From contig NZ_CP016474.1 in assembly GCF_001693255.1 (NCBI RefSeq), forward strand, positions 948,661 to 1,012,660: a stretch of 64,000 nucleotides of DNA. The letters run 5' to 3'. The notes beneath the pieces were generated by a model. It was not told the DNA's origin. It did not search any database and saw only the letters and a list, made by a program, of their open reading frames with translations. This DNA is from Picosynechococcus sp. PCC 7003 (GTDB lineage Bacteria > Cyanobacteriota > Cyanobacteriia > Cyanobacteriales > MRBY01). Both the position numbers and the translations under genes were made by a program. Each line of letters starts with the position of its first letter. The stretch's first letter is position 1. This document shows positions 1 to 64,000 of this stretch, one piece after another.

Positions 1-915
1 CACATCCAGGGCATTACTGCCTGGCCGCTGGAAGATCCCAATCCCAACCGCCTGGTTTCCCCGGTAACGAACGGTGGTGTTGTAGTTCTCTGCCCCTAGT
101 TCAACGCGGCCCACATCCCGCAGTTTAATAATCTGACCCTGATCATCAACCTTGAGTACCAGCTCTTCAAACTCTGGCACTGTCCCCAGGCGTCCCCCTT
201 GAATTTCTAGGTCAAACTGATACTGTTGTCCCGCTGGAGAGGGGGATTGGCCCAACTGTCCAGCTCCCACCAGGCGATTTTGTTCTTGGATCGCTGCAAC
301 CACGTCCTGGGGAATGAGACGGCGGGCCGCCAGACGATTGGGATCGAGCCAGACCCGCATCGCATAGCGACGTTCCCCAAAAATCTGGACATTACCGACC
401 CCCTCTAGTTTGCGGAGAGCATCGAGCAGGTAATTATCGGCATAATTACTCAGAAAAACATCATCATATTCGCCCGCCTCGGAGTACAAACCGACCCCAA
501 GGACAATGTTATTGCTGCTTTTTGCGACCCTAACCCCGTTCCGCTGGACTTCTGCTGGCAGTTGTGAGGTGACAGCGGCGAGTCGGTTTTGGATATCAAC
601 GGCGGCGAGATCTTCATTACGACTGGCATCAAAGGTGGCCACAATGGTACTGAGGCCGTCGTTACTGCTGGTGGAGGAAAGATATCTGAGACCTTCAATA
701 CCGTTGAGTTCTGCTTCGAGGATATTGGTAACGGTTTGTTCGACTACTTCAGCACTAGCCCCGGTGTAGCTGGCCGTGATGCTGATTTGGGTGGGACTAA
801 TTTGGGGAAACTGGGCGACCGGGAGGCTGGGAATCGTAATCAGACCGACCAGTAAAATAATGACCCCACAAACCAGGGCAAAGATGGGCTTCTTAATAAA
901 GAGCTTAGAAAACAT
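1..915 (-). CDS. RND efflux transporter (AcrB/HAE1 type), N-terminal part, cut by the window edge
   Basis: Reading leftward from an ATG at 915, the frame stays open for 305 codons to the first base, so the C-terminal two thirds lie outside the window. It starts MFSKLFIKKPIFALV, the usual cytoplasmic stub and first membrane helix of inner-membrane RND pumps. It continues with LPVAQFPQISPTQI, an ASAEVVEQTVTN stretch and a NGIEGLRYLSSTSSNDG stretch, all typical of the porter domain of AcrB-like drug and solvent exporters. Such proteins work as proton-driven trimers with a periplasmic adaptor and an outer-membrane channel. The partner genes are not in the window and the substrate cannot be told from sequence. 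Confidence 0.93.
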   Translation of the reverse strand, partial: MFSKLFIKKPIFALVCGVIILLVGLITIPSLPVAQFPQISPTQISITASYTGASAEVVEQTVTNILEAELNGIEGLRYLSSTSSNDGLSTIVATFDASRNEDLAAVDIQNRLAAVTSQLPAEVQRNGVRVAKSSNNIVLGVGLYSEAGEYDDVFLSNYADNYLLDALRKLEGVGNVQIFGERRYAMRVWLDPNRLAARRLIPQDVVAAIQEQNRLVGAGQLGQSPSPAGQQYQFDLEIQGGRLGTVPEFEELVLKVDDQGQIIKLRDVGRVELGAENYNTTVRYRGNQAVGIGIFQRPGSNALDV

Positions 916-1096
916 GAAGAGAATCTGAGGAAAGCATCTCCCTATCGTAAGAGTTTTTTCCTAGAAAGACAGGCAACTTTCTGGATCCTGCGTCAAATTC
1001 TTTGTTTTTGCGTCCCGAATCAGAAAAGCTTTAATGGGGCAAGGCTTGACGTTAAAATTGGAATTCACCCTTGTTCACCTTCGTCCCCCCACAGTA

Positions 1097-1501
1097 ATGA
1101 CTTCTGCTTCTCCGTCACCTCAGTTAAGCGATCAACTGCCGCCAACGGTGGAATTACGGCCTAGTTACAACATTCCCCTGGTGCTGATCATTGCCGGGAT
1201 TCCCCTGGCGCTCTGGCAAATTTGGGTGGGGGCGATCGCCTCATTGTTTGGCCTATTTTTACTGTTTCAAGCGGTGACCCTACGGCTAGAATTCACCGCA
1301 ACGGATTTAGATGTGTATCGCAGTGGCGATCGCATTCGGCGTTTTCCCTATCGCGAGTGGCAAAATTGGCGCATCTTTTGGACAAGGGTTCCTATCCTGT
1401 TCTACTTTAAAGAAATCAATAGCATTCATTTTTTACCGATTATTTTTGACCCCCGCACCCTCCAGCAGATGCTTGAAGCGCGCTGCCCTCGCCAAGATTA
1501 A
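1097..1501 (+). CDS. DUF3119 family protein
   Basis: A 134-aa protein with two close hydrophobic segments (about residues 25-62, NIPLVLIIAGIPLALWQIW then GAIASLFGLFLLFQAV). A soluble half follows with a TDLDVYRSGDRIRRFPYREW core and a C-terminal FDPRTLQQMLEARCP helix. The pattern is that of DUF3119, found in cyanobacteria and plastid-bearing eukaryotes, with no known reaction. The frame is open from an earlier start at 1034, but the ATG at 1097 gives the family's usual length. It lies 64 bp before a DUF3086 gene and close to plsY, all on the same strand, which suggests a link to membrane lipid metabolism (inference). Confidence 0.8.
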   Translation: MTSASPSPQLSDQLPPTVELRPSYNIPLVLIIAGIPLALWQIWVGAIASLFGLFLLFQAVTLRLEFTATDLDVYRSGDRIRRFPYREWQNWRIFWTRVPILFYFKEINSIHFLPIIFDPRTLQQMLEARCPRQD

Positions 1502-1565
1502 CACCCTTCACTAAATATCGTTTTTTTCCTGCTTTGCCACCTGTTGCCCCTAAGGACAAACTTTT

Positions 1566-2690
1566 ATGAGTTCAGACCCCCAACAAGACCGACCCAAATT
1601 AGACCTGCAACCTACCCCAAAAGAACCATTAAATTTGCCCTCTGAAACGAGTGGTACTGAGACTGATGCCAGTGCTTCAACTCCCGCGCCTGACCAGATC
1701 CCAGAGGCTACGGTAGACGGCACTGAATTGGAAAAATTATGGGCAGAAAAAGAGACTCTTTTGGCAGAAATTGCCGAACTTAAGGCAGAAAAAGAGACCC
1801 TCTTACAGGCAGAAACAGGGGATCTCCAAGCTCAACTAGAACGGTTGATGGCCACAGGACTCCAAACCCTCGAAGACAGGCAGGCAAGCCTGCAAAAGTC
1901 CATTGCCCAGTTGGAGCGACGCCGGGACAAAATCCGTGAGGAAATGCGTACCACCTTTGCGGGCACTTCCCAGGAAATTGCGGTGCGGGTACAAGGGTTT
2001 AAGGATTATCTCATCGGGAGCTTACAGGATTTGGCGATCGCCGCCGAACAGTTAGATTTACCTAGCTTTGATCAAGATTGGTCTGCGGCGCCCTCCCAGG
2101 TGCCGCCTCCAGAGCCTCCCCCCCAGAAGTTAATCCCACCCCAGTTTTCAGAACAAAGTTTTGCGGCCAAGGCGCGCCGAATTCAAGAAATGCTGGATCA
2201 ATACCGGATGTCGCCAGACTACTATGGCCCCCCCTGGCAACTGCGCCGTACCTTCGAGCCGATCCATAGTGAACGGGTAAAGAAATGGTTCTTTGACCAA
2301 GGCGGACGAGGCGCAATCCGGAGCATGGGCAGCCGTCTGCAAAATATTTTGGTGGCTTCGGCCAGTTTGTCGGTGCTCTACAGTCTCTATGGCGATCGCC
2401 TCCGGGCCTTGATTTTAGCCAATACCCCAGAACGGCTCGGGGAATGGCGGCGGGGACTCCAGGACTGTTTAGGCATCTCCCGCAGTGACTTTGGGCCAAA
2501 TTCTGGGGTCATTTTATTTGAAAGTCCCGATGCCCTCGTCCAAAAGGCGGATCGACTCGTAGAAGATGATAGACTACCGCTAATCATTATTGATGAAGCT
2601 GAGGACAATATTAATCTGTCGTTGCTGCAATACCCGTTGTGGCTTGCATTTGCGCCGGAACCCCAGTCCGATTCTTCTTACTTTTTCTAA
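1566..2690 (+). CDS. DUF3086 family protein
   Basis: A 374-aa soluble protein. The first 60 residues are Pro/Thr/Ser-rich and look disordered. Residues about 55-140 form a coiled coil containing a near-duplicated segment (AEKETLLAEIAEL then AEKETLLQAE, encoded by a near-direct DNA repeat at about 1742-1810). The C-terminal ~200 residues form the conserved domain: FAAKARRIQEMLDQYR, then RSMGSRLQNILVASASLSVL, ending with LPLIIIDEAEDNINLSLLQY. This matches the cyanobacterial DUF3086 family, whose function is unknown. It stands 37 bp upstream of plsY and is probably cotranscribed with it. Confidence 0.82.
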   Translation: MSSDPQQDRPKLDLQPTPKEPLNLPSETSGTETDASASTPAPDQIPEATVDGTELEKLWAEKETLLAEIAELKAEKETLLQAETGDLQAQLERLMATGLQTLEDRQASLQKSIAQLERRRDKIREEMRTTFAGTSQEIAVRVQGFKDYLIGSLQDLAIAAEQLDLPSFDQDWSAAPSQVPPPEPPPQKLIPPQFSEQSFAAKARRIQEMLDQYRMSPDYYGPPWQLRRTFEPIHSERVKKWFFDQGGRGAIRSMGSRLQNILVASASLSVLYSLYGDRLRALILANTPERLGEWRRGLQDCLGISRSDFGPNSGVILFESPDALVQKADRLVEDDRLPLIIIDEAEDNINLSLLQYPLWLAFAPEPQSDSSYFF

Positions 2691-2727
2691 GTTTTCGCAC
2701 GTGTTTCCTGCATCGGAGTAATGGGTT

Positions 2728-3375
2728 ATGAATCTTTCGTTGGCGATCGCCCCCTTTTGCATCGGAGTGGCCTATTTATTGGGGGCTATTCCCACAGGCT
2801 ACCTAGCTGGCAAGTGGCTCAAGGGGATTGATATCCGCGATTATGGTTCCCGCTCCACAGGGGCCACCAACGTCCTCAGAACCCTCGGTAAAAAAGCTGG
2901 GATCACGGTGTTACTCTTTGATGCGCTCAAGGGGGTTACGGCGATTTTATTTTTCAAGCTGCTTTATACCCACCCCGAATGGATAGCCTTCCCTGCCAAC
3001 TATGATCAATATTGGCTCACCATGGCCGTGGCGATCGCCGCTGTCTTGGGCCACAGCAAATCTATTTTCATTGGCTTTAACGGCGGAAAATCTGTCGCCA
3101 CCAGTATCGGTGTTCTTTTGATCATGGCCCCTTGGGTTGCCCTGGGCACCATCGTCACCTTTGCGGCGGCAATTACTTTAACCCAAATTGTTTCCCTGAG
3201 TTCGATTAGTGGGGCGATCGCCGTGATGCTTTTGATGATTGTTTTACAACAGCCCCTCCCCTACATCCTTTTCGGGGCGATCGCTGGCATTTATGTGATT
3301 GCCCGCCACCGCACCAATATCCAAAGAATCATTGCTGGCACCGAACCTAAACTTGGGGCTAAGGCGACAAACTAA
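2728..3375 (+). CDS. plsY: Glycerol-3-phosphate acyltransferase PlsY
   Basis: A 215-aa integral membrane enzyme that moves an acyl group from acyl-phosphate to glycerol-3-phosphate, giving lysophosphatidic acid, the first step of glycerolipid synthesis. The family motifs are visible: GAIPTGYLAGKW near the N-terminus, DYGSRSTGATNVLRTLGKK (motif 1), GHSKSIFIGFNGGKSVATS (motif 2), and IARHRTNIQRIIAGTEPK at the end. Several strongly hydrophobic helices separate them. Length is normal for the family. It is the last gene of the DUF3119-DUF3086-plsY run. Confidence 0.97.
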   Translation: MNLSLAIAPFCIGVAYLLGAIPTGYLAGKWLKGIDIRDYGSRSTGATNVLRTLGKKAGITVLLFDALKGVTAILFFKLLYTHPEWIAFPANYDQYWLTMAVAIAAVLGHSKSIFIGFNGGKSVATSIGVLLIMAPWVALGTIVTFAAAITLTQIVSLSSISGAIAVMLLMIVLQQPLPYILFGAIAGIYVIARHRTNIQRIIAGTEPKLGAKATN

Positions 3376-3651
3376 ACCTTAAAATTAGCGCTCAACAGAT
3401 AAAGTTTTTCCTTAAAAATAGGGAGAAGATTTTCTGTACTTTTGGATGAACTTATCCGGCCTAATTTACTTGGAAACTCTTCATTTCACAGCTAAAACTC
3501 TTGATGATTTCCCAGTCTTTTAAGTCTTTATTTACGGGCATCATATTTCTAAAAAAGAGCCAAAACAATGGCTTGTCCTTAGGCCAATCAGGAACAATTT
3601 TTAACTAACTTCTCTCACTACAAAATTAAAAAGCCTAAGGTTAAATAAATT
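3376..3651. other. Intergenic stretch between plsY and the psaFJ terminator
   Basis: About 275 AT-rich bases between convergent plsY and psaJ. No convincing reading frame; the longest ATG frame near 3447 ends after about 25 codons. No clear terminator for plsY is visible. Confidence 0.5.
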
Positions 3652-3679
3652 AAAAAAGCACTGGGAATCGTCCCAGTGC
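3652..3679 (-). terminator. Rho-independent terminator of psaF-psaJ
   Basis: Perfect 9-bp stem (GCACTGGGA at 3658-3666 pairing with TCCCAGTGC at 3671-3679), 4-nt loop. On the minus strand the stem is followed by TTTTTT (3657 down to 3652). It lies 50 bp past the psaJ stop. Confidence 0.9.
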
Positions 3680-3728
3680 CGTTGTTTTATTAGATTATTA
3701 AAACCAAAATCCCAGTGATATTTTAGAC

Positions 3729-3842
3729 CTACGGGTGGAATAAAAGATCAGGGAAGAAACGGTTGAACTCAATTAATAGTCCAGCCGTAAAAACCATCAT
3801 TGCGGTCAACAGCACCGGCGCTGAAGATAAGAACTTATCCAT
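3729..3842 (-). CDS. psaJ: Photosystem I subunit IX (PsaJ)
   Basis: A 37-aa single-span membrane protein that starts [16 protein letters not shown] and ends [16 protein letters not shown]. This is the highly conserved PsaJ sequence, including the luminal [10 protein letters not shown] segment. PsaJ sits at the edge of photosystem I beside PsaF and helps to keep PsaF oriented. It lies 43 bp downstream of psaF, the usual cyanobacterial order, and ahead of a strong terminator. Confidence 0.97.
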
Positions 3843-3885
3843 TTATTTACTCCAAAAAGAATGATAAATACTTAAAAATGAAACC

Positions 3886-4395
3886 CTAGCGAGGAGAGAT
3901 GGGGACATCCGCATCCTTCACGACTAGCTCACCGGAAGTAAATTCTTTCAGAGCAGCCAAAGGCCAAGCAAAACCAGCCAACATCAAACTAAACGCCCGG
4001 GGGACATTGATGATGATTTCTTGCATTGCCGCATCCTTTTCATCACGGACTGCGATCAGATAAGAGCGACCAGCCCAGCCGATCCAACCAGCAATGTAGA
4101 GAAAGAGAATACTTGGAATTAAAAATTCACCGGCATGATCAAGACGGCCATCCACGATGAGGTGGGGCAAACCTTCGGGGCCACAGAGGGCTTCAGAGTA
4201 AGCCGCGGCACGGTTTTGACCGGAATTCGGGTCTGCGGTGGTGTTGCGGAAGTTCTTTGCTCTTTGTTTATAAGCGGCGGACTCACTACAGGGGGTTAAG
4301 TGAGACAAAGAATCTGCTTTCACGGGGGAAGCAAAACCCAGCCACAAAGTTAAAGAGAGAGCAAAGGCGCAAACAACAGCTACGAAACGTTGCAT
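3886..4395 (-). CDS. psaF: Photosystem I reaction centre subunit III (PsaF)
   Basis: A 169-aa precursor. Residues 1-27 are a signal peptide ending SPVKA, which sends the N-terminus to the lumen. The mature part begins [19 protein letters not shown] and has the second conserved Cys in [16 protein letters not shown] membrane helix follows ([19 protein letters not shown]), then an amphipathic C-terminal part. In cyanobacteria PsaF is structural and not essential for cytochrome c6 docking. The start at 4395 is preferred over an upstream in-frame start because it opens the signal peptide and has AAGGAAAC a few bases upstream. Cotranscribed with psaJ. Confidence 0.98.
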
Positions 4396-4550
4396 AAGTT
4401 TGTTTCCTTTTGTTACAAAATAATTAAGTTTTTTGTACAAAAGATACGCCAATCCATTTGTACTTTGGAAGCAATATTACTGTGACCAGCGTATCGAGTA
4501 AAGGCAAAAAAGGTTAAAGTTGTTAACTTAAATCTAAGTTATACCGATAT

Positions 4551-5591
4551 ATGAGCATTGTTTTAGCAATCGAAACAAGTTGTGATGAAACTGCCGTTGC
4601 AATTGTTAATAATCGTAAAGTTCTTGGCAATGTGGTTGCTTCGCAAATCGATATTCATCGGGAATTTGGCGGCGTTGTGCCGGAGGTGGCATCACGGCAC
4701 CATTTAGAAAGTATCAATGCTTGTATTGACACGGCCTTTGAGCAGTCGGGGTTGGACTGGTCTGAAATTGAGGCGATCGCCACCACCTGTGCACCGGGAT
4801 TGGTGGGGGCTTTGTTGGTGGGGGCCGCCGCCGGAAAAACCCTGGCCATGGTGCACCAAAAGCCTTTTATCGGCGTACATCACCTAGAGGGGCACATTTA
4901 CGCCAGCTATCTCAGCCAACCGGAGCTAGAACCGCCCTTTCTCTGCCTCTTAGTTTCTGGGGGCCACACAAGTTTTATTGAAGTGCGCGGTTGCGGGGAG
5001 TATGAACTGCTGGGGGAAACCCGCGATGATGCGGCCGGAGAAGCCTTTGATAAGGTGGCGCGGCTGTTGAAAGTGGGTTATCCAGGCGGCCCGGTGATCG
5101 ATCGCCTGGCCAAGGAAGGTGATCCCCAAGCTTTTAAGTTGCCAGAGGGGAGAATTTCTTTGCCAGGCGGCGGCTATCATCCCTATGACTGTAGTTTTAG
5201 TGGTCTAAAAACGGCAGTTTTGCGCTTAGTGCAGCAGTTTGAAACGGAGGGAAAAGATGTTCCGGTAGAAGATATTGCGGCCAGCTTTCAGTACACTGTT
5301 GCCCAGGCTTTAACGAAACGAGCGGTGCGCTGTGCAGGCGATCGCCAATTACAAACGATTGTGGTCGGCGGTGGCGTGGCAGCAAACAGCGGTTTACGGC
5401 AGATTTTGACGGCAGCAGCGGCGGAAGCCGGAATTCGGGTTTATTTCCCGCCCCTCAAGTTCTGTACGGATAATGCAGCAATGATCGCCTGTGCGGCGGC
5501 GGAACATTTCCAAAGGAGCGATCGCTCTCCGTTAGATTTACCTGTGGCCTCCCGTTTACCGATTACCCAAGTGCAAACTCTATACAGCTAA
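4551..5591 (+). CDS. tsaD: tRNA N6-threonylcarbamoyladenosine synthase subunit TsaD
   Basis: A 346-aa ASKHA-fold protein. It starts with the nucleotide-binding phosphate-1 loop LAIETSCDETAVAIV. The metal ligands are in HHLEGH (His111 and His115), followed by LLVSGGHTSFIEV and the late VVGGGVAANSGLR and FCTDNAAMIACAAAE motifs. With TsaB and TsaE it transfers the threonylcarbamoyl group from TC-AMP to A37 of tRNAs that read ANN codons. Neither partner is in the window. No strong Shine-Dalgarno site is visible before the ATG. It is divergent from psaF across 155 bp. Confidence 0.98.
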   Translation: MSIVLAIETSCDETAVAIVNNRKVLGNVVASQIDIHREFGGVVPEVASRHHLESINACIDTAFEQSGLDWSEIEAIATTCAPGLVGALLVGAAAGKTLAMVHQKPFIGVHHLEGHIYASYLSQPELEPPFLCLLVSGGHTSFIEVRGCGEYELLGETRDDAAGEAFDKVARLLKVGYPGGPVIDRLAKEGDPQAFKLPEGRISLPGGGYHPYDCSFSGLKTAVLRLVQQFETEGKDVPVEDIAASFQYTVAQALTKRAVRCAGDRQLQTIVVGGGVAANSGLRQILTAAAAEAGIRVYFPPLKFCTDNAAMIACAAAEHFQRSDRSPLDLPVASRLPITQVQTLYS

Positions 5592-5600
5592 CTCTTCTTA

Positions 5601-5694
5601 TCTCCCTCCTCGGGAGGGGCTAGGGGAGGGTTATCCACTCCTTGACACCCCAAGGAAGAACACCCTCCGCCTTCGGCACCTCCCTCTAGGGAGG
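5601..5694. repeat. G/C-rich hairpin block between convergent tsaD and purU
   Basis: Two near-identical hairpins: CCCTCC-TCG-GGAGGG at 5604-5618 and CCTCCC-TCTA-GGGAGG at 5679-5694, with a small CGCCTTCGGC hairpin between. No T-run follows either stem in the reading direction, so they look like a cyanobacterial intergenic repeat more than classical terminators, though they may still end transcripts from both sides. Confidence 0.6.
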
Positions 5695-5698
5695 ATTG

Positions 5699-6547
5699 TT
5701 AGGCGAAGACGGCGGTGCGGTTACCGTAGACCAAAACGCGATTTTGCAGATGGAGACGGACGGCGCGGGATAAAACAATGCGTTCTAAATCTTTGCCTTT
5801 ACGGATTAGATCTTTTACGTCATCCCGGTGGCTGACCCGCACCACATCCTGCTCGATAATCGGCCCTTCGTCGAGATCCTGGGTGACATAGTGAGCCGTG
5901 GCACCAATAATTTTTACGCCCCGGTCGTAGGCGCGGTGGTACGGTTTCGCCCCCGCAAAGGCCGGTAAAAAAGAATGGTGGATATTGATCACCTGGTTAA
6001 ACTTGCCCAGAAAATCAGGACTGAGCACCTGCATATATTTGGCGAGGATCACTAGATCGATGTTGTATTCCTGCAACAGGGCCAGTTGTTTCGCTTCTTG
6101 CTCCGCTTTGGTGGCCTTGGTGATCGGGATATGGTGAAAATCAATCTTAAATTGTTGGGCGATCGCCTCTAGTTCCTGGTGATTGCTGATAATCAGGGGG
6201 ATCTCTGCCTTGAGTTCTTTTGCCTGTTGTCGCCAGAGGAGATCCAGCAAACAGTGATCCTGTTTGGTCACCCAAATGGCCAGCCGGGGGACTTGGTCAG
6301 AAAAATGTAGGCTGTAGGTTGCCCCCAAAGGTTTGGCGATCGCTCCAAAGGCGGGTTCAATCACCTCCCGTGGCAGGTTGAATCCGTCTAGCTCCCACTC
6401 GATGCGCGTTAGAAACAAACCAACGCTGAGATCCGTATGTTGATCTGCATGGATAATATTGCCGCCGTTGGCGTAAATAAAGTTGGCAATTTTCGCAACC
6501 AGACCTTGTTGATCCGGACAGGAAACTAGCAGAGTAGCAGTGGGCAT
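5699..6547 (-). CDS. purU: Formyltetrahydrofolate deformylase PurU
   Basis: A 282-aa enzyme that hydrolyses 10-formyltetrahydrofolate to formate and tetrahydrofolate, balancing one-carbon pools. An N-terminal ACT domain (LLVSCPDQQGLVAKIANFIY, residues about 1-80) senses amino acids in the E. coli enzyme. The C-terminal formyltransferase-like domain carries LAKYMQVLSPDFLGKF, the catalytic INIHHSFLPAF region and GATAHYVTQDLDEGPIIEQ. Full length for the family. Convergent with tsaD. Confidence 0.97.
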   Translation of the reverse strand: MPTATLLVSCPDQQGLVAKIANFIYANGGNIIHADQHTDLSVGLFLTRIEWELDGFNLPREVIEPAFGAIAKPLGATYSLHFSDQVPRLAIWVTKQDHCLLDLLWRQQAKELKAEIPLIISNHQELEAIAQQFKIDFHHIPITKATKAEQEAKQLALLQEYNIDLVILAKYMQVLSPDFLGKFNQVINIHHSFLPAFAGAKPYHRAYDRGVKIIGATAHYVTQDLDEGPIIEQDVVRVSHRDDVKDLIRKGKDLERIVLSRAVRLHLQNRVLVYGNRTAVFA

Positions 6548-6639
6548 TGCTTTTGTAGATTCTTAAAGGTTCGCAAAACTCCACTATTGTAAGGGTTTCG
6601 CCCTGAAAATAAACGGTGTAGCGAGAATCTCACGGAAAA

Positions 6640-8085
6640 ATGACACAGACTTGGGCACAGGTACAGTACACCTTCCAACAAATTTGGGGCTATGACGACT
6701 TTCGGCCACCCCAGGATCAGATTATCCGCAGTTTACTCGCCGGACAGGATGCTCTCATTATCATGCCCACCGGTGGCGGCAAATCCATTTGTTTTCAACT
6801 GCCAGCAATTCTACAAACGGGCCTGACCCTGGTGGTTTCTCCCCTGGTGGCCCTCATGGAAAATCAGGTGCAAACTCTCCAGGAAAAACGTCTACCGGCC
6901 CGACTCCTCCACAGTCAGTTATCAAAATTGGAGCGGCGGCACACCCTGCAAGCGGTGGCGAAAAATCAGTTGCGCTTGCTGTATCTATCGCCAGAAACCC
7001 TTTTAAGTCCCCCAGTCTGGGAAATTTTGATTCAACCCCAGTTAAAGGTGAATGGTCTAATCCTCGATGAAGCCCATTGTTTGGTGCAGTGGGGAGATAC
7101 CTTTCGTCCGGCCTATCGACGCTTGGGGGCCGTGCGTCCCGCCTTACTGCGCCACAAACCCAAGGGCAGCAAAATGGCGATCGCCGCCTTTACGGCCACC
7201 GCTGATCCCCAGGCCCAGAAGAGTATCAGCCAAACTCTGCAGCTCAAGAGTCCCAAAAAATTCGTTCAGAGTCCCTATCGCCCCAATTTACAGTTAGTGA
7301 GCCGCACCGTTTGGAGTCCCAAGGGCAAACGAGACCAATTGCACCGATTTATCCAAACGAATGCCAAGGCCTCGGGATTGATTTACGTCCGGTCGCGGCG
7401 GGAGGCGGAAACTCTAGCCATGACTCTGGGGCAACAAAATTATCAAACGGCGGCCTACCATGCGGGCCTTAGTCCAGGCGATCGCCGCCAACAGGAAAAA
7501 GACTGGCAAACGGGGCGCTTACAATTTGTCGTTTGTACCAATGCGTTTGGGATGGGCATTGATAAGGCCGATGTGCGCTGGATTCTTCACTACCATCCCC
7601 CCAGTCTTCTGGCTGAGTATCTCCAGGAAATTGGTCGCGCCGGTCGTGATGGCAAAAAAAGCACAGCCCTGAGTTTGATTAGCGAACCCACGGGCTTTTT
7701 AAACCCAGAGGATAAAAATCGCGCTCGCTTTTTTCAACAAAATCTCCAAAAACAGATCCGCGACGCCGCAAAATTGGCCCAGACCCTTCCTCTCCAGGGC
7801 AGCATTTTAGAGCTGGATCACCAGGCAGAATTAAGCCTAGGAATTTTACACAGCACTGGGCAACTCCGCTGGCGGGATCCGTTTACCTACGAACGTCAGC
7901 CAACCTTAGACCCTACCGCCTTTAGTCTTTTACAGCAGCAACAAATCCACGCTGTGCGACAGCTACAAACCTTTTGGCGACAAAAAAACTGCCGTTGGCA
8001 ATTTTTAATCGACAGTTTTGGCTTCCATGACCAGGCCCAAGACTTCCGCTGTGGCCATTGCGATCGCTGTCAGAACTCTTCATGA
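6640..8085 (+). CDS. recQ: RecQ-family ATP-dependent DNA helicase, short form
   Basis: A 481-aa superfamily 2 3'-5' helicase. Motif 0 is FRPPQDQIIRSLLAGQDAL, Walker A is IMPTGGGKSICFQLPA, Walker B is LILDEAHCLVQWGDTFRP, and motif VI is YLQEIGRAGRDGK. A C-terminal zinc-binding cluster closes the protein (NCRW near residue 450, then FRCGHCDRCQNSS). The winged-helix RQC and HRDC domains of the ~600-aa E. coli type are absent. A role in recombination repair is likely from the family. The trkA-like gene follows after 49 bp. Confidence 0.92.
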   Translation: MTQTWAQVQYTFQQIWGYDDFRPPQDQIIRSLLAGQDALIIMPTGGGKSICFQLPAILQTGLTLVVSPLVALMENQVQTLQEKRLPARLLHSQLSKLERRHTLQAVAKNQLRLLYLSPETLLSPPVWEILIQPQLKVNGLILDEAHCLVQWGDTFRPAYRRLGAVRPALLRHKPKGSKMAIAAFTATADPQAQKSISQTLQLKSPKKFVQSPYRPNLQLVSRTVWSPKGKRDQLHRFIQTNAKASGLIYVRSRREAETLAMTLGQQNYQTAAYHAGLSPGDRRQQEKDWQTGRLQFVVCTNAFGMGIDKADVRWILHYHPPSLLAEYLQEIGRAGRDGKKSTALSLISEPTGFLNPEDKNRARFFQQNLQKQIRDAAKLAQTLPLQGSILELDHQAELSLGILHSTGQLRWRDPFTYERQPTLDPTAFSLLQQQQIHAVRQLQTFWRQKNCRWQFLIDSFGFHDQAQDFRCGHCDRCQNSS

Positions 8086-8134
8086 TCAATTGGGAAGGCG
8101 ATCGCCTTTTTTTCAGTTACCAGGGAGAAACCCA

Positions 8135-8815
8135 ATGTACGTTTTAATTGGTGGTGCCGGGATGATGGGGCGAGATCTCGCAAAAACCCTCCAACGGATG
8201 AACCATACCGTGGCGATCATTGACACCGATCCCACCGCCTGTCAGGATGCCCGCGAAAAAATTGGTGTCATGGCCTTTGAGGGGAGTGCCGTCAAAACCA
8301 CCGTCCTCATCGAAGCTGGTATCCGCAAAGCCAATGCTGTCATTGCCACGCTCCGGGACGATGCCCTTAATCTGGCCTTGGTTACCCTCTGCAAACACTA
8401 TGGTGTCCCGCAAATCATTGTCCGGATGCGCGATCGCGACTTTATTGAACCCTACAAACTCGCTGGGGCAACCCACATTATCAGCACCACAGAGCTGGCC
8501 CTCAATCGCGTGATCAATGCCATCGAATATCCCGAAGTAGATGCGATGATGCACTTTGAACAGGGTCAAATCGAAGTTTTAAAGCTCTCAATTCCCGAAA
8601 ATTGCGCCATTGTTGGCCGGAGTGTGGCAGAACTGGCCCAGGATCATCGCTTTCCTGCTGGAACATTAGTGATCGGCTACCAAGCCCACCCCCACGAAGA
8701 ACTACAAATCCCCAACGGCAGTACACTCCTAGAAAGCGGTTCGACGATCCTGGCTGTCACCAAACCAGAACTGGTCCACCAATTGGTGGACTTTATGGGG
8801 TTATGTGTTGTTTAG
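8135..8815 (+). CDS. trkA: TrkA/KtrA-type K+ transport regulatory protein
   Basis: A 226-aa cytoplasmic RCK protein. It begins with a Rossmann nucleotide-binding motif (MYVLIGGAGMMGRDLAK) and the acidic strand end AIIDTD. A second half (about 140-226: LKLSIPENCAIVGRSVAEL onward) matches the RCK_C domain. Such proteins gate Ktr/Trk potassium channels in response to ATP/ADP or NAD(H). The ATG at 8135 is chosen because it starts the fold and follows CAGGGAGAAA; the frame is open farther upstream inside recQ. No KtrB/TrkH partner is nearby. Its stop overlaps the stop of the convergent antiporter gene by 4 nt. Confidence 0.92.
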   Translation: MYVLIGGAGMMGRDLAKTLQRMNHTVAIIDTDPTACQDAREKIGVMAFEGSAVKTTVLIEAGIRKANAVIATLRDDALNLALVTLCKHYGVPQIIVRMRDRDFIEPYKLAGATHIISTTELALNRVINAIEYPEVDAMMHFEQGQIEVLKLSIPENCAIVGRSVAELAQDHRFPAGTLVIGYQAHPHEELQIPNGSTLLESGSTILAVTKPELVHQLVDFMGLCVV

Positions 8816-10434
8816 GGATCCCGCAAGGCGAGAATTTTTTGGTTCAACTCCTGTAAGTAGGGCCGGGCCGTCTCATCACTAATTAAGCCCTTGAGAATTG
8901 CCTCGTTAATGGCACTTTTTTCGGCGAGAAAGAGGCGATGGCGCAAGCCTTCTAAATAAGCTTGGTTCTCAAACTGGCTTAACTTTTGGGTGAGGCGTTG
9001 ATTATAAAGTCCCCGTAACTCTTCCTCGGCGTTGGCAATGCGGGCTTGGTAACTGGCAAAGAGTTCTTCGTAGAGAAATTTCGGCAAACTGCCACTCTGC
9101 AACAGTTCTTTGAGTTCTTCCTGGGCAGATTTGGCAGCAATTAAGTTCAACTGAAGATTTTCGAGGTGTTGGCGGACCGGGGAAGGCTTGGCAAGTTGCA
9201 GCTTTTTTACGAACCAGGGCAAACTTAATCCTTGGCCAATGAGGGAAACCAGGACGGTACTAAACACGAGGGTAATCACCTGCGATCGCCCTTGGAGGGT
9301 TAGGGGTAAACCGAGGGCGAGGGCCATGGACAAAGATCCCTTCACATTGCCAAAAATCAAGACATGTTGCCAGCGGAGGGGCAGGGGACGGTCAAAAAAT
9401 TTCAACACCGATAGGAGAGGATAAATCGAGCAGATCCGCCCAATTTGGTATGCCAATACTGCCAGAAGAGCCGCTGGAATTGTCTGTAAAAGTGATAAAG
9501 GGGCTACTTCAATGCCCACAAACAGAAAAATAAACGTATTCACCCCAAAACCCGCATATTCCCAGAAATTTAGCAACGTAATCGTCACGGAACCAGAGCA
9601 TTCCCGCAGGGCCACATTGCCGATCAGCAGTCCCGCAATCAACACGGCGATCGCACTAGAAACCCCTAGAGCTTGACCAATTTGAAACGTCCCCAGAGAA
9701 ACCGCCACCGTCAACAAAATATTACTAAGGGGATCATCCAATTGCCGGAATAAGCCAATGCACAAATAACCCAGTCCTAAACCCAGTAGGCCACCTCCCA
9801 CAAAGGCAATGAGTACCTGCTCAACCCCTTCTCCGACGCTAAACGAGCCTTGTAGATGGATGGTCGTCACGATATTCAGCAGGACAAGGGCAATCCCATC
9901 GTTAAATAGACTTTCCCCTTCCACAATGGTCGCCAGTCGCCCCGGTACCGGCACCGTCCGAAACGCCGCAATGACTGACACCGTATCCGTAATTGTGAGG
10001 ATCACGCCCACCGCACAGGCCGTTAGCCAAGCTAAATCTAAGCTGACTTTCAGGAAAAACGCAGTGATGGTCGCCGCCAAGAGCACCCCAGGACCGGCTA
10101 AAAGGGCGATCGGTTTAATGGTGCTGCGCAAACGACTAATATCGGTATTGATCGCTGCCTCAAAGATCAAAATCGGCAAAAATAAATTGAGAATGACTTC
10201 GGGATTCAGACCAATGGCATCGGAGAGAATTTGTTTGGGAATCAACAACCCTGCCAGCACCAGACCAATCACATAGGGAATTCTCAGCCAGCGGGTCACC
10301 AACGCCACGACTGTCGCTACCAATAGCAACAAAATCAGAGTATTCACTAAGCCGGTAAAGGCATTGGCCGGCAAAGAAACCGCTTGTCCGAACAGGAAGA
10401 TGTGGCGCACAATGATCAGGGGAGGATTGGGCAC
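8812..10434 (-). CDS. CPA1-family Na+/H+ antiporter (NhaP/NhaS1-like)
   Basis: A 540-aa membrane protein with about 12 hydrophobic segments up to roughly residue 400. CPA1 signature stretches are seen: IPYVIGLVLAGLLIP, FEAAINTDISRLR, LTITDTVSVIAAFRTV and the ion-binding VEGESLFNDGIALVLL (conserved Asn-Asp). The last ~130 residues are a charged, mainly helical cytoplasmic tail (NLQLNLIAAKSAQEELKELL), as in cyanobacterial NhaS1 types. It probably exports Na+ for H+, which suits a salt-tolerant host (inference). Its neighbour is a K+ uptake regulator, but the two genes converge and are not an operon. Confidence 0.9.
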   Translation of the reverse strand: MPNPPLIIVRHIFLFGQAVSLPANAFTGLVNTLILLLLVATVVALVTRWLRIPYVIGLVLAGLLIPKQILSDAIGLNPEVILNLFLPILIFEAAINTDISRLRSTIKPIALLAGPGVLLAATITAFFLKVSLDLAWLTACAVGVILTITDTVSVIAAFRTVPVPGRLATIVEGESLFNDGIALVLLNIVTTIHLQGSFSVGEGVEQVLIAFVGGGLLGLGLGYLCIGLFRQLDDPLSNILLTVAVSLGTFQIGQALGVSSAIAVLIAGLLIGNVALRECSGSVTITLLNFWEYAGFGVNTFIFLFVGIEVAPLSLLQTIPAALLAVLAYQIGRICSIYPLLSVLKFFDRPLPLRWQHVLIFGNVKGSLSMALALGLPLTLQGRSQVITLVFSTVLVSLIGQGLSLPWFVKKLQLAKPSPVRQHLENLQLNLIAAKSAQEELKELLQSGSLPKFLYEELFASYQARIANAEEELRGLYNQRLTQKLSQFENQAYLEGLRHRLFLAEKSAINEAILKGLISDETARPYLQELNQKILALRDP

Positions 10435-10548
10435 GGTGGTGAGTTTCCTTGGCGAGAATAATCGGTTGCAACATCTTAAGGTAACGGCGATTGACAGAAA
10501 TCGACAGGATTACACAAAATTTTTGATGCTGAGTGATGGGATATCGAT

Positions 10549-11685
10549 ATGGTGCGGGTAGTGATAACGGGCCTGGGTTTACGCTGTGCCCTGGGCGATC
10601 GCCTCCAGGCTTGGCAAAAACTACAACAAGGGGAAAGTGCGATCCAATTGCGGCAACCGTTTGGGGATTTACCCATCATTCCGGTGGCGATGTTGGGGAA
10701 AGAGCCAGTAGATTTAGAAGCACTGCGGCGATCGCTCGTTGAGGCGACCCTAACAGATGCTGGCCTAGAGCCCCCTTTAAAAAATTGCGGGATTGTGGTC
10801 GGTTCCAGTCGGGGCTTTCAGGGGCAGTGGGAAAGGCTCCGCTATGGCTATCAACGGGGAGATCAAAAAGATTTGGGCAATTGGTTAGCGTATTTACCCA
10901 ACCAATTGGCGATCGCCTCGGCCCAGCAAGTTGGCTCCCAAGGGCCAGTTTTAGCACCGATGGGGGCCTGCACCACCGGATTATGGGCGATCGCCCAGGG
11001 CTTTGAACTGCTGCAACGGGGCGACTGTGATCAAGTATTGGTGGGGGCGGTGGAATCTCCCGTGACGCCCTTGAGTATTACGGGGTTCCAGAAAATGGGG
11101 GCTTTGGCGACGACGGGCTGTTTTCCCTTTGACCAACGGCGGGAAGGCTTGGTTTTAGGGGAAGGGGGGGCGATCTTTCTGCTCGAAACCCTAGAATCGG
11201 CCCAGCAACGGAACGCCAAAATCTACGGGGAAATCCTCGGTTGGAGTTTTACCTGTGATGCCCACCACATGAACGCGCCCCAGGGGAATCATCAGGCTGC
11301 GATCAAGGCGATCGCCCAATGTTTAGATCGTTCTGGCTTAAAACCGGAAGATATTGATCATATCCATCCCCACGGCACCAGCACCCGTTTAAATGACCAG
11401 GCCGAAGCAACGATTATCGAAACACTATTTCCGCACCGTCCTTGTGTCAGTGGCAGCAAAGGGGCAACGGGGCACATCCTCGGTGCGTCGGGGGCTTTGG
11501 GAGTTGCCTTCTCCGTATTAATGCTGCGGGAGCAACGGCTTTTTCCCTGCGTCGGCCTAGAACAGCCAGAATTTGCCTTGAATTTTGTCACGAAAGCCCA
11601 GGATTATTCCCTCCGAAATACTCTCTGTTTTAGCTTTGGGTTCGGTGGGCAAAATGGGGCGATCGCCCTTCAAAAATATTCTTAA
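10549..11685 (+). CDS. Beta-ketoacyl-ACP synthase, FabF-like paralogue
   Basis: A 378-aa thiolase-fold condensing enzyme. The catalytic triad is complete: Cys141 in MGACTTGLWAIA, His275 in HPHGTSTRLND and His309 in SGSKGATGHILGASG. It is some 35 residues shorter than typical FabF and has sequence of its own (SSRGFQGQWERLRYGYQ; DLGNWLAYLPNQL). So it is probably not the housekeeping KAS II but a second cyanobacterial KAS used in another acyl chain pathway (inference). No acyl carrier protein or other fatty-acid gene is adjacent. Divergent from the antiporter gene across 114 bp. Confidence 0.88.
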   Translation: MVRVVITGLGLRCALGDRLQAWQKLQQGESAIQLRQPFGDLPIIPVAMLGKEPVDLEALRRSLVEATLTDAGLEPPLKNCGIVVGSSRGFQGQWERLRYGYQRGDQKDLGNWLAYLPNQLAIASAQQVGSQGPVLAPMGACTTGLWAIAQGFELLQRGDCDQVLVGAVESPVTPLSITGFQKMGALATTGCFPFDQRREGLVLGEGGAIFLLETLESAQQRNAKIYGEILGWSFTCDAHHMNAPQGNHQAAIKAIAQCLDRSGLKPEDIDHIHPHGTSTRLNDQAEATIIETLFPHRPCVSGSKGATGHILGASGALGVAFSVLMLREQRLFPCVGLEQPEFALNFVTKAQDYSLRNTLCFSFGFGGQNGAIALQKYS

Positions 11686-11713
11686 GAAATCCAGAATTCA
11701 TACATCAAACTAA

Positions 11714-12574
11714 TCAAATTTTTGCAAACCATTCGGCATCAACATCAACTGACTCAATCAAATTTATTTTGACCCCTAAACCAAGTTCCTTTAGTCGTTG
11801 AATTAACTGCTCACCATCTATTAAATCAATGGGTGGTGCACCGTCACGAGTTGCTTCTTTGATTGCGTCTCTTGTAAAAGTTCCGGTTGTGATCATCAAC
11901 CCTTTATCCGTTCTCCCTTGCATTGCGCCTCGGAAATCTCGAATTTGACTTGCCGTTACTGCACCTTGATAGCGCTTGCACTGAAAGAGAACGTGAAAAC
12001 TCAGAAAGCCATTAATTCTTGCAATGCCAACTCCATCAATGCCGCCGTCTCCAGATTTACCCGTAACTTGTACTTGAATAAAACCAGACTCACGGAGCAA
12101 ACGTTGAGTTAATCGCTCGAAGGCGGATGGATCCAGTGACAAAAGAATTTCGTGAAGCTGTTGATGCCAAGTTCCTTCATCTACATTTTCCGTAGTTTCA
12201 GTTGATTGGTTCGGTAAATCTATCGAAGCTTTATTCTTCTTGTCTACCTCTCGAACAAATTTGACAATTTCCTTAGCATCAAGTTCTTCAGCATTAATTG
12301 TCGTAGATGTTAGAGACCAAACTCCCCGTGCTGAATTCTCTAAAAGTCCGTATTTTTTTAGATAAGTCCGACTCCAAGCTAGTCTGTATTCGACTTCACT
12401 CTGAGACGTATTTCCATGCATGATTTCAAGGATTTGGTCGGATAAATTTAGGAGCTGAATGACTTGTTCATAGATTTCTTCAATGGTGCCAGAACCGCCT
12501 AATGTTTGCAGTGCTTTAACGGTAGGAATAAGCATGGCATCAAAAGTAGGGACTGGGGATGCTGAGTAATTCAT
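11714..12574 (-). CDS. mrr: Mrr-type restriction endonuclease
   Basis: A 286-aa protein with the Mrr layout. The N-terminal winged-helix DNA-binding domain (about 10-90) carries TFDAMLIPTVKALQTLGG and SRTYLKKYGLLENSARGVW. The C-terminal PD-(D/E)xK nuclease domain carries FERLTQRLLRESGF, then SGDGGIDGVG (catalytic Asp) and FQCKRYQGAV (the QxK element), then GAMQGRTDKGLMITTGTFT. Mrr enzymes cut methylated or otherwise modified foreign DNA (type IV restriction). No methylase or specificity gene is adjacent, in keeping with a stand-alone type IV enzyme. Confidence 0.92.
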   Translation of the reverse strand: MNYSASPVPTFDAMLIPTVKALQTLGGSGTIEEIYEQVIQLLNLSDQILEIMHGNTSQSEVEYRLAWSRTYLKKYGLLENSARGVWSLTSTTINAEELDAKEIVKFVREVDKKNKASIDLPNQSTETTENVDEGTWHQQLHEILLSLDPSAFERLTQRLLRESGFIQVQVTGKSGDGGIDGVGIARINGFLSFHVLFQCKRYQGAVTASQIRDFRGAMQGRTDKGLMITTGTFTRDAIKEATRDGAPPIDLIDGEQLIQRLKELGLGVKINLIESVDVDAEWFAKI

Positions 12575-12670
12575 AAAAGATGCGTACTAATTTTCGTGCA
12601 CATAATCAACACCTTAAAGTTTAAGGGATTAAGTAGTATCTCAATTTTTGAAATCATGCCTTAATTGAGT

Positions 12671-15600
12671 TTAAATTCCTTCCAAAACATCGTCCGTAAG
12701 GTCGTAGAGATCACTCAGTTTTTGTAGTTTTTCATTGTCAGCTTCCCAGAAACCACGCCCATGGGCCTCCAACATTCGCCCAACAATGTTGCGAAAAGCT
12801 TCGGGGTTGGCCTCTCGCAACTTCTGCGCCATCGCTGCATCGAGGGCATAGGTCTCTGCGGCTTGGTCATAGACCCATTCATCCTGGAAATCGACTGTAC
12901 CTCCCCAACCGATTAAAGCTGTCATCCGCTGGGAAATTTCGTAGGCTCCCCCGGAACCTTGATCCGCCATCGCCTCGGCCCATTTGGGGTTGAGCAGCTT
13001 AGAGCGATATTCCATGCGCAGGACTGATTCTAATTTGCGAGGCGTTGTATCTCTTGAGAAACTTTCCACAAAGCTGGCCGTAACCGTTTTGCCGCTGGCG
13101 TTTTCCGCTGCTTTTTTCAGACCCCCGGTATTGGCATAGTATTCCTGGATATCTGTTAGGCCATATTCCACGGAGTCAATTTCTTGCACAAGGCGATCGC
13201 CTGTTTGGAGTAATTTTTTCAGAACCTCTGGGCGAGCCTGACCCTTATCGTTGCGGCCATAGCTGTATTGATTGCGGCCTTCCCAGGTTTTCGCCAGTTC
13301 GTCACTGCTGTCCCAATTGCCTTCGACGACTTGATCATTAACTAGGGAGCCAAAATCCCCGGCGGGATTGGAAAACAAGCGAGCAGTAGTATTTTCGACC
13401 CCCTCGGCCTGGAGTTCGAGACTGTGCTTGCGGATGAAATTTTGGGCGGGATCTTCATCTGCTGTGGCGGCCCGTTGGAACAGATCATCGAGCAATTCAA
13501 TAATGTTGACAAAGCTATCCCGGAAAATCCCCGACAGGTTCGCCAAAATATCGATGCGGGGGTGGCCGACGACCTCCAGGGGCAACAACCCATAGCGGAC
13601 AATGCGCCCCGTGCCCTCCTTAATCGGTTCTGCGCCCACCAATTCCAGCAGAATGCCTAAAGATTCCCCCTTTGTTTTAATCGCATCTAAACCCCAGAGC
13701 ATCACCGCCACCGTCTCTGGATAATTGCCCGTTTCTTCAAGGTGTTGCTGGATGATTTTTTTGCCAATTTCTCGACCTCGAGCATAGGCCGCCGGGGAAG
13801 GCATCCGGTAGGGATCGAGGGCATGGATATTCCGTCCGGTGGGTAAAACCCCCAGGCCATCCCGCAGCAAATCGCCTCCAGGGGCAGGGGGGATATATTC
13901 GCCGTTCAAACCCTTGAGCAAGTTGCTCATTTCTTCGTCCGTTTGCAACAGGCGATCGCCAATTTCCCGCGCTTCTTCTAAGAGTTCCGGTTGATCGCAA
14001 ATAATTTCCTGCTCTCCCTGGGCCACCTTGGTGAGGACATTTTCCGAAAGGCGATCGCCAAAATAGGCCGCGAGATAACTGAAGATAATTTCCGGGCTTG
14101 GTTTTTCTCCGAGGACATGGAGGCCAGAGGAAAAGAGCCGTTGCTCTAGGGTTTGCAGGTATTCATAAATTTGGACGAAATAATTTTGCAGGGCGGTTTT
14201 ACTGAATAAGGAAGCATTGTCGACCGTAAACGCGATCCCCTGTTCTTGCCCCACCGTAAACGGACAATCTTCCGGCAGACCCAGATCAACAATTTTCTGG
14301 ATAATGTCGGGGCGGAGAGCATCATTTCTTTCTGGATCCTCGCGATATTCCCCGATCAAATCCCGCAGCACTAGCAATTCCTTGTACAAACCCGCCCGAC
14401 CATAGGGGGGCACATTATGGGAAATCAGGGTGCCATAGCCGCGCCGCTTCGCCAAAATCGACTCCGAAGGGTTATTGGCCGCGTAAATGTACAAATTTGG
14501 CAGATTTCCCAACAAAATATCCGACCAAGAATAACTAGTATTCCCCAGGGGCGAACCAGGCAACCATTCCACCGTGCCATGCATTCCGAAATGAATCAGG
14601 GCATCGGCGCGAAACTCATTTTGGAGCCATTTATAAAAGGCGGCATATTGGGGATGGGGCGTGAGGTCTCTTTCAAACATTAACCGCATCGGGTCGCCAG
14701 AAATGCCCAGGGGCGGTTGCACGCCGATCCACACCTTCCCGAACTGGACACCCCCCACCTGACATTTGCCCCCAAAGGTTTTCAGGCCCGTATTCGTTAA
14801 ACTTTGCCATTGTTTTTCAATTTTCTGCGTCAGGAGATAGCCCAGCCAGCGATCCATGGTTTTGAGATCGATATTTTCCAGGGTCTGCCGGGGCGCTAAA
14901 GTGGGATCCAAACGGTAGGCTTCGTCAGCGGCTTTCACCAAGCGAATAATTTCCTCGCCATCGTCCGGAAAATCCCCCACGTCATAACCCGCCGCCTGGA
15001 GTGATTTCAGGAGATTCACTAAACTTTTCGGCACATTTAACAAGGCCGCTGTGCCCGTTGCCCCATAGCCCGGCGGAAACCCATAAAGCAAAATAGCCAA
15101 TTGGCGATCGCCTGGGGCAGTATTTTTAAGACGAATCCAATTTTTTAACCGTCCCGTGAGTCGTTTCACCCGTTCGGGGATCAAGTAAATGTCTTCACCG
15201 ACGAGACCACCCAGGGGAATCGTATCAATCGCCCCATCCAGTTCCGGCAGGGCATAGAGCACCACACTTTGCAGACCGCCGATTCCTTGCCTGGTCCAGG
15301 AGTGGAGGTCTTGGATTAACAAGGGAGCTGCGACGAGGTAGGGAATATTTTTCGCTGTGAGGATACTTTTCGCCACCTCCACCTGCCGCCCCGCTTTCAT
15401 GGAACCGGCCGGGCCACCCACCAGGGGAAAACCGATCGTCGAGACGATACCCTCAACCTTCACCGCATCGGCTTTAAGGGATTTAGTTGCCACCTGACCA
15501 TGGAGCCTTTGGTGCTGTTCGTAGTCCGTCGTCAGCCAATCCCGGACGATCACATGGGCCTCGACACCGTTGATAAAAATCGGCAGGGGCACCAACCCAT

Positions 15601-16381
15601 CGGCTTCAAATTTGCGGATCAGTTGGGGAATGTAGGGTTGCTTTGTGACAACATGCTTGCGGTAGAGGAGGACGGCAACGACGGGGTTTAATTTGTGCTC
15701 CGGAAAAGTGTGGCGATGCCAATCGAGATAAGCCTGGGGACTGAGGAAATAGCCATTATAGTCGGGATGGAGCAAGCCCAAATTTGGTGTTTCCACCACA
15801 GCGGGCAATTCTCCAATTTCTAAACCCAAATAATTTTCGGCGATCGCCCAGCACATGGCCGCTACATTGTCCGTCCCGCCGGCGTTCCAATAGCCATAGA
15901 TAATCAGCCAATTGCGCAGATCCTGCACTTTTTTCGCAGGGATATATTTCAGTAACTTCGGCCCGGTCTTGAGGAAACTCAGGTAGCCCGCAAGTTTGTC
16001 TTCCTCTTTGCTGTTGGTAAATTTGCTCAGGATAAATTTAATCGGCTTCGGCATTCCCTTGGGTTGTTCACCGATGACGAACTTACCCAACCGCGTCAAG
16101 GCCATGAGTTCTAAGGCTGACTCAAACACAAGGCGCACCGGAATATTTTCCACCCGCTCCCGCAGCCAGATCACCTGGTCATAGTCAAAAATTAAGCTGG
16201 CAAAGAAAACATCCGCCTCTTCTAAGGCTTGGGCCACGGCCTCCGGTTGGCTAACCAAATCCCGATCATTAAAGGTCAACACCTCCAGCTCCGAACAACG
16301 GGCGATCGCCTTTTGGGCAGCATCCCGATACAAGCTGGCATTAAACGCTTCAAACCCGGTGATGATCACAATGCGCTTCAT
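12671..16381 (-). CDS. ChlH/BchH-family metal chelatase large subunit (short paralogue)
   Basis: A 1236-aa member of the ChlH/BchH/CobN superfamily. It starts directly with MKRIVIITGFEAFNASLY and so lacks the N-terminal extension of the ~1330-aa cyanobacterial ChlH. Diagnostic segments are VWIGVQPPLGISGDPMRL, DALIHFGMHGTVEWLPGS (porphyrin/metal site region), YIYAANNPSESILAKRRGYG and VMLWGLDAIKTKGESLG. The GVQPP.G..GDPMRL and NNPSE signatures are closer to Mg-chelatase H than to CobN. Its job could be Mg insertion under special conditions, another metal-tetrapyrrole chelation, or signalling. It lies 60 bp behind menF on the same strand. No ChlI or ChlD partner is in the window. Confidence 0.85.
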   Translation of the reverse strand: MKRIVIITGFEAFNASLYRDAAQKAIARCSELEVLTFNDRDLVSQPEAVAQALEEADVFFASLIFDYDQVIWLRERVENIPVRLVFESALELMALTRLGKFVIGEQPKGMPKPIKFILSKFTNSKEEDKLAGYLSFLKTGPKLLKYIPAKKVQDLRNWLIIYGYWNAGGTDNVAAMCWAIAENYLGLEIGELPAVVETPNLGLLHPDYNGYFLSPQAYLDWHRHTFPEHKLNPVVAVLLYRKHVVTKQPYIPQLIRKFEADGLVPLPIFINGVEAHVIVRDWLTTDYEQHQRLHGQVATKSLKADAVKVEGIVSTIGFPLVGGPAGSMKAGRQVEVAKSILTAKNIPYLVAAPLLIQDLHSWTRQGIGGLQSVVLYALPELDGAIDTIPLGGLVGEDIYLIPERVKRLTGRLKNWIRLKNTAPGDRQLAILLYGFPPGYGATGTAALLNVPKSLVNLLKSLQAAGYDVGDFPDDGEEIIRLVKAADEAYRLDPTLAPRQTLENIDLKTMDRWLGYLLTQKIEKQWQSLTNTGLKTFGGKCQVGGVQFGKVWIGVQPPLGISGDPMRLMFERDLTPHPQYAAFYKWLQNEFRADALIHFGMHGTVEWLPGSPLGNTSYSWSDILLGNLPNLYIYAANNPSESILAKRRGYGTLISHNVPPYGRAGLYKELLVLRDLIGEYREDPERNDALRPDIIQKIVDLGLPEDCPFTVGQEQGIAFTVDNASLFSKTALQNYFVQIYEYLQTLEQRLFSSGLHVLGEKPSPEIIFSYLAAYFGDRLSENVLTKVAQGEQEIICDQPELLEEAREIGDRLLQTDEEMSNLLKGLNGEYIPPAPGGDLLRDGLGVLPTGRNIHALDPYRMPSPAAYARGREIGKKIIQQHLEETGNYPETVAVMLWGLDAIKTKGESLGILLELVGAEPIKEGTGRIVRYGLLPLEVVGHPRIDILANLSGIFRDSFVNIIELLDDLFQRAATADEDPAQNFIRKHSLELQAEGVENTTARLFSNPAGDFGSLVNDQVVEGNWDSSDELAKTWEGRNQYSYGRNDKGQARPEVLKKLLQTGDRLVQEIDSVEYGLTDIQEYYANTGGLKKAAENASGKTVTASFVESFSRDTTPRKLESVLRMEYRSKLLNPKWAEAMADQGSGGAYEISQRMTALIGWGGTVDFQDEWVYDQAAETYALDAAMAQKLREANPEAFRNIVGRMLEAHGRGFWEADNEKLQKLSDLYDLTDDVLEGI

Positions 16382-16441
16382 GGGAGCGGCCTTTACCTTC
16401 TGTTACACCGCGATCTTAGCAACTTTTTCTAAGGGGAAATA

Positions 16442-17881
16442 TTAAGTCAACGCTTCCAATAGGGAGGTCAATTTTAACTGGACTTCAGCATATTCCCGTT
16501 CGGGCTGGGAACCCGCGACAATCCCGGCCCCACCGTAGAGTCTGGCATGGTTTCCTCGAATTAAAGCTGACCGAATCGCCACGATAAATTCACTATTACC
16601 CTGATTGTCGAGCCAACCGATGGGAGCAGCATAGAGGGTGCGGTCGAAGGTTTCTGCCTGACGAATCTCGGCACAGGCGATCGCCCTGGGGACGCCGGCC
16701 ACCGCTGGTGTTGGGTGTAAGTGAGCAACCACCTCTAGGGGATGAATTTGCGGCGGTAGAGTGGCATGAATCGGTGTCCAGAGGTGCTGAATATTAGAAA
16801 GTTTAAGGAGTTTACGGGGGGCCGCCTGGGGATCGAGGCCGAGGCTCTGGAGTTGTCCCAACAGAAAATCTGCCACGGCCTGATGTTCTCGTTGTTCCTT
16901 TTCACTGTGGAGTAGGCTTTTGGCGAGGCGCTGGTCTGTAAGCAAAGATTCCCCCCGGGGTGCTGAACCGGCGAGGGCATCGGTTACTAGTTGTCCCTGT
17001 TGCACTGCCAGTAAGCGTTCTGGACTCGCCCCAATAAATGTGTCACCCCGCTGATTTCGCAGCGAAAATACGCAACAGTCCGGGTGGCGATCGCGTAGAT
17101 TATCCAGGGCATGCACCACATCAAAGGCTTGATTGGCCGTGACATCAAGGGCGTGGGCTAGAACAATCTTACTGAGTTTGCCTTGGTCAATGAGTCGGAG
17201 TGCCCGCCGGACAGCCTGGGTAAATCCGGTTGAGGCGGTATAGACAGTGCCCCGAATTCCGATGGAGGGGACGAGTTCCTGGGGCAGAGTCGCGAGAAAC
17301 TGTCGAAATTGTTGGGCTAGTTGACGTAACAGAGCACGCTGGTGGCGATCGCCATTGAGCACTAAAAAACAAGCCTGTTGGTGTTGCACCAGTTGCAGAC
17401 GGGGAATGGTGACCAAGCCAGCCGGAAAAGGCGCTTCAGGGGTTTGGGTACTGAAAAATGTAAACCCACAGGAAAAGTAGGGAATTGGGATGTTGAGATT
17501 ACGCTGAATTCTCTGTTGCCAATGGGTAATAAATTGCTGGGCTTGGTGAAAGCGCTCTTCTCCCTGGGGGACTAATTCGCTTAGGGTGCCAAAGTTGAGG
17601 ATTGACCGTTGCTGTTGACGATTTTCCCAATAGAAGTGATTGAGGGAACTGGGCAGAATTTTTTCAATGGCCCGGAGCACCACCAGACTATCCACCGCCG
17701 GAATTTGAGTGATTTCGCTGAAAATTTCCCCAGATGGTGCGGGCGTTCTTTGGGTTAACCATTTTTGCCAGGTCGATGGGGACAGTTGACGCCGTTGGCA
17801 GGAAGTTCCCATTCCCTCCCCCAATGCCGAACCGTGACTTTGATCCGGCTCTAGGCGATCGCGCCAAAGCGTTTTTCCCAC
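16442..17881 (-). CDS. menF: Isochorismate synthase MenF
   Basis: A 479-aa chorismate-utilising enzyme that converts chorismate to isochorismate, the entry step to phylloquinone, the photosystem I quinone. The C-terminal ~260 residues hold the family core: LSKIVLAHALDV, CCVFSLRNQRGDTFIGASPERL, LLHSEKEQREHQAVADFL, LHPTPAVAGVPR, APIGWLDNQGNSEFIVAIRSA and LYGGAGIVAGSQPEREYAEV. The N-terminal 200 residues are variable. The true start may be a Met some 23 residues in, since the first ~25 residues look poorly conserved. The ChlH paralogue follows closely. Confidence 0.93.
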   Translation of the reverse strand: MGKTLWRDRLEPDQSHGSALGEGMGTSCQRRQLSPSTWQKWLTQRTPAPSGEIFSEITQIPAVDSLVVLRAIEKILPSSLNHFYWENRQQQRSILNFGTLSELVPQGEERFHQAQQFITHWQQRIQRNLNIPIPYFSCGFTFFSTQTPEAPFPAGLVTIPRLQLVQHQQACFLVLNGDRHQRALLRQLAQQFRQFLATLPQELVPSIGIRGTVYTASTGFTQAVRRALRLIDQGKLSKIVLAHALDVTANQAFDVVHALDNLRDRHPDCCVFSLRNQRGDTFIGASPERLLAVQQGQLVTDALAGSAPRGESLLTDQRLAKSLLHSEKEQREHQAVADFLLGQLQSLGLDPQAAPRKLLKLSNIQHLWTPIHATLPPQIHPLEVVAHLHPTPAVAGVPRAIACAEIRQAETFDRTLYAAPIGWLDNQGNSEFIVAIRSALIRGNHARLYGGAGIVAGSQPEREYAEVQLKLTSLLEALT

Positions 17882-18224
17882 AATTCAGATCCCTCTAGGA
17901 CGATGGACAACGAAAAACAAAGATGTGCAATCAGTCGATGGTGCAGTCACTCAGGCCAGCAATGATGTCTTCCCAGTGACCATTCGGCTGTAGCGGGCTA
18001 CCACTCCAGAATTTTACAATCAAGACCTCAAGCTTATTTTATGTATGGTAACGAAACGCAGACTAACTTCATAGGTTCCGGGCTTGATTTGGCCCTGCTT
18101 TCCCGAAAAAGTCCCCTATTTTAGACATTTTTTACTTTTTCTTAAGTTTTTTGCCTGACTTATCTTGGATTCCGTCATTTTGTGCTTTCTAAATAGACCT
18201 TTAGAATGAGATTAGGCGATCGCC
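17882..18224. other. 343-bp intergenic region upstream of menF
   Basis: No supported gene; the longest ATG frames are under 30 codons. It should hold the menF promoter. A HIP1 palindrome sits beside the hepT stop, and a weak 6-bp hairpin (TCTAAA...TTTAGA, 18188-18205) follows hepT without a T-run. Confidence 0.5.
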
Positions 18225-18575
18225 TTATGAATCTTCGAGTTCAGTCACGATTTTATTGATGTTGATCAAAAGATCAGCGATATCGTGAGAGACAACTACC
18301 CAAAGAATATCTAGGTCAACATCAAAATACCCATGGATTAAGCGATTTCTCATACCAATCATCTGTCGCCAAGGCACTTCCGGATGAGAGTCCCGTACAT
18401 CAAGGGAGATATGGTTGGCTGCCTCACCGATAATTTCCACAAGGCGAACGAGGGCGAGGGAAAGCATTTCATCAGACGCCAAGTCATCACGGGTACGACC
18501 TGCTGTAAATTGCAGCACAAGGCGGGCTGAATCCTGAATGTGCTTTAGGCGGGTAAAATCATCAATCTTGCTCAT
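18225..18575 (-). CDS. hepT: HepT-like toxin (DUF86 family RNase)
   Basis: A 116-aa helical protein. The toxin motif RX4-6HXY is present as Arg76-x4-His81-x-Tyr83 in MRNRLIHGYF, and the family stretch LVRLVEIIGEAANHIS lies upstream. HepT proteins are HEPN-type ribonucleases held inactive by AMPylation by their partner MntA. The start at 18575 (MSKIDDF) has GAGG upstream and matches the family; the frame is open for ten more codons. It overlaps the end of mntA by 14 nt, which fits translational coupling. Full length with an intact motif, so probably active. Confidence 0.88.
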   Translation of the reverse strand: MSKIDDFTRLKHIQDSARLVLQFTAGRTRDDLASDEMLSLALVRLVEIIGEAANHISLDVRDSHPEVPWRQMIGMRNRLIHGYFDVDLDILWVVVSHDIADLLININKIVTELEDS

Positions 18576-18876
18576 AGAGCGTAACAGCCTCTTGAACAAC
18601 TTCATCGCGGAAGTAACGACTCAAGTCCCCAAGAGTACGCAAATCGACGGTTCGGCAAAAAATAGCACTAAGTTCATCGGCCATGGTGACAATTTCCCAA
18701 CCAGGAGTTTTTCCTGCTTGAAATTCGACAAGAACATCCACATCACTTTCTTGGGAAAAGTCTTCACGAAGTACAGAGCCAAATAAAGCCATTTTGCGAA
18801 CATTGTATTTACGACATGTTTGGTCTAAATTCTGGCGATTTAGCTTAATGGGAAGTGTTTCGAAGAAGTCGGCCAT
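18562..18876 (-). CDS. mntA: MntA-like nucleotidyltransferase antitoxin
   Basis: A 104-aa minimal nucleotidyltransferase. The catalytic signature GSx10DxD is intact: Gly33-Ser34 in LFGSVLREDF, then Asp45 and Asp47 in SDVDVLVEF. MntA enzymes add AMP to a Tyr of HepT to silence it. I place the start at 18876 (MADFFETLP) on family length; an ATG at 18894 is also in frame. Either start lies a few to about 20 bases past the stop of the Get3d-like gene, so this pair seems to be transcribed behind that gene. Confidence 0.87.
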   Translation of the reverse strand: MADFFETLPIKLNRQNLDQTCRKYNVRKMALFGSVLREDFSQESDVDVLVEFQAGKTPGWEIVTMADELSAIFCRTVDLRTLGDLSRYFRDEVVQEAVTLYEQD

Positions 18877-18898
18877 AGTGCTGCGCCATAACATCAAA

Positions 18899-19990
18899 TT
18901 ACAGGGAAATAACCAGATATTGATTTTGGAATTTTGCCCCTTTTACAGGCGCACCTTTGAGGGGCGGCGGCAGCAGAATATTACGCCGTTGATCGCCTGC
19001 TTCGATGGTGATTTCGGGGCCATATTGAGTGAGCTTAACTTGTTTTTTGTCAAAGGTGGGGAGGAAGACTTTCACCTGGCGAGCAGCGGTATCGATGATT
19101 AGAGGGCGGGGTGCTTGGGCTGCTTGGCTAAAGTCTGGTAGATGGGGCACGAGACCTTCCCAATGATCAGGTTCTACTGTGGGTAACATGGCTTTGGTCA
19201 AGGGTTCAAATTCAGGGCCAATGTCCGCATCACTACGATTGACGATGACGCCACCAACGGTCACATTCACCTGTTGGGCACTGCCCCAGAGATATTTAGC
19301 TTTGGCGATCGCCCCAGCACTGGCATCGGTGACGAGATATGCGGCGAAACGGTTGGGATCAGCCATCGCTTTTTTCCCCTCATCGAGGACTTGGTTTGCT
19401 TCTTGGGTGGGTTCAGCGGCGAAGTTATCAAATGTCCAGGACACATTTAAAATGGCGCTGGTTACGGGCTGAATGAAAGGGGAAATGGCACGGCCCAGGT
19501 CAGAGGCTTGGAACACTTCCCGGAAGCGGCGGATGTACCAGCTTAAAATTTCGGGGGTGCCAAGCAACCGTAGGGTGTTGAGGTCGCCATCGCCATCAAA
19601 AATAATTACGTCGTACTGGCCACTTTTGTCGTAATCCCAAATTTCCTTGAGGATCACGGCGCTATCCATCCCCGGCAAAATCCCTAATTCCTGACCATAG
19701 ACGTTTTTCAGGGTTGGCGATCGCAAATATTTTGCTTCTAATTCTTTCACCTGTTCCCAACCGGATTCGAGGGCAGCGGTGGCCATGATCTGCACGGCAT
19801 CGAGGTTATTTTCGAGGTTAACGGGACTAAAGCTCGGTGACATCCCCAGGGCAATCCCCCAGGCGGGACTTGGATCCTGGCCGATGAGTAAAACGCGCTT
19901 ACCCGCTTGGGCAAATTTTTTCGCGGCGGCGATCGCCACCGTGGAACGACCGACCCCACCTTTACCAAGGAATGTCAGAATAAAAGCCAT
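18899..19990 (-). CDS. Get3d-type ArsA/GET3-like ATPase
   Basis: A 363-aa SIMIBI-class ATPase. It begins AFILTFLGKGGVGRSTVAIAA, a deviant Walker A that keeps the signature Lys (GKGG) but has Arg where the P-loop Lys is expected. Switch-like segments follow (LLIGQDPSPAWGIALG; YDVIIFDGDGDLNTLRLLG). The last ~75 residues (LIIDTAARQVKVFLP onward) resemble the alpha-crystallin/HSP20-like domain that marks Get3d of cyanobacteria and plastids. Get3d proteins are thought to handle membrane proteins or hydrophobic clients; the role is not settled. The ATG at 19990 is chosen as it opens the fold; the frame runs five codons farther. Confidence 0.85.
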   Translation of the reverse strand: MAFILTFLGKGGVGRSTVAIAAAKKFAQAGKRVLLIGQDPSPAWGIALGMSPSFSPVNLENNLDAVQIMATAALESGWEQVKELEAKYLRSPTLKNVYGQELGILPGMDSAVILKEIWDYDKSGQYDVIIFDGDGDLNTLRLLGTPEILSWYIRRFREVFQASDLGRAISPFIQPVTSAILNVSWTFDNFAAEPTQEANQVLDEGKKAMADPNRFAAYLVTDASAGAIAKAKYLWGSAQQVNVTVGGVIVNRSDADIGPEFEPLTKAMLPTVEPDHWEGLVPHLPDFSQAAQAPRPLIIDTAARQVKVFLPTFDKKQVKLTQYGPEITIEAGDQRRNILLPPPLKGAPVKGAKFQNQYLVISL

Positions 19991-20122
19991 AGTTCTCCAT
20001 TGCACAAAATGATGATCTAACAGAAATTGTAGCGATTCTGCTGACTTATCTTGCGGGGCTGGGTTGAATCAGTTACTAGCGGACGGCCTGGAATCTTTTC
20101 CGAATCAATGTCAGGACTCTAC

Positions 20123-20488
20123 TTAAGTCATTAACTGGGCCAATTTAAGGGCTAGGGCAGCGGCGATCGCCTGATAATCTTGCTCTAGCTGCTGTAATAA
20201 AGTCGCCACAAGGGCCCAATCTTGGGCATGGGCAGCCTCTTCTAGGGCTTGGCATTGGTGGGCAAATTGTTCCATTTGAAATAGACGACTGGTGGACTTG
20301 AGAGTATGGGCATTGCGTACAAGCTCCGCCTGATTGTGTTGTTCGTAACCCGTCTGCATCGCCGTAATCAGCAGAGGAGTGTTTCCTAGAAAGGTTTCAA
20401 CGAGGTCTTGCAAGATGACGAAGTCATAGCTGACCATCCTAGCTAAGTTTTCTAAATTGACTTCGTCGGCAGCAGAGGAGGGAGCCAT
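20123..20488 (-). CDS. HPt (histidine phosphotransfer) protein
   Basis: A 121-aa four-helix protein with the phospho-accepting His61 in NAHTLKSTSRLFQM, the HPt signature. Helix sequences such as FVILQDLVETFLGNTP fit the family. It passes phosphate between a hybrid kinase receiver and a downstream response regulator. It starts 5 nt after the stop of the hybrid kinase gene on the same strand, so it is almost surely the kinase's own partner. No separate response regulator follows, so the final output is unknown. Confidence 0.92.
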   Translation of the reverse strand: MAPSSAADEVNLENLARMVSYDFVILQDLVETFLGNTPLLITAMQTGYEQHNQAELVRNAHTLKSTSRLFQMEQFAHQCQALEEAAHAQDWALVATLLQQLEQDYQAIAAALALKLAQLMT

Positions 20489-20493
20489 AGACT

Positions 20494-23400
20494 TTACTCG
20501 GAAGAAGACTGGGTAGTGGGGAGAGATTGACGGTAATGGTAGGCAACCTTCAGGGCCTGGAGAAGCTTTTTCACCTGAATCGGTTTACTCAGGTAATCAT
20601 CCATCCCCGCCTCTAGACAGAGTTGGCGATCGCCTTGCATCGCATTAGCAGTCATGGCAATAATCCAGGGAGGCTTCCCCTGGGACTGCGGCGACCGGGC
20701 ATAACGCTGGCGGATCTGTCTGGTCGCTTCGAGGCCATCCATAGAAGGCATTTGCACATCCATCAAAATGACATCATAATTATCGCTTTGTAAACGGCTC
20801 AGGACTTCGAGGCCATTGGTCGCCACCTCTACACCATAGCCGAGGCGAGCCAAAACATTGAGAGCAACTTTTTGGTTCACAAGATTATCTTCTGCCAACA
20901 AAATTTTGAGGGGGTAGGCTTGCCCCAAGGTTTCATCAAAGGGAGAGGAAAGCTCCATGGCCGTAGTGGGTTGGGCTTCGGCAAGGGCCAAAGACAAGCA
21001 ATGGTAGAGGGCTTCTTGCTTGATGGGCTGATGTAATTGTAACTGCTGGGAGATGGCTGGATAATTAGTCGATCCGGAAGTATTGAGGGGAGGGGCGATC
21101 GCCACAAGCGCCAGGTCAGGATTTTGACTCGATTGTTTAACTTGCCGGAAAAAATCTGCGGAAACAAGATCCGTTTCCATCTCCATCATCAAAAGATCAA
21201 TGGGACGTTGATTCAAGATATCCAAAGCAGTGGCGGCCATGGTGGTATGGGAGACTACTGCCCCAGTTACCGTCAATAAATGGGAAATTCCTTGGGCAAA
21301 GAGAGGACTGGGGTGCAGGATTAGTAGGTTTTTCTCCTGGAGTTGGGGCGGGCGTTCATGGGGGGTGATCTCCTTCGGAGAAACCGGTGCCACTGTAAAG
21401 GGAATTTGCGCATAAAAGACCGTTTGTCGCGCCACAGATTGGAAAATTTTTGGCGGCTCGGGAGACATCTCTTGGGGAAATTGACCCGCTGTGATCCCCC
21501 CACTTTCGACCCAAAGTTTGCCTCCCATCAACTCCACCAGTCGTTTGCTAATCACGAGGCCCAAACCTGTGCCACCATAGCGGCGTGAGGTGGAAGCATC
21601 CCCCTGGCTAAAGGGTTGAAACAACCGGGTCATCTGCTGTGCCGGAATGCCGATGCCTGTATCTAGGATCGCAAATCGCAGACACACTTGATCTGTTTCA
21701 TCTGTTTCGGTACTGTCTGAAGGTACCCGTTGTACCCAGAGGGAAACATCACCGCGATTGGTAAATTTGACGGCATTGCCCAAGAGATTGACCATAATTT
21801 GTTGGAAGCGTTGCATATCCCCTATCAAGCAGTGGGGCACATCGGGATCAAGGATATAGCTCAGATAAATGGGCTTGGCGATCGCCCGAGTAGACATCAA
21901 ATCCAAACAGTTTTCCAAACAGGTTTGCAGGTTAAAAGGCTGCAACTCTAGCTCAAATTTTCCTGATTCAATTTTCGAAAAATCCAGAATATCGTTAATG
22001 ATCGCGAGGAGATTACTGCCACTATTACGAATAATGCCGATAAATTCCTGTTGTTGGGCGGTGAGGTCTGTATCTCTGAGGATTTCCGCCATTCCAATCA
22101 CCGCATTCATCGGCGTCCGGATCTCGTGGCTCATGGTGGCCAGAAACTCGCTTTTAGCACGGTTAGCTTGTTCTGCATCTTCCTTGGCGATCTTAAGTTG
22201 GGTTTCGGCCTCTACTTTATCTGTAATGTCAGTGATAGTACCGACGATGCGGTAGGGGTTGCCTTGGTCGTCTTTGAGGCACTTTGCCTTACTTAAAATC
22301 CACCGGTATTGGCCATCATGATGGCGCAGACGATGGACGTTTTGATAACTTTCGCTCAGTCCCTGGAGATGGTTTGTCATGGCGACCTGGGCTTGGGCGA
22401 GATCATCGGGATGAACGAGATCGGCCCACATCCGACGATCCGTAATCTGAGGCCGTAAATCGGATTCTTCGTAGCCCAAGAGACGAAACCAAGACCGGGA
22501 TCGATAAACTTGATCCGAGCGCAGATCCCAATCCCAAATACCGTCATTGGTAGCGGCGATCGCCAATTCATAGCGTTGCTCACTTTGCCGTAACTGTTGC
22601 TCAATGAACTGCCGTTGCTGGATCTCCTCAGAAAGGGCTTTCGTTCTGGCCTGCACCTGTTCTTCAAGATTGAGAGTGGTTGCCTGGATCGATTGGAACT
22701 GCTGCCGGAGGGTTTTTAGCATTTCCCCGAAATTGTAGTTGAGGCGGTCGAATTCGCGGATTTGGCTCTTTAGGGGACGGGTTGGGGTTCGATTTTGCAA
22801 CTGCTGTTGAATATCCGTGGTCATCGAGCTGAGTTGATTCAGGGGAGCTGTCAACCAACGACTAATTTTTTCGGCAGTCACCACCGCTAGCAGTAACAGC
22901 ACTAACACAATGGTCAGGCTACGGATGTAATAAAGTTCCAATGTGTCAATGCTTGGGGCCAAAGCCAGGGTCAAAGATAACTTGGCCGGCAGTAGCGTCT
23001 CCACTAAGGGCTGCTCAATAAAACCAAAAGCCTGTTGCCACCGGGACATGGCCGATAGACTAAGGGCCCGCGGCGGTAGGGAAACTGTCGTACGCACCGA
23101 CAGGGGTTGATTGTCTCGCTGGTCATACCAAGTCCATAACTGTCCTGGTTTTTCCTCTCCTGCTGAGTCTGCAATCACCACATTATCATCCGTTGTTAAG
23201 GCGATCGCCCGGAGGGGATATTGCTTAACGGCCTGTAACTTACGGCGGAGCAAATTGCCCATAAACTCCCCCTCCACATCGATATAAAATATCCCCCTGT
23301 CCCCAGGTATCCGCAACAGGTAGTCAATATGAAGCCCGCCTTCTTCCCCGTTCACCCTTGCGACCATGCCTTTCTCTAAAAACTGGGAATTTTGCCTATA

Positions 23401-24174
23401 TTCACGTACATGGGCATTGATTTCGGTTTTTTTCTCTAGATTGCTTGTCCCAGAGCGATTATCCGAAGCTAAAACTAAATTATCTGTCCCATCCAACACC
23501 GCTATATAGTTTAATTCTGGGTAGATCGCTTGGAGGCCCCGAATGGCATTTTTGGCCCTAGTCAAATTTTCTGGATCATTGGCAATGACATCGACGACGT
23601 ACTGACTAGCGCGGAGATAATCACCTTCCCATAATCTCAATTCTTCCGCGAGGGAGGCACTAGAAGAGACCAAAACACTATTCACCTCCTGTTCGATGGT
23701 ACGGAAACGCTCCTGCCCATTCAAGACCATTAAAGTGAGAATCGGAAACACAATAAAAGCCAACAAAACATTAAAAATAATGGTCTGTAGAGATTGACGT
23801 CGTTGGCGATGATGTTGAAAAAATCTCTGGGCAAACGGTAGATAATTAATGATTAAACTAGCAATCTCTGCATTAAAAATACCGTTAACGGCTTGCTTTA
23901 GAGCGACGGTTGTGACCCCCTGAAGATTCATCCCAAGAAAGAGAGAATAAAACAAAAAGACCAGAGGTATACCGATAAATAGCCAATAGAGGGCATTGTA
24001 AAAGGTGATGTTGATATCGTGGCGTTGCCGCTGCCAAAAAAAGCTAACGAACAGCACCTCTCCTACAAAAATGGCGATCGCATAAACATGGTGCCACAGA
24101 AAGAACGTATGTAAGCTGGCGATCGCCCCCGCGACAATTGCGAAAAAAGGGCCATAAAAAAAAGAATTAGCCAA
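20494..24174 (-). CDS. Hybrid sensor histidine kinase (main reading frame)
   Basis: A 1226-codon frame from a TTG at 24174. Order: membrane helices (about 1-145), an extracytoplasmic sensor region (about 150-400, dCache-like, with [16 protein letters not shown]), a helix near 415, a HAMP-like linker, a PAS/PAC domain ([27 protein letters not shown]), HisKA with the phospho-His near 682 in [19 protein letters not shown], HATPase ([33 protein letters not shown]), a degenerate receiver, and a good receiver with Asp near 1139 ([15 protein letters not shown]). The N-terminal start is doubtful: the expected first membrane helices are encoded just upstream in another frame. An HPt gene follows. Confidence 0.9.
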
Positions 24175-24344
24175 ACCGCAATGGAGCCAAATAAAAAATC
24201 GATTCCAAAAAATAAATTCAGTTTAAAGTAATTACCCAAGTACCCCGCAATCGTCAGGGCCAGCAGTAAAAGCAACGCTTCCCTAGGCAAATCACGGAAC
24301 TTTACCAGTAGACGATTGAAGGTTTCTTTGGACAGAGCAGGCAT
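24063..24344 (-). CDS. Displaced N-terminal membrane fragment of the hybrid kinase (frameshifted)
   Basis: From an ATG at 24344 this frame encodes [20 protein letters not shown], then two hydrophobic helices ([33 protein letters not shown]). It then runs into unlike sequence ([14 protein letters not shown]). A -1 shift in the T8 run at 24159-24166 would join LILFF to [14 protein letters not shown] in the main kinase frame, giving one continuous membrane domain of about 1280 residues in total. So it is the true N-terminus of the kinase, separated by a one-base indel, a sequencing error or a slippage site. It is not an independent gene. Confidence 0.8.
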
Positions 24345-24419
24345 TACACCACAAATTTGATTTAGAACTTTATATCTTTATACTCCTAAGGATACCTGCC
24401 GCTGCATATCAATTGAACA

Positions 24420-24690
24420 ATTTGACATCCTCACCGACCTCAAGGAACGGTGATTCCTAAGACTCACGACTTAGGTTTCTGCTTCTTCCCGTCGCTGGGG
24501 TTTTGCAACAGCCTCTACCCTCAATGAGTTTTTATTGTCTTACTGTTCGCTCCACAGACTTTCGGCTTAAGCCTTCCCGCAAGCCCTGCGGTATTCAAAA
24601 GTTAAATTTGGTCGCTGAAAACTTGATTATCGCTCTCAACTTATTTTATTTTACAGCCTATAAAGCCGTCCTAGAAGGACGGGGTTTCTC
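24420..24690 (-). mobile_element. IS200/IS605-type remnant without tnpB (MITE-like)
   Basis: About 270 bp with both ends of the TnpB-carrying IS200/IS605 elements common in cyanobacteria but no transposase frame. One side has the hairpin CCGTCCT-AGA-AGGACGG (24666-24682) followed by GGGTTTCTC. The other has two stem-loops, TCACCG...CGGTGA (24431-24453) and CCTAAG...CTTAGG (24456-24475), followed by a stretch typical of these elements (TTTCTGCTTCTTCCCGTCGC; CTACCCTCAATGAG; GACTTTCGGCTTAAGCC). In intact elements the tnpB 3' end also specifies an omega RNA. The element lies between the kinase and the SH3 gene. Confidence 0.7.
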
Positions 24691-24713
24691 GCTGATTTTC
24701 TGAAGAAAACTGA

Positions 24714-25214
24714 TTAATTGACTTTCTGAAGGTTGCCAGCCTTAACCCAGGCCTCTGTGCCATTTTCAAGGCGAATCTGTTGCCAAGTACCGTCTGCACT
24801 CATCCCCAACACCGTCACCTCAGAATTGTAATCAACCCCCCCTAGGCGAGCGGAATCCTGGGATGGTTCGGCCCGTAAACTCAAACCACTCGACCAAGTC
24901 ACCGTCGCTTTATAGCCATCTGCCGATGTTTCATCAGCAACTTCTGGTTCTGGAGCTTCTTCTGCTTCGGCCTCAGTCGTCTCTGGAAGATCATTGGCAG
25001 CCACGGCAGTGGGTTCAGGTTCAGTTTCTTGGGATTGCGGTGATGTCGGGGCGGTTTCTGGGGGATCAGCTACAGTCTCAGAAAATACTGGTTTCGGTGG
25101 GGCCGCGGCCATGCGATTAAAGAAATAGTAAGCGGCTCCGACACTGCCCACCGCCAACAGAAATACCCCAAGGATAAAACCAAGAATAAATTGAAAAAGA
25201 TTGGAAATATTCAT
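24714..25214 (-). CDS. Membrane-anchored SH3-domain protein
   Basis: A 166-aa protein. Residues about 8-33 form a membrane anchor (FILGFILGVFLLAVGSVGAAYY). Then comes a ~65-residue acidic Pro/Glu/Ala/Thr-rich linker (QSQETEPEPTAVAAND). The C-terminal ~65 residues are a bacterial SH3 domain: LSLRAEPSQDSARLGGV, then VTVLGMSADGTWQQIRLENG and EAWVKAGNLQ. Such domains usually bind cell-wall peptides or other proteins on the outer face of the membrane. Function is otherwise unknown. The gene stands alone between the IS remnant and ycf46. Confidence 0.85.
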   Translation of the reverse strand: MNISNLFQFILGFILGVFLLAVGSVGAAYYFFNRMAAAPPKPVFSETVADPPETAPTSPQSQETEPEPTAVAANDLPETTEAEAEEAPEPEVADETSADGYKATVTWSSGLSLRAEPSQDSARLGGVDYNSEVTVLGMSADGTWQQIRLENGTEAWVKAGNLQKVN

Positions 25215-25298
25215 AAAATCTGCTCTCTGACCAGGACACCAACAACATCAAAGGCACAGCCCATAAAAAGCATTATAATTGACCATTCCCAGGGGGTC

Positions 25299-26795
25299 TT
25301 AGGGGTTCAAAAAATTTTGTTGTCGCGAGGCGAGGCGGGCCTTTCCAGAGGTCGCCCAATGTTGCAAAAATTCAATTTGCTCTTTCGCGGTGCGTGCTAG
25401 GGGAATGATTTGACTCGCGGCTTCTAAAATATCGTCGGTGGTAAAGTCTCGATTTTGACTAAAGCCCAGGTGCATGGCCTCGACCAAGGTTTGTTCAATT
25501 TCAGCCCCAGAAAAATCGGGTGTTTCGTAGGCCAAACGCTTTACATCGTAGTTTTTGAGGTTATGGGGCCGGAGGCGGGAAAGATGGACATTAAAGATCG
25601 CTTCTCGTTCCGCTTGACTGGGTAAGCCCACAAAAAAGATTTCATCAAAGCGGCCTTTCCGGAGCATTTCCGGGGGCAGAGTGTGGATTTTATTGGCCGT
25701 AGCTACCACAAAAACGGGGCTTTGTTTTTCTGCCAGCCAGGTGATAAAAGTCCCAAAGACACGGCTAGTCGTGCCCCCATCGCCTCCCCCATCGGCTCCA
25801 GCAAAAGCTTTGTCAATTTCATCAATCCAGAGAATACAAGGGGCAAGGGCTTCGGCTAACTGGATCATTTGCCGGGTGCGGGATTCAGATTCACCCACTA
25901 AGCCCGCAAAGAGACGCCCCACATCGAGACGCAGGAGGGGGAGATGCCAATGGTGGGCGATCGCCTTGGCGGTGAGAGATTTCCCCGTGCCTTGGATACC
26001 CACTAGCAACAGTCCCCGTGGGTGGGGCAGACCATATTCCCGTGCTTTTTCACTGAATGCCCCTCCCCGACGCAATAACCATTCCTTCAATCGATCGAGG
26101 CCGCCAATGTCAGAAATTTGCTCGGTGGCCGGATAGAAATCTAAAATTTGCGTTTGGCGGATGGACTGGCGCTTTTCGGCGAGGATGAGTTCTACGTCTT
26201 CTGCTTGGATTTGGCCATGGTTCGCCAGGCTCAGGGTCAGCACACGGCGAATCCGTTCGAGGGAAAGTCCCTGGGCGGCTCGGACTAACTCATTGAGCAG
26301 TTGAACTTCGGGGGTTTGGCCGACGCCCTGGAGGAGGCGTTCAATTTCAGTACGGATTTCGTTCGCGGTGGGCAGGGGAAATTTCACAATGGTGAGCACT
26401 TCCGCCAAATCTGCCGGAATTTTCACCTCTGGGGCGACAATTACAATATTTTTCGGTTCTGCCTTGAGACGACGGGCCAGGTTGCGCAATTTCCGGGCGA
26501 TCGCAATGTCTTCGAGGAACCGCTGAAAATCTCGCAGGATGAAGATACCACCAATATTGGGGGGGAGCTTTTCAATAAATTCGAGGGCCTGGAGCGGATT
26601 CCGTTTCCCAAAACCAGTGTTGTTGGGGTTGTCCTGGTAGCCATCCACAAAATCCCAGGTGTAGACTGTCCGCTGTCCGAGGGTAGCGGCACATTGGGCG
26701 ATCGCCCCTTCAACCCGCTCTTCTTCGAGGGTGGGGATATAAAGCAGCGGGTAACAGGCACGGAGAAGGAGGCTAAATTCTTCGCGGAAGGTCAT
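25299..26795 (-). CDS. ycf46: AAA ATPase of the Ycf46 family
   Basis: A 498-aa AAA+ protein of the type kept in cyanobacteria and red-algal plastids. An N-terminal ~230-residue domain ([22 protein letters not shown]) precedes the AAA module: Walker [16 protein letters not shown], Walker [15 protein letters not shown], sensor region [17 protein letters not shown] and arginine finger [15 protein letters not shown] lid follows ([18 protein letters not shown]). Ycf46 has been linked to regulation of photosynthesis and inorganic-carbon use; the client is unknown. The start at 26795 (MTFREEF) matches the family; the frame extends nine codons upstream. Confidence 0.92.
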
Positions 26796-26898
26796 AGGTA
26801 AAGCGCTTTCAGCACAGGGCAACTCAATTAATGTTTAAGCTTAGGGGGAAATTTCTCCAAAACCAAGGGTCATCATCCTTGTGCGACTGCCTCTTTTG

Positions 26899-27399
26899 CT
26901 AGGAAGAGAGCTGCTGCTTGAGGTCAGCCAGCTTAGCCCAACGGGCATCGATTTGGGGCGTCCCATCATCTTGGCTTGTTTCTGCTCCAGGACAACGTTG
27001 GGGATCGCAGACCTTCCGCAGGGGCATTTCTAAACAGAATTGTTCATAAAGCCAGGTTTCGGGTTCAAAGTAGCCGTGGGGATCTAAGGATTCATCCAAA
27101 TCTTCGAGGCTGACTTCCCGTTCTGCGGGGAGATCTTCGCCAGGGTTATTCTGGAGCCAAATCAGTTCGGTGCGGTCTACGGTGAGGCGAGTATTGTAAT
27201 GCTGGAGGCAGCGATCGCAGGTGAGAGTAACGATCGTTTCGGCCTGGGCTATGACTTCGAGGTAAGTTTGGCGGTGGGCGATCGCCATTTCACCCCGCAC
27301 CGGAGTCAAGGTCTCCAAATCCGCTAGGGTTTCCGCAAAAGCAAATTGCTCCTGCTGTTGGGGGGCTTTCAACAGTCGGGGAATAAAAATCCGATCCAT
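26899..27399 (-). CDS. yceD: YceD family protein (DUF177)
   Basis: A 166-aa protein with the DUF177 pattern: an N-terminal part, then ETIVTLTCDRCLQHYNTRL with a conserved Cys pair, an acidic middle and a C-terminal CDPQRCPG. The family takes part in 23S rRNA accumulation or processing; plant orthologues act in plastid rRNA maturation. The start at 27399 is preferred because GGAGG lies about 9 nt upstream; the frame is open for nine more codons. It is the last gene of the rpmH-rnpA-PH-yidC-khpB run, 112 bp after khpB. Confidence 0.87.
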   Translation of the reverse strand: MDRIFIPRLLKAPQQQEQFAFAETLADLETLTPVRGEMAIAHRQTYLEVIAQAETIVTLTCDRCLQHYNTRLTVDRTELIWLQNNPGEDLPAEREVSLEDLDESLDPHGYFEPETWLYEQFCLEMPLRKVCDPQRCPGAETSQDDGTPQIDARWAKLADLKQQLSS

Positions 27400-27511
27400 C
27401 ACCTCAAACCTCCGATGACGCGGCATTTATCAGCCCCATCCTACCGTAAAATTCCCACAAAAAAGACGGGACAAGGCCCGCCTCTTGGGAAATCTTTAGG
27501 CTGAAGACCCA

Positions 27512-28003
27512 TCATGGAGCCAATTGCACAATGAGTTGGCGGTGGGGCTCTTGGCCTTTACTTTCGGTTTTTAGGAGGGGAAATTCCTTAAAAAAGCCGT
27601 GCATTTGCCGCCGTTCTGCCGAAGATAAATCATCAATCGCCTCTGCTTCCCCAGTCGCCTGCACCCGGAGGGCAATTTCAGTGGCGATCGCCTTAAGTTC
27701 ATTCAGGCGATTTTCACGGTAGCCCCCCAGATCTACTGTGAGGGGGTATTGCTCCTCCTTCGGTAGATCGTGGTTTAGGGTGATGTTGGCTAAATATTGC
27801 ATCGCATCAATTAAGTGACCGCGATCGCCAATTAATTTTTCCCGCTGGGCCTCAGAGAGTGCTTGGTGATCAATGGTCAACCAGAGAGAATCTTCCCCAT
27901 CAAGGCCTTGTTTCACCGTCGCAGTGACCGGAGCCGGAAGGGCCATCAACTCAAGTAGCGTCGCCAGCCAAGTTTCACCCTGTTGGATTTTGGTCTCGTT
28001 CAT
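27512..28003 (-). CDS. khpB: KhpB/Jag-like RNA-binding protein (KH-R3H)
   Basis: A 163-aa protein with a KH-like domain (LIGDRGHLIDAMQYLANITL, the GxxG-type loop at GDRG) and a C-terminal R3H domain (ALRVQATGEAEAIDDLSSAERRQMHGFF). The long basic Jag_N domain of Firmicute Jag is missing, so this is the short cyanobacterial form. It probably binds RNA and may act with a KhpA partner, which is not in the window. It begins 6 nt after the yidC stop, so the two are tightly coupled. Confidence 0.9.
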   Translation of the reverse strand: MNETKIQQGETWLATLLELMALPAPVTATVKQGLDGEDSLWLTIDHQALSEAQREKLIGDRGHLIDAMQYLANITLNHDLPKEEQYPLTVDLGGYRENRLNELKAIATEIALRVQATGEAEAIDDLSSAERRQMHGFFKEFPLLKTESKGQEPHRQLIVQLAP

Positions 28004-28009
28004 CTGCCC

Positions 28010-29176
28010 TTAACCTGAAGTTTTCTCTTTTTTCTTACTACCTTTTCGCTCAAAGGGGAGCTTGTCGCGCCCTTTCTCTGACTTTTCCTGCTCATCCACC
28101 AGTTTCTGGAGATTTTCTGGTAAAGGCTCCTTCGTGAGGATAAACGTCTGTACTGTTTGGAACGCGTTAGCGATCGTCATGTACATCAATACCCCAGCCG
28201 GTAACGGGAAAAACAAGAACATCCCTGAGAAAATCAACGGCGTAATTTTGTTTACCGTTTGTTGGGCTTGTTGCTGTTGATCGCCACCGCTGTTGTTGTT
28301 GCTGCTAGGCGCCCCCCCAGAAATGGTCTGGTTAATGTAAAGGCTCACCCCAAAAAACAGCACCATGCCGAGAATATCCCAGTGGATACCATCGTCACCA
28401 TTTACGCCAATGCGGCCCAGGGCTTCAATGAAGAGAAATCCTTTATTGGCGGCGATCCCCGGTACAGTCACTTGGACGCTGACGTCACCAGGAGCAAGGG
28501 CCACGAGGGTGCCATCGGGTTGAATTTCTACCCGTTCTTGACCTTTGGTAATTTCAAAGCTGGGCTGGAGATTGTTGTCTGGATATTCAGTGGCCAGGGT
28601 CGCAAAATCCTTCCCGGAGTCACTCTGGAGAACAAATTGAGTTGTCTCGCCGACGCCAATTTTGTTACCTACGGGCAAAGAGAGGGTAATCGGGTAATGG
28701 ACGCCGCTATCAAAGTAAACATTTTGAGTTTTTACATTGACCGCCTGGGGCTGTACCTGCTCCATTTTCTCGCTGGGGAGAATTTGCAGGTTGGCGGTGT
28801 AGTTGATGTTGGCAAATGGCGATCCTCGCAGGGTTGCGAAGAGGGCGAAGAGGATGGGCATCTGCAACAGAATCGGTAAACAACCAGCGAGGGGGTTCCC
28901 AAATTCTTTATAGACCTCTGACATCGCGGCTTGCTGCTTTGCTGGGTCATTTTTGTAGCGCTCTTGGATTTCCTTCACCCGCTTTTGCATTAGGGGTTGG
29001 GTAATCTTCGTGCGTCTCATGCTGCGGATCGATTTGGCGCTTAGGGGATAAACGGCAAATCGAATCACAAGGGTCAGGGCGATGATTGCGAAGCCGTAGC
29101 TCGGCACAATGCCATAGAAAAAATCTAGGATTGGCAACATCACGTTGTTTGATAAAAATCCGATCCCAAAATCCAT
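28010..29176 (-). CDS. yidC: Membrane protein insertase YidC/Oxa1/Alb3
   Basis: A 388-aa insertase that puts membrane proteins, including photosynthetic ones, into plasma and thylakoid membranes. The core is typical: [24 protein letters not shown] (with the groove Arg), the cytoplasmic coiled hairpin [41 protein letters not shown], and late helices ([34 protein letters not shown]). Between helices 2 and 3 is a large insert (about residues 125-260) that reads like a bacterial Ig-like domain. The tail is Lys/Glu-rich, as expected for ribosome contact. Confidence 0.95.
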
Positions 29177-29350
29177 GCGTCTGAAGTTCGTCTAGCTATG
29201 AGTTGTTTAAGGGTTAGTTTATCGGGTTTAGTTCTTATTTTTAATGGTTTTTCTAAAAAAGCGATGGGAGAAATGGGATTAGGGGCCACGTTTCTCCCGA
29301 CTAACCACTGGGATTTCACCCAGAAAATAATCGATAATTTTTATCTACGC

Positions 29351-29743
29351 TTAGGCGGCGATCGCCTCTAGGGGTACCCCAGTGCGGTCGGCTGCTTTTT
29401 CGGCAATGTGACTGTAGATCTCGCGGAAGTTAGGCATGGAGCGCAATTCTAGGCGACTGCCATCCTGGAGGGTCACAATCAGATCGCCCCACAGGCCAAA
29501 TCCCCGGGGAATCTTGACGATTTTTCTCACTTCGCTGTAAATAATATCGGTGCGATCGCGCCCCTGCCAGCCCCCAGTAATCGAGATGCGCCGGCTGGTA
29601 ATGCGATAGCGGAGCCACAAAGCCCGGACAATCGCTCCGACGGTTAGCGGCAAGCAGATCACCGTGAACCCCAGCAAAATATTGAAGATCAGATCCCCAA
29701 CATGGGGGCCGCCCTCATAAATCACATCTTCTTTAATGCCCAT
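29351..29743 (-). CDS. PH-domain (bPH2) membrane protein
   Basis: A 130-aa protein starting MGIKEDVIYEGGPHVGDLIFN, with one or two hydrophobic segments (about 18-48, ILLGFTVICLPLTVGAIV). A bacterial PH-like fold follows (YRITSRRISITGGWQGRDRTDIIYSEVRKIVKIP). It lies between rnpA and yidC, the usual cyanobacterial order, and its start overlaps the end of rnpA by 11 nt. Its function is unknown; position suggests a link with membrane protein insertion. Confidence 0.85.
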   Translation of the reverse strand: MGIKEDVIYEGGPHVGDLIFNILLGFTVICLPLTVGAIVRALWLRYRITSRRISITGGWQGRDRTDIIYSEVRKIVKIPRGFGLWGDLIVTLQDGSRLELRSMPNFREIYSHIAEKAADRTGVPLEAIAA

Positions 29744-30083
29744 GGAATACCTCGGCTTGGATGAGTAATCTTTTTAATTCTTGCAAAAAATGCTCATATT
29801 CGCATTCTCTGGCGTTGTACCGCACAGCAATGACGATGTGCCAACCGGGTTGAATCTGGGGCAGTAGCGTGCGACAGGCGTGGCGAATACGGCGTTTAAT
29901 TAAATTCCGAACCACTGCTTTTTTACTGACTTTGCGGCTGATGCTGATGCCAATTTTGGTTGGGGCCGCTGGCTGAGGCAAGAGAATGATTGCTAGGGCT
30001 TCACCGCGAAAGCGTTTCCCTTGACTGTAGATGGTTTTAAAATCACGCCAGTGTTTTAGGCGGTGTACTTTTGGCAGTCCCAC
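29733..30083 (-). CDS. rnpA: Ribonuclease P protein component RnpA
   Basis: A 116-aa basic protein that helps the RNase P RNA remove 5' leaders from pre-tRNAs. It starts (GTG) VGLPKVHRLKHWRDFKTIY and carries the RNR signature VVRNLIKRRIRHACR plus GISISRKVSKKAV. The frame is open 14 codons farther upstream, but the GTG at 30083 gives the family start. It lies 63 bp downstream of rpmH, the nearly universal bacterial order. Confidence 0.95.
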   Translation of the reverse strand: MGLPKVHRLKHWRDFKTIYSQGKRFRGEALAIILLPQPAAPTKIGISISRKVSKKAVVRNLIKRRIRHACRTLLPQIQPGWHIVIAVRYNARECEYEHFLQELKRLLIQAEVFHGH

Positions 30084-30146
30084 AAAGAAAATGAGAGTGA
30101 GGTAGACCGCAAGTCCCCTCACCAAAATAATGGTTTGCGCTCTGGA

Positions 30147-30284
30147 TTAAACAGTAAGGCGATGACGGCCTTTTTTTCTGCGGGCGCGGATAACATTTTG
30201 GCCGGTGTGGCTGCGCATACGAGCCCGAAAACCAGAAGTACGTTTTTGTTTGCGGACGGTGCCGCCTAGGGTCCGTTTAGTCAT
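30147..30284 (-). CDS. rpmH: 50S ribosomal protein L34
   Basis: A 45-aa very basic protein. It starts [20 protein letters not shown] and continues with the L34 signature [20 protein letters not shown]. An ATAAGGAGGACT ribosome-binding site stands just before the ATG. First gene of the rpmH-rnpA-PH-yidC-khpB-yceD set. Confidence 0.98.
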
Positions 30285-30467
30285 GGAAGTCCTCCTTATA
30301 TTCCTTTGAAAATAGGTGCTCTCTCCGGAGGCGATCGCCGCCTTGCCGAAAAAATCAGAAAATGACAGTCTCTAATTATACCGTGTCCGTCAAGTTAACC
30401 AAGGACTCCGGCGAAATTGATTGCATTTGCTCCGGTCAACATCCAAGGAAAGAGAAACTGGTAATCC

Positions 30468-31244
30468 CTAAAAATCCACATCCAATAACCAAGCGCCCAA
30501 ACGGCTGGGGAGGGGGGCTCCTTGGCTGCGGGCAAAGGCCGTTACCAAATACATGCCACCTCTGGAAGGATTGTTGACACTATCGAGGATAATCTCGACA
30601 TCGCTTTCGGGGCTGAGAGGTTCCGCGAGGGTGATCACCAGGGAGCGACTGCGGGGGCCTTCCTCTTCTGGCTCAACGGCAATGTCTGGTTCAGGGGCAG
30701 GATTACTGTTGGTGGTGCTGTTTTGGTTAGCCTGTTGGGCGGCGAGGGTTTCTGAATCGAGGAACACCAATTCGCCATCGACCAGAACTAATTCACCACC
30801 GCGATCCGGTGTGGTGGCACTGGCGGCAATGTTACCGAGGATAGTTTGGCTCTGTTGGGCTGGATCCGCGGATAGGCTATCGGGATCCCAGGCGGTAGCG
30901 GCTTCGTTGAGGGCGACTTCCCGGCCATTGACCCGAACGCGGATTTTTGTGTCATCGACCCGACCATCAAAGTCGTCGGGAAAGCTGAGTTCAAAGGTTT
31001 GGAAGCGGTCGACAATTTTACTTTTTTTGATCTCTAGGTAGTAGCGATCGCGGCGGCGGGCACCGGAATTATATTCAACGGCACACTTGAGAATGTCCCC
31101 TTGGGGAATGGTTCCCCCCCAGTTGATCGTAAACGATCCACAGGGTTGGCGGGCTTCAGCCATTTGGGGCATGAAGGTCAGGCTACTGCTTAACAGGGTG
31201 GTGGCGATCGCCAAACGGGAAAGGGGAGAACGGAAGAGTTGCAT
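30468..31244 (-). CDS. DUF2808 family secreted protein
   Basis: A 258-aa protein. From the Met at 31244 there is a clear signal peptide (MQLFRSPLSRLAIATTLLSS, cleavage after a MAEA-like site). A beta-rich domain follows (FQTFELSFPDDFDGRVD; IRVRVNGREVALNEA), and a C-terminal LVITLAEPLSPESDVEIILD with NPSRGGMYLVTAFARSQG. This layout is DUF2808, a cyanobacterial family of unknown function. An acidic low-complexity insert (about 170-195, NPAPEPDIAVEPEEEG) interrupts the domain. The open frame extends 31 codons upstream but lacks features. Confidence 0.82.
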   Translation of the reverse strand: MQLFRSPLSRLAIATTLLSSSLTFMPQMAEARQPCGSFTINWGGTIPQGDILKCAVEYNSGARRRDRYYLEIKKSKIVDRFQTFELSFPDDFDGRVDDTKIRVRVNGREVALNEAATAWDPDSLSADPAQQSQTILGNIAASATTPDRGGELVLVDGELVFLDSETLAAQQANQNSTTNSNPAPEPDIAVEPEEEGPRSRSLVITLAEPLSPESDVEIILDSVNNPSRGGMYLVTAFARSQGAPLPSRLGAWLLDVDF

Positions 31245-31534
31245 ATTCACAGGCGCCTTCAAAGTCTGTAACCGATTGTGACTAAAGTTTGCGTTTTCAG
31301 CAACTCCCTTGACGAAATCCTGACGAAGAAGTGCCAACGCAACAGAGATTTACAAAAACTGATAAGACACATTACAGAGGGTGTCCGTCCAGGAAAAGAT
31401 AGCACTACACTGCGAAAAGACGCCGTAACAGCCTTATGGGGATGGCCGACGGCCCTAGATTCTCAAGGTTTTGCCACTGAATTGCTCTACATCTACCGTT
31501 CAGTCTGTTGCTATTGTTTCGTTAAGGAGTTTCT

Positions 31535-32680
31535 ATGAAAATTGCTGTTGCTCGGGAAACCGTTGCTGGAGAACGTCGGGTGGCCCTGACGCCGGATCAG
31601 GTTTCTCGTCTTGTGAAAAAAGGCTGGGAAATCCAGGTGGAGGCTGGGGCTGGTGAAGCATCTCTCCATCCCGATGCCGCCTATGAGGAAGCGGGGGCAA
31701 AAGTCGTTGGCGATCGCCCAGCCCTCTGGAGAGGAGCTGATTTGCTTGTCAAGGTGGCTGTACCCACAGAAGAAGAGGTGGCCCTCTTGCCGGAAGGGTC
31801 AATGGTGGCAAGCTTGCTGAATCCCCTGGGACAACCAGAAATCATCCAAAAATTAGCCGACAAAAACATCACCGCCTTGGGCATGGAGTTGATCCCCCGC
31901 ACCAGTCGCGCCCAAAGTATGGATGTGCTGTCTTCTCAAGCTGGGGTCGCTGGTTACAAAGCTGTTTTACTCGCCGCCGCTGCCCTACCCAAGTTTTTCC
32001 CGATGCTGACCACAGCCGCCGGCACCATTCGTCCAGCTAAGGTGTTTGTGATTGGGGCTGGGGTCGCTGGTCTCCAGGCGATCGCCACCGCCAGAAGACT
32101 CGGCGCGGTGGTCGAAGCCTTTGACATCCGGCCTGCCGTCAAAGAAGAAGTCCAAAGTCTCGGCGCTAAATTTGTCGAAGTACAACTAGAAGAGGAAACC
32201 GCCACGGCCGGAGGCTACGCCAAAGAAGTCTCTGAAGACTCGAAAAAGAAAAGCCAAGCCCTCATTTCAGACCATGTGGCCACCGCTGACGTGGTGATCA
32301 CCACCGCCCAAGTTCCTGGTCGCCGCGCCCCCGTGCTCGTAACCGATGACATGATTGCCAGGATGCAACCCGGATCAGTTTTGATCGATCTCGCTGGCGA
32401 ACAAGGAGGCAATTGCGAAGGCTGTGAAGCGGGTCGCGAAGTTCAAGTCCATGGTGCAACGATCATTGCCCCCATTAATCTTCCCTCCACGGTGCCTGTC
32501 CATGCGAGTCAAATGTTTGCCAAGAATATGGCGACCTTGCTGCAACTGCTCATTCCCGAAGGCGCGATTAATCTCGATTTTGCCGACGACATCCTAGATT
32601 CCGTTTGTGTGACCCACCAGGGAGAAATTCGCAATCAACGGGTCAAAGACGCCCTGCAACAAATGGCGGTCACAGCCTAA
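31535..32680 (+). CDS. pntA: NAD(P) transhydrogenase subunit alpha part 1 (PntA)
   Basis: A 381-aa NAD(H)-binding domain I protein. Key segments are KIAVARETVAGERRVALTPD, the mobile-loop region LIPRTSRAQSMDVLSSQA, the Rossmann motif VFVIGAGVAGLQAIATARRLG and the late ITTAQVPGRRAPVLVT. The enzyme uses the proton gradient to drive hydride transfer from NADH to NADP+. As in many bacteria the alpha subunit is split: this gene carries domain I, and the next carries its membrane helices. AAGGAG stands upstream of the ATG. First gene of pntA-pntAb-pntB. Confidence 0.97.
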   Translation: MKIAVARETVAGERRVALTPDQVSRLVKKGWEIQVEAGAGEASLHPDAAYEEAGAKVVGDRPALWRGADLLVKVAVPTEEEVALLPEGSMVASLLNPLGQPEIIQKLADKNITALGMELIPRTSRAQSMDVLSSQAGVAGYKAVLLAAAALPKFFPMLTTAAGTIRPAKVFVIGAGVAGLQAIATARRLGAVVEAFDIRPAVKEEVQSLGAKFVEVQLEEETATAGGYAKEVSEDSKKKSQALISDHVATADVVITTAQVPGRRAPVLVTDDMIARMQPGSVLIDLAGEQGGNCEGCEAGREVQVHGATIIAPINLPSTVPVHASQMFAKNMATLLQLLIPEGAINLDFADDILDSVCVTHQGEIRNQRVKDALQQMAVTA

Positions 32681-32754
32681 AAAACAGGTAATTTTTTCAG
32701 TTTTGAACTTGAACCTAAATTTATTCATCTTATCTAAAGGAGTTTTGACTGTTC

Positions 32755-33045
32755 ATGACAACAGCAACACTGCTCAGTAGCCTATTCGTATTTGTCTTGG
32801 CTTCCTTTGTGGGCTTTGAAGTAATTAATAAAGTCCCACCGACGCTACACACGCCACTCATGTCCGGTGCCAACGCCATCTCTGGTATCGCCTTAATTGG
32901 GGCCCTCTTAGTTTCTGGTGAAGAACACTGGAATTTAACGGTCATCCTCGGTCTCATTGCAGTGGTCTGCGCCACGATCAATGTTGTCGGCGGTTTTCTG
33001 GTCACAGACCGGATGCTGCAAATGTTTAAGAAGAAGGAGGCCTAG
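32755..33045 (+). CDS. pntAb: NAD(P) transhydrogenase subunit alpha part 2 (membrane helices)
   Basis: A 96-aa membrane protein with about three to four helices (LLSSLFVFVLASFVGFEVI; LIGALLVSG; TVILGLIAVVCATINVVGG). It carries the conserved VPPTLHTPLMSGANAISGI stretch of the alpha membrane part and ends FLVTDRMLQMFKKKEA. It forms half of the proton channel with PntB. AAAGGAG lies upstream, and its stop is 3 nt before the pntB start. Confidence 0.96.
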   Translation: MTTATLLSSLFVFVLASFVGFEVINKVPPTLHTPLMSGANAISGIALIGALLVSGEEHWNLTVILGLIAVVCATINVVGGFLVTDRMLQMFKKKEA

Positions 33046-33048
33046 GCG

Positions 33049-34449
33049 ATGGATAGCTTACTTACCAACGGCATTGAACTCAGTTATCTAGTGGCGGCCT
33101 GTCTTTTCATCCTGGGATTAAAAAAATTAGGCTCCCCCGCAACGGCCCGTCAGGGAAATACCATTGCAGCGGTGGGCATGTTACTAGCCGTGGTGGCGAC
33201 CCTGCTCAATCAACAGGTTTTAAACTACGGCCTGATCGCTGGGGGGATCGTCATCGGCAGTATCATCGGCGTGATCACGGCGAAAAAAGTCGAAATGACC
33301 GATATGCCCCAATTGGTCGGTCTCTTTAATGGTTTGGGGGGAGCAGCTTCGGCCCTGGTGGCGATCGCCGAATTTTGGCGACTCCTATCCCTTGGAGAAA
33401 CTCTCTCTATCACTACCAGCCTCACGATCATTTTAGGAGTACTCATTGGCGGCGTCACCCTGACCGGGAGCCTTATTGCCTTCGGCAAATTACAAGGTAT
33501 CCTGCCCGGTCGTCCTGTGATCTTCCCCGCCCAACAGATTATCAATTTTGCCATTCTGGCAGGCTTTCTCAGCGGCAGTCTTTATCTGTTCGTGAATCCG
33601 GATCCGAATATTTTTCTCAGCTTGGTGGGCATTTCCCTCGTACTGGGCGTTCTCTTTGTCATCCCCATCGGCGGTGGTGATATGCCGGTAGTGATCTCGC
33701 TACTTAATTCCTATTCTGGTCTAGCTGCCAGTGCGGCTGGGTTCGTGGTGGGCAACAATATGCTCATTATTGCCGGGGCTCTGGTGGGGGCATCGGGGAT
33801 TATCCTCACTCAAATCATGTGTAAAGCCATGAACCGCTCCATCACTAACGTCTTGTTTGCGGGCTTTGGGAGTGATGGCGGTGCCCCAGAAGACGGAAGT
33901 AGTGCGGCCATTGATGGCGCCATTAAAAGCGTAGACCCCGAAGAAAGTGCCATGATGCTTGGCTACGCCCGCAGCGTCGTCATTATTCCCGGTTATGGGA
34001 TGGCTGTGGCCCAGGCCCAACATTCCGTCAAAGAGCTGGCCGATATGCTGGAGAAAAAAGGCGTAGAAGTCAAATATGCCATTCACCCCGTGGCGGGTCG
34101 GATGCCAGGGCATATGAATGTGCTCCTCGCGGAGGCCAATGTCCCTTACACCCAGCTTTATGACATGGATGATATCAATCCCCAGTTTGATAATACGGAT
34201 GTGGCCTTAGTGATTGGTGCCAACGATGTGGTGAATCCCGCGGCGCGCCATGACAAAGGTAGTCCCATTTACGGCATGCCAATTTTAGAAGTAGATAAAG
34301 CCAAAACCACCATTGTGATCAAACGCAGTATGAGTACAGGCTTTTCTGGGGTGCAAAATGAGCTGTTCTTCAAAGATAAAACAATGATGTTGTTTGGCAG
34401 TGCCAAAGACATGGTAGAAAAAATTTCTTCTGAAGTAAAAGAGCTTTAG
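33049..34449 (+). CDS. pntB: NAD(P) transhydrogenase subunit beta (PntB)
   Basis: A 466-aa subunit. Residues 1-270 hold about nine membrane helices with DMPQLVGLFNGLGGAASALV. The C-terminal ~180 residues are the NADP(H)-binding domain III: SVVIIPGYGMAVAQAQH (nucleotide motif), YAIHPVAGRMPGHMNVLLAE, DVALVIGANDVVNPAA and MPILEVDKAKTTIVIKRSM. AAGGAGG stands upstream. Last gene of the operon; a terminator follows 58 bp later. Confidence 0.97.
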   Translation: MDSLLTNGIELSYLVAACLFILGLKKLGSPATARQGNTIAAVGMLLAVVATLLNQQVLNYGLIAGGIVIGSIIGVITAKKVEMTDMPQLVGLFNGLGGAASALVAIAEFWRLLSLGETLSITTSLTIILGVLIGGVTLTGSLIAFGKLQGILPGRPVIFPAQQIINFAILAGFLSGSLYLFVNPDPNIFLSLVGISLVLGVLFVIPIGGGDMPVVISLLNSYSGLAASAAGFVVGNNMLIIAGALVGASGIILTQIMCKAMNRSITNVLFAGFGSDGGAPEDGSSAAIDGAIKSVDPEESAMMLGYARSVVIIPGYGMAVAQAQHSVKELADMLEKKGVEVKYAIHPVAGRMPGHMNVLLAEANVPYTQLYDMDDINPQFDNTDVALVIGANDVVNPAARHDKGSPIYGMPILEVDKAKTTIVIKRSMSTGFSGVQNELFFKDKTMMLFGSAKDMVEKISSEVKEL

Positions 34450-34785
34450 GAAGCTAACAGTATTTTCTGAAGTTGTTAGTTAATTAAAGATTGTATTTAT
34501 GATTGAGCCCTAATTGTTAACCGATTAGGGTTTTTGATTGACTTGGCTTTGTCTTTTTTTACATATACAGGAGCATTCACTTTTTTCGACTTTCAGAACC
34601 CTAACGCAATTTCAAGAATCGCAACTAAGCGATCACCCCAGGGGACTGATCCCCTAATAATAGTCATAGAGCTGAATAACAAATCTCAGCGACAGACAAT
34701 CTTAAAGTGCAGTGGCAAACCCGGTTTGTTTCGTGGTTCTAACCATTGTATTTCAAGTGATTAGACGTGACGAGGCACAGCAACT
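34450..34785. other. 336-bp region between pntB and a 46-aa gene
   Basis: Holds the pntB terminator (34508-34535). Beyond it I see no convincing gene: a TTG-started frame of about 76 codons at 34534-34764 lacks a ribosome-binding site or family features. It probably carries the promoter of the following small gene. Confidence 0.5.
34508..34535 (+). terminator. Rho-independent terminator of the pnt operon
   Basis: A 7-bp stem CCCTAAT (34508-34514) with ATTAGGG (34524-34530), 9-nt loop, then TTTTT. It lies 58 bp past the pntB stop. Confidence 0.85.
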
Positions 34786-34926
34786 ATGAAAATGTTAGAA
34801 AAGCTTTTCCAGTATGTTTTACAGGGCATCAATCGGATTTTTTCACCGAATGAAGAACCTGTGCCAGAGGTCGGTGTACAACCATTTGATGGTGATCCCT
34901 ATGATGGATCGTCAGATTTAGATTAG
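34786..34926 (+). CDS. Small acidic protein, 46 aa, unknown
   Basis: A 46-codon frame starting MKMLEKLFQYVLQGINRIFS, an amphipathic helix. A Pro/Glu-rich segment follows, then VGVQPFDGDPYDGSSDLD. I believe similar short proteins occur in other cyanobacteria, but I cannot name the family. Support comes from the clean amphipathic helix, the acidic tail and a good terminator 65 bp after the stop. The upstream Shine-Dalgarno is weak (GAGGCACAGC). It could be a membrane-surface peptide. Confidence 0.6.
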   Translation: MKMLEKLFQYVLQGINRIFSPNEEPVPEVGVQPFDGDPYDGSSDLD

Positions 34927-34990
34927 TTGGTAACTTGGTTTTAGGTTGTGGGCATCAACAACAACTAGACAGTATTTCAAGTATCGATGG

Positions 34991-35025
34991 GTACCAGAAT
35001 CCTTGGGCTGGTACTCTTTCTTTTT
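34991..35025 (+). terminator. Terminator after the 46-aa gene
   Basis: A 7-bp stem GTACCAG (34991-34997) with CTGGTAC (35008-35014), 10-nt loop, followed by TCTTTCTTTTT. Confidence 0.8.
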
Positions 35026-35098
35026 GGGTAAATCTTGTTTAGCCCTTGGAAAAAAGCCCCCTAATCTTTGGGATCAAATTCTTCTTCGGGAAAACCTT

Positions 35099-35458
35099 TT
35101 ACAGCCCGACGTTGACGACTTTGGCAACATAGCGCTCCATTTCTGGGCTTTCGTCACCATAGATGCTATCGATGTGTTCGAGGCAGCAGTCAATGGCAAA
35201 TTGTTGCAACTCCTCGGTGGGCACATCAAACATTTCGGTAAATGTTTCTGGGAGAACACGGCAAAAACGGGGGCGTTCTGCGTAGATCGTGCATTTGCGG
35301 TTGGCTTGGTCGTAGTTGATGCACCAGCCATCGGGGCCGACCATGGCGAGATATTGCTCCAGTTGAGCGGGGCTGAGGTAGTCCTCAAGGTCGGGGCGAT
35401 CGCCGGGTTCGAGGTGGCAGCAAGCGCCACAGTTTTCAATACATTGCCAAGTGGGCAT
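35099..35458 (-). CDS. YkgJ-type cysteine-cluster protein
   Basis: A 119-aa protein with the YkgJ signature: Cys6, Cys10, Cys13 and Cys14 in MPTWQCIENCGACCHL. KCTIYAERPRFCRVLPETF follows, then a Cys pair in AIDCCLEHID. The cluster is thought to bind zinc or iron (family annotation: putative zinc- or iron-chelating). Function unknown. Single gene, convergent with the 46-aa gene. Confidence 0.88.
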   Translation of the reverse strand: MPTWQCIENCGACCHLEPGDRPDLEDYLSPAQLEQYLAMVGPDGWCINYDQANRKCTIYAERPRFCRVLPETFTEMFDVPTEELQQFAIDCCLEHIDSIYGDESPEMERYVAKVVNVGL

Positions 35459-35608
35459 CGGGATCCGTCTCCGGGGCGTTACAAAACTTCATTGATTTTT
35501 GCCTATTCTCAGCAAAGCAAGGCAGGCCTGACGGGGTATGATAGACATTGATTTTTAGGAAAAAAAAATTTACCCTGTTTTTTGCATTAACTCAGGAATA
35601 GGAGAAAT

Positions 35609-35740
35609 ATGGATTTTATCACAGGTTTTTTTGGTAGCCTCAACTTTGAAGTGATTTTTCAGTTGACTTTTGTCTCTTTGATCCTCATTTCGGGGCCTGT
35701 TGTTATCTTTTTGCTGGCCATTCGTGGCGGCGATATGTAA
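35609..35740 (+). CDS. psb30: Photosystem II protein Psb30 (Ycf12)
   Basis: A 43-aa single-span protein, [20 protein letters not shown] and then a hydrophobic helix ending LLAIRGGDM. The GP(V/I)VI.LLA.RGG end is the Psb30/Ycf12 signature. It sits at the periphery of photosystem II near PsbJ and cytochrome b559 and helps to stabilise the complex under high light. AGGAGA stands just upstream. A terminator follows. Confidence 0.95.
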
Positions 35741-35769
35741 TTTTTTCTCAAAAACAAATTGTGCTCAGG

Positions 35770-35802
35770 GACAACAAACCGACAGGGGAGTTGTCTTTTT
35801 TT
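35770..35802 (+). terminator. Terminator after psb30
   Basis: A 6-bp stem GACAAC (35770-35775) with GTTGTC (35790-35795), 14-nt loop, then TTTTTTT. It lies between psb30 and convergent recJ. Confidence 0.8.
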
Positions 35803-35810
35803 GTGCTGAT

Positions 35811-37811
35811 TTAGTTGGCTTGTTCGAGGGTGGCGATCGCCGTTTTGATCATCTGAAAAAAAGGAGGTTGGGTAACATCAACAGTTTGCTCGCCGAGTTT
35901 GCCCCGCCGTTGGCCTTTTTTGATCGCCAATAATTTGCCTTGATCATTGCGAATTCTGAGGGTTAATCCCTGATCAGCGAGGGTACAGAAGTACGTCCGG
36001 TCATTAAACAGAAATGACTTTTCTGAATTCTGAGGCTGACCTTGGGGAGAAATTTCCCGGTCTAGGGTCATAGGACGAAGGGCCTCGCTGGGATGCGCCC
36101 CAACCAATTCTAGCTCCAGATTTACTTGGCCATTCCAACGGTTTTCTTTGAGTTTGTAGGCAATATCTAGGGTCGAGGGGAGAGGCAGATAGTCTCCCCA
36201 TTGCCAGGCGATCGCCTTAATAGTAAATGTTTGGCCAGCGATGGTTTGGCCAAGGGTAAATTTTAGGTGATTTTTCCCTATGGTGCGTTGCTCCAGAAGC
36301 TGCACATTTTTTGTCCAGAAAATCGGTTCTGGGTTGCCGATGCCCCAGGGATGGAGTTGATCAATTTGTTGGTAAAACTCTGGGGTTAAATCAGTGAAAT
36401 CTACAGCCCCGTCAATTTTTACCAGGGGTTTAAGGTGTTCTGGTTTGAGCAATTGGTGGGCAAATTCACTGAGCTTTTCAGTAAACGCGCTCAGGTTATC
36501 CTGGGCGAGGGAAAATCCCCCTGCGGCTTTGTGGCCCCCAAATTTACCCAGAAGATCTTGGCAATAGTTCAACGCTTCAAAAACATTAAATTCTTCGATG
36601 CCCCGGGCCGAGCCACGAATTTTGCCGTCCCCTTCGGCGGTACAGATAAAAACGGGCACGCCATAGCGTTCGACTAACCGGGAAGCAACAATACCAATCA
36701 CGCCATGGTGCCAGTCTTCCTTGCAAACGACCAATACCCGCTGCCCTTGGTAGTCGATGGGAGTTTCCTCCACGAGGGCGATCGCCTCCGCTTCGATCTG
36801 GGTACACATCTCCTGCCGCTGCTTGTTGATCTGCTCACATTGCATTGCCCGCTCCAGGGCTAAACTCGGTTCATTGGTGGTTAACAGCTCAATCACCTTT
36901 TGGGGATCATCAATGCGACCAACGGCGTTAATGCGGGGGCCAAATCGAAAGCCAATATCATCGGGTTTGAGTTGTTTCTTTTGGTCATCGACCCCAGCAA
37001 TTTGCATCAGCGCCTGTACCCCTGCTAGTTCCGACTGGGGTAAAAGCTTGAGGCCGCGTTTCAACCAGCGACGGTTCACCCCGCTCAAGGGAGCAAGATC
37101 GGCGATAGTCCCCAGGGTAAATAATTCTAAAATTTGGCTGGTGAGTCCTTCTAGCTTGCCTACGGCCTGGGCCAGAGACACGGCCAGCACATAGGCCACC
37201 CCCACTCCAGCTAAACCGCTATAGGGAGACATCGTCGGCAGCAATTTCGGATTAAGAATTGCATTGGCGGGGGGCAACTGATCCGGCAAATCGTGGTGGT
37301 CGGTGATAATCACATCCAGCCCCAGATCTCGCGCCAAACTGATCGGCTCGTAGGCGGAAATACCGTTGTCCACCGTGAGAATTAAGCCAACTCCTTCTTC
37401 GGCAAGCTCGATGACAATGCGCTCGTTGATCCCGTAGCCGTCCTTCATGCGACTGGGGATCGCGTAGGTGACCTTGGCCCCCACATGGCTCAAGGCCCGT
37501 AACAGCAAAGCGGTGCTGGTCATGCCATCGGCATCATAATCGCCACAAATGGCAATCAGGGTCTCTTCGGCGATCGCCTCCTGGAGGAGTTCCACACTGA
37601 GGGCCAAGTCCTCAAATTCCACCAGGGGCGCAGGTAGTCGCTGGGATTCCGGTTGGATATAAACCTGGGCCTGTTCTGGGGTACGAATATTGCGATTCAC
37701 TAAAACCTGAGCCACAAGTGGATTAAGGCCCATCGCTTCAACCAATGATTGGGTGATGTCCGGTTGGCGATCGGCAATGTGCCAGCGTTGTTGGGGGAGG
37801 CGAAGAGTCAT
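35811..37811 (-). CDS. recJ: Single-strand DNA exonuclease RecJ
   Basis: A 666-aa DHH-family 5'-3' exonuclease. The catalytic motifs are visible: ICGDYDADGMTSTALLLRAL (motif I), LTVDNGISAYEP (motif II), DVIITDHHDLPDQLP (motif III, the DHH) and SGLAGVGVAYVLAV (motif IV). The DHHA1 domain holds GSARGIEEFNVFEALNYC and FGGHKAAGGFSL. A C-terminal OB-type part follows (KNHLKFTLGQTIAGQTFTIK). It acts in recombination and mismatch repair. The Met at 37811 (MTLRLPQQRW) fits the family better than one eight codons upstream. Confidence 0.96.
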   Translation of the reverse strand: MTLRLPQQRWHIADRQPDITQSLVEAMGLNPLVAQVLVNRNIRTPEQAQVYIQPESQRLPAPLVEFEDLALSVELLQEAIAEETLIAICGDYDADGMTSTALLLRALSHVGAKVTYAIPSRMKDGYGINERIVIELAEEGVGLILTVDNGISAYEPISLARDLGLDVIITDHHDLPDQLPPANAILNPKLLPTMSPYSGLAGVGVAYVLAVSLAQAVGKLEGLTSQILELFTLGTIADLAPLSGVNRRWLKRGLKLLPQSELAGVQALMQIAGVDDQKKQLKPDDIGFRFGPRINAVGRIDDPQKVIELLTTNEPSLALERAMQCEQINKQRQEMCTQIEAEAIALVEETPIDYQGQRVLVVCKEDWHHGVIGIVASRLVERYGVPVFICTAEGDGKIRGSARGIEEFNVFEALNYCQDLLGKFGGHKAAGGFSLAQDNLSAFTEKLSEFAHQLLKPEHLKPLVKIDGAVDFTDLTPEFYQQIDQLHPWGIGNPEPIFWTKNVQLLEQRTIGKNHLKFTLGQTIAGQTFTIKAIAWQWGDYLPLPSTLDIAYKLKENRWNGQVNLELELVGAHPSEALRPMTLDREISPQGQPQNSEKSFLFNDRTYFCTLADQGLTLRIRNDQGKLLAIKKGQRRGKLGEQTVDVTQPPFFQMIKTAIATLEQAN

Positions 37812-37956
37812 GACAAAGGAAATGGCTTGCGGCAAAAAAGTTAATGGGCGCAGAAGCCCCTCTCGGATTTAGGATACTCAGTCAAAATTTAAGACCACGG
37901 TCAAACATTCATCCCAACCATGATCTTAAAAAAGTCTATCCGTACAATTCTTGGGA

Positions 37957-38685
37957 TTATTCATCACCCGGTTCGAGGATCCGCTGAAACAGATAACCTG
38001 TACCTCTGGCTGTCAAAATCAGTTCGGGATTGCTGGGATCATCTTCTAATTTGGCGCGCAGCCGTGAAATATGCACATCCACAACGCGGGTATCCACGTG
38101 GCGCTCAGGGGTATAGCCCCACACCTCTTGCAGGATTTCTGAGCGGGAAAAGGGCTCCCCAGAACGGCTCACCAGCAATTCCAACAGGCTAAATTCCATC
38201 CCCGTTAACCGGATACGCTCATCACCTTTATAGACTTGGCGCTTGTTGGTGTCGATGCGGATTGAACCCACATGAATGACCCCGGAGCTGGGAATGCCTG
38301 TCCCACCATTTTTTTCAACGCGCCGCAGGACAGAACGAATGCGCGCTTCTAGTTCTTTGGGGGAGAAGGGTTTCACGACATAATCATCGGCTCCGAGTTC
38401 TAGGCCAGTGATGCGGTCCGCCACATCCCCAAGGGCCGTGAGCATAATAATCGGCACATCGGACTCTTTGCGGAGTTCTTGGCAGACGCCGTAGCCATCG
38501 AGCTTGGGCATCATCACATCGAGAACAACCAAGTCGGGGTCGGCTTCGTCAAATGTGGCGAGGGCTTCTTCACCATCGGCGGCGGTCACAACCTCGTAAC
38601 CAATCATGGAAAGGCGGGTTTCGAGGATGCGGCGGATGCTGGCTTCGTCGTCAACGACAAGAATTCTTTCTTTATGATTTTCCAA
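37957..38685 (-). CDS. rpaB: Response regulator RpaB (Ycf27)
   Basis: A 242-aa OmpR-class regulator. The receiver has RILVVDDEASIRRI, phospho-acceptor Asp56 in LVVLDVMMPKLDGYG and the Lys in YVVKPFSPKELEARI. The DNA-binding half has RLTGMEFSLLELLVS and RHVDTRVVDVHISRLRAKLE. The sequence is nearly that of RpaB/Ycf27, the essential regulator that binds HLR1 sites at photosystem and high-light genes and acts with the NblS kinase. Start and length match the family. Divergent from radA across 221 bp. Confidence 0.96.
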   Translation of the reverse strand: MENHKERILVVDDEASIRRILETRLSMIGYEVVTAADGEEALATFDEADPDLVVLDVMMPKLDGYGVCQELRKESDVPIIMLTALGDVADRITGLELGADDYVVKPFSPKELEARIRSVLRRVEKNGGTGIPSSGVIHVGSIRIDTNKRQVYKGDERIRLTGMEFSLLELLVSRSGEPFSRSEILQEVWGYTPERHVDTRVVDVHISRLRAKLEDDPSNPELILTARGTGYLFQRILEPGDE

Positions 38686-38906
38686 GTTCCTTCACGCTCC
38701 TGTTGACTTTCGGTAAGTGTTGTTGAAGTTTATTAAGTAGGGTTATCTAGATATAAGAATATCGCTTTCCTGAAATCTGATGGGAGTCTGAGGTAGGGTT
38801 TTCGGGAAAATGAGAAGTTTTTTAAGATTTATTTTGGAAAGTGTGCGGTTTTTCGGGGTAATGCTGCCACCGCTGGAAATTCATTGTGATGGGGAGATAA
38901 CAAGTC

Positions 38907-40328
38907 ATGGCCAAGGCAAAAACAATTTATGTGTGTCGTGAATGTGGGGCAGAGGCACGGCAATGGCTCGGTAAATGTCCAGACTGTGGGGTGTATGGGT
39001 CACTGCAAGAAGAGATCCGCGAAAAGGAAAGTAGTGCTGGTGTGAGTCGTACCTGGCACCATAAGCCTAAAACAACCCGAAAAACAGCGAGCCCCGTTTC
39101 ACGCACTGCGGTGAAATTCACGGATATTGATACCAACCAACGGATGCGCTTTGGGTCTGGTTTTGGGGAGTTAGATCGGGTGCTTGGGGGTGGCTTAGTA
39201 CCTGGCTCTTTGGTGCTGATTGGGGGCGATCCGGGCATCGGGAAATCAACCTTATTGCTCCAGGTCGCTTATCAACTCAGCACAAGTTTACCAAGAATTT
39301 TGTATGTGTCGGCGGAGGAATCGGGCCAACAAATCAAACTCAGGGGCGATCGCCTCCGGGATGCAGACCACCCCCCAGAAGAAAATTTATATGTGCTGAC
39401 GGAAACGGGCCTAGAAACAATTTTGGCGGAACTAGAAACCCTCCGGCCCCAGGTGGCGGTGATTGACAGTATTCAAACCCTTTACTATTCGGCCCTGGGT
39501 TCGGCTCCCGGCTCGGTTTCCCAGGTGCGGGAATGTACGTCGGCGTTGATGCAGGTGGCAAAGCGGGAAAATATCACGCTGTTTATCGTTGGCCATGTCA
39601 CCAAGGAAGGGGCGATCGCCGGGCCACGGGTTTTAGAACACCTGGTGGATACGGTGCTTTATTTCGAGGGGGATAGATACGCCTCCCATCGGTTGTTGCG
39701 TTCCGTGAAAAATCGCTTTGGGGCGACCCATGAGGTCGGCATTTTCGAGATGGGGGAGCAGGGATTAGAGGAAGTGCTCAATCCGTCGGAACTTTTCCTC
39801 GGTAACCGCGAAGAGGCAACTCCCGGCACTGCCACCGTTGTCGCCTGTGAAGGCACCCGGCCCCTTTTAGTTGAATTACAAGCCCTAGTCAGTCCCACCA
39901 GCTATTCTTCCCCCAGACGTTCTACCACGGGCGTTGATTATTCCCGTCTCCAGCAAATTTTGGCGGTGTTAGAAAAGCGGGTCGGCATTCCCCTCTCAAA
40001 ACTGGATGCCTATGTTGCTTCTGCGGGGGGCTTGACGGTTTCTGAGCCGGCAGTCGATTTGGGGATCGCAATTTCTTTGGTGGCCAGTTTCCGCGATCGC
40101 CTTGTTTCACCCCAGACTGTGCTAATCGGCGAAGTAGGTTTGGGGGGACAAATTCGCCCTGTTTCCCACCTCGAAACCCGCCTCAAGGAAGCGATGAAAT
40201 TGGGCTTTACCCGTGCCATTGTGCCCAAAGGTCAAAAGTTACCGGATGGTTTGGATCTCGATATTATTCCCGTGGCCCGTGTGTTGGATGCGATTGTTGC
40301 CGCTTTACCCGCCGATAGCAAAGAATAA
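38907..40328 (+). CDS. radA: DNA repair protein RadA (Sms)
   Basis: A 473-aa RecA-like branch-migration factor. An N-terminal C4 zinc finger (Cys10, Cys13, Cys24, Cys27: CRECGAEARQWLGKCPDCG) is followed by Walker A GGDPGIGKSTLLLQVA, SAEESGQQIKLRGDRL, Walker B VAVIDSIQTLYY and the RadA-specific KNRFGATHEVGIFEM. A Lon-protease-like C-terminal domain follows (YVASAGGLTVSEPAVDLGIA; VLIGEVGLGGQIRPV). It extends D-loops in recombination. Length is slightly above the E. coli protein (460). Confidence 0.97.
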   Translation: MAKAKTIYVCRECGAEARQWLGKCPDCGVYGSLQEEIREKESSAGVSRTWHHKPKTTRKTASPVSRTAVKFTDIDTNQRMRFGSGFGELDRVLGGGLVPGSLVLIGGDPGIGKSTLLLQVAYQLSTSLPRILYVSAEESGQQIKLRGDRLRDADHPPEENLYVLTETGLETILAELETLRPQVAVIDSIQTLYYSALGSAPGSVSQVRECTSALMQVAKRENITLFIVGHVTKEGAIAGPRVLEHLVDTVLYFEGDRYASHRLLRSVKNRFGATHEVGIFEMGEQGLEEVLNPSELFLGNREEATPGTATVVACEGTRPLLVELQALVSPTSYSSPRRSTTGVDYSRLQQILAVLEKRVGIPLSKLDAYVASAGGLTVSEPAVDLGIAISLVASFRDRLVSPQTVLIGEVGLGGQIRPVSHLETRLKEAMKLGFTRAIVPKGQKLPDGLDLDIIPVARVLDAIVAALPADSKE

Positions 40329-40386
40329 AGTTTTCTCTTCTGTTGTTTAAAAAAATCCTTGATTTTTTGCCTATGAATTCAGACAT

Positions 40387-41127
40387 CTAAATTTGGCGTG
40401 TTTGGATCAGTTCAGCATAAGCTATCGCTGTATTCTTTATATCCTGATATTCTTCTTTGATTTTTTTGTGCTGTGAATCAATCAGCATCAATTTTTCATT
40501 AGTTAAAGGTTTAAAATCAAACCCTGAAATTTCGTAACCAATCAGAATCTCCCTAATAAAACGCACATAGACCTGTTCTAGTTGATCTGCCTTTTTGAGT
40601 AGTTTCTTGACTTGAAATAAAGCTTTTTTACAAGTTTCTTGACGGTTTGAATAAAACTCTGATGTTGACACTAGTTCAGATAATTTCTTAATCTTTTTCC
40701 ATTCTTCTGTCAGTTTTTCTATTTCTATTTCAAGCTGAAGGTGTTCTTGAACTAGTGTAGCTAACTCTTGGATATTTTGTGATTTACGCAGGGTGTTTTT
40801 GTCTGGTACTTGAACATACTGAAAATTATGCCACGATTGAATATATTGAATGTCTCCTGCCGTTGTTAGTTTTGGAAAAAGGATTTTAATCCTGCGTTGT
40901 TTCCTATCTATAGATATGACTATACCTAAATTTGCTAACGGAAAGTTTGAGTAGTAAGATCCTATAGATTTGACACTTAAAATTCTGCTTTCTTGAACTG
41001 CTTTAATTCTTTTCTGTGAACTCAAAAACATCCAAAAAGAAATCAAAACAAGGATAAACACAAAAAACAAAACTAATGGAATCATAAAAACACCTATATT
41101 CTTGATACTCTTCCAAAAGAAAACCAA
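40387..41127 (-). CDS. Membrane-anchored coiled-coil protein, unknown
   Basis: A 246-aa protein I do not recognise. Residues about 8-35 form a strong membrane anchor (GVFMIPLVLFFVFILVLISF). A short beta-rich region follows (NLGIVISIDRKQRRIKILFP). The remainder is a long Lys/Glu/Leu-rich coiled coil (QLEIEIEKLTEEWKKIKKL). The gene is clearly more AT-rich than its neighbours and Lys/Ile/Phe-rich, with few HIP1 sites, which hints at recent gain or relaxed selection. It stands alone, convergent with radA. Confidence 0.65.
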   Translation of the reverse strand: MVFFWKSIKNIGVFMIPLVLFFVFILVLISFWMFLSSQKRIKAVQESRILSVKSIGSYYSNFPLANLGIVISIDRKQRRIKILFPKLTTAGDIQYIQSWHNFQYVQVPDKNTLRKSQNIQELATLVQEHLQLEIEIEKLTEEWKKIKKLSELVSTSEFYSNRQETCKKALFQVKKLLKKADQLEQVYVRFIREILIGYEISGFDFKPLTNEKLMLIDSQHKKIKEEYQDIKNTAIAYAELIQTRQI

Positions 41128-41376
41128 GACAACTTATTCATGACGCAGTGAAACCAGAAGTCTTTTTGTTTTTTTGCCACTGCTCAGTATGCTCAAGATA
41201 TCGAAGAAAATCATGATCAAATAATCCTATTTTGCCTAAGAATTAAGCATTACATCATTTTTTTCTCAGGTCAGAAATAATTTTATGTTTTTTTCGACAG
41301 CTGTTTTCTTTATTCTGTTTAAGGTGATGAAGAATTGCCATCATCAATTAACTGCGCCTATGATAACAGAGGCAAT

Positions 41377-41487
41377 TTACTGTTTATCATTCATCGCTAT
41401 GGTGCCTTTGATCAGCATAAATAAACCACTGGCGACGATGAGAAAAGCTAAAACCCCCATCACAATATCTAAAGCTTGGGTTTCCAT
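41377..41487 (-). CDS. Small single-span membrane protein, 36 aa
   Basis: A 36-codon frame starting METQALDIVM, then a single hydrophobic helix (GVLAFLIVASGLFMLIKG) and a short tail TIAMNDKQ. Size and layout are those of the small accessory subunits of thylakoid complexes (photosystems, cytochrome b6f, NDH-1), but I cannot assign it to a named one. It lies 37 bp downstream of cysK on the same strand. No clear Shine-Dalgarno is visible, which keeps confidence moderate. Confidence 0.55.
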   Translation of the reverse strand: METQALDIVMGVLAFLIVASGLFMLIKGTIAMNDKQ

Positions 41488-41524
41488 AATTTAAAAAAAG
41501 GTAGGCGATCGCCCTTAGGTTTTT

Positions 41525-42508
41525 TCAACAATTAACTATCTTCTTTAAGCCCTTACTGGCGAGCCATTCCGGGTTAAATAAGCGGGATTGATAACGAGCG
41601 CCACTGTCACACAACACCGTCACAATCGTGTGGCCCGGCCCCATTTCCTTGGCAAGGGCATAGGCAGCACCGACATTGATCCCAACGGAGCCCCCCATAA
41701 ACAGACCATCTTTCTTTAGGAGTTGATACACAACCCGCACCGCCTCCTGGTCATCAACCCGAATGGCGTCGTCCATGGGCACCCCTTCCATATTGGCGGT
41801 AATGCGTCCTTGACCAATACCTTCCGTGATCGAACCGCCTTCCCGGTCGAGCTTCCCTGTTTTCACGTAGCTATAGAGCACACTGCCCATGGGGTCAGCC
41901 ACAACACATTTAACGTTAGGATTTTTTTCCTTGAGGTAGAGGGCAGTGCCAGCATAGGTGCCCCCAGTTCCCGTAGCTGCCGTCCAAGCATCAATTTTGC
42001 CGTCGGTTTGGGCCCAAATTTCCGGACCAGTGGTTTCGTAGTGGGCGCGACGGTTGGCCAAATTATCAAACTGATTGGCCCAGATCGCGTTTTCTGTCTC
42101 TGCGGCGAGCCGTTGGGAATATTTCACATAATTGTTAGGGTCGGCATAGGGCACCGCCGGAACCGTAATCACTTCTGCGCCCAGGGTCCGGAGGAGATCA
42201 ATTTTTTCCTGGGACTGGGTTTCGGGGATCACAATGATGCACTTGTAACCCTTGGCATTGCAGATATGAACCAGACCAATGCCTGTATTGCCAGCGGTGC
42301 CTTCAACAACGGTGCCACCAGGTTTGAGCAGGCCCCGTTCTTCGGCGTCTTTGATGATGTAGAGGGCGGCCCGGTCTTTGACGGAACCACCGGGATTGAG
42401 AAATTCTGCTTTGCCTAAAATTTCACAGCCTGTTGCTTCACTAAAACTGTTCAGGCGAATGAGGGGGGTGTTGCCAACTGCACCAACAAAACCGTCTTTG
42501 ATATCCAT
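41525..42508 (-). CDS. cysK: Cysteine synthase A (O-acetylserine sulfhydrylase)
   Basis: A 327-aa PLP enzyme that makes cysteine from O-acetylserine and sulfide. The PLP Lys44 lies in LNPGGSVKDRAALYI. The substrate loop is VEGTAGNTGIGLVHIC and the phosphate-binding Gly loop is TAATGTGGTYAGTALYL. The stretch DREGGSITEGIGQGRITANM marks the subgroup of CysK-like enzymes with a slightly longer middle. Divergent from btpA across 237 bp. Confidence 0.94.
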   Translation of the reverse strand: MDIKDGFVGAVGNTPLIRLNSFSEATGCEILGKAEFLNPGGSVKDRAALYIIKDAEERGLLKPGGTVVEGTAGNTGIGLVHICNAKGYKCIIVIPETQSQEKIDLLRTLGAEVITVPAVPYADPNNYVKYSQRLAAETENAIWANQFDNLANRRAHYETTGPEIWAQTDGKIDAWTAATGTGGTYAGTALYLKEKNPNVKCVVADPMGSVLYSYVKTGKLDREGGSITEGIGQGRITANMEGVPMDDAIRVDDQEAVRVVYQLLKKDGLFMGGSVGINVGAAYALAKEMGPGHTIVTVLCDSGARYQSRLFNPEWLASKGLKKIVNC

Positions 42509-42745
42509 AGGTTGATTCTGTTTCTTCTGTCTTTTGCACTGTGGGTTGCAATCCCCCTATTGTGACATGGGCTGGTTCGATTCCCGTGGTGAATTGTGCG
42601 GGCGATCGCCTTTTCTTCGGGGAAACAAAATTTTGGGGAGGCCTGCCCCTGATATACTAATTTACGCCCTATCCCAAGCCTGCAAAGGTGACGAGGCATC
42701 GCTCCTGTGGGAGTGACCCTGTACAAACGAACGTAAAGAAAATCA

Positions 42746-43579
42746 GTGGATCTCAAACATCTTTTCCAGACCGAAAATCCCATCCTTGGCGTTGTTCACC
42801 TGTTGCCTTTGCCCACCTCTGCCCGTTGGGGCGGTGACTTTCGTCAGGTGATGGACCGCGCCGAACAGGAGGCAACGGCCCTTGCAGCAGGGGGGATTGA
42901 CGGCATTATTATCGAAAATTTCTTTGATGCCCCCTTCACAAAAGACCGGGTTGATCCCGCCACCATCAGTGCCATGACCCTGATCATGGATCGTCTTGCG
43001 GGGTTGGTTACTGTCCCCCTGGGGATCAATGTCCTTCGTAATGATGCCAAAAGCGCGATGGCGATCGCCGCCTGTACCGGTGCTAAATTCATTCGTGTCA
43101 ATGTGCTCACCGGGGTAATGGCCACCGATCAAGGGTTGATTGAAGGCAATGCCTATGAACTGCTGAAATATCGCCGTGAACTCGATGCAGACGTGGCAAT
43201 TCTGGCCGATGTCCTCGTGAAACACGCCCACCCCATCAGTACGCCAAACCTCACCGCCGCCATCCACGACACCGTAGAACGGGGTTTAGCCGATGCGGTG
43301 ATTCTCTCCGGTTGGGCGACGGGTCAAGTGCCGAAAATGGACGATTTGAAAGATGCCCGCGCCAATGCAGGAGATACGCCGATTTTAATTGGGAGTGGCG
43401 CGACCTGGGAGAACATCGGCAACCTCCTCCAGGTAGCAGACGGGGCCATTGTCGCCAGTTCTCTCAAACGTCATGGCAAGCTCAGTGAGCCCATTGATCC
43501 GTTGCGAGTGTCCCAGTTTATGGAATCAGCCCAGCAAGGCATTAAAATTCGCCAGATGCGCCAGAAACAATTTGCCTAA
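42746..43579 (+). CDS. btpA: Photosystem I biogenesis protein BtpA
   Basis: A 277-aa TIM-barrel-like protein starting (GTG) MDLKHLFQTENPILGVVHLL. Conserved BtpA stretches are ALAAGGIDGIIIENFFDAPF, VTVPLGINVLRNDAKSAMAI, GAKFIRVNVLTG and ADAVILSGWATGQVP. In Synechocystis BtpA is a peripheral thylakoid protein needed for stable photosystem I reaction-centre proteins, notably at low temperature. The biochemical activity is unknown. The GTG start at 42746 is needed for the conserved N-terminus. Confidence 0.95.
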   Translation: MDLKHLFQTENPILGVVHLLPLPTSARWGGDFRQVMDRAEQEATALAAGGIDGIIIENFFDAPFTKDRVDPATISAMTLIMDRLAGLVTVPLGINVLRNDAKSAMAIAACTGAKFIRVNVLTGVMATDQGLIEGNAYELLKYRRELDADVAILADVLVKHAHPISTPNLTAAIHDTVERGLADAVILSGWATGQVPKMDDLKDARANAGDTPILIGSGATWENIGNLLQVADGAIVASSLKRHGKLSEPIDPLRVSQFMESAQQGIKIRQMRQKQFA

Positions 43580-43627
43580 TCGTGCGGATAAATATGGTGC
43601 GACTTGAGGAATAAATTGCCTACACCA

Positions 43628-44101
43628 TCACATTTCCTGTTTAATCTCCTGGAGGAGTCCCTGGCAGGCATCGAGGAGCAAATCGATCACATAGTCGAAA
43701 CCTGATTGGCCGCCGTAGTAGGGATCTGGCACTTCGCTATCGGGAAAATTCGTGGCGTAGTCACACATCATCTTAACTTTTTCGTCATAGGTGCCTGCCC
43801 GGTCTAGGGACAAGATATCGCGGTAATTAGCACGATCCATCGCCAAAATCAGGTCAAAGGCTTCAAAATCAGCGCGGGAAAATTGCCGGGCACTACCTAC
43901 GAGGCGAATATCGCGCTTTTGGGCCGCTGCCTGCATGCGTCGGTCTGGGGCAGCTCCCACATGATAGCTAGACGTGCCGGCCGAATCACAGAGAATTTTA
44001 TGGCTTAAACCTTCTTGCTCCAAAAGATGCCGCATAATGTTTTCGGCGGAGGGGGAACGGCAGATATTACCGAGGCAAACGAATAATAATTTATAGGCCA
44101 T
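43628..44101 (-). CDS. Low-molecular-weight protein tyrosine phosphatase
   Basis: A 157-aa phosphatase. The CX5R catalytic loop is at Cys9-Arg15 in FVCLGNICRSPSAENI, and the general-acid Asp is in SEVPDPYYGGQSGFDYV. Length and fold pattern are typical. Such enzymes act on tyrosine kinases of exopolysaccharide export or on other phosphoproteins; in Synechocystis the homologue SynPTP acts on photosynthesis proteins. The substrate here is unknown. Convergent with btpA, divergent from the SGNH gene. Confidence 0.93.
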   Translation of the reverse strand: MAYKLLFVCLGNICRSPSAENIMRHLLEQEGLSHKILCDSAGTSSYHVGAAPDRRMQAAAQKRDIRLVGSARQFSRADFEAFDLILAMDRANYRDILSLDRAGTYDEKVKMMCDYATNFPDSEVPDPYYGGQSGFDYVIDLLLDACQGLLQEIKQEM

Positions 44102-44246
44102 CTCAATTTTTTTCAGCTAAGGGGCGATCGCAATTTTGCAGTGTACCCCAAATTCCTCCCCGGAAAAGCACAAATTCCCCATGACAAATGGGCCATCTCC
44201 CTTGAAAATAGTTGGAAATTCTCTCGTAAAAAAAAGGAAAGCGTAC

Positions 44247-45620
44247 ATGTTTAGTCGCGGTCGCCGTCGTTACTCGTCCCTCGGTCGAAGAAAAAAGAAA
44301 AAATCCATTTCCCCCTGGACGATTCTGGTGGCGGTACCGGTAGCGCTCCTCGGTTTAGAGGTGCTCGCTCGGCTTGGCTCTAGTTATTTTGAAAACCAGA
44401 ATGACCAACTATCCCAGGAGGCGATCGCCTATAGTTTGAAATTTGTCGACGACGACCAAAACAATTACCAAGGCCTAGACAATCGCGGTAAACTGCTGGC
44501 CCACGAATCCATTGCCACTGGCTACAAATTAGTTGGCAACCAAGCGAGTGAATTTTTTACCCTGAATGAACAGGGATTCCGGGACGAAGAGCCATTACCC
44601 GTTGCTAAACCCCAAGGGGAAATTCGTGTATTTCTATTAGGAAATTCCACCGCCTTCGGCAGAGGCGCCCAGAGCAACCAAGAGACCATCGCTGCTTTCC
44701 TCGAACAACGCCTCCAAGACCGTGTCCAGGATCAACGGCAATCTCCTGCAACCTACCGCCCGGATGTTTTCCCCTTCTTCCCACCGACCCGACGTCGTCT
44801 TGCTCAACTCCCCGCCAAAATTAAAGAAGGCAATTACCGCGTTGTGAATGTGGCCGTGCCTGGCTATAGTTCCGGCAATGAGCTGGCCCAACTCGCCCTC
44901 GAAATTTTGCCCTACAAGCCAGATTTAATCATTCTTCTCAATGGCTACGAAGATTTACTTCTTCCCAGTGACCAGGAGGCAACGGAAATTCCGAAATTAA
45001 CGGAGTTTGCCAAAAATCCCGACGCCTATTTCCATCAGTACCTTAAACAATCCCTGCGCGACAAAGCCGAAAAAAGTGCCCTCGTGCGTACCATTTTTAC
45101 CCTGACATCACCCCAGAAAACCAATCAGGGGGGAGAGGTATTTAGTATCCGTGAACGCAATACAACGAGTCTAGGGCAACAACTGCCCAATTCCGACGCA
45201 GAATTCCAGACCCGTCTAGAACGGTATAAAGACAACCTAGCCCAGATGGTCAGTCTGTGCGGTGCAGCTCAAATTCCCTTGCTGGTGGCGCTCCAACCGG
45301 AAATTACCGGACGGCCCGAGGCCCAACTCGATCCGACGGAAACGACCATCCGCGATCAACTGGGGGAGAGTTACACCGAAAAAATGACCACCTATTACCC
45401 CCAATTTGCGGAAGCCCTGGAACAGTTGGCCCAGGATTTTCCCAATAATCTCCAGGTCATCGATTTCTATAATCTAGATGCTCAGTTCCCCACACCGACA
45501 TTTATTGACCCCATTCATCTCAACGGCGCAGGCAATGAGGCCATGGCGGCAGAACTCTATGGGGCGATCGCCAATTTACCCAAGATGCAGATTATCCCGG
45601 AAAATTTCTTCCTCGATTAA
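44247..45620 (+). CDS. Membrane-anchored SGNH/GDSL-hydrolase-like protein
   Basis: A 457-aa protein. A very basic N-terminus (MFSRGRRRYSSLGRRKKKK) precedes one membrane helix (about 24-43, WTILVAVPVALLGLEVLARL). The rest is an SGNH-type domain: block I VFLLGNSTAFGRGAQ, with Asn where GDS has Asp; block III-like IILLNGYEDLLLP; and a late Asp-His pair in TFIDPIHLNGAGNEAM. The Ser and DxxH are present, so an esterase or acyl-transfer activity on a surface glycan is possible (inference). AAGGAAA stands before the ATG at 44247. Its stop overlaps the epimerase stop by 4 nt. Confidence 0.82.
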   Translation: MFSRGRRRYSSLGRRKKKKSISPWTILVAVPVALLGLEVLARLGSSYFENQNDQLSQEAIAYSLKFVDDDQNNYQGLDNRGKLLAHESIATGYKLVGNQASEFFTLNEQGFRDEEPLPVAKPQGEIRVFLLGNSTAFGRGAQSNQETIAAFLEQRLQDRVQDQRQSPATYRPDVFPFFPPTRRRLAQLPAKIKEGNYRVVNVAVPGYSSGNELAQLALEILPYKPDLIILLNGYEDLLLPSDQEATEIPKLTEFAKNPDAYFHQYLKQSLRDKAEKSALVRTIFTLTSPQKTNQGGEVFSIRERNTTSLGQQLPNSDAEFQTRLERYKDNLAQMVSLCGAAQIPLLVALQPEITGRPEAQLDPTETTIRDQLGESYTEKMTTYYPQFAEALEQLAQDFPNNLQVIDFYNLDAQFPTPTFIDPIHLNGAGNEAMAAELYGAIANLPKMQIIPENFFLD

Positions 45621-46606
45621 GGGCGACGACGTGGGACAATCCCGGCACTAGTGAGAACATCACTGAGTTTTGGACAGGCAGATTCCAAACCAAAGCTGCG
45701 GGGATTGTAGGTTTTGCGGTAGGTGAAATGGCGGTAGTCGATGCAAAAGCGATCCCAGGCCGCCAGTTGAATCCGGAAAACCTTAATGATGAAATTTGCC
45801 AACCACAGGGACAGAGGAATTTTAAAGTAAATTTTTTGGCCCATGTGCTCACAGAGTTGGGCGATCGCCGCGTCGGCGGTTAACGGTTCATTGCCTAGTA
45901 CAAACTGGCGATCGGGGTCTAATTCTCCGGGGGGCAGATCAAAGCGAATGGTCGGTGGATTTTCTGCCAGATGGCGCACCACCCGCGCAATGTCTTCCCC
46001 ATGGATAAAGTGAAAACTGCCGTCCGCACTGAGAAACTTGGCGATGGACAACCATTTAATGTGATCCCGCAGGCCGCCAGACAGATGGGAAAAAGGTTTA
46101 TTTTCAGCGCCTCCGGCCACTAGAGTCGGAAAGACGACGGAAATTTTCGGGGCTAATTTTAAGGTGCCGAGCTTTTGGTAACACTCGTATTTCGTGCGGA
46201 TGTAGTCGGTGCCAAAGTCCCGCGCCTCCGTCAGCACTTCATTGTTACGCCCCAGAATACTCGCCGTGGAAAAATAAATTACCTGCTCACAAATCTCTGG
46301 ATCGAGCAGATCAATAAGCTGGGCCGTCTTTACCACGTTAGTTTCAAAGGATTCCTGGGCACCGCCCCAGGCTGTGGCTGCCAAGATCGCCACGTTGATC
46401 GTTTTCAGGAGCTCTGCCTGCTGTTCGATGTCTAATAAATCCCCCTGAACCACATGAATGCCGCCCCGGGCCTCGGTGTTGAAGCGCAATTTCTGGGGCG
46501 ATCGCACCAACAGATAAAGCTCATAATCGGTGTGGTAGATGAACGTTTCAGCGAGGTAATGGCCGATGCAGCCACTAGCGCCAGTAATGAAGACCTTTTT
46601 CGTCAT
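45617..46606 (-). CDS. NAD-dependent epimerase/dehydratase (extended SDR)
   Basis: A 329-aa extended short-chain dehydrogenase. The NAD motif is VFITGASGCIGHYLAETFIY, with NVAILAATAWGG and YFSTASILGRNNEVL after it. The catalytic YxxxK is likely in TDYIRTKYECYQKL (Tyr then Lys four on). HFIHGEDIARVVRHLAE is typical of this group. The substrate is unknown; a nucleotide sugar or a tetrapyrrole/steroid-like compound are options. Divergent from the glutathione peroxidase gene. Confidence 0.88.
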   Translation of the reverse strand: MTKKVFITGASGCIGHYLAETFIYHTDYELYLLVRSPQKLRFNTEARGGIHVVQGDLLDIEQQAELLKTINVAILAATAWGGAQESFETNVVKTAQLIDLLDPEICEQVIYFSTASILGRNNEVLTEARDFGTDYIRTKYECYQKLGTLKLAPKISVVFPTLVAGGAENKPFSHLSGGLRDHIKWLSIAKFLSADGSFHFIHGEDIARVVRHLAENPPTIRFDLPPGELDPDRQFVLGNEPLTADAAIAQLCEHMGQKIYFKIPLSLWLANFIIKVFRIQLAAWDRFCIDYRHFTYRKTYNPRSFGLESACPKLSDVLTSAGIVPRRRP

Positions 46607-46756
46607 GGGTGGGCGGAATGCGCGATGGAAAGTTGCCCCTTAGTTTAGTATGTGGCGGTCTGTCCCGAAAAATTTGTAAAAATCTGACCCAGGCTACCCC
46701 TGTCCCCCGTCGATCCCCGATAATAGGAACTGTCGTAATAATTCGTAATCCTCACT

Positions 46757-47221
46757 ATGGCTTTACCCGCAGCGTTAAAAACCTTAGACGGCGCTCCCCT
46801 CAGCCCGGAAACCCTTGAAAATAAAGTCGTTTTATTCGTGAATGTAGCGAGCAAATGCGGCCTGACGCCCCAGTACAATGGCCTGGTTGCCCTCGATCAA
46901 GAATATGGCGATCGCGGTTTGGTGATTGTCGGCGTCCCCTGTAATCAGTTCGGCGCCCAGGAACCCGGTACCCCTGAGGAAATCAAGGATTTCACCAAGA
47001 CCAAATATGATGTGGAATTTACCCTCCTCGAAAAACAGGATGTCAACGGTGCCAACCGCAGTCCTCTTTACCAATTCCTCGTGGGAGATGGCCCCGACAT
47101 CGCTTGGAACTTTGGCAAATTCCTTGTCGGTCGTGATGGCGAAGTAATCGAACGCTTTGAGCCCCAGACCGCCCCTGATGATGCAAACCTGAAAGCAGCC
47201 ATTGAAAAGGCTTTGGGTTAA
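46757..47221 (+). CDS. Glutathione peroxidase-like thiol peroxidase
   Basis: A 154-aa peroxidase of the non-seleno type. The peroxidatic Cys34 is in NVASKCGLTPQYNGL. GVPCNQFGAQEPGTPEEI holds a second Cys and the catalytic Gln, and WNFGKFLVGRDGEVIERF holds the Trp. Cyanobacterial members reduce lipid and alkyl hydroperoxides with NADPH or thioredoxin as donor, not glutathione. Length is typical. Confidence 0.95.
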   Translation: MALPAALKTLDGAPLSPETLENKVVLFVNVASKCGLTPQYNGLVALDQEYGDRGLVIVGVPCNQFGAQEPGTPEEIKDFTKTKYDVEFTLLEKQDVNGANRSPLYQFLVGDGPDIAWNFGKFLVGRDGEVIERFEPQTAPDDANLKAAIEKALG

Positions 47222-47225
47222 TACA

Positions 47226-47254
47226 TCCCCCTAAATCCCCCTTAGGAAGGGGGA
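47226..47254 (+). repeat. Cyanobacterial CCCCCTTAGGAAGGGGG hairpin repeat
   Basis: Right after the peroxidase gene: TCCCCCTAAATCCCCC, then a 7-bp stem CCCCCTT (47237-47243), loop AGG, AAGGGGG (47247-47253). This element is a widespread short repeat in cyanobacterial intergenic DNA and may also help to end the transcript. Confidence 0.7.
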
Positions 47255-47369
47255 CTTGACATTGGCGATCGCCCCTTCCCGCACTTCTGTTGTTCTTCAG
47301 GTAAAGTTGCGAGAATCCTGGGGGCGATTTTCCTTATTTTTTCTCTATTCCCCGCAATTTTTTTCGACC

Positions 47370-48428
47370 ATGAGCCACGACTTTGACCTGCTTTTCGAGC
47401 AAATTTCAACCTTGGTAATGCACCATTCCCCCAGTGGCCAGGAAACGGAAATCGATCGGTATCTCCTTGCGCTGTTCGCCAAGCTTGGGGTGAACCACTG
47501 GCAAGACCGGGCCGGCAATATCATCGTCAAAATTCCTGGCCAAAATCCTGACGCAGGGGCGATCGCCATCACTGCCCACAAGGATGAAATTGGGGCAATT
47601 GTGAAACAGGTGGATGACCGCACGGGTCGCGTCGAAATTCGGGCATTAGGTGGGTCTTACCCTTGGATTTATGGTGAAGGAGTGATGGATATCCTCGGCG
47701 ATAACACAACGATTTCCGGGATTCTCAGCTTTGGGTCGCGCCATGTTTCCCACGAGTCCCCCCAGAAACTTTTACAAACGGAAAAACCCGTCCAATGGCC
47801 GCAAGCTTGGCTCGAAACGAAGTGCCATGGCAGTGAACTCCTCGCCGCTGGGGTGCGGCCTGGGAGTCGGGTGGTGGTCGGGAAACACCGCAAAAAACCG
47901 TTCCGCCTGAAAAATTACATCGCCAGCTATACCCTGGATAACAAAGCCTCCCTCGTCATCCTGATTGAACTGGCCCAACGGCTCAAACATCCACCCCAGG
48001 ATGTTTATCTTGTCGCCTCGGCCAAGGAAGAAGTGGGGGCTGTCGGAGCGCTTTATTTTAGTCAAAACACCCCACTGGATGCCTTGGTTGCCCTGGAAAT
48101 TTGTCCCCTGGCGCGGGAATATGCGATCGCCGCTGGGGATCGACCCGTATTACTCTCCCAGGATGGCTATGGGATCTACGACGAAGGTTTAAATCAAGAA
48201 ATTCTTACCGCCGCTGCCGAGATTAACCGTCCCCTCCAGCAGGCAATTATCCAAGGATTTGGCAGTGATGCCTCCATTGCGATGAAATTTGGCCATGTGT
48301 GTCGGGGCGCTTGCCTGAGCTTTCCCACAGAAAATACCCATGGCTACGAGATTGCTCACATTGGGGCGATCGCCCACTGCATTGATATTTTGTTCGCCTA
48401 CTGTCAGCACCCGAAAAGTCGAGCTTAA
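47370..48428 (+). CDS. M42-family aminopeptidase/endoglucanase-like protein
   Basis: A 352-aa metallopeptidase of the M42 group. Metal ligands are likely His in IAITAHKDEIGAIVKQV, Asp in ASYTLDNKASLVILIEL, the Glu pair in VASAKEEVGAVGALYFSQ and a late His in FPTENTHGYEIAHIG. Members are dodecameric aminopeptidases that trim peptides after the proteasome or ClpP; some are misannotated as endoglucanases. The open frame runs 38 codons upstream, but the ATG at 47370 (MSHDFDLLFEQI) gives the family start. Its stop overlaps the convergent Uma2 gene stop by 4 nt. Confidence 0.92.
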   Translation: MSHDFDLLFEQISTLVMHHSPSGQETEIDRYLLALFAKLGVNHWQDRAGNIIVKIPGQNPDAGAIAITAHKDEIGAIVKQVDDRTGRVEIRALGGSYPWIYGEGVMDILGDNTTISGILSFGSRHVSHESPQKLLQTEKPVQWPQAWLETKCHGSELLAAGVRPGSRVVVGKHRKKPFRLKNYIASYTLDNKASLVILIELAQRLKHPPQDVYLVASAKEEVGAVGALYFSQNTPLDALVALEICPLAREYAIAAGDRPVLLSQDGYGIYDEGLNQEILTAAAEINRPLQQAIIQGFGSDASIAMKFGHVCRGACLSFPTENTHGYEIAHIGAIAHCIDILFAYCQHPKSRA

Positions 48429-48988
48429 CGAAAGACCTGATCAATGGCGATCGCAAAATCGGGTAACAAAGGAGAAGTGAGAGAATCATTCCCCAGTAGC
48501 GTACAGACCAACTCCAACTGTGCCTGATTCCGGCGATAGACCTCAATGGTTTTCAGTCGCCAATCCACCACCCAATACTCCTGTACCCCATAGAGCGAAT
48601 ACAGTTTACGCTTTGCCTCTTTATCCCGCTGTTCATTCAGTTTGCCCACCGAGAGAATTTTGATCATCAGTTCCGGCGCAACGGTAAAATGCCCAGCCTC
48701 ATCCACATCCGTTTCGAGACGGGCATTGCTCACCCAAACCACATCTGGGATCACGCCATCGTTTGGGGAAAATATTACACCTGGTGTATTAAAAGCTTTG
48801 CCTAGCTGAGATTTTCGCGACCATTGGACTAACTCAAAGTAAAGATTACCAGCCGCATCTTGATGAAAAATATGGGGCGCACGGGTCACGATTAATTCTC
48901 CATCAATAATTTCATAGCGTTTCCAGCCACCATCGTCGGGCATGGCTTCGAGATCCTGTACTGTCCAGCGAACTGCATTGGCAACCAT
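48425..48988 (-). CDS. Uma2-family (DUF820) putative endonuclease
   Basis: A 187-aa protein of the large cyanobacterial Uma2 family with a PD-(D/E)xK-like fold. Visible are the N-terminal VQDLEAMPDDGGWKRYEIID, the conserved GELIVTRAPHIFHQ, PDVVWVSNARL, APELMIKILSV and the late VQEYWVVDWRLKTIEVYR. These proteins are abundant in cyanobacteria and presumed nucleases; the true role is unproven. It precedes a DUF29 gene on the same strand (93 bp apart), both families being typical accessory genes. Confidence 0.9.
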   Translation of the reverse strand: MVANAVRWTVQDLEAMPDDGGWKRYEIIDGELIVTRAPHIFHQDAAGNLYFELVQWSRKSQLGKAFNTPGVIFSPNDGVIPDVVWVSNARLETDVDEAGHFTVAPELMIKILSVGKLNEQRDKEAKRKLYSLYGVQEYWVVDWRLKTIEVYRRNQAQLELVCTLLGNDSLTSPLLPDFAIAIDQVFR

Positions 48989-49081
48989 GGTTTTCCTGGG
49001 AGTATTGATATTTTTAGTGTAGTCGATGTCTTCTGGGGCGATCGCCGCTTGCCAGCACCCAAAAATTTAATTGTTAAAAAA

Positions 49082-49537
49082 TCAGGGTAAATAATCTAAA
49101 TCAAGACTTTCCGGGATTGTAAAGGGTGAAATCTTGGGAAAATTATCGATAGATATTCCTGTTTCATCGGCAGCTAAACGGCGAGCATTTTGATAACAGC
49201 GTTCAAATTCTTGTTCGAGAAATCCCTTTAAACTGGGACTATTATCTAAACTATCTGAAATTCTTTGGCGGTGTTCCGTAATTGTATAACGCCAACTGTT
49301 GCTTCTTTTTTCACGCTGAAATTGATATTTAAGCAGATGCATCAGAAGGATTTTTAAGTTACTTTTCAGGGCATTTTTTTCACTCCGGCCCATGGTTTCT
49401 AGTTCCTCAATCAAATTTTCATAGTCAACCTCCAACAATTTCCCTTCCTTGAGAAAATGGATTGTTTCTACAAGCCAAAGATTAAAGTCTTGGTCATATA
49501 AAACTTGCATGGGTACTTGAGATTGCGTATTCACCAT
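49082..49537 (-). CDS. DUF29 family protein
   Basis: A 151-aa helical protein with DUF29 marks: YDQDFNLWLVETIHFLKEG, then LIEELETMGRSEKNALKSNL, LLMHLLKYQFQREKRSNSW, and ending IPESLDLDYLP. DUF29 is common in multicopy in cyanobacteria; function unknown. Codon use is more AT-rich than the flanks. It lies 93 bp upstream of the Uma2 gene in the reading direction. Confidence 0.92.
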   Translation of the reverse strand: MVNTQSQVPMQVLYDQDFNLWLVETIHFLKEGKLLEVDYENLIEELETMGRSEKNALKSNLKILLMHLLKYQFQREKRSNSWRYTITEHRQRISDSLDNSPSLKGFLEQEFERCYQNARRLAADETGISIDNFPKISPFTIPESLDLDYLP

Positions 49538-49715
49538 TATTTAAACCATGATGCTTATCAAAAACATAGATTTATAGAGATTCTAATTTAGCTTTGATTT
49601 TTTACTGTGGCCAACCGCGCACCTAGAAAAGTCGCTTTTTTCAAGCTCAGCCATCGCCTGTATTTCTTGCTAGCCTATGGAAAAGGTTCCAAAAACTGAT
49701 TGAGAGCGATATCCG

Positions 49716-50267
49716 ATGACGACCACAACTGAGTTATCAAGCATTTTACAAACAGGCCAAGGTACAACCCAGCAAGCCCTTGAACTCTTTGATAGCCTCG
49801 AAACCGTTGATCTTGATTTTATGTGGGGACGTTGGCGAGGCCGGGGAGTTTATACCGGGCACCCGATGGATGGTCTGCTGGAGCTAGGCAACTGGTACGG
49901 TAAAGAATTTATTGACCCAGAAACCGTACATCCACTGCTCTTTTCGGGTCGTCAGGGAGAAATTTTCAAAGTAGCTCCCAACCTAAAAACCATGGAAATG
50001 GTCTTGAAATTGCCCACGCCAAAAAACCCGGCCTTTAAACCGTTTCTGGAGTTGCTCAATGGCCTATTTAAAACCGAAAAAAGCCAAGCCAGACTCCGAA
50101 TGATGGAATATCGCGGCAAAGTCAGCGCCACCATGATCTATGACTGCCTGCCCATTAACGATTCCTTCAGGAAAATCGACGAAAATCAAGTGTTTGGTGT
50201 GATGGATTTCAAACAATCCGCCCAGCCATTTTTCTTTATCCTGGAGCGGGTGACAGGTCAGCCATAG
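49716..50267 (+). CDS. GXWXG-domain / DUF4334 protein
   Basis: A 183-aa protein. Residues about 25-90 carry the GXWXG motif (MWGRWRGRGVYTGHPMDGLL), followed by WYGKEFIDPETVHPLLF. The C-terminal half matches DUF4334 (RLRMMEYRGKVSATMIYD; PINDSFRKIDENQVFGVMD). The family is found in bacteria and fungi and may be lipocalin-like; its ligand is unknown. Convergent with pgi. Confidence 0.88.
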   Translation: MTTTTELSSILQTGQGTTQQALELFDSLETVDLDFMWGRWRGRGVYTGHPMDGLLELGNWYGKEFIDPETVHPLLFSGRQGEIFKVAPNLKTMEMVLKLPTPKNPAFKPFLELLNGLFKTEKSQARLRMMEYRGKVSATMIYDCLPINDSFRKIDENQVFGVMDFKQSAQPFFFILERVTGQP

Positions 50268-50290
50268 ATCGAGCTTGAGACATTTTGAAT

Positions 50291-51877
50291 CTAGAGGCGA
50301 CTAATCTTGAGTGCGCTAGGTTGAGCCGGATTGCCCTCTAATTTCAAGGCGCGACCATTAGCTGCTAGATGACGAACAATTTTGTAAATCACCTCGATTT
50401 GCTCGACTGCCCCGACTTTAATCGCCAGGCTATCGAGGGTTAGAGGGGACTCACTCGTCATTACCGCATCAACTACCTTTTTCTGAAGATCAAGAACGGA
50501 TGCTGCTGCTTTTTTCCCGGCTTCGACACCGGGCTGATGGTAGGCGTTGATATTGACCAAAGAAGCATAGATAGTGACGGCCCGTTCATAGAGGGCAATC
50601 ATTGCGCCGACTGTTTTTGCGTTGACTTCAGGGATTGTGACGGTAATTGAATCGCGGCCATTGTCATATAGGGCTTCGCGGGTGCCGAGTAAAAAGCCAG
50701 ACAAGAAGTCTCCGCTGGTTGCGCCATTTTCGATGTCGATGGAATTTCCTTGGCGATCGCCTAACACTTCGATAAACGTCGCGAAGAAATTCGGTACCCC
50801 TTCTCGCAATTGTTGCACATAGGCGTGTTGGTCAGTGGAACCTTTATTCCCGTAGACAGCAATCCCTTGGTAGACCTTATTGCCATCAAGATCCTCTTCT
50901 TTGCCGAGGGATTCCATGATCAATTGCTGGAGGTAGCGACTAAACAACAATAAACGGTCTTTATAGGGCAAAATCACCATATCCTTTTCGCCCTTGCCAT
51001 TGCCGGAGTAGTACCAAGCCAGAGCCAATAATGCCGCCGGATTATTTTTGAGTTCAGGAATGCGGGTGGCATCGTCCATAATTTTTGCGCCGTCGAGCAT
51101 CTCCCGAATGTCAATGCCTTGTAATGCGGCGGCAACCAGACCTACGGCTGATAATTCGGAAGTCCGACCGCCTACCCAGTCATGCATCGGGAAAGTGGTC
51201 AGCCAATGCTCAGATTTCGCCACATTTTCGAGTTTGGAGCCGATTCCTGTAATGGCGACAGCATGGGAAGAAAAATCAAGCTTGTTCGCCTTGTAGAAAT
51301 TTTTCACCTCAACCATGCCGTTCCGGGTTTCGGGGGTGCCACCGGATTTGGAAATGACGATCGCCAAAGTGGTATTCAGCCGATCCTTGACCTGTGCGAG
51401 GGTGCGGTCAATGCCGTCGGGATCGGTGTTATCGATGAAATGGATCTTCAGGGGCGCATCCACAGCGGCGAGGGCTTCGGCAACAAATTGGGGGCCGAGG
51501 GCGGAACCACCAATGCCAATGGAAAGAATGTCGGTAAATGGCGCGCCACCAGGAGCCGTAATTTCCCCCACATGCACCGCCTTGGCAAATTTTTCGACTT
51601 TGTCGAGGGTATCAACAATATCTGCTTTCAATTCGGCATTGGGGGCTAGATCCGGGTTACGCAGCCAATAATGACCCACCATGCGCCCTTCGTCGGGGTT
51701 GGCGATCGCCCCTGCTTCAATCGCTTTTAAATCTTGAAATGCTTTGTCAAATTTTGGTTGTAAACTTTGTACAAACGCCTCATCAAAGCCCATCCGACTG
51801 ATATCGACGTAAAATTCTAGTTCCGGATGGTAGTAGAGCCAAGCTTGGTAACGTTGCCAGAGTGCGGCGGTATCCAT
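50291..51877 (-). CDS. pgi: Glucose-6-phosphate isomerase
   Basis: A 528-aa enzyme that interconverts glucose-6-phosphate and fructose-6-phosphate, linking glycogen metabolism with the Calvin and oxidative pentose phosphate cycles. Signatures are [36 protein letters not shown], the catalytic [14 protein letters not shown] region and [16 protein letters not shown]. The Met at 51877 ([13 protein letters not shown]) is preferred, with AGGTTGAGAAG upstream; the frame extends five codons more. Confidence 0.97.
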
Positions 51878-51996
51878 ATATAAACTTCTCAACCTGTTTT
51901 TTGATGATTTACGTTAAGTTTAACTAGAGGCTGGCGTCGATTTATGTAGCAATTCACATTGTTTAGTATTCAGTTTTAGGTTAATAGCGAGAGATC

Positions 51997-53610
51997 ATGG
52001 GGAGATTTAGGCAAAAACAGTCACTTTTTGGGATATTCACCCTCGGTTTGACGGTTTTTGGGGGATTGGAAGGGGCGATCGCCCAAGACTTTAACACTTC
52101 CATTGGTGACAACGGTATCCAAGCCACCACCCTCCACGGAGACCCCTACGATCTGCTGGGTCGTAAAATTGCCATTGGTCAGGTAGAAATTGGTCGCCCC
52201 GGTAAATTTGGTCTCGACAAACGCGCCGTCTGGCAACCGCAACTCGGACTGTCCCAACTGTTTTTTCTCAACGAAAAAGCCACCCCCGATGATTATGTCG
52301 ATGACCATGCGGGCATGGTGGCCGGCATTATGGTTGGACAAGATAAACGCCAACTGGGAGTCGCCCCAGAGGCTCGTCTGTTTTCCTCGGCGATCGGCTC
52401 TACCGATGATTCGGCCCAACCAGAAGAATGTCTCGCGACCCAACACATTGCCCGACAAAATGGTGGTGATGTGCGGGCGATTAATTTCAGCTTTGGGGAA
52501 TCCCTCAGTCGCGATCCTCGTCCGAATCCAGCCTTAGATGGAAATGCCCTTTTAACCCAATGTTTAGACTGGACAGCACGGGTTTATGATGTCCTCCACG
52601 TGGTAGCAGGGAACCAGGGTAATGGTGGCATCCCGATTCCGACGGATCATTACAATGGCATTACGACTGCCTATACCACCCAGTTTCAAGGGGATACGTT
52701 TAATAAAATCGATTTCGCCAATCTCAGTGACCTGCCTGTGGGCAGTGGTAGTCGTTTGATTCGCCAGGAAATTAATACGGGTTCCCGCCGGGCCATTAGC
52801 CTCAGTGCCCCCGGCAGCCAACTAAATTTGATCACCACCTTCAATAAAATGGATCGGGTGAGCGGTACGAGTTTCGCGGCTCCCCACATCACGGGTACCG
52901 TTGCTCTATTGCAGGAATTTGGCGATCGCCAACTGAAAACCCAGGCCGACCAATGGAGTCTCGACGCCCGTCGCCATGAAGTGATGAAAGCGGTATTGCT
53001 CAACAGTGCCGACAAAATTGCCGATGCTGGGGACGGTAAGTACCTGGACATGACCCGCACGATTCTCAGTAAACAAAATCGCACCTGGTTAGAGGGAGAC
53101 GCTTACAAAAATCCCGACATTCCCCTGGATATCGAAATGGGCACAGGTCAACTCAATGCCCAGCGCGCTTACCAACAATTGGCCGCCGGACAATGGTCAA
53201 CAGCCGCTCCGATTCCGGGTCAAGGTTGGAACTACGACAAAATCAGCACCCAAGGATCTCAGGACTATCATTTCGCAATGCCCCTGCAACGGGATTCTTT
53301 TGTGGCTTTGACCCTCACCTGGGATCGCTGGGTGGACTTAAACGACCAGAATAATAACGGCCTATATGATGTGGGGGAAAGTTTTACGGATCGCGGCTTG
53401 AATGATCTCAATCTTTATCTTTTGCCTGCCAATTCCAATAATTTAAACGACGCAGTTTGTCGCTCTACCAGTCCCGTTGATAGTGTGGAACATATTTTCT
53501 GTCCGGTGCCACAAACGGGAAAGTATAAAATGCGGGTGGTCTATGCCGAGCAAGCCAATCAAGCTAGCCAAGATTATGCGATCGCCTGGTGGACAGCGAC
53601 AGCACCCTAA
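51997..53610 (+). CDS. Secreted subtilase (S8 family) with Glu in the Asp position
   Basis: A 537-aa protein with a signal peptide (residues 1-29, ending GAIAQ). The S8 core has His104 in DDHAGMVAGIMVGQ, the oxyanion Asn206 in HVVAGNQGNGG and Ser292 in VSGTSFAAPHITG. At the place of the catalytic Asp the sequence reads KIAIGQVEIGRPG, with Glu64 and no Asp. A C-terminal ~130-residue beta domain (HFAMPLQRDSFVALTLTWDR) resembles a pre-peptidase or P-domain-like fold. It may be an active variant or a binding protein. Divergent from pgi. Confidence 0.85.
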   Translation: MGRFRQKQSLFGIFTLGLTVFGGLEGAIAQDFNTSIGDNGIQATTLHGDPYDLLGRKIAIGQVEIGRPGKFGLDKRAVWQPQLGLSQLFFLNEKATPDDYVDDHAGMVAGIMVGQDKRQLGVAPEARLFSSAIGSTDDSAQPEECLATQHIARQNGGDVRAINFSFGESLSRDPRPNPALDGNALLTQCLDWTARVYDVLHVVAGNQGNGGIPIPTDHYNGITTAYTTQFQGDTFNKIDFANLSDLPVGSGSRLIRQEINTGSRRAISLSAPGSQLNLITTFNKMDRVSGTSFAAPHITGTVALLQEFGDRQLKTQADQWSLDARRHEVMKAVLLNSADKIADAGDGKYLDMTRTILSKQNRTWLEGDAYKNPDIPLDIEMGTGQLNAQRAYQQLAAGQWSTAAPIPGQGWNYDKISTQGSQDYHFAMPLQRDSFVALTLTWDRWVDLNDQNNNGLYDVGESFTDRGLNDLNLYLLPANSNNLNDAVCRSTSPVDSVEHIFCPVPQTGKYKMRVVYAEQANQASQDYAIAWWTATAP

Positions 53611-53698
53611 TTTTTTCTCATGTGGCGATCGCCAAATCAAATTTTTAGCATTGACGTTGAGCAGAGGGAGCTTTGGAATTTTGCGCTCGAACTCGTTG

Positions 53699-53995
53699 TT
53701 AGAAGTTTGATTTTTTCAGATCACGATAGAAATTTTCGTGGACGCCAAGTGCAATAAGAATTCTTTTTTCCGCATCCCACTTATAAGCAAGCAGATTTTC
53801 CTGTTTTGCCATTTTAAATTTGTAGACCCACACATCAGCTAAATCGCCTTTTTTTTGAACACCAATTTCTGGGTTCTCAATAATCGCTTTAACAGCATTA
53901 TCTAGGTCTGTAATTTCATTTTTACGAAGCTTCTTTTTTTTCTTGGTAAAGGAGGGAGTTTGATATACTTCGATTTTCTTTTTATTGGAACTCAT
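53699..53995 (-). CDS. RelE/ParE-family toxin
   Basis: A 98-aa basic protein. IEVYQTPSFTKKKKKLRK near the start, GVQKKGDLADVWVYKFKM in the middle and LIALGVHENFYRDLKK at the end fit the RelE/ParE fold of mRNA interferases or gyrase poisons. It starts inside the antitoxin gene (14-nt overlap, 53982-53995), the common arrangement for coupled translation. Full length, so probably functional. Only sequence pattern supports the exact toxin mode. Confidence 0.85.
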   Translation of the reverse strand: MSSNKKKIEVYQTPSFTKKKKKLRKNEITDLDNAVKAIIENPEIGVQKKGDLADVWVYKFKMAKQENLLAYKWDAEKRILIALGVHENFYRDLKKSNF

Positions 53996-54206
53996 AAGGT
54001 GTTAACTCAGAGTTCTCGTTCTTAGCCTCTTCTTTACCGATGAGGATTTCTTGTACAAAAGCAAAAGACAAATCAGGGTTATCTTCGAGAATTTCACCCA
54101 TTTTCGCCCAATACTCGATTTGACCAGCAACTGAACGATGCATGGCTTTTGAACGGATTTTAGCCTTTTCAGCCAAAGAGCTAGATATACGAACGGCAAC
54201 AGACAT
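53982..54206 (-). CDS. ParD-like antitoxin
   Basis: A 74-aa protein, MSVAVRISSSLAEKAKIRSK followed by MHRSVAGQIEYWAKMGEILED and an acidic C-terminus ending ELTPYEFQ. This is the ParD-like (ribbon-helix-helix type) antitoxin pattern: a DNA-binding N-terminus and a toxin-binding tail. AGGAAA stands upstream of the ATG, and a readable promoter with an inverted repeat lies 26-55 bp upstream, so the pair is likely self-repressed. Confidence 0.88.
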   Translation of the reverse strand: MSVAVRISSSLAEKAKIRSKAMHRSVAGQIEYWAKMGEILEDNPDLSFAFVQEILIGKEEAKNENSELTPYEFQ

Positions 54207-54231
54207 ACTATTTTCCTAACTAGATGATTGC

Positions 54232-54260
54232 ATTATGCGCCATAAAGTTGCGTTTTGCAA
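54232..54260 (-). promoter_or_regulatory. Promoter and inverted repeat of the ParD-like/RelE pair
   Basis: On the minus strand a -35 box TTGCAA (54260-54255) and a -10 box CATAAT (54237-54232) are spaced by exactly 17 nt. The inverted repeat GTTGC-GTTTT-GCAAC (54247-54261) covers the -35 box, a natural place for repression by the antitoxin. Distances to the ATG at 54206 are usual. Confidence 0.65.
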
Positions 54261-54327
54261 CGAAATTTTCAATAAGCGCCTGGTGGGCAGCAACAACGCC
54301 CTAATTTTTCTTGTCAAATGCTGTCGC

Positions 54328-54729
54328 TCAACCTGGCAGGCCCTCAAACTTTGGTAGTTCTCCTAACCCTCTGTCCCAAGCGGCTTTGCTCGATGTAAAG
54401 ATGTGGGCAGTCGGCGACATAGAGATTTCTGTGTCCAAACACCCTGCGGGAATGACGAGAAAATCTGCGATCTGAGTGCTTGGCAACGCTGAACCACACA
54501 ACTTACAAAAACTTTTGTTGTGGCGAGTACCTGGAAGCGTAAATGTAGTCACTGCATCCACACCAGCCAGCCAAATTAATTTAGCAGACCGCGAAAATAA
54601 ATTTGCCGAGTGAGCCGAGCCTGTATCTTTTTGGCAATGTTGACAATGACACAGGTAAAAGCTGTCGAACTCCCCTTGTACTTGAAATTTCGCGGTTCCA
54701 CACAGACAAGAACCAAAGTAATCAGTCAT
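54328..54729 (-). CDS. GFA-family (glutathione-dependent formaldehyde-activating-like) protein
   Basis: A 133-aa zinc protein of the GFA/CENP-V fold. The Cys motifs are in order: GSCLCGTAKFQV, then YLCHCQHCQKDTGSAHS, then SFCKLCGSALPST. These bind structural and catalytic zinc. Despite the name most members have no proven formaldehyde role. The Met at 54729 (MTDYFGSC) fits the family; the frame extends 11 codons upstream. Downstream come the toxin-antitoxin genes. Confidence 0.9.
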   Translation of the reverse strand: MTDYFGSCLCGTAKFQVQGEFDSFYLCHCQHCQKDTGSAHSANLFSRSAKLIWLAGVDAVTTFTLPGTRHNKSFCKLCGSALPSTQIADFLVIPAGCLDTEISMSPTAHIFTSSKAAWDRGLGELPKFEGLPG

Positions 54730-54995
54730 CTTTCCTTTTCCTATGACCTCTAGGTGACGCACACATAGACTATGTATTATGTGAATGATTTCTGTATAGT
54801 GCCCTCTCTGTTACTTTTGTATAGAAACTTTCTCCATAGATAGCTAAATATGGAGTGTTATGCAGAAAAAATGCGTCCAAAATTCGGCGATCGCCTATTG
54901 CCTGGTGGATTGCCGCAGCAACGGGAAACTAGCGACTCCTTTTTTCGTCGAGGAAAGGCATCAGGGTGCGTTGAATTTAAAGGAAAAATGTTGTG

Positions 54996-56408
54996 ATGAA
55001 TTGGCGTCATTGGGTCGGACTGGGTAGTGTCATGGTCGGGGGAACCCTGATCGTGGCGATCGCCCCTGGGGTTTCCCAGCATTATCCCTACTACAACAAT
55101 GCCTTTTCGTGGGGGCAGACGGGTCGCGATGGCCGCCCTGGTCGAGATGGTCGCCCCGGTAGCAGTGCCCAAGCGCAAACGATCTTTGTTGATGGCACCG
55201 CCCGCACATTTAACCTAAAAGGTAGCGATGGCGAACCAGGCAGCGATGGCGAATATGGCGAAGCGGCCCGCTGTTCAACTTTTTGGCGACGACCAGAACA
55301 TAATCTCCGGGGAGCCGATGGGGGCGACGGCGGTCGAGGCGGTAACGGTGGTGCTGGCGGCGATGGCGCTGATGTGACAATTTTCTATCAACAGCCCCAG
55401 GATCTCAGTCTGATTTTTATCGACAATCGCGGTGGCCAGGGTGGGCTAGAAGGACGAGGGGGTTATGGCGGTCAGGGCTGTGGTTGCCCCTATTCGTCTT
55501 GGGTTGTGGAAACTTGTCATTTAGAAGAAGTGGCCAGCAATAATCCCGAAGAAAAACCCAGAAAAGAAGAGCGATGTACCCAACAACGCTATTACTGCAC
55601 CCCCGGTCGCAATGGTCGCAATGCCCCCGATGGCAACCCCGGCAGGGACGGGACTCCTGGCACCGTGACCCTTGTGCAAAATTTAACCGCCATCCCCACC
55701 GATAATCCGAACACCACCATTTCTTTAGCCGCACTGGAACGATCTGGGACGACCCTCAGCAAAAATATTTGGCGATCGCCGACGGGATTACGTAGCAAAT
55801 TAGCCAGCGGTTCCCAGGTTCCTGATACCTATCGCGAATATGTTGAGCTTTTCAGTGCACCGATCCAACTGATTTGGGCCGCCGACCAATCCCAAACTGC
55901 TTTTAACCAAGCGCAATTTAGCCTCAGCCTGGGAAAAAGTCGGCAGTTAGCCGTACAACAATCTGGGGAAGCTTGGTTAGATTATGCCGTGCAACCCCAG
56001 GGCGACGGTTTTCAGATCCAGGTTAACCGGGCAATGCAAGCGGATGAGGCTACCCAATTAATTCGCCAGGGTTTGCGGGGAACTGGCCGCGATTTGACCT
56101 TCAGCATCCTCGATCTCGGGCCCCGGAGCGATTGGTTAGAAACACAATTTATTGTCACCTACCGCACCCGCAATCCCACGCCCCAATTTCGAGAGGGTTA
56201 CACCTATGAAACTCGTTACAGTGGCCAACTTTCCCCAGAAGCAGTGCAGCAAATCGGTTCAGAATATCAATTGCGCTTAGGCGATCTGCCTTTGGATCAA
56301 GCGTATCTCCAGACCGGAATGGTGGTGGATTTAGAAATTACCGCCGAGAGGCGCTTCGGGGAGCACCAGGCGGAACAGGTGATCCAGTGGCGGGGCGCGC
56401 TTCCCTAG
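54996..56408 (+). CDS. Secreted collagen-like (Gly-X-Y) repeat protein
   Basis: A 470-aa protein. A membrane/signal segment (about 8-25, VGLGSVMVGGTLIVAIAPG) leads into broken Gly-X-Y runs: TGRDGRPGRDGRPGS, GSDGEPGSDGEYGEA, GADGGDGGRGGNGGAGGDG and GRDGTPG. Between them are Cys-rich segments (YGGQGCGCPYSSWVVETC; RCTQQRYYCTPG). The C-terminal ~270 residues form a non-repetitive domain (SQTAFNQAQFSLSLGKSRQL; FSILDLGPRSDWLETQF) that I do not recognise. A cell-surface role is likely. The start could also be the GTG at 54993. Its stop overlaps the RluD-type gene stop by 4 nt. Confidence 0.8.
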   Translation: MNWRHWVGLGSVMVGGTLIVAIAPGVSQHYPYYNNAFSWGQTGRDGRPGRDGRPGSSAQAQTIFVDGTARTFNLKGSDGEPGSDGEYGEAARCSTFWRRPEHNLRGADGGDGGRGGNGGAGGDGADVTIFYQQPQDLSLIFIDNRGGQGGLEGRGGYGGQGCGCPYSSWVVETCHLEEVASNNPEEKPRKEERCTQQRYYCTPGRNGRNAPDGNPGRDGTPGTVTLVQNLTAIPTDNPNTTISLAALERSGTTLSKNIWRSPTGLRSKLASGSQVPDTYREYVELFSAPIQLIWAADQSQTAFNQAQFSLSLGKSRQLAVQQSGEAWLDYAVQPQGDGFQIQVNRAMQADEATQLIRQGLRGTGRDLTFSILDLGPRSDWLETQFIVTYRTRNPTPQFREGYTYETRYSGQLSPEAVQQIGSEYQLRLGDLPLDQAYLQTGMVVDLEITAERRFGEHQAEQVIQWRGALP

Positions 56409-57328
56409 GCCCGCTGCCGTAAAAATCGCAGTAACTTTTCAAATTCTGCAGGTAGGGGGGCGATCGCCTCAATGATCTCCTCGGTAACTGGATGTTCGAC
56501 GATTAACTTGCGGGCATGGAGCGCTTGGCCCGTGAGCTTGACTTTATCGAATTTATTACTGGTATAGAGGGGATCGCCCACGATCGGATTGCCCATGTAG
56601 GCACTGTGGACGCGGATCTGGTGGGTGCGACCCGTTTCGAGCTTGTAATAGAGCAACGAATAATTGCCCAGGCGTTCCATCATTTCCCAGTGGGTCACCG
56701 CTGGACGACCCGTTTCATCGACGGCCATTTTTTTGCGATCGCCTTTATGCCGTGCAATGGGCGCATCAATCGTCCCAGCCTCTTCCCGGGGGCAACCGTA
56801 GACAATGCCCATGTATTCGCGCCTCGCGGTTTTGGCCTTGATTTGCGCCTGCAAACTCTGGTGGGCCTGGTCTGTTTTTGCAATGGCGATCGCCCCGGTT
56901 GTGTCCTTATCCAAACGGTGCACGATGCCCGGTCGCTGTACGCCGCCAATGCCAGCTAAATTTTCGCCGCAGTGGGCCAACAATCCATGGACAAGGGTGC
57001 CGGTATAATTTCCCGGTGCCGGATGCACCACCATCGCGGCAGGTTTATTCACAATCAAAAAGTGCTCATCTTCAAATAAAATATCGAGATCCATCGCCTC
57101 CGGTTCGAGGGCCAGGGTGGCCGGGGCAGGAATTTTTAGTACCAGGCGATCGCCCACTTTTAATTTTGTCTTTTTCGCTTGGCAAAGGGCCTCATTGAGC
57201 TGCACTTGACCCTGCTCAATCAACCGCTGCAAACGGGACCGTGACAGTTCCGGCAGCTGCTGGGCTAACCATTGATCCAGTCGTTCCCCTGATTCTTCAA
57301 CCTTTAATTCTAAAATTTGTTCCGCCAT
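56405..57328 (-). CDS. rluD: RluD-type 23S rRNA pseudouridine synthase
   Basis: A 307-aa enzyme. An N-terminal S4 RNA-binding domain (GERLDQWLAQQLPELSRSRLQRLIEQG) precedes the RluA-family catalytic domain with GIVHRLDKDTTGAIAIAKT (catalytic Asp), LETGRTHQIRVHSAYMG and VGDPLYTSNKF. In E. coli RluD modifies helix 69 of 23S rRNA; the exact target here is inferred. The length fits RluD/RluC rather than the shorter RluA. Confidence 0.93.
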   Translation of the reverse strand: MAEQILELKVEESGERLDQWLAQQLPELSRSRLQRLIEQGQVQLNEALCQAKKTKLKVGDRLVLKIPAPATLALEPEAMDLDILFEDEHFLIVNKPAAMVVHPAPGNYTGTLVHGLLAHCGENLAGIGGVQRPGIVHRLDKDTTGAIAIAKTDQAHQSLQAQIKAKTARREYMGIVYGCPREEAGTIDAPIARHKGDRKKMAVDETGRPAVTHWEMMERLGNYSLLYYKLETGRTHQIRVHSAYMGNPIVGDPLYTSNKFDKVKLTGQALHARKLIVEHPVTEEIIEAIAPLPAEFEKLLRFLRQRA

Positions 57329-57520
57329 CCTCTAGCTGTTCCTCAAATCACCTTCAAAACTCTTTTTCCCAAGCTCCCTAGCCCCCATATTTCCCCCAAA
57401 CAGGGCGGAAAACGTTAAAAAACTTAAAATCTCAATTATCAACAAAACCCCAACTGAGGATCCGAACAAAAAAATGTTAAAGTGAAGCAAAAGTTCAAAA
57501 CCCAAGGATTTTTTAAAAAC

Positions 57521-57616
57521 ATGGATAGTGTTGCTTACATTATTGTGCTAGCGATGGCGTTATCGGTTCTCTTTTTCGCGATCGCCTTCCGCGAACCCCC
57601 CCGTATCGAAAAATAA
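57521..57616 (+). CDS. psbT: Photosystem II protein PsbT
   Basis: A 31-aa single-span protein starting MDSVAYIIVLAMALSVLFF and ending AFREPPRIEK, the invariant PsbT tail. PsbT sits at the photosystem II dimer interface and aids repair of the acceptor side. AAGGA lies about 12 nt upstream. In many cyanobacteria psbT is next to psbB; here it stands alone ahead of nrdR. Confidence 0.96.
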   Translation: MDSVAYIIVLAMALSVLFFAIAFREPPRIEK

Positions 57617-57798
57617 GCTTTGATTTTCTCATATCAACCTTTGAAGATCATCCCTGAACTAAAGCAAGAAGTTTGTCTTTTACGGCAGATTTTTTCTTAG
57701 TTCAGGCTTTCTCCATTTTCCCCCAATCATTAGGCTGCACCGATCAACGGCTGCAATATTTCGCTCAGATCGGCCAAATTTTCTCTGTTCCAATCGCT

Positions 57799-58344
57799 AT
57801 GCAATGCCCCTATTGTCAACATACTGATAGTCGCGTTTTAGAGTCAAGATCCACTGGCGCTGGACGGAGTATTCGCCGTCGCCGGGAATGTCTCAGTTGC
57901 AAACACCGTTTCACCACCTACGAGCGGATCGAATTTGTGCCCATCTCTGTGATCAAGCGCAATGGGCAAAGTGAAGCCTTTGATCGCTCTAAAATTTTGC
58001 GGGGCATGGTACGGGCCTGCGAAAAAACAACCGTCTTACCCTCGACCCTAGAGGCGATCGCCGAAGAAATCGAAGCCCAACTCCAACAAAAACCCAAACG
58101 CAGCATTACCACAGCCCAAATTGGTGATTTAGTGCTCCATCGACTCCGCCAAGAAAGTGAAGTCGCCTACGTACGTTTTGCTTCCGTCTACCGGCAGTTC
58201 CAGGGAGTTGATGACTTTATCGAAACCCTCAGCCACCTCCAGGACAACGCCGAGCAAGCCAACCTCTGGATTCAGACCCTCAATGAAGACGAAGAAGCAG
58301 AAGATCTCACTTCTCCTTCCGTCCTAACGCCCTCTGCAAACTAG
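57799..58344 (+). CDS. nrdR: Transcriptional repressor NrdR
   Basis: A 181-aa repressor of ribonucleotide reductase genes. The zinc ribbon has Cys3, Cys6, Cys31 and Cys34 ([13 protein letters not shown] and [18 protein letters not shown]). An ATP-cone follows ([20 protein letters not shown] to [17 protein letters not shown]). The frame is open 42 codons upstream, but the Met at 57799 is the family start. The acidic tail ([12 protein letters not shown]) is longer than in E. coli. No nrd gene is adjacent. Confidence 0.97.
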
Positions 58345-58776
58345 ATTAAACGAGATTTATTTTGTTTGTCCCGTTCCCCTGCAGCGACGTCCCAAAAAAT
58401 AAGCATGGGGACTTATGGATCTGCGTCGTTTTTTGAGATACTATTGATATCCTGTATCTTAATATATTTAAACTTTTACATTTTAAGATATGTACCCTGC
58501 CATACTGCTTTACCGTAGTACGGTTTTTCTTGCTGCTGTAAATTACTTATCAAGATGTCATCAAGCATCTAATTTGAAGACATCCAAGGCTCCCGTAATT
58601 TACCCAAAGCTAGTCGAGGCGATGCTTTCCCATCCCTAGACTATTTCTCCCGCCAAACATATGTCATGAAAAAGCCATTTTGGGTTGTGCCTTAAATCCC
58701 AAAGGTCGGTCACGTATCGCGGTTGGAGGTCAGCAACAAAAGTTCAGGAGATTAAACACTAGGAATAGAAACACAC
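58345..58776 (+). promoter_or_regulatory. 432-bp region upstream of the S1 gene
   Basis: No supported gene. An 8-bp inverted repeat TATCTTAA (58455-58462) / TTAAGATA (58483-58490) with a 20-nt spacer lies in AT-rich DNA. A weak ACCG-TAGTA-CGGT hairpin followed by TTTTT (58512-58528) may end nrdR transcripts. The rest is probably the promoter and long leader of the ribosomal S1 gene; S1 leaders are often self-regulated, but no such element is proven here. Confidence 0.45.
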
Positions 58777-59757
58777 ATGGTCAGTCAGAACACAGCTACA
58801 GTAGATATTGGTTTTACCCATGACGATTTTGCCGCTCTCTTAGACAAATACGATTATCACTTCAGCCCTGGAGATATCGTTCCTGGCACCGTATTTAGTA
58901 TGGAGCCAAGAGGTGCATTGATCGACATCGGCGCGAAAACCGCAGCATATATTCCCATCCAGGAGATGTCCATTAACCGTGTGGATACTCCCGATGAGGT
59001 TCTTCAATCTGACGAAACCCGTGAGTTTTTCATTCTCACCGATGAGAACGAAGATGGTCAGCTTACCCTCTCCATCCGCCGTATTGAATACATGAGAGCG
59101 TGGGAGCGTGTCCGTCAACTCCAAGCAGAAGATGCGACGGTTCGCTCTTTGGTATTTGCCACCAACCGTGGTGGTGCCTTGGTGCGTATTGAAGGATTGC
59201 GCGGCTTTATCCCCGGTTCTCACATCAGCACTCGCCAGGCGAAAGAAGATCTCGTCGGCCAGGAACTTCCCCTCAAATTCCTCGAAGTCGATGAAGACCG
59301 CAATCGCCTCGTCCTCAGCCACCGTCGGGCCCTGGTTGAGCGCAAGATGAACGGCCTAGAGGTCGGCGAAGTTGTTGTTGGTTCTGTCCGTGGCATCAAG
59401 CCCTACGGTGCGTTTATTGATATCGGCGGGGTCAGCGGCCTGCTCCACATTTCTGAAATCTCCCACGACCACATTGATACGCCCCACAGTGTCTTCCAAG
59501 TGAACGACGAACTGAAGGTGATGATCATTGATCTCGATGCAGAACGAGGTCGGATCTCCTTGTCCACGAAGCAGCTTGAACCCGAACCGGGCGATATGCT
59601 CAAGAACCGTGACCTTGTGTTTGAAAAGGCCGAGGAAATGGCAGAGAAGTATCGCGAAAAGCTCCGGGCAGAAGCGGCTGGTCTAACCGTTGAAGATCAA
59701 GTGGATGAGAGCGAAGACATCGAAACAGATGATGAATACATGAGTGCAACAGAATAA
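58777..59757 (+). CDS. rpsA: 30S ribosomal protein S1
   Basis: A 326-aa protein with three S1/OB domains, the cyanobacterial and plastid size (E. coli S1 has six). The repeats begin near YHFSPGDIVPGTVFSMEPRG, RGGALVRIEGLRGFIPGSH and LEVGEVVVGSVRGIKPYGAF, the last with the full DIGGVSGLLHISEIS motif. An acidic tail follows (ESEDIETDDEYMS). It helps mRNA binding at the small subunit. A terminator follows. Confidence 0.96.
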   Translation: MVSQNTATVDIGFTHDDFAALLDKYDYHFSPGDIVPGTVFSMEPRGALIDIGAKTAAYIPIQEMSINRVDTPDEVLQSDETREFFILTDENEDGQLTLSIRRIEYMRAWERVRQLQAEDATVRSLVFATNRGGALVRIEGLRGFIPGSHISTRQAKEDLVGQELPLKFLEVDEDRNRLVLSHRRALVERKMNGLEVGEVVVGSVRGIKPYGAFIDIGGVSGLLHISEISHDHIDTPHSVFQVNDELKVMIIDLDAERGRISLSTKQLEPEPGDMLKNRDLVFEKAEEMAEKYREKLRAEAAGLTVEDQVDESEDIETDDEYMSATE

Positions 59758-59850
59758 GGCGAAATAGCTCTGGGGACTGGGTATTTTTTCCCTGGGTTCA
59801 ACAGGCTTTTTCTATAGATTGCACAATTGATTGTAAATTTTAGACGTGAA

Positions 59851-59879
59851 GGGAGGTACTGCAAAGGCCTCTCTTTTTT
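59851..59879 (+). terminator. Terminator after the S1 gene
   Basis: A 6-bp stem GGGAGG (59851-59856) with CCTCTC (59868-59873), one G-T pair, 11-nt loop, then TTTTTT. Confidence 0.75.
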
Positions 59880-59900
59880 CTTGGGAATTTTTGCCTGGGG

Positions 59901-60677
59901 TTAGCGAGAAACAATCCCTGACCATTGCACATTTTTTTGGTTGCTGCGGCGATAGGAAAAGAAATGTTCGGGTTGTTGGTAGGTGCAGTGGGGGGCGATC
60001 GCCATTTGCTCAAGGGCCAAACCCAACTGCTCCAGCTGTAATTGATTAACGCGACGGACATCGAGGCGCACTTTTTCATGTTCGTCATCGGGCAGAATTG
60101 GCGAATCCAGCAGATTTTCCAGGGCAAGGAGCATCCCATCGAGGTCATCTGCGAGATCCTGCAAGCCTAAACTGACCCCCATCTCGACGGCGACAGCGGT
60201 GGAGACTTGGTAGACTTCGCCACTGATGGCCGGGCCAAGGGCCACCAGTAGATCTTTTACTTCGGAACCGGTATCGAGGAATTTTTGAATCGCTTCGGGA
60301 ATAATTCGTTTTGCTGTACCCCGCCAACCGGCATGGACGGCAGCGACTTGTCCGGTGCGGCGATCGCCAATTAAGGCAGGGGTACAATCCGCTGTGGCGA
60401 CGAAAACTGCCTGTTGGGCCGCCGTGGAAACAATCCCATCAGCGGGGGAGAAATGTTCCCCTTCCCAGTTAATCTCATGGGACGCGAGGACCGTATTCCC
60501 ATGAACCTGCTTAACGCGGTAGGCCGGGATTTCAGGGTGAAAAATTTTGACAAGGTTTTCTGGTAGTTCCGGGGCAAAGGCTTGGGTAAAGAAGCCATGG
60601 TGCCAAGGCTCTAACAGCTCACAGGTTAAATAGGGTCGCCCTTCCCATTCTTGCCAATGCCATTGATTTATCGCCAT
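59901..60677 (-). CDS. pgeF: YfiH/PgeF-family (DUF152) multicopper-like purine/peptidoglycan editing protein
   Basis: A 258-aa member of the YfiH/laccase-domain family. Signatures are KQVHGNTVLASHEI, ATADCTPALIGDRRTGQV, AAVHAGWRGTAKRI, ALGPAISGEVYQV and the late DVRRVNQLQLEQLG with APHCTYQQPEHFFSYRR. Conserved His and Cys bind zinc. E. coli PgeF removes wrong amino acids from peptidoglycan precursors; others act on purine nucleosides. Older annotations call it polyphenol oxidase. Divergent from pyrH. Confidence 0.9.
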   Translation of the reverse strand: MAINQWHWQEWEGRPYLTCELLEPWHHGFFTQAFAPELPENLVKIFHPEIPAYRVKQVHGNTVLASHEINWEGEHFSPADGIVSTAAQQAVFVATADCTPALIGDRRTGQVAAVHAGWRGTAKRIIPEAIQKFLDTGSEVKDLLVALGPAISGEVYQVSTAVAVEMGVSLGLQDLADDLDGMLLALENLLDSPILPDDEHEKVRLDVRRVNQLQLEQLGLALEQMAIAPHCTYQQPEHFFSYRRSNQKNVQWSGIVSR

Positions 60678-60848
60678 GATTTTTGCCAGTCCTGCTATTT
60701 CACTGATTATTGTGCTTGAGTTTTCTGCAAATAGCCATGAAAAACCAAGACTTTTTTTCGGGGGCTAGGTTGTGTGGGTGGGCTCGTAATTTCCGAAAAG
60801 CTGCTATTTTAATGGAGGCAAAATGTGTGTGAGTAAGGAACGGGATAA

Positions 60849-62109
<1,261 letters not shown>

Positions 62110-62113
62110 GGTA

Positions 62114-62146
62114 TCGGGGTTTACCATGGTAAACCCCGACATTTTT
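62114..62146 (+). terminator. Terminator of pyrH-frr
   Basis: A 26-bp perfect palindrome at 62114-62139 (TCGGGGTTTACCA and its complement) gives an 11-bp stem with a small loop. It is followed by CATTTTTAT and lies 5 bp past the frr stop. Confidence 0.88.
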
Positions 62147-62174
62147 ATATATTTGCAATTGATGGGTTTTTGTG

Positions 62175-62450
62175 ATGGGTAATGTTTTAACGTCTGATTT
62201 AACTCAAATCGATAGCCTCGAATTGGCACAGGCACTAGCCGCTAAATTGGCGATCGCCCCCAACGATTGGCACAAACTGAAAGGCAACCGCAAAGTCCAG
62301 GCTCAGCAGCATTTATCGGCGGCCCTGGTTTTTCTATTAAACGATAACCCCGCCGCCGCCCTACAACACCTAGAACAGGCCCAAGGTTGGTTAGACCGGA
62401 CAATCTCCGCGCCCCCTTGCCCCGACCACGGCCGTAAAACCGCGTCCTAA
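62175..62450 (+). CDS. Small helical protein, DUF6439-like
   Basis: A 91-aa helical protein starting MGNVLTSDLTQIDSLELAQA. WHKLKGNRKVQAQQHLSAAL follows, then a tail with a Pro/Cys stretch (ISAPPCPDHG). It fits a cyanobacterial family of unknown function that I associate with DUF6439. A GTG at 62172 directly precedes the ATG. It stands behind the pyrH-frr terminator and its stop overlaps the next, convergent, gene by 4 nt. Confidence 0.7.
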   Translation: MGNVLTSDLTQIDSLELAQALAAKLAIAPNDWHKLKGNRKVQAQQHLSAALVFLLNDNPAAALQHLEQAQGWLDRTISAPPCPDHGRKTAS

Positions 62451-64000
62451 AATTCCGGGAGATCACCGTTTTGCTCCCGCTCAATAAAGCTTTGCACCTT
62501 ATGGCGGTAATCTCGCAACGATTCTTCGACCCACTCCCGACTTTCACTATTCACATAAATATGTACCAATGGTTCTCCGGCGTCGGGTAGCACCAGCACC
62601 CAGTTATCCGAGACCGGATCAATAATTTTGACGCCATCAATTAGCACGAGGCGATCGCTGTCGTGGATTTCTACCAGATGTCGCATTAAAGCCCCCTTCA
62701 CCCGCCAGGGACAACGCATGGTGTAAGACTTATGGAAAACTATCGGTAATTCTGCTCGAATTTGACCGAGCGATCGCTCTTGGATCGTCAGCATCTCAAT
62801 CAGCTTGGCGATCGTAAACATCGCATCGAAACCGGGGTGTAGCTCCGGAAAAATAAAACCCATATCGCCGCTTCCCCCCAACACCACATGGGGATTATTC
62901 CGGCACGCTTCCATGAGGGCAGTGGGGTTAGCTTTGGTGCGAATCACATGGCCATCATGGCGGCGGGCAATTTGCTCCACAGCACTCGACGCATAGATGG
63001 GCACAACGACGGAACTGCGGGGACTGGCCGTGAAGAGAATGCTCGTCAGCAAGGCCGTGAGGCGCTCCCCATAGATAGCCAGTCCTGATTCATCGACGAG
63101 GGTAAGTTGTTCCCCATTGGCCGCAACCTGTACCCCCATGCTGGCACGCAGTGCTTCTACCACATGGCCCAATTGCAAAAGGAGGGATTCTTTCTCTTGA
63201 CCCACGGGGGAATTTTGTTTGAGGCTGGCATTAAGCACCACGGCATCACAGCTAAATTTATTCAAAATAGTCGGTAAAACAGCACCCGACACCGCATAGG
63301 CATAGTCAATGACCACCTTCGAGCCGCTATTCATCAGGGCCCCAATATTGAGATGATCTTCAAAGCGCTGGCTGTATTGCTCAATGACTTGTGCCGGACA
63401 GGACATTTCGCCAATTTCGGCGATCGCCACCCGTCTGAGATCCTCTTTAAAATAGACCCCCTCAATTTTCTTTTCCTTCGCCTTCGAGATATTGATCCCT
63501 TGACGATCGAGAAATTCAATTAGCAAATGATCTGACCGTTCCGGGTGGAGACGCACATGGATTCCCCCTTCCACGTCTAAAATATTGGCCATTGTCCGGG
63601 CAATGGGAATGGCCGTGGCCTGGAGATTTTGCACGCCAATCCCCGCCGACATTAATCCCGCAATCAAGGAACGACTGACCATCCGCGAGACACTGCGCTG
63701 ATCCCGCGAGACCAGCACCATCGAGCCAATTTTTAAAGTCGAACCGTAGGCCGCCCCTAGTTTGACGGCAAATTCGGGGGTGATGTCAATATTGGCGAGG
63801 CCAGAAACTCCCCGCTGGCCAAACAGATTGCGCTGGGCTGTGCTCCCCCAGATGAGGTTGATATTCACAATCGCCCCGGCTTCGATCCGTTTATTGGGCC
63901 AAATTCTCACGCCGGTACCGATGTGGGCTTCTTCTTCCACTGTGGATAATGCCCCCACCACGGCCCCTTCTAAAATGTGGGCACGGCGATCAACCCGGCT
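62447..64000 (-). CDS. Mannose-1-phosphate guanylyltransferase / phosphomannomutase fusion, C-terminal part
   Basis: The frame is open to the last base, so the N-terminal nucleotidyltransferase part (some 300+ residues in the ~840-aa family) lies outside. Visible first is the left-handed beta-helix (RRAHILEGAVVGALSTVEEE; HIGTGVRIWPNKRIEAGAIV). The phosphohexomutase domain follows, with the phosphoserine loop VLVSRDQRSVSRMVSRSLI, GGIHVRLHPERSDHLLIEFL and GGSGDMGFIFPELHPGFDAM, ending in a phosphate-binding VLVLPDAGEPLVHIY. Such fusions supply GDP-mannose or related sugars for surface polysaccharide. The internal GTG at 63961 is not the start. Confidence 0.92.
   Translation of the reverse strand, partial: SRVDRRAHILEGAVVGALSTVEEEAHIGTGVRIWPNKRIEAGAIVNINLIWGSTAQRNLFGQRGVSGLANIDITPEFAVKLGAAYGSTLKIGSMVLVSRDQRSVSRMVSRSLIAGLMSAGIGVQNLQATAIPIARTMANILDVEGGIHVRLHPERSDHLLIEFLDRQGINISKAKEKKIEGVYFKEDLRRVAIAEIGEMSCPAQVIEQYSQRFEDHLNIGALMNSGSKVVIDYAYAVSGAVLPTILNKFSCDAVVLNASLKQNSPVGQEKESLLLQLGHVVEALRASMGVQVAANGEQLTLVDESGLAIYGERLTALLTSILFTASPRSSVVVPIYASSAVEQIARRHDGHVIRTKANPTALMEACRNNPHVVLGGSGDMGFIFPELHPGFDAMFTIAKLIEMLTIQERSLGQIRAELPIVFHKSYTMRCPWRVKGALMRHLVEIHDSDRLVLIDGVKIIDPVSDNWVLVLPDAGEPLVHIYVNSESREWVEESLRDYRHKVQSFIEREQNGDLPEF

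Follow-up and report, generated by a model that had tools for sequence, protein, structure and literature searches.

Comparative analysis of cyanobacterial genomes revealed a class of IS200/IS605 elements in which the ends and an omega-RNA scaffold are present, tnpB is missing and, in intact members, a conserved module takes the place of tnpB. Members insert 3' of TCAT, and relatives have spread recently. One of them is an element of 281 bp on the minus strand at positions 24422-24702 of the window (the whole stretch of 64,000 nucleotides analysed), which was confirmed as a real non-autonomous IS200/IS605 element. Our preferred reading, with a probability of roughly 0.6, is that elements of this class have kept ends and omega-RNA, are moved by TnpA and borrow TnpB in trans, and that the window copy, itself short, is probably a decaying member. 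The module-bearing class carries more weight than the window copy alone.

The window element and its copies in the host genome

The sequence-only reading had taken positions 24420-24690 for an IS200/IS605 relic without tnpA or tnpB. This identification was borne out and only the edges had to be redrawn, to 24422 at the right end and 24702 at the left end. The ends match the left and right ends of TnpB loci of one cyanobacterial family, and the reverse strand of 24422-24560 resembles the tnpB 3' end and right end of TnpB elements on Nostocales plasmids. No TnpA or TnpB frame was found inside the element, either in the list of open reading frames or by tblastn with the family TnpB, which matched the last 30 residues only. 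The parts of the element and its borders are listed below.

24703..24706, minus strand: four left-flank nucleotides, TCTT, where the family target would be TCAT, the sequence found at the empty site in two relatives (G002 and G004)
24422..24702, minus strand: whole TnpB-less element, left end at the high coordinate and right end at the low one, with edges placed by reference to TnpB loci and empty sites
24666..24684, minus strand: left-end hairpin CCCCGTCC-TTCTA-GGACGG, identical in the left ends of several TnpB loci of the family
24648..24653, minus strand: weak candidate for a -10 box (TAAAAT), possibly of the old tnpB promoter, from position and sequence
24614..24640, minus strand: 9-bp hairpin predicted by single-strand folding of the window sequence, at the place where other elements carry the 131-nt module
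24422..24591, minus strand: predicted omega-RNA scaffold of the cognate TnpB family, from a match to covariance model R1 (model positions 1-155)
24467..24559, minus strand: tnpB remnant of the last 30 or so codons, overlapping the omega-RNA (tblastn, 52% identity to residues 366-395 of the TnpB at locus L014, E 0.024)
24431..24453, minus strand: right-end hairpin TCACCG...CGGTGA, preceded by GAAT and with TCAA at the edge, from sequence and family alignment; we take it to be comparable to the ends of IS608
24402..24421, minus strand: flank adjoining the right-end edge, which would serve as the guide if the omega-RNA were made, by analogy with the rule given in the available text of PMC8612924

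Both neighbouring genes lie on the minus strand: an SH3-like gene (24714-25214), whose stop is to the left of the element, and a kinase gene to the right, which starts at 24344 and is separated from the right-end edge by 77 nt. A frameshift had also been read in the kinase gene (window 20494-24344). It is real relative to G002, lies in a T run and could be a true mutation or a sequencing error; it is inside the gene and away from the element, and no link between the two was found.

The host genome (G000; 3.35 Mb in three contigs, with the window on C1) was searched with window positions 24380-24720 as the query. Further copies with the same ends, for which the sequence-only reading had suggested a search, were found. 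A second copy occurs on another replicon (G000:C3:160659-160951; 89% identity over 293 bp), and its version of the hairpin at 24614..24640 deviates in the loop only. A third, more distant copy at C1:643000-643381 was matched in two pieces; it is a TnpB-less element of 376 nt with a 131-nt module between the left end and the omega-RNA. Three further short left-end matches were found with the same query.

It had also suggested checking whether the flanks in sister strains lack the insert, and they do. In G002 and G004, AATCAT at the syntenic position is followed directly by the homologue of the window right flank, and homology restarts exactly at the right-end edge. On the other side, the window has TCTT against TCAT in both relatives, and about 100 nt of intergenic DNA leftward is without alignment, so that only one side of the window element's empty site is exact. 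The empty site in G002 that corresponds to the copy at C1:643000 is exact on both sides (...CCCTTTCAT, 376 nt, CCTAGGAG... in the host against ...CCCTTTCATCCTAGGAG... in G002), and G004 reads ...TTCCATCCTAGGGG... at this site. Insertion 3' of TCAT without target duplication is thus exact for C1:643000, and TCAT also precedes five copies in another genome (G136).

Omega-RNA scaffold and TnpB partners

A scan with an alignment of five TnpB proteins yielded a family sample of at least 80 TnpB loci, all titled cyanobacteria. In many of them the left end reads TCAT followed, across the edge, by CAGAAAA..GGGT..AAACCCCGTCC, and the right ends finish with GATGTCAA, both as in the window. Model R1 was built from 45 TnpB-linked right-end omega-RNAs, with TnpB-less copies, including the window copy, excluded. 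Its consensus contains 26 pairs, 15 of which show changes on both sides among the 45 sequences, where the region is also coding. The main R1 match was present in 78 of the 80 TnpB loci with 87.8-173.2 bits (45 of these are in the model).

R1 matched the window element over its full length (24422-24591, 104.3 bits, E 2e-27). The sequence-only reading had supposed that the retained right-end stem-loops could still be transcribed as a guide-like RNA; judged by this match, the right end contains a complete omega-RNA scaffold of the cognate family. The window score is lower than most of the TnpB-linked ones, and that of the C3 copy is lower still (73.9 bits), while the copy at C1:643000 reaches 125.5 bits. 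The window omega-RNA has two non-standard cells in the consensus pairing.

Analysis of the host genome revealed 18 places with PF07282, two of which are halves of one broken gene. For the Y1 transposase, one full gene (C3:217601) and one fragment were found. The many PF07282 places beside a single full Y1 gene suggest that one TnpA may serve many elements. A search for an intact tnpB with a matching right end had been suggested as well; such genes exist in cyanobacteria, one of them in the same genus (G004, with a cognate TnpB 69% identical to that of L014), but no matching right end was found among the host-genome TnpB loci inspected. Nor was a cognate TnpB found in the host genome, in which the best match to the family protein has an E value of 4.5e-83 against values below 1e-115 for the cognate group.

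The PF07282 places of the host genome are of several types, six of them of one type at 455 codons. Two more TnpB-less elements, of 180 nt each and 95% identical, also occur there (L011 2087-2266 and L012 1631-1810; G000:C1 near 2898602 and 232146). TGAC precedes both, their flanks differ, and their ends are like those found at L010, where tnpB is frameshifted. With R1 the two reach 25.5 and 23.1 bits, and a different type of omega-RNA seems to be retained in them.

The module in place of tnpB

The sequence-only reading did not foresee the conserved 131-nt module that related elements carry; the window copy is without it. A scan with R1 gave matches in 54 of 120 genomes of the host's order (Cyanobacteriales). 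A total of 90 loci, 60 of them hand-picked from the listed R1 matches and 30 others, some overlapping, were used for inspection, and the share of TnpB-less copies is not readable from such a set. Among the 90, 15 had fewer than 60 TnpB residues, and three of these were at contig ends. The remaining 12 loci, with enough upstream DNA, contain no TnpB beyond the omega-RNA overlap and hold 13 omega-RNAs. A conserved stretch starting GGTCAnTGACCCACCC replaces tnpB in 11 of these 13 omega-RNA contexts and in the copy at C1:643000.

Among 12 copies of the module, 11 of the 29 pairs of the structure were changed on both sides, compared with 4.4 in shuffles, and none of 500 shuffles reached 11. Controls in which the structure was slid along the same copies gave 0 to 3 pairs. 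A second set of 30 copies (29 distinct rows), in an alignment that was fitted to the model and includes places used for it, gave 9 of 29 pairs against 5.0 in shuffles, with 0 of 500 reaching 9. Further pair types did not exceed the shuffles in the first set (164/500) or in the second (301/500). The central hairpin varies in sequence; of its 24 distinct versions 23 fold, and the other one folds weakly. Non-standard cells outside helix 5 are G-U in 14 cases and A-C in none, the figures being 23 and 10 when the poorly aligned helix 5 is included. Invariant columns make up 62 of the 153 in the alignment of the 12 copies. Overall, our analysis indicates that the module is a structured RNA in which paired positions are kept through two-sided changes.

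Of 35 distinct sequences upstream of the module, 32 have TAnAAT at -12 to -7, frequently preceded by TG, and an extended -10 promoter-like site is found just upstream of the module at C1:643000. Searches of 15 related loci against 4227 Rfam families at E up to 1 gave no match, as did a search of the whole window at gathering scores and a tRNA and tmRNA search of four loci. No remnant of the module was found in the window or C3 copy by R2, a covariance model of the 131-nt module, at E up to 1.

Fold energy was rejected as proof of structure, since single-sequence energies were not significant and the predicted folds were no more stable than shuffles (z -0.41 for C1:643000 and -1.12 for the window). 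The module was likewise rejected as a coding sequence, with no open frame in 22 of 30 aligned copies and one in the other 8.

With a limit of E 1e-6, R2 matched 71 of 291 sampled genomes of the host's order, the 71 belonging to 40 of 121 genera. With a limit of E 1e-8, matches were obtained in 21 of 388 genomes of the host's class, and 12 of the 21 belong to other orders. The module is linked to the omega-RNA. An R1 omega-RNA lies downstream of it, on the same strand and 37-69 nt on, in all 30 best-scoring loci (86.2-153.2 bits). Comparison of 50 module loci, spanning about 1.5 kb or less per side and one of them ending at a contig end, with five TnpB queries found 41 without TnpB similarity and nine with 20-38 residues in or beside the omega-RNA. 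None of the 80 TnpB-bearing loci had the module below E 0.1, the weak matches being at L111 (17.0 bits, E 0.12) and L063.

At L063 the R2 match (14.6 bits, E 0.45) is followed downstream by an R1 match that is also weak (47.7 bits). A TnpB element lies some 1.3 kb away, and the stretch at 5039-5301 is perhaps a decayed TnpB-less copy.

Genomes with the module tend to encode a cognate TnpB. At a cut-off of E up to 1e-115, which was set after the list was seen, 56 of the 71 module genomes have a cognate TnpB, as do 64 of the 220 genomes without the module (Fisher p 1.5e-13, uncorrected for phylogeny and genome size); the remaining 15 of the 71, the host included, are without one.

Evidence of movement comes from G136, in which five near-identical copies were found among seven matches listed. 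Each is behind TCAT and the flanks differ, which indicates that the family moves. An automatic pattern called the 5' target of 30 module elements as TCAT in 16, TTAT in six and TGAT in one, with no call in seven. A blastn search of phage records with the module and a search of viral contigs with two exact patterns gave no match, and 14 plasmid records matched, in each case within the omega-RNA part of the query and not over the module.

A total of 16 loci with weaker module matches were also compared, of which 11 have an R1 match downstream (42-128 bits) and five have no meaningful match (L280 is cut by a contig end). At L274, L275, L281, L284-L286 and L288 weaker module copies stand before other right-end RNAs, which suggests that the module may be exchanged between scaffold types.

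Proposed mechanism and comparison with known elements

In ISDra2, according to the available text of PMC8612924, the guide RNA (reRNA or omega-RNA) of about 150 nt consists of the tnpB 3' end, the right end and a flank of about 16 nt. According to the same text, the motif beside the DNA target is the insertion target, and TnpB has been proposed to cleave the empty donor joint, whereupon repair brings the element back. The TnpB-less class has the same cis parts, but it has no nuclease gene in cis, its target is TCAT and not TTGAT, and it is known from sequence alone. Because every cis part of the ISDra2 scheme is kept, we infer that TnpA and TnpB are borrowed. TnpA of another element would move the TnpB-less elements in trans. 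A transcript from the element's own -10 site would contain the module, the omega-RNA and about 16-20 nt of flank, and would be taken up by a related TnpB produced elsewhere in the cell. By analogy with ISDra2, the two together would cut the empty site after excision, and repair from a sister copy would retain the element. With no tnpB message at hand, the module probably serves, as a first guess, to make guide RNA or to protect or deliver it. The window copy, which either lost the module or was never provided with one, is probably inactive now; silence is its most likely state, given the missing module, the drifted target and the failure to find a cognate TnpB in the genome.

A further-reaching formulation, which we offer tentatively and rate a little short of even odds, is that these are RNA-only transposons. 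They would have no protein gene, their cargo would be a structured 5' domain plus a TnpB guide scaffold, and they would parasitise TnpA in order to move and TnpB in order to be retained; the 5' domain would swap between scaffold types and do the job of the tnpB message. TnpB is the ancestor of Cas12 nucleases, and the parting of a guide RNA from its nuclease gene is an open step toward CRISPR. The module-bearing class would thus supply natural instances in which guide RNAs work, or fail to work, in trans, as well as a new RNA family, and omega-RNA matches without tnpB would not always be debris.

An internal deletion of a TnpB element could also have left plain relics, with an RNA that has no function in the window or in related elements. 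Relics made of ends only are known (available text of PMC7290912), and the window and C3 copies are without the module, have lowered omega-RNA scores (104.3 and 73.9 bits) and lie in a genome that yielded no cognate TnpB. Across the whole class, however, we regard this explanation as unlikely, since the compensatory changes in the module, the placement of the promoter, the recent spread and the linkage to an omega-RNA in 30 of 30 loci are hard to obtain by chance deletion. Co-option of the window element as a leader regulating the downstream kinase gene would fit its position on the same strand, 77 nt from the kinase start at 24344, and is scarcely credible when the element is missing at the same place in G002 and G004 and the kinase frame is broken in the host genome relative to G002.

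Two alternatives concern the module itself. Movement of IS200/IS605 elements proceeds through single-stranded circles, with ends that act as DNA hairpins (available text of PMC8612924), so that the module could be a single-stranded DNA structure of the transposition intermediate, made for TnpA, and not an RNA. A promoter-like site directly upstream in 32 of 35 sequences and the preference for G-U over A-C on the module strand (14 to 0 when helix 5 is left out, though 23 to 10 when this poorly aligned helix is counted) make this improbable, and 80 TnpB-bearing loci manage without the module. A self-cleaving or self-splicing ribozyme would account for the 62 of 153 columns invariant over 12 copies and for the long fold, and IStrons, in which group I introns are joined to IS605 elements, provide a precedent. 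Such a ribozyme is nevertheless very improbable: the 15 loci searched against Rfam had no match at E up to 1, and both insertions checked at gene level in the host genome are intergenic, where splicing would gain little.

Among known systems, the window copy by itself is, from its sequence, of the same plan as a PATE (palindrome-associated transposable element) of the IS200/IS605 group, which has a left-end fragment with a hairpin, no tnpA, a tnpB tail and a whole right end. A PATE-like sequence of this kind in Halanaerobium hydrogeniformans has 28 nt of left end, the last 58 nt of tnpB and 160 nt of right end. It differs from the class in being one ends-only sequence, for which the available text of PMC7290912, the source for both descriptions, names no guide RNA or added RNA module. 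The unclassified type II MITEs of Anabaena sp. 90 (77-541 bp) are, like the TnpB-less class, small, structured, mobile and cyanobacterial; their authors saw no likeness to IS ends in the available text of PMC3542288, and with a comparison by description only an overlap is possible. Neither the module nor elements reduced to an omega-RNA were found described in the literature searched, the available text of PMC12558985 included, a weak negative as subscription papers were mostly outside the search. As far as these searches show, the module-bearing class is undescribed, though the Anabaena sp. 90 MITEs might overlap with it.

Also close to the class are cyanobacterial tnpB-only elements, such as that encoding WP_011316830 on plasmid C of Trichormus variabilis ATCC 29413. 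They have the same omega-RNA and right end, and many share the left end, but they differ in the presence of a tnpB of about 395 codons and the absence of the module at 80 of 80 loci. We take them to be of the IS1341 type, a name that comes from the annotation of one family member. Two Microcystis phages, MaMV-DL01 and MaMV-DH01 (L048 and L049), carry a family TnpB gene with its omega-RNA (167.8 bits), annotated as a hypothetical protein or a transposase.
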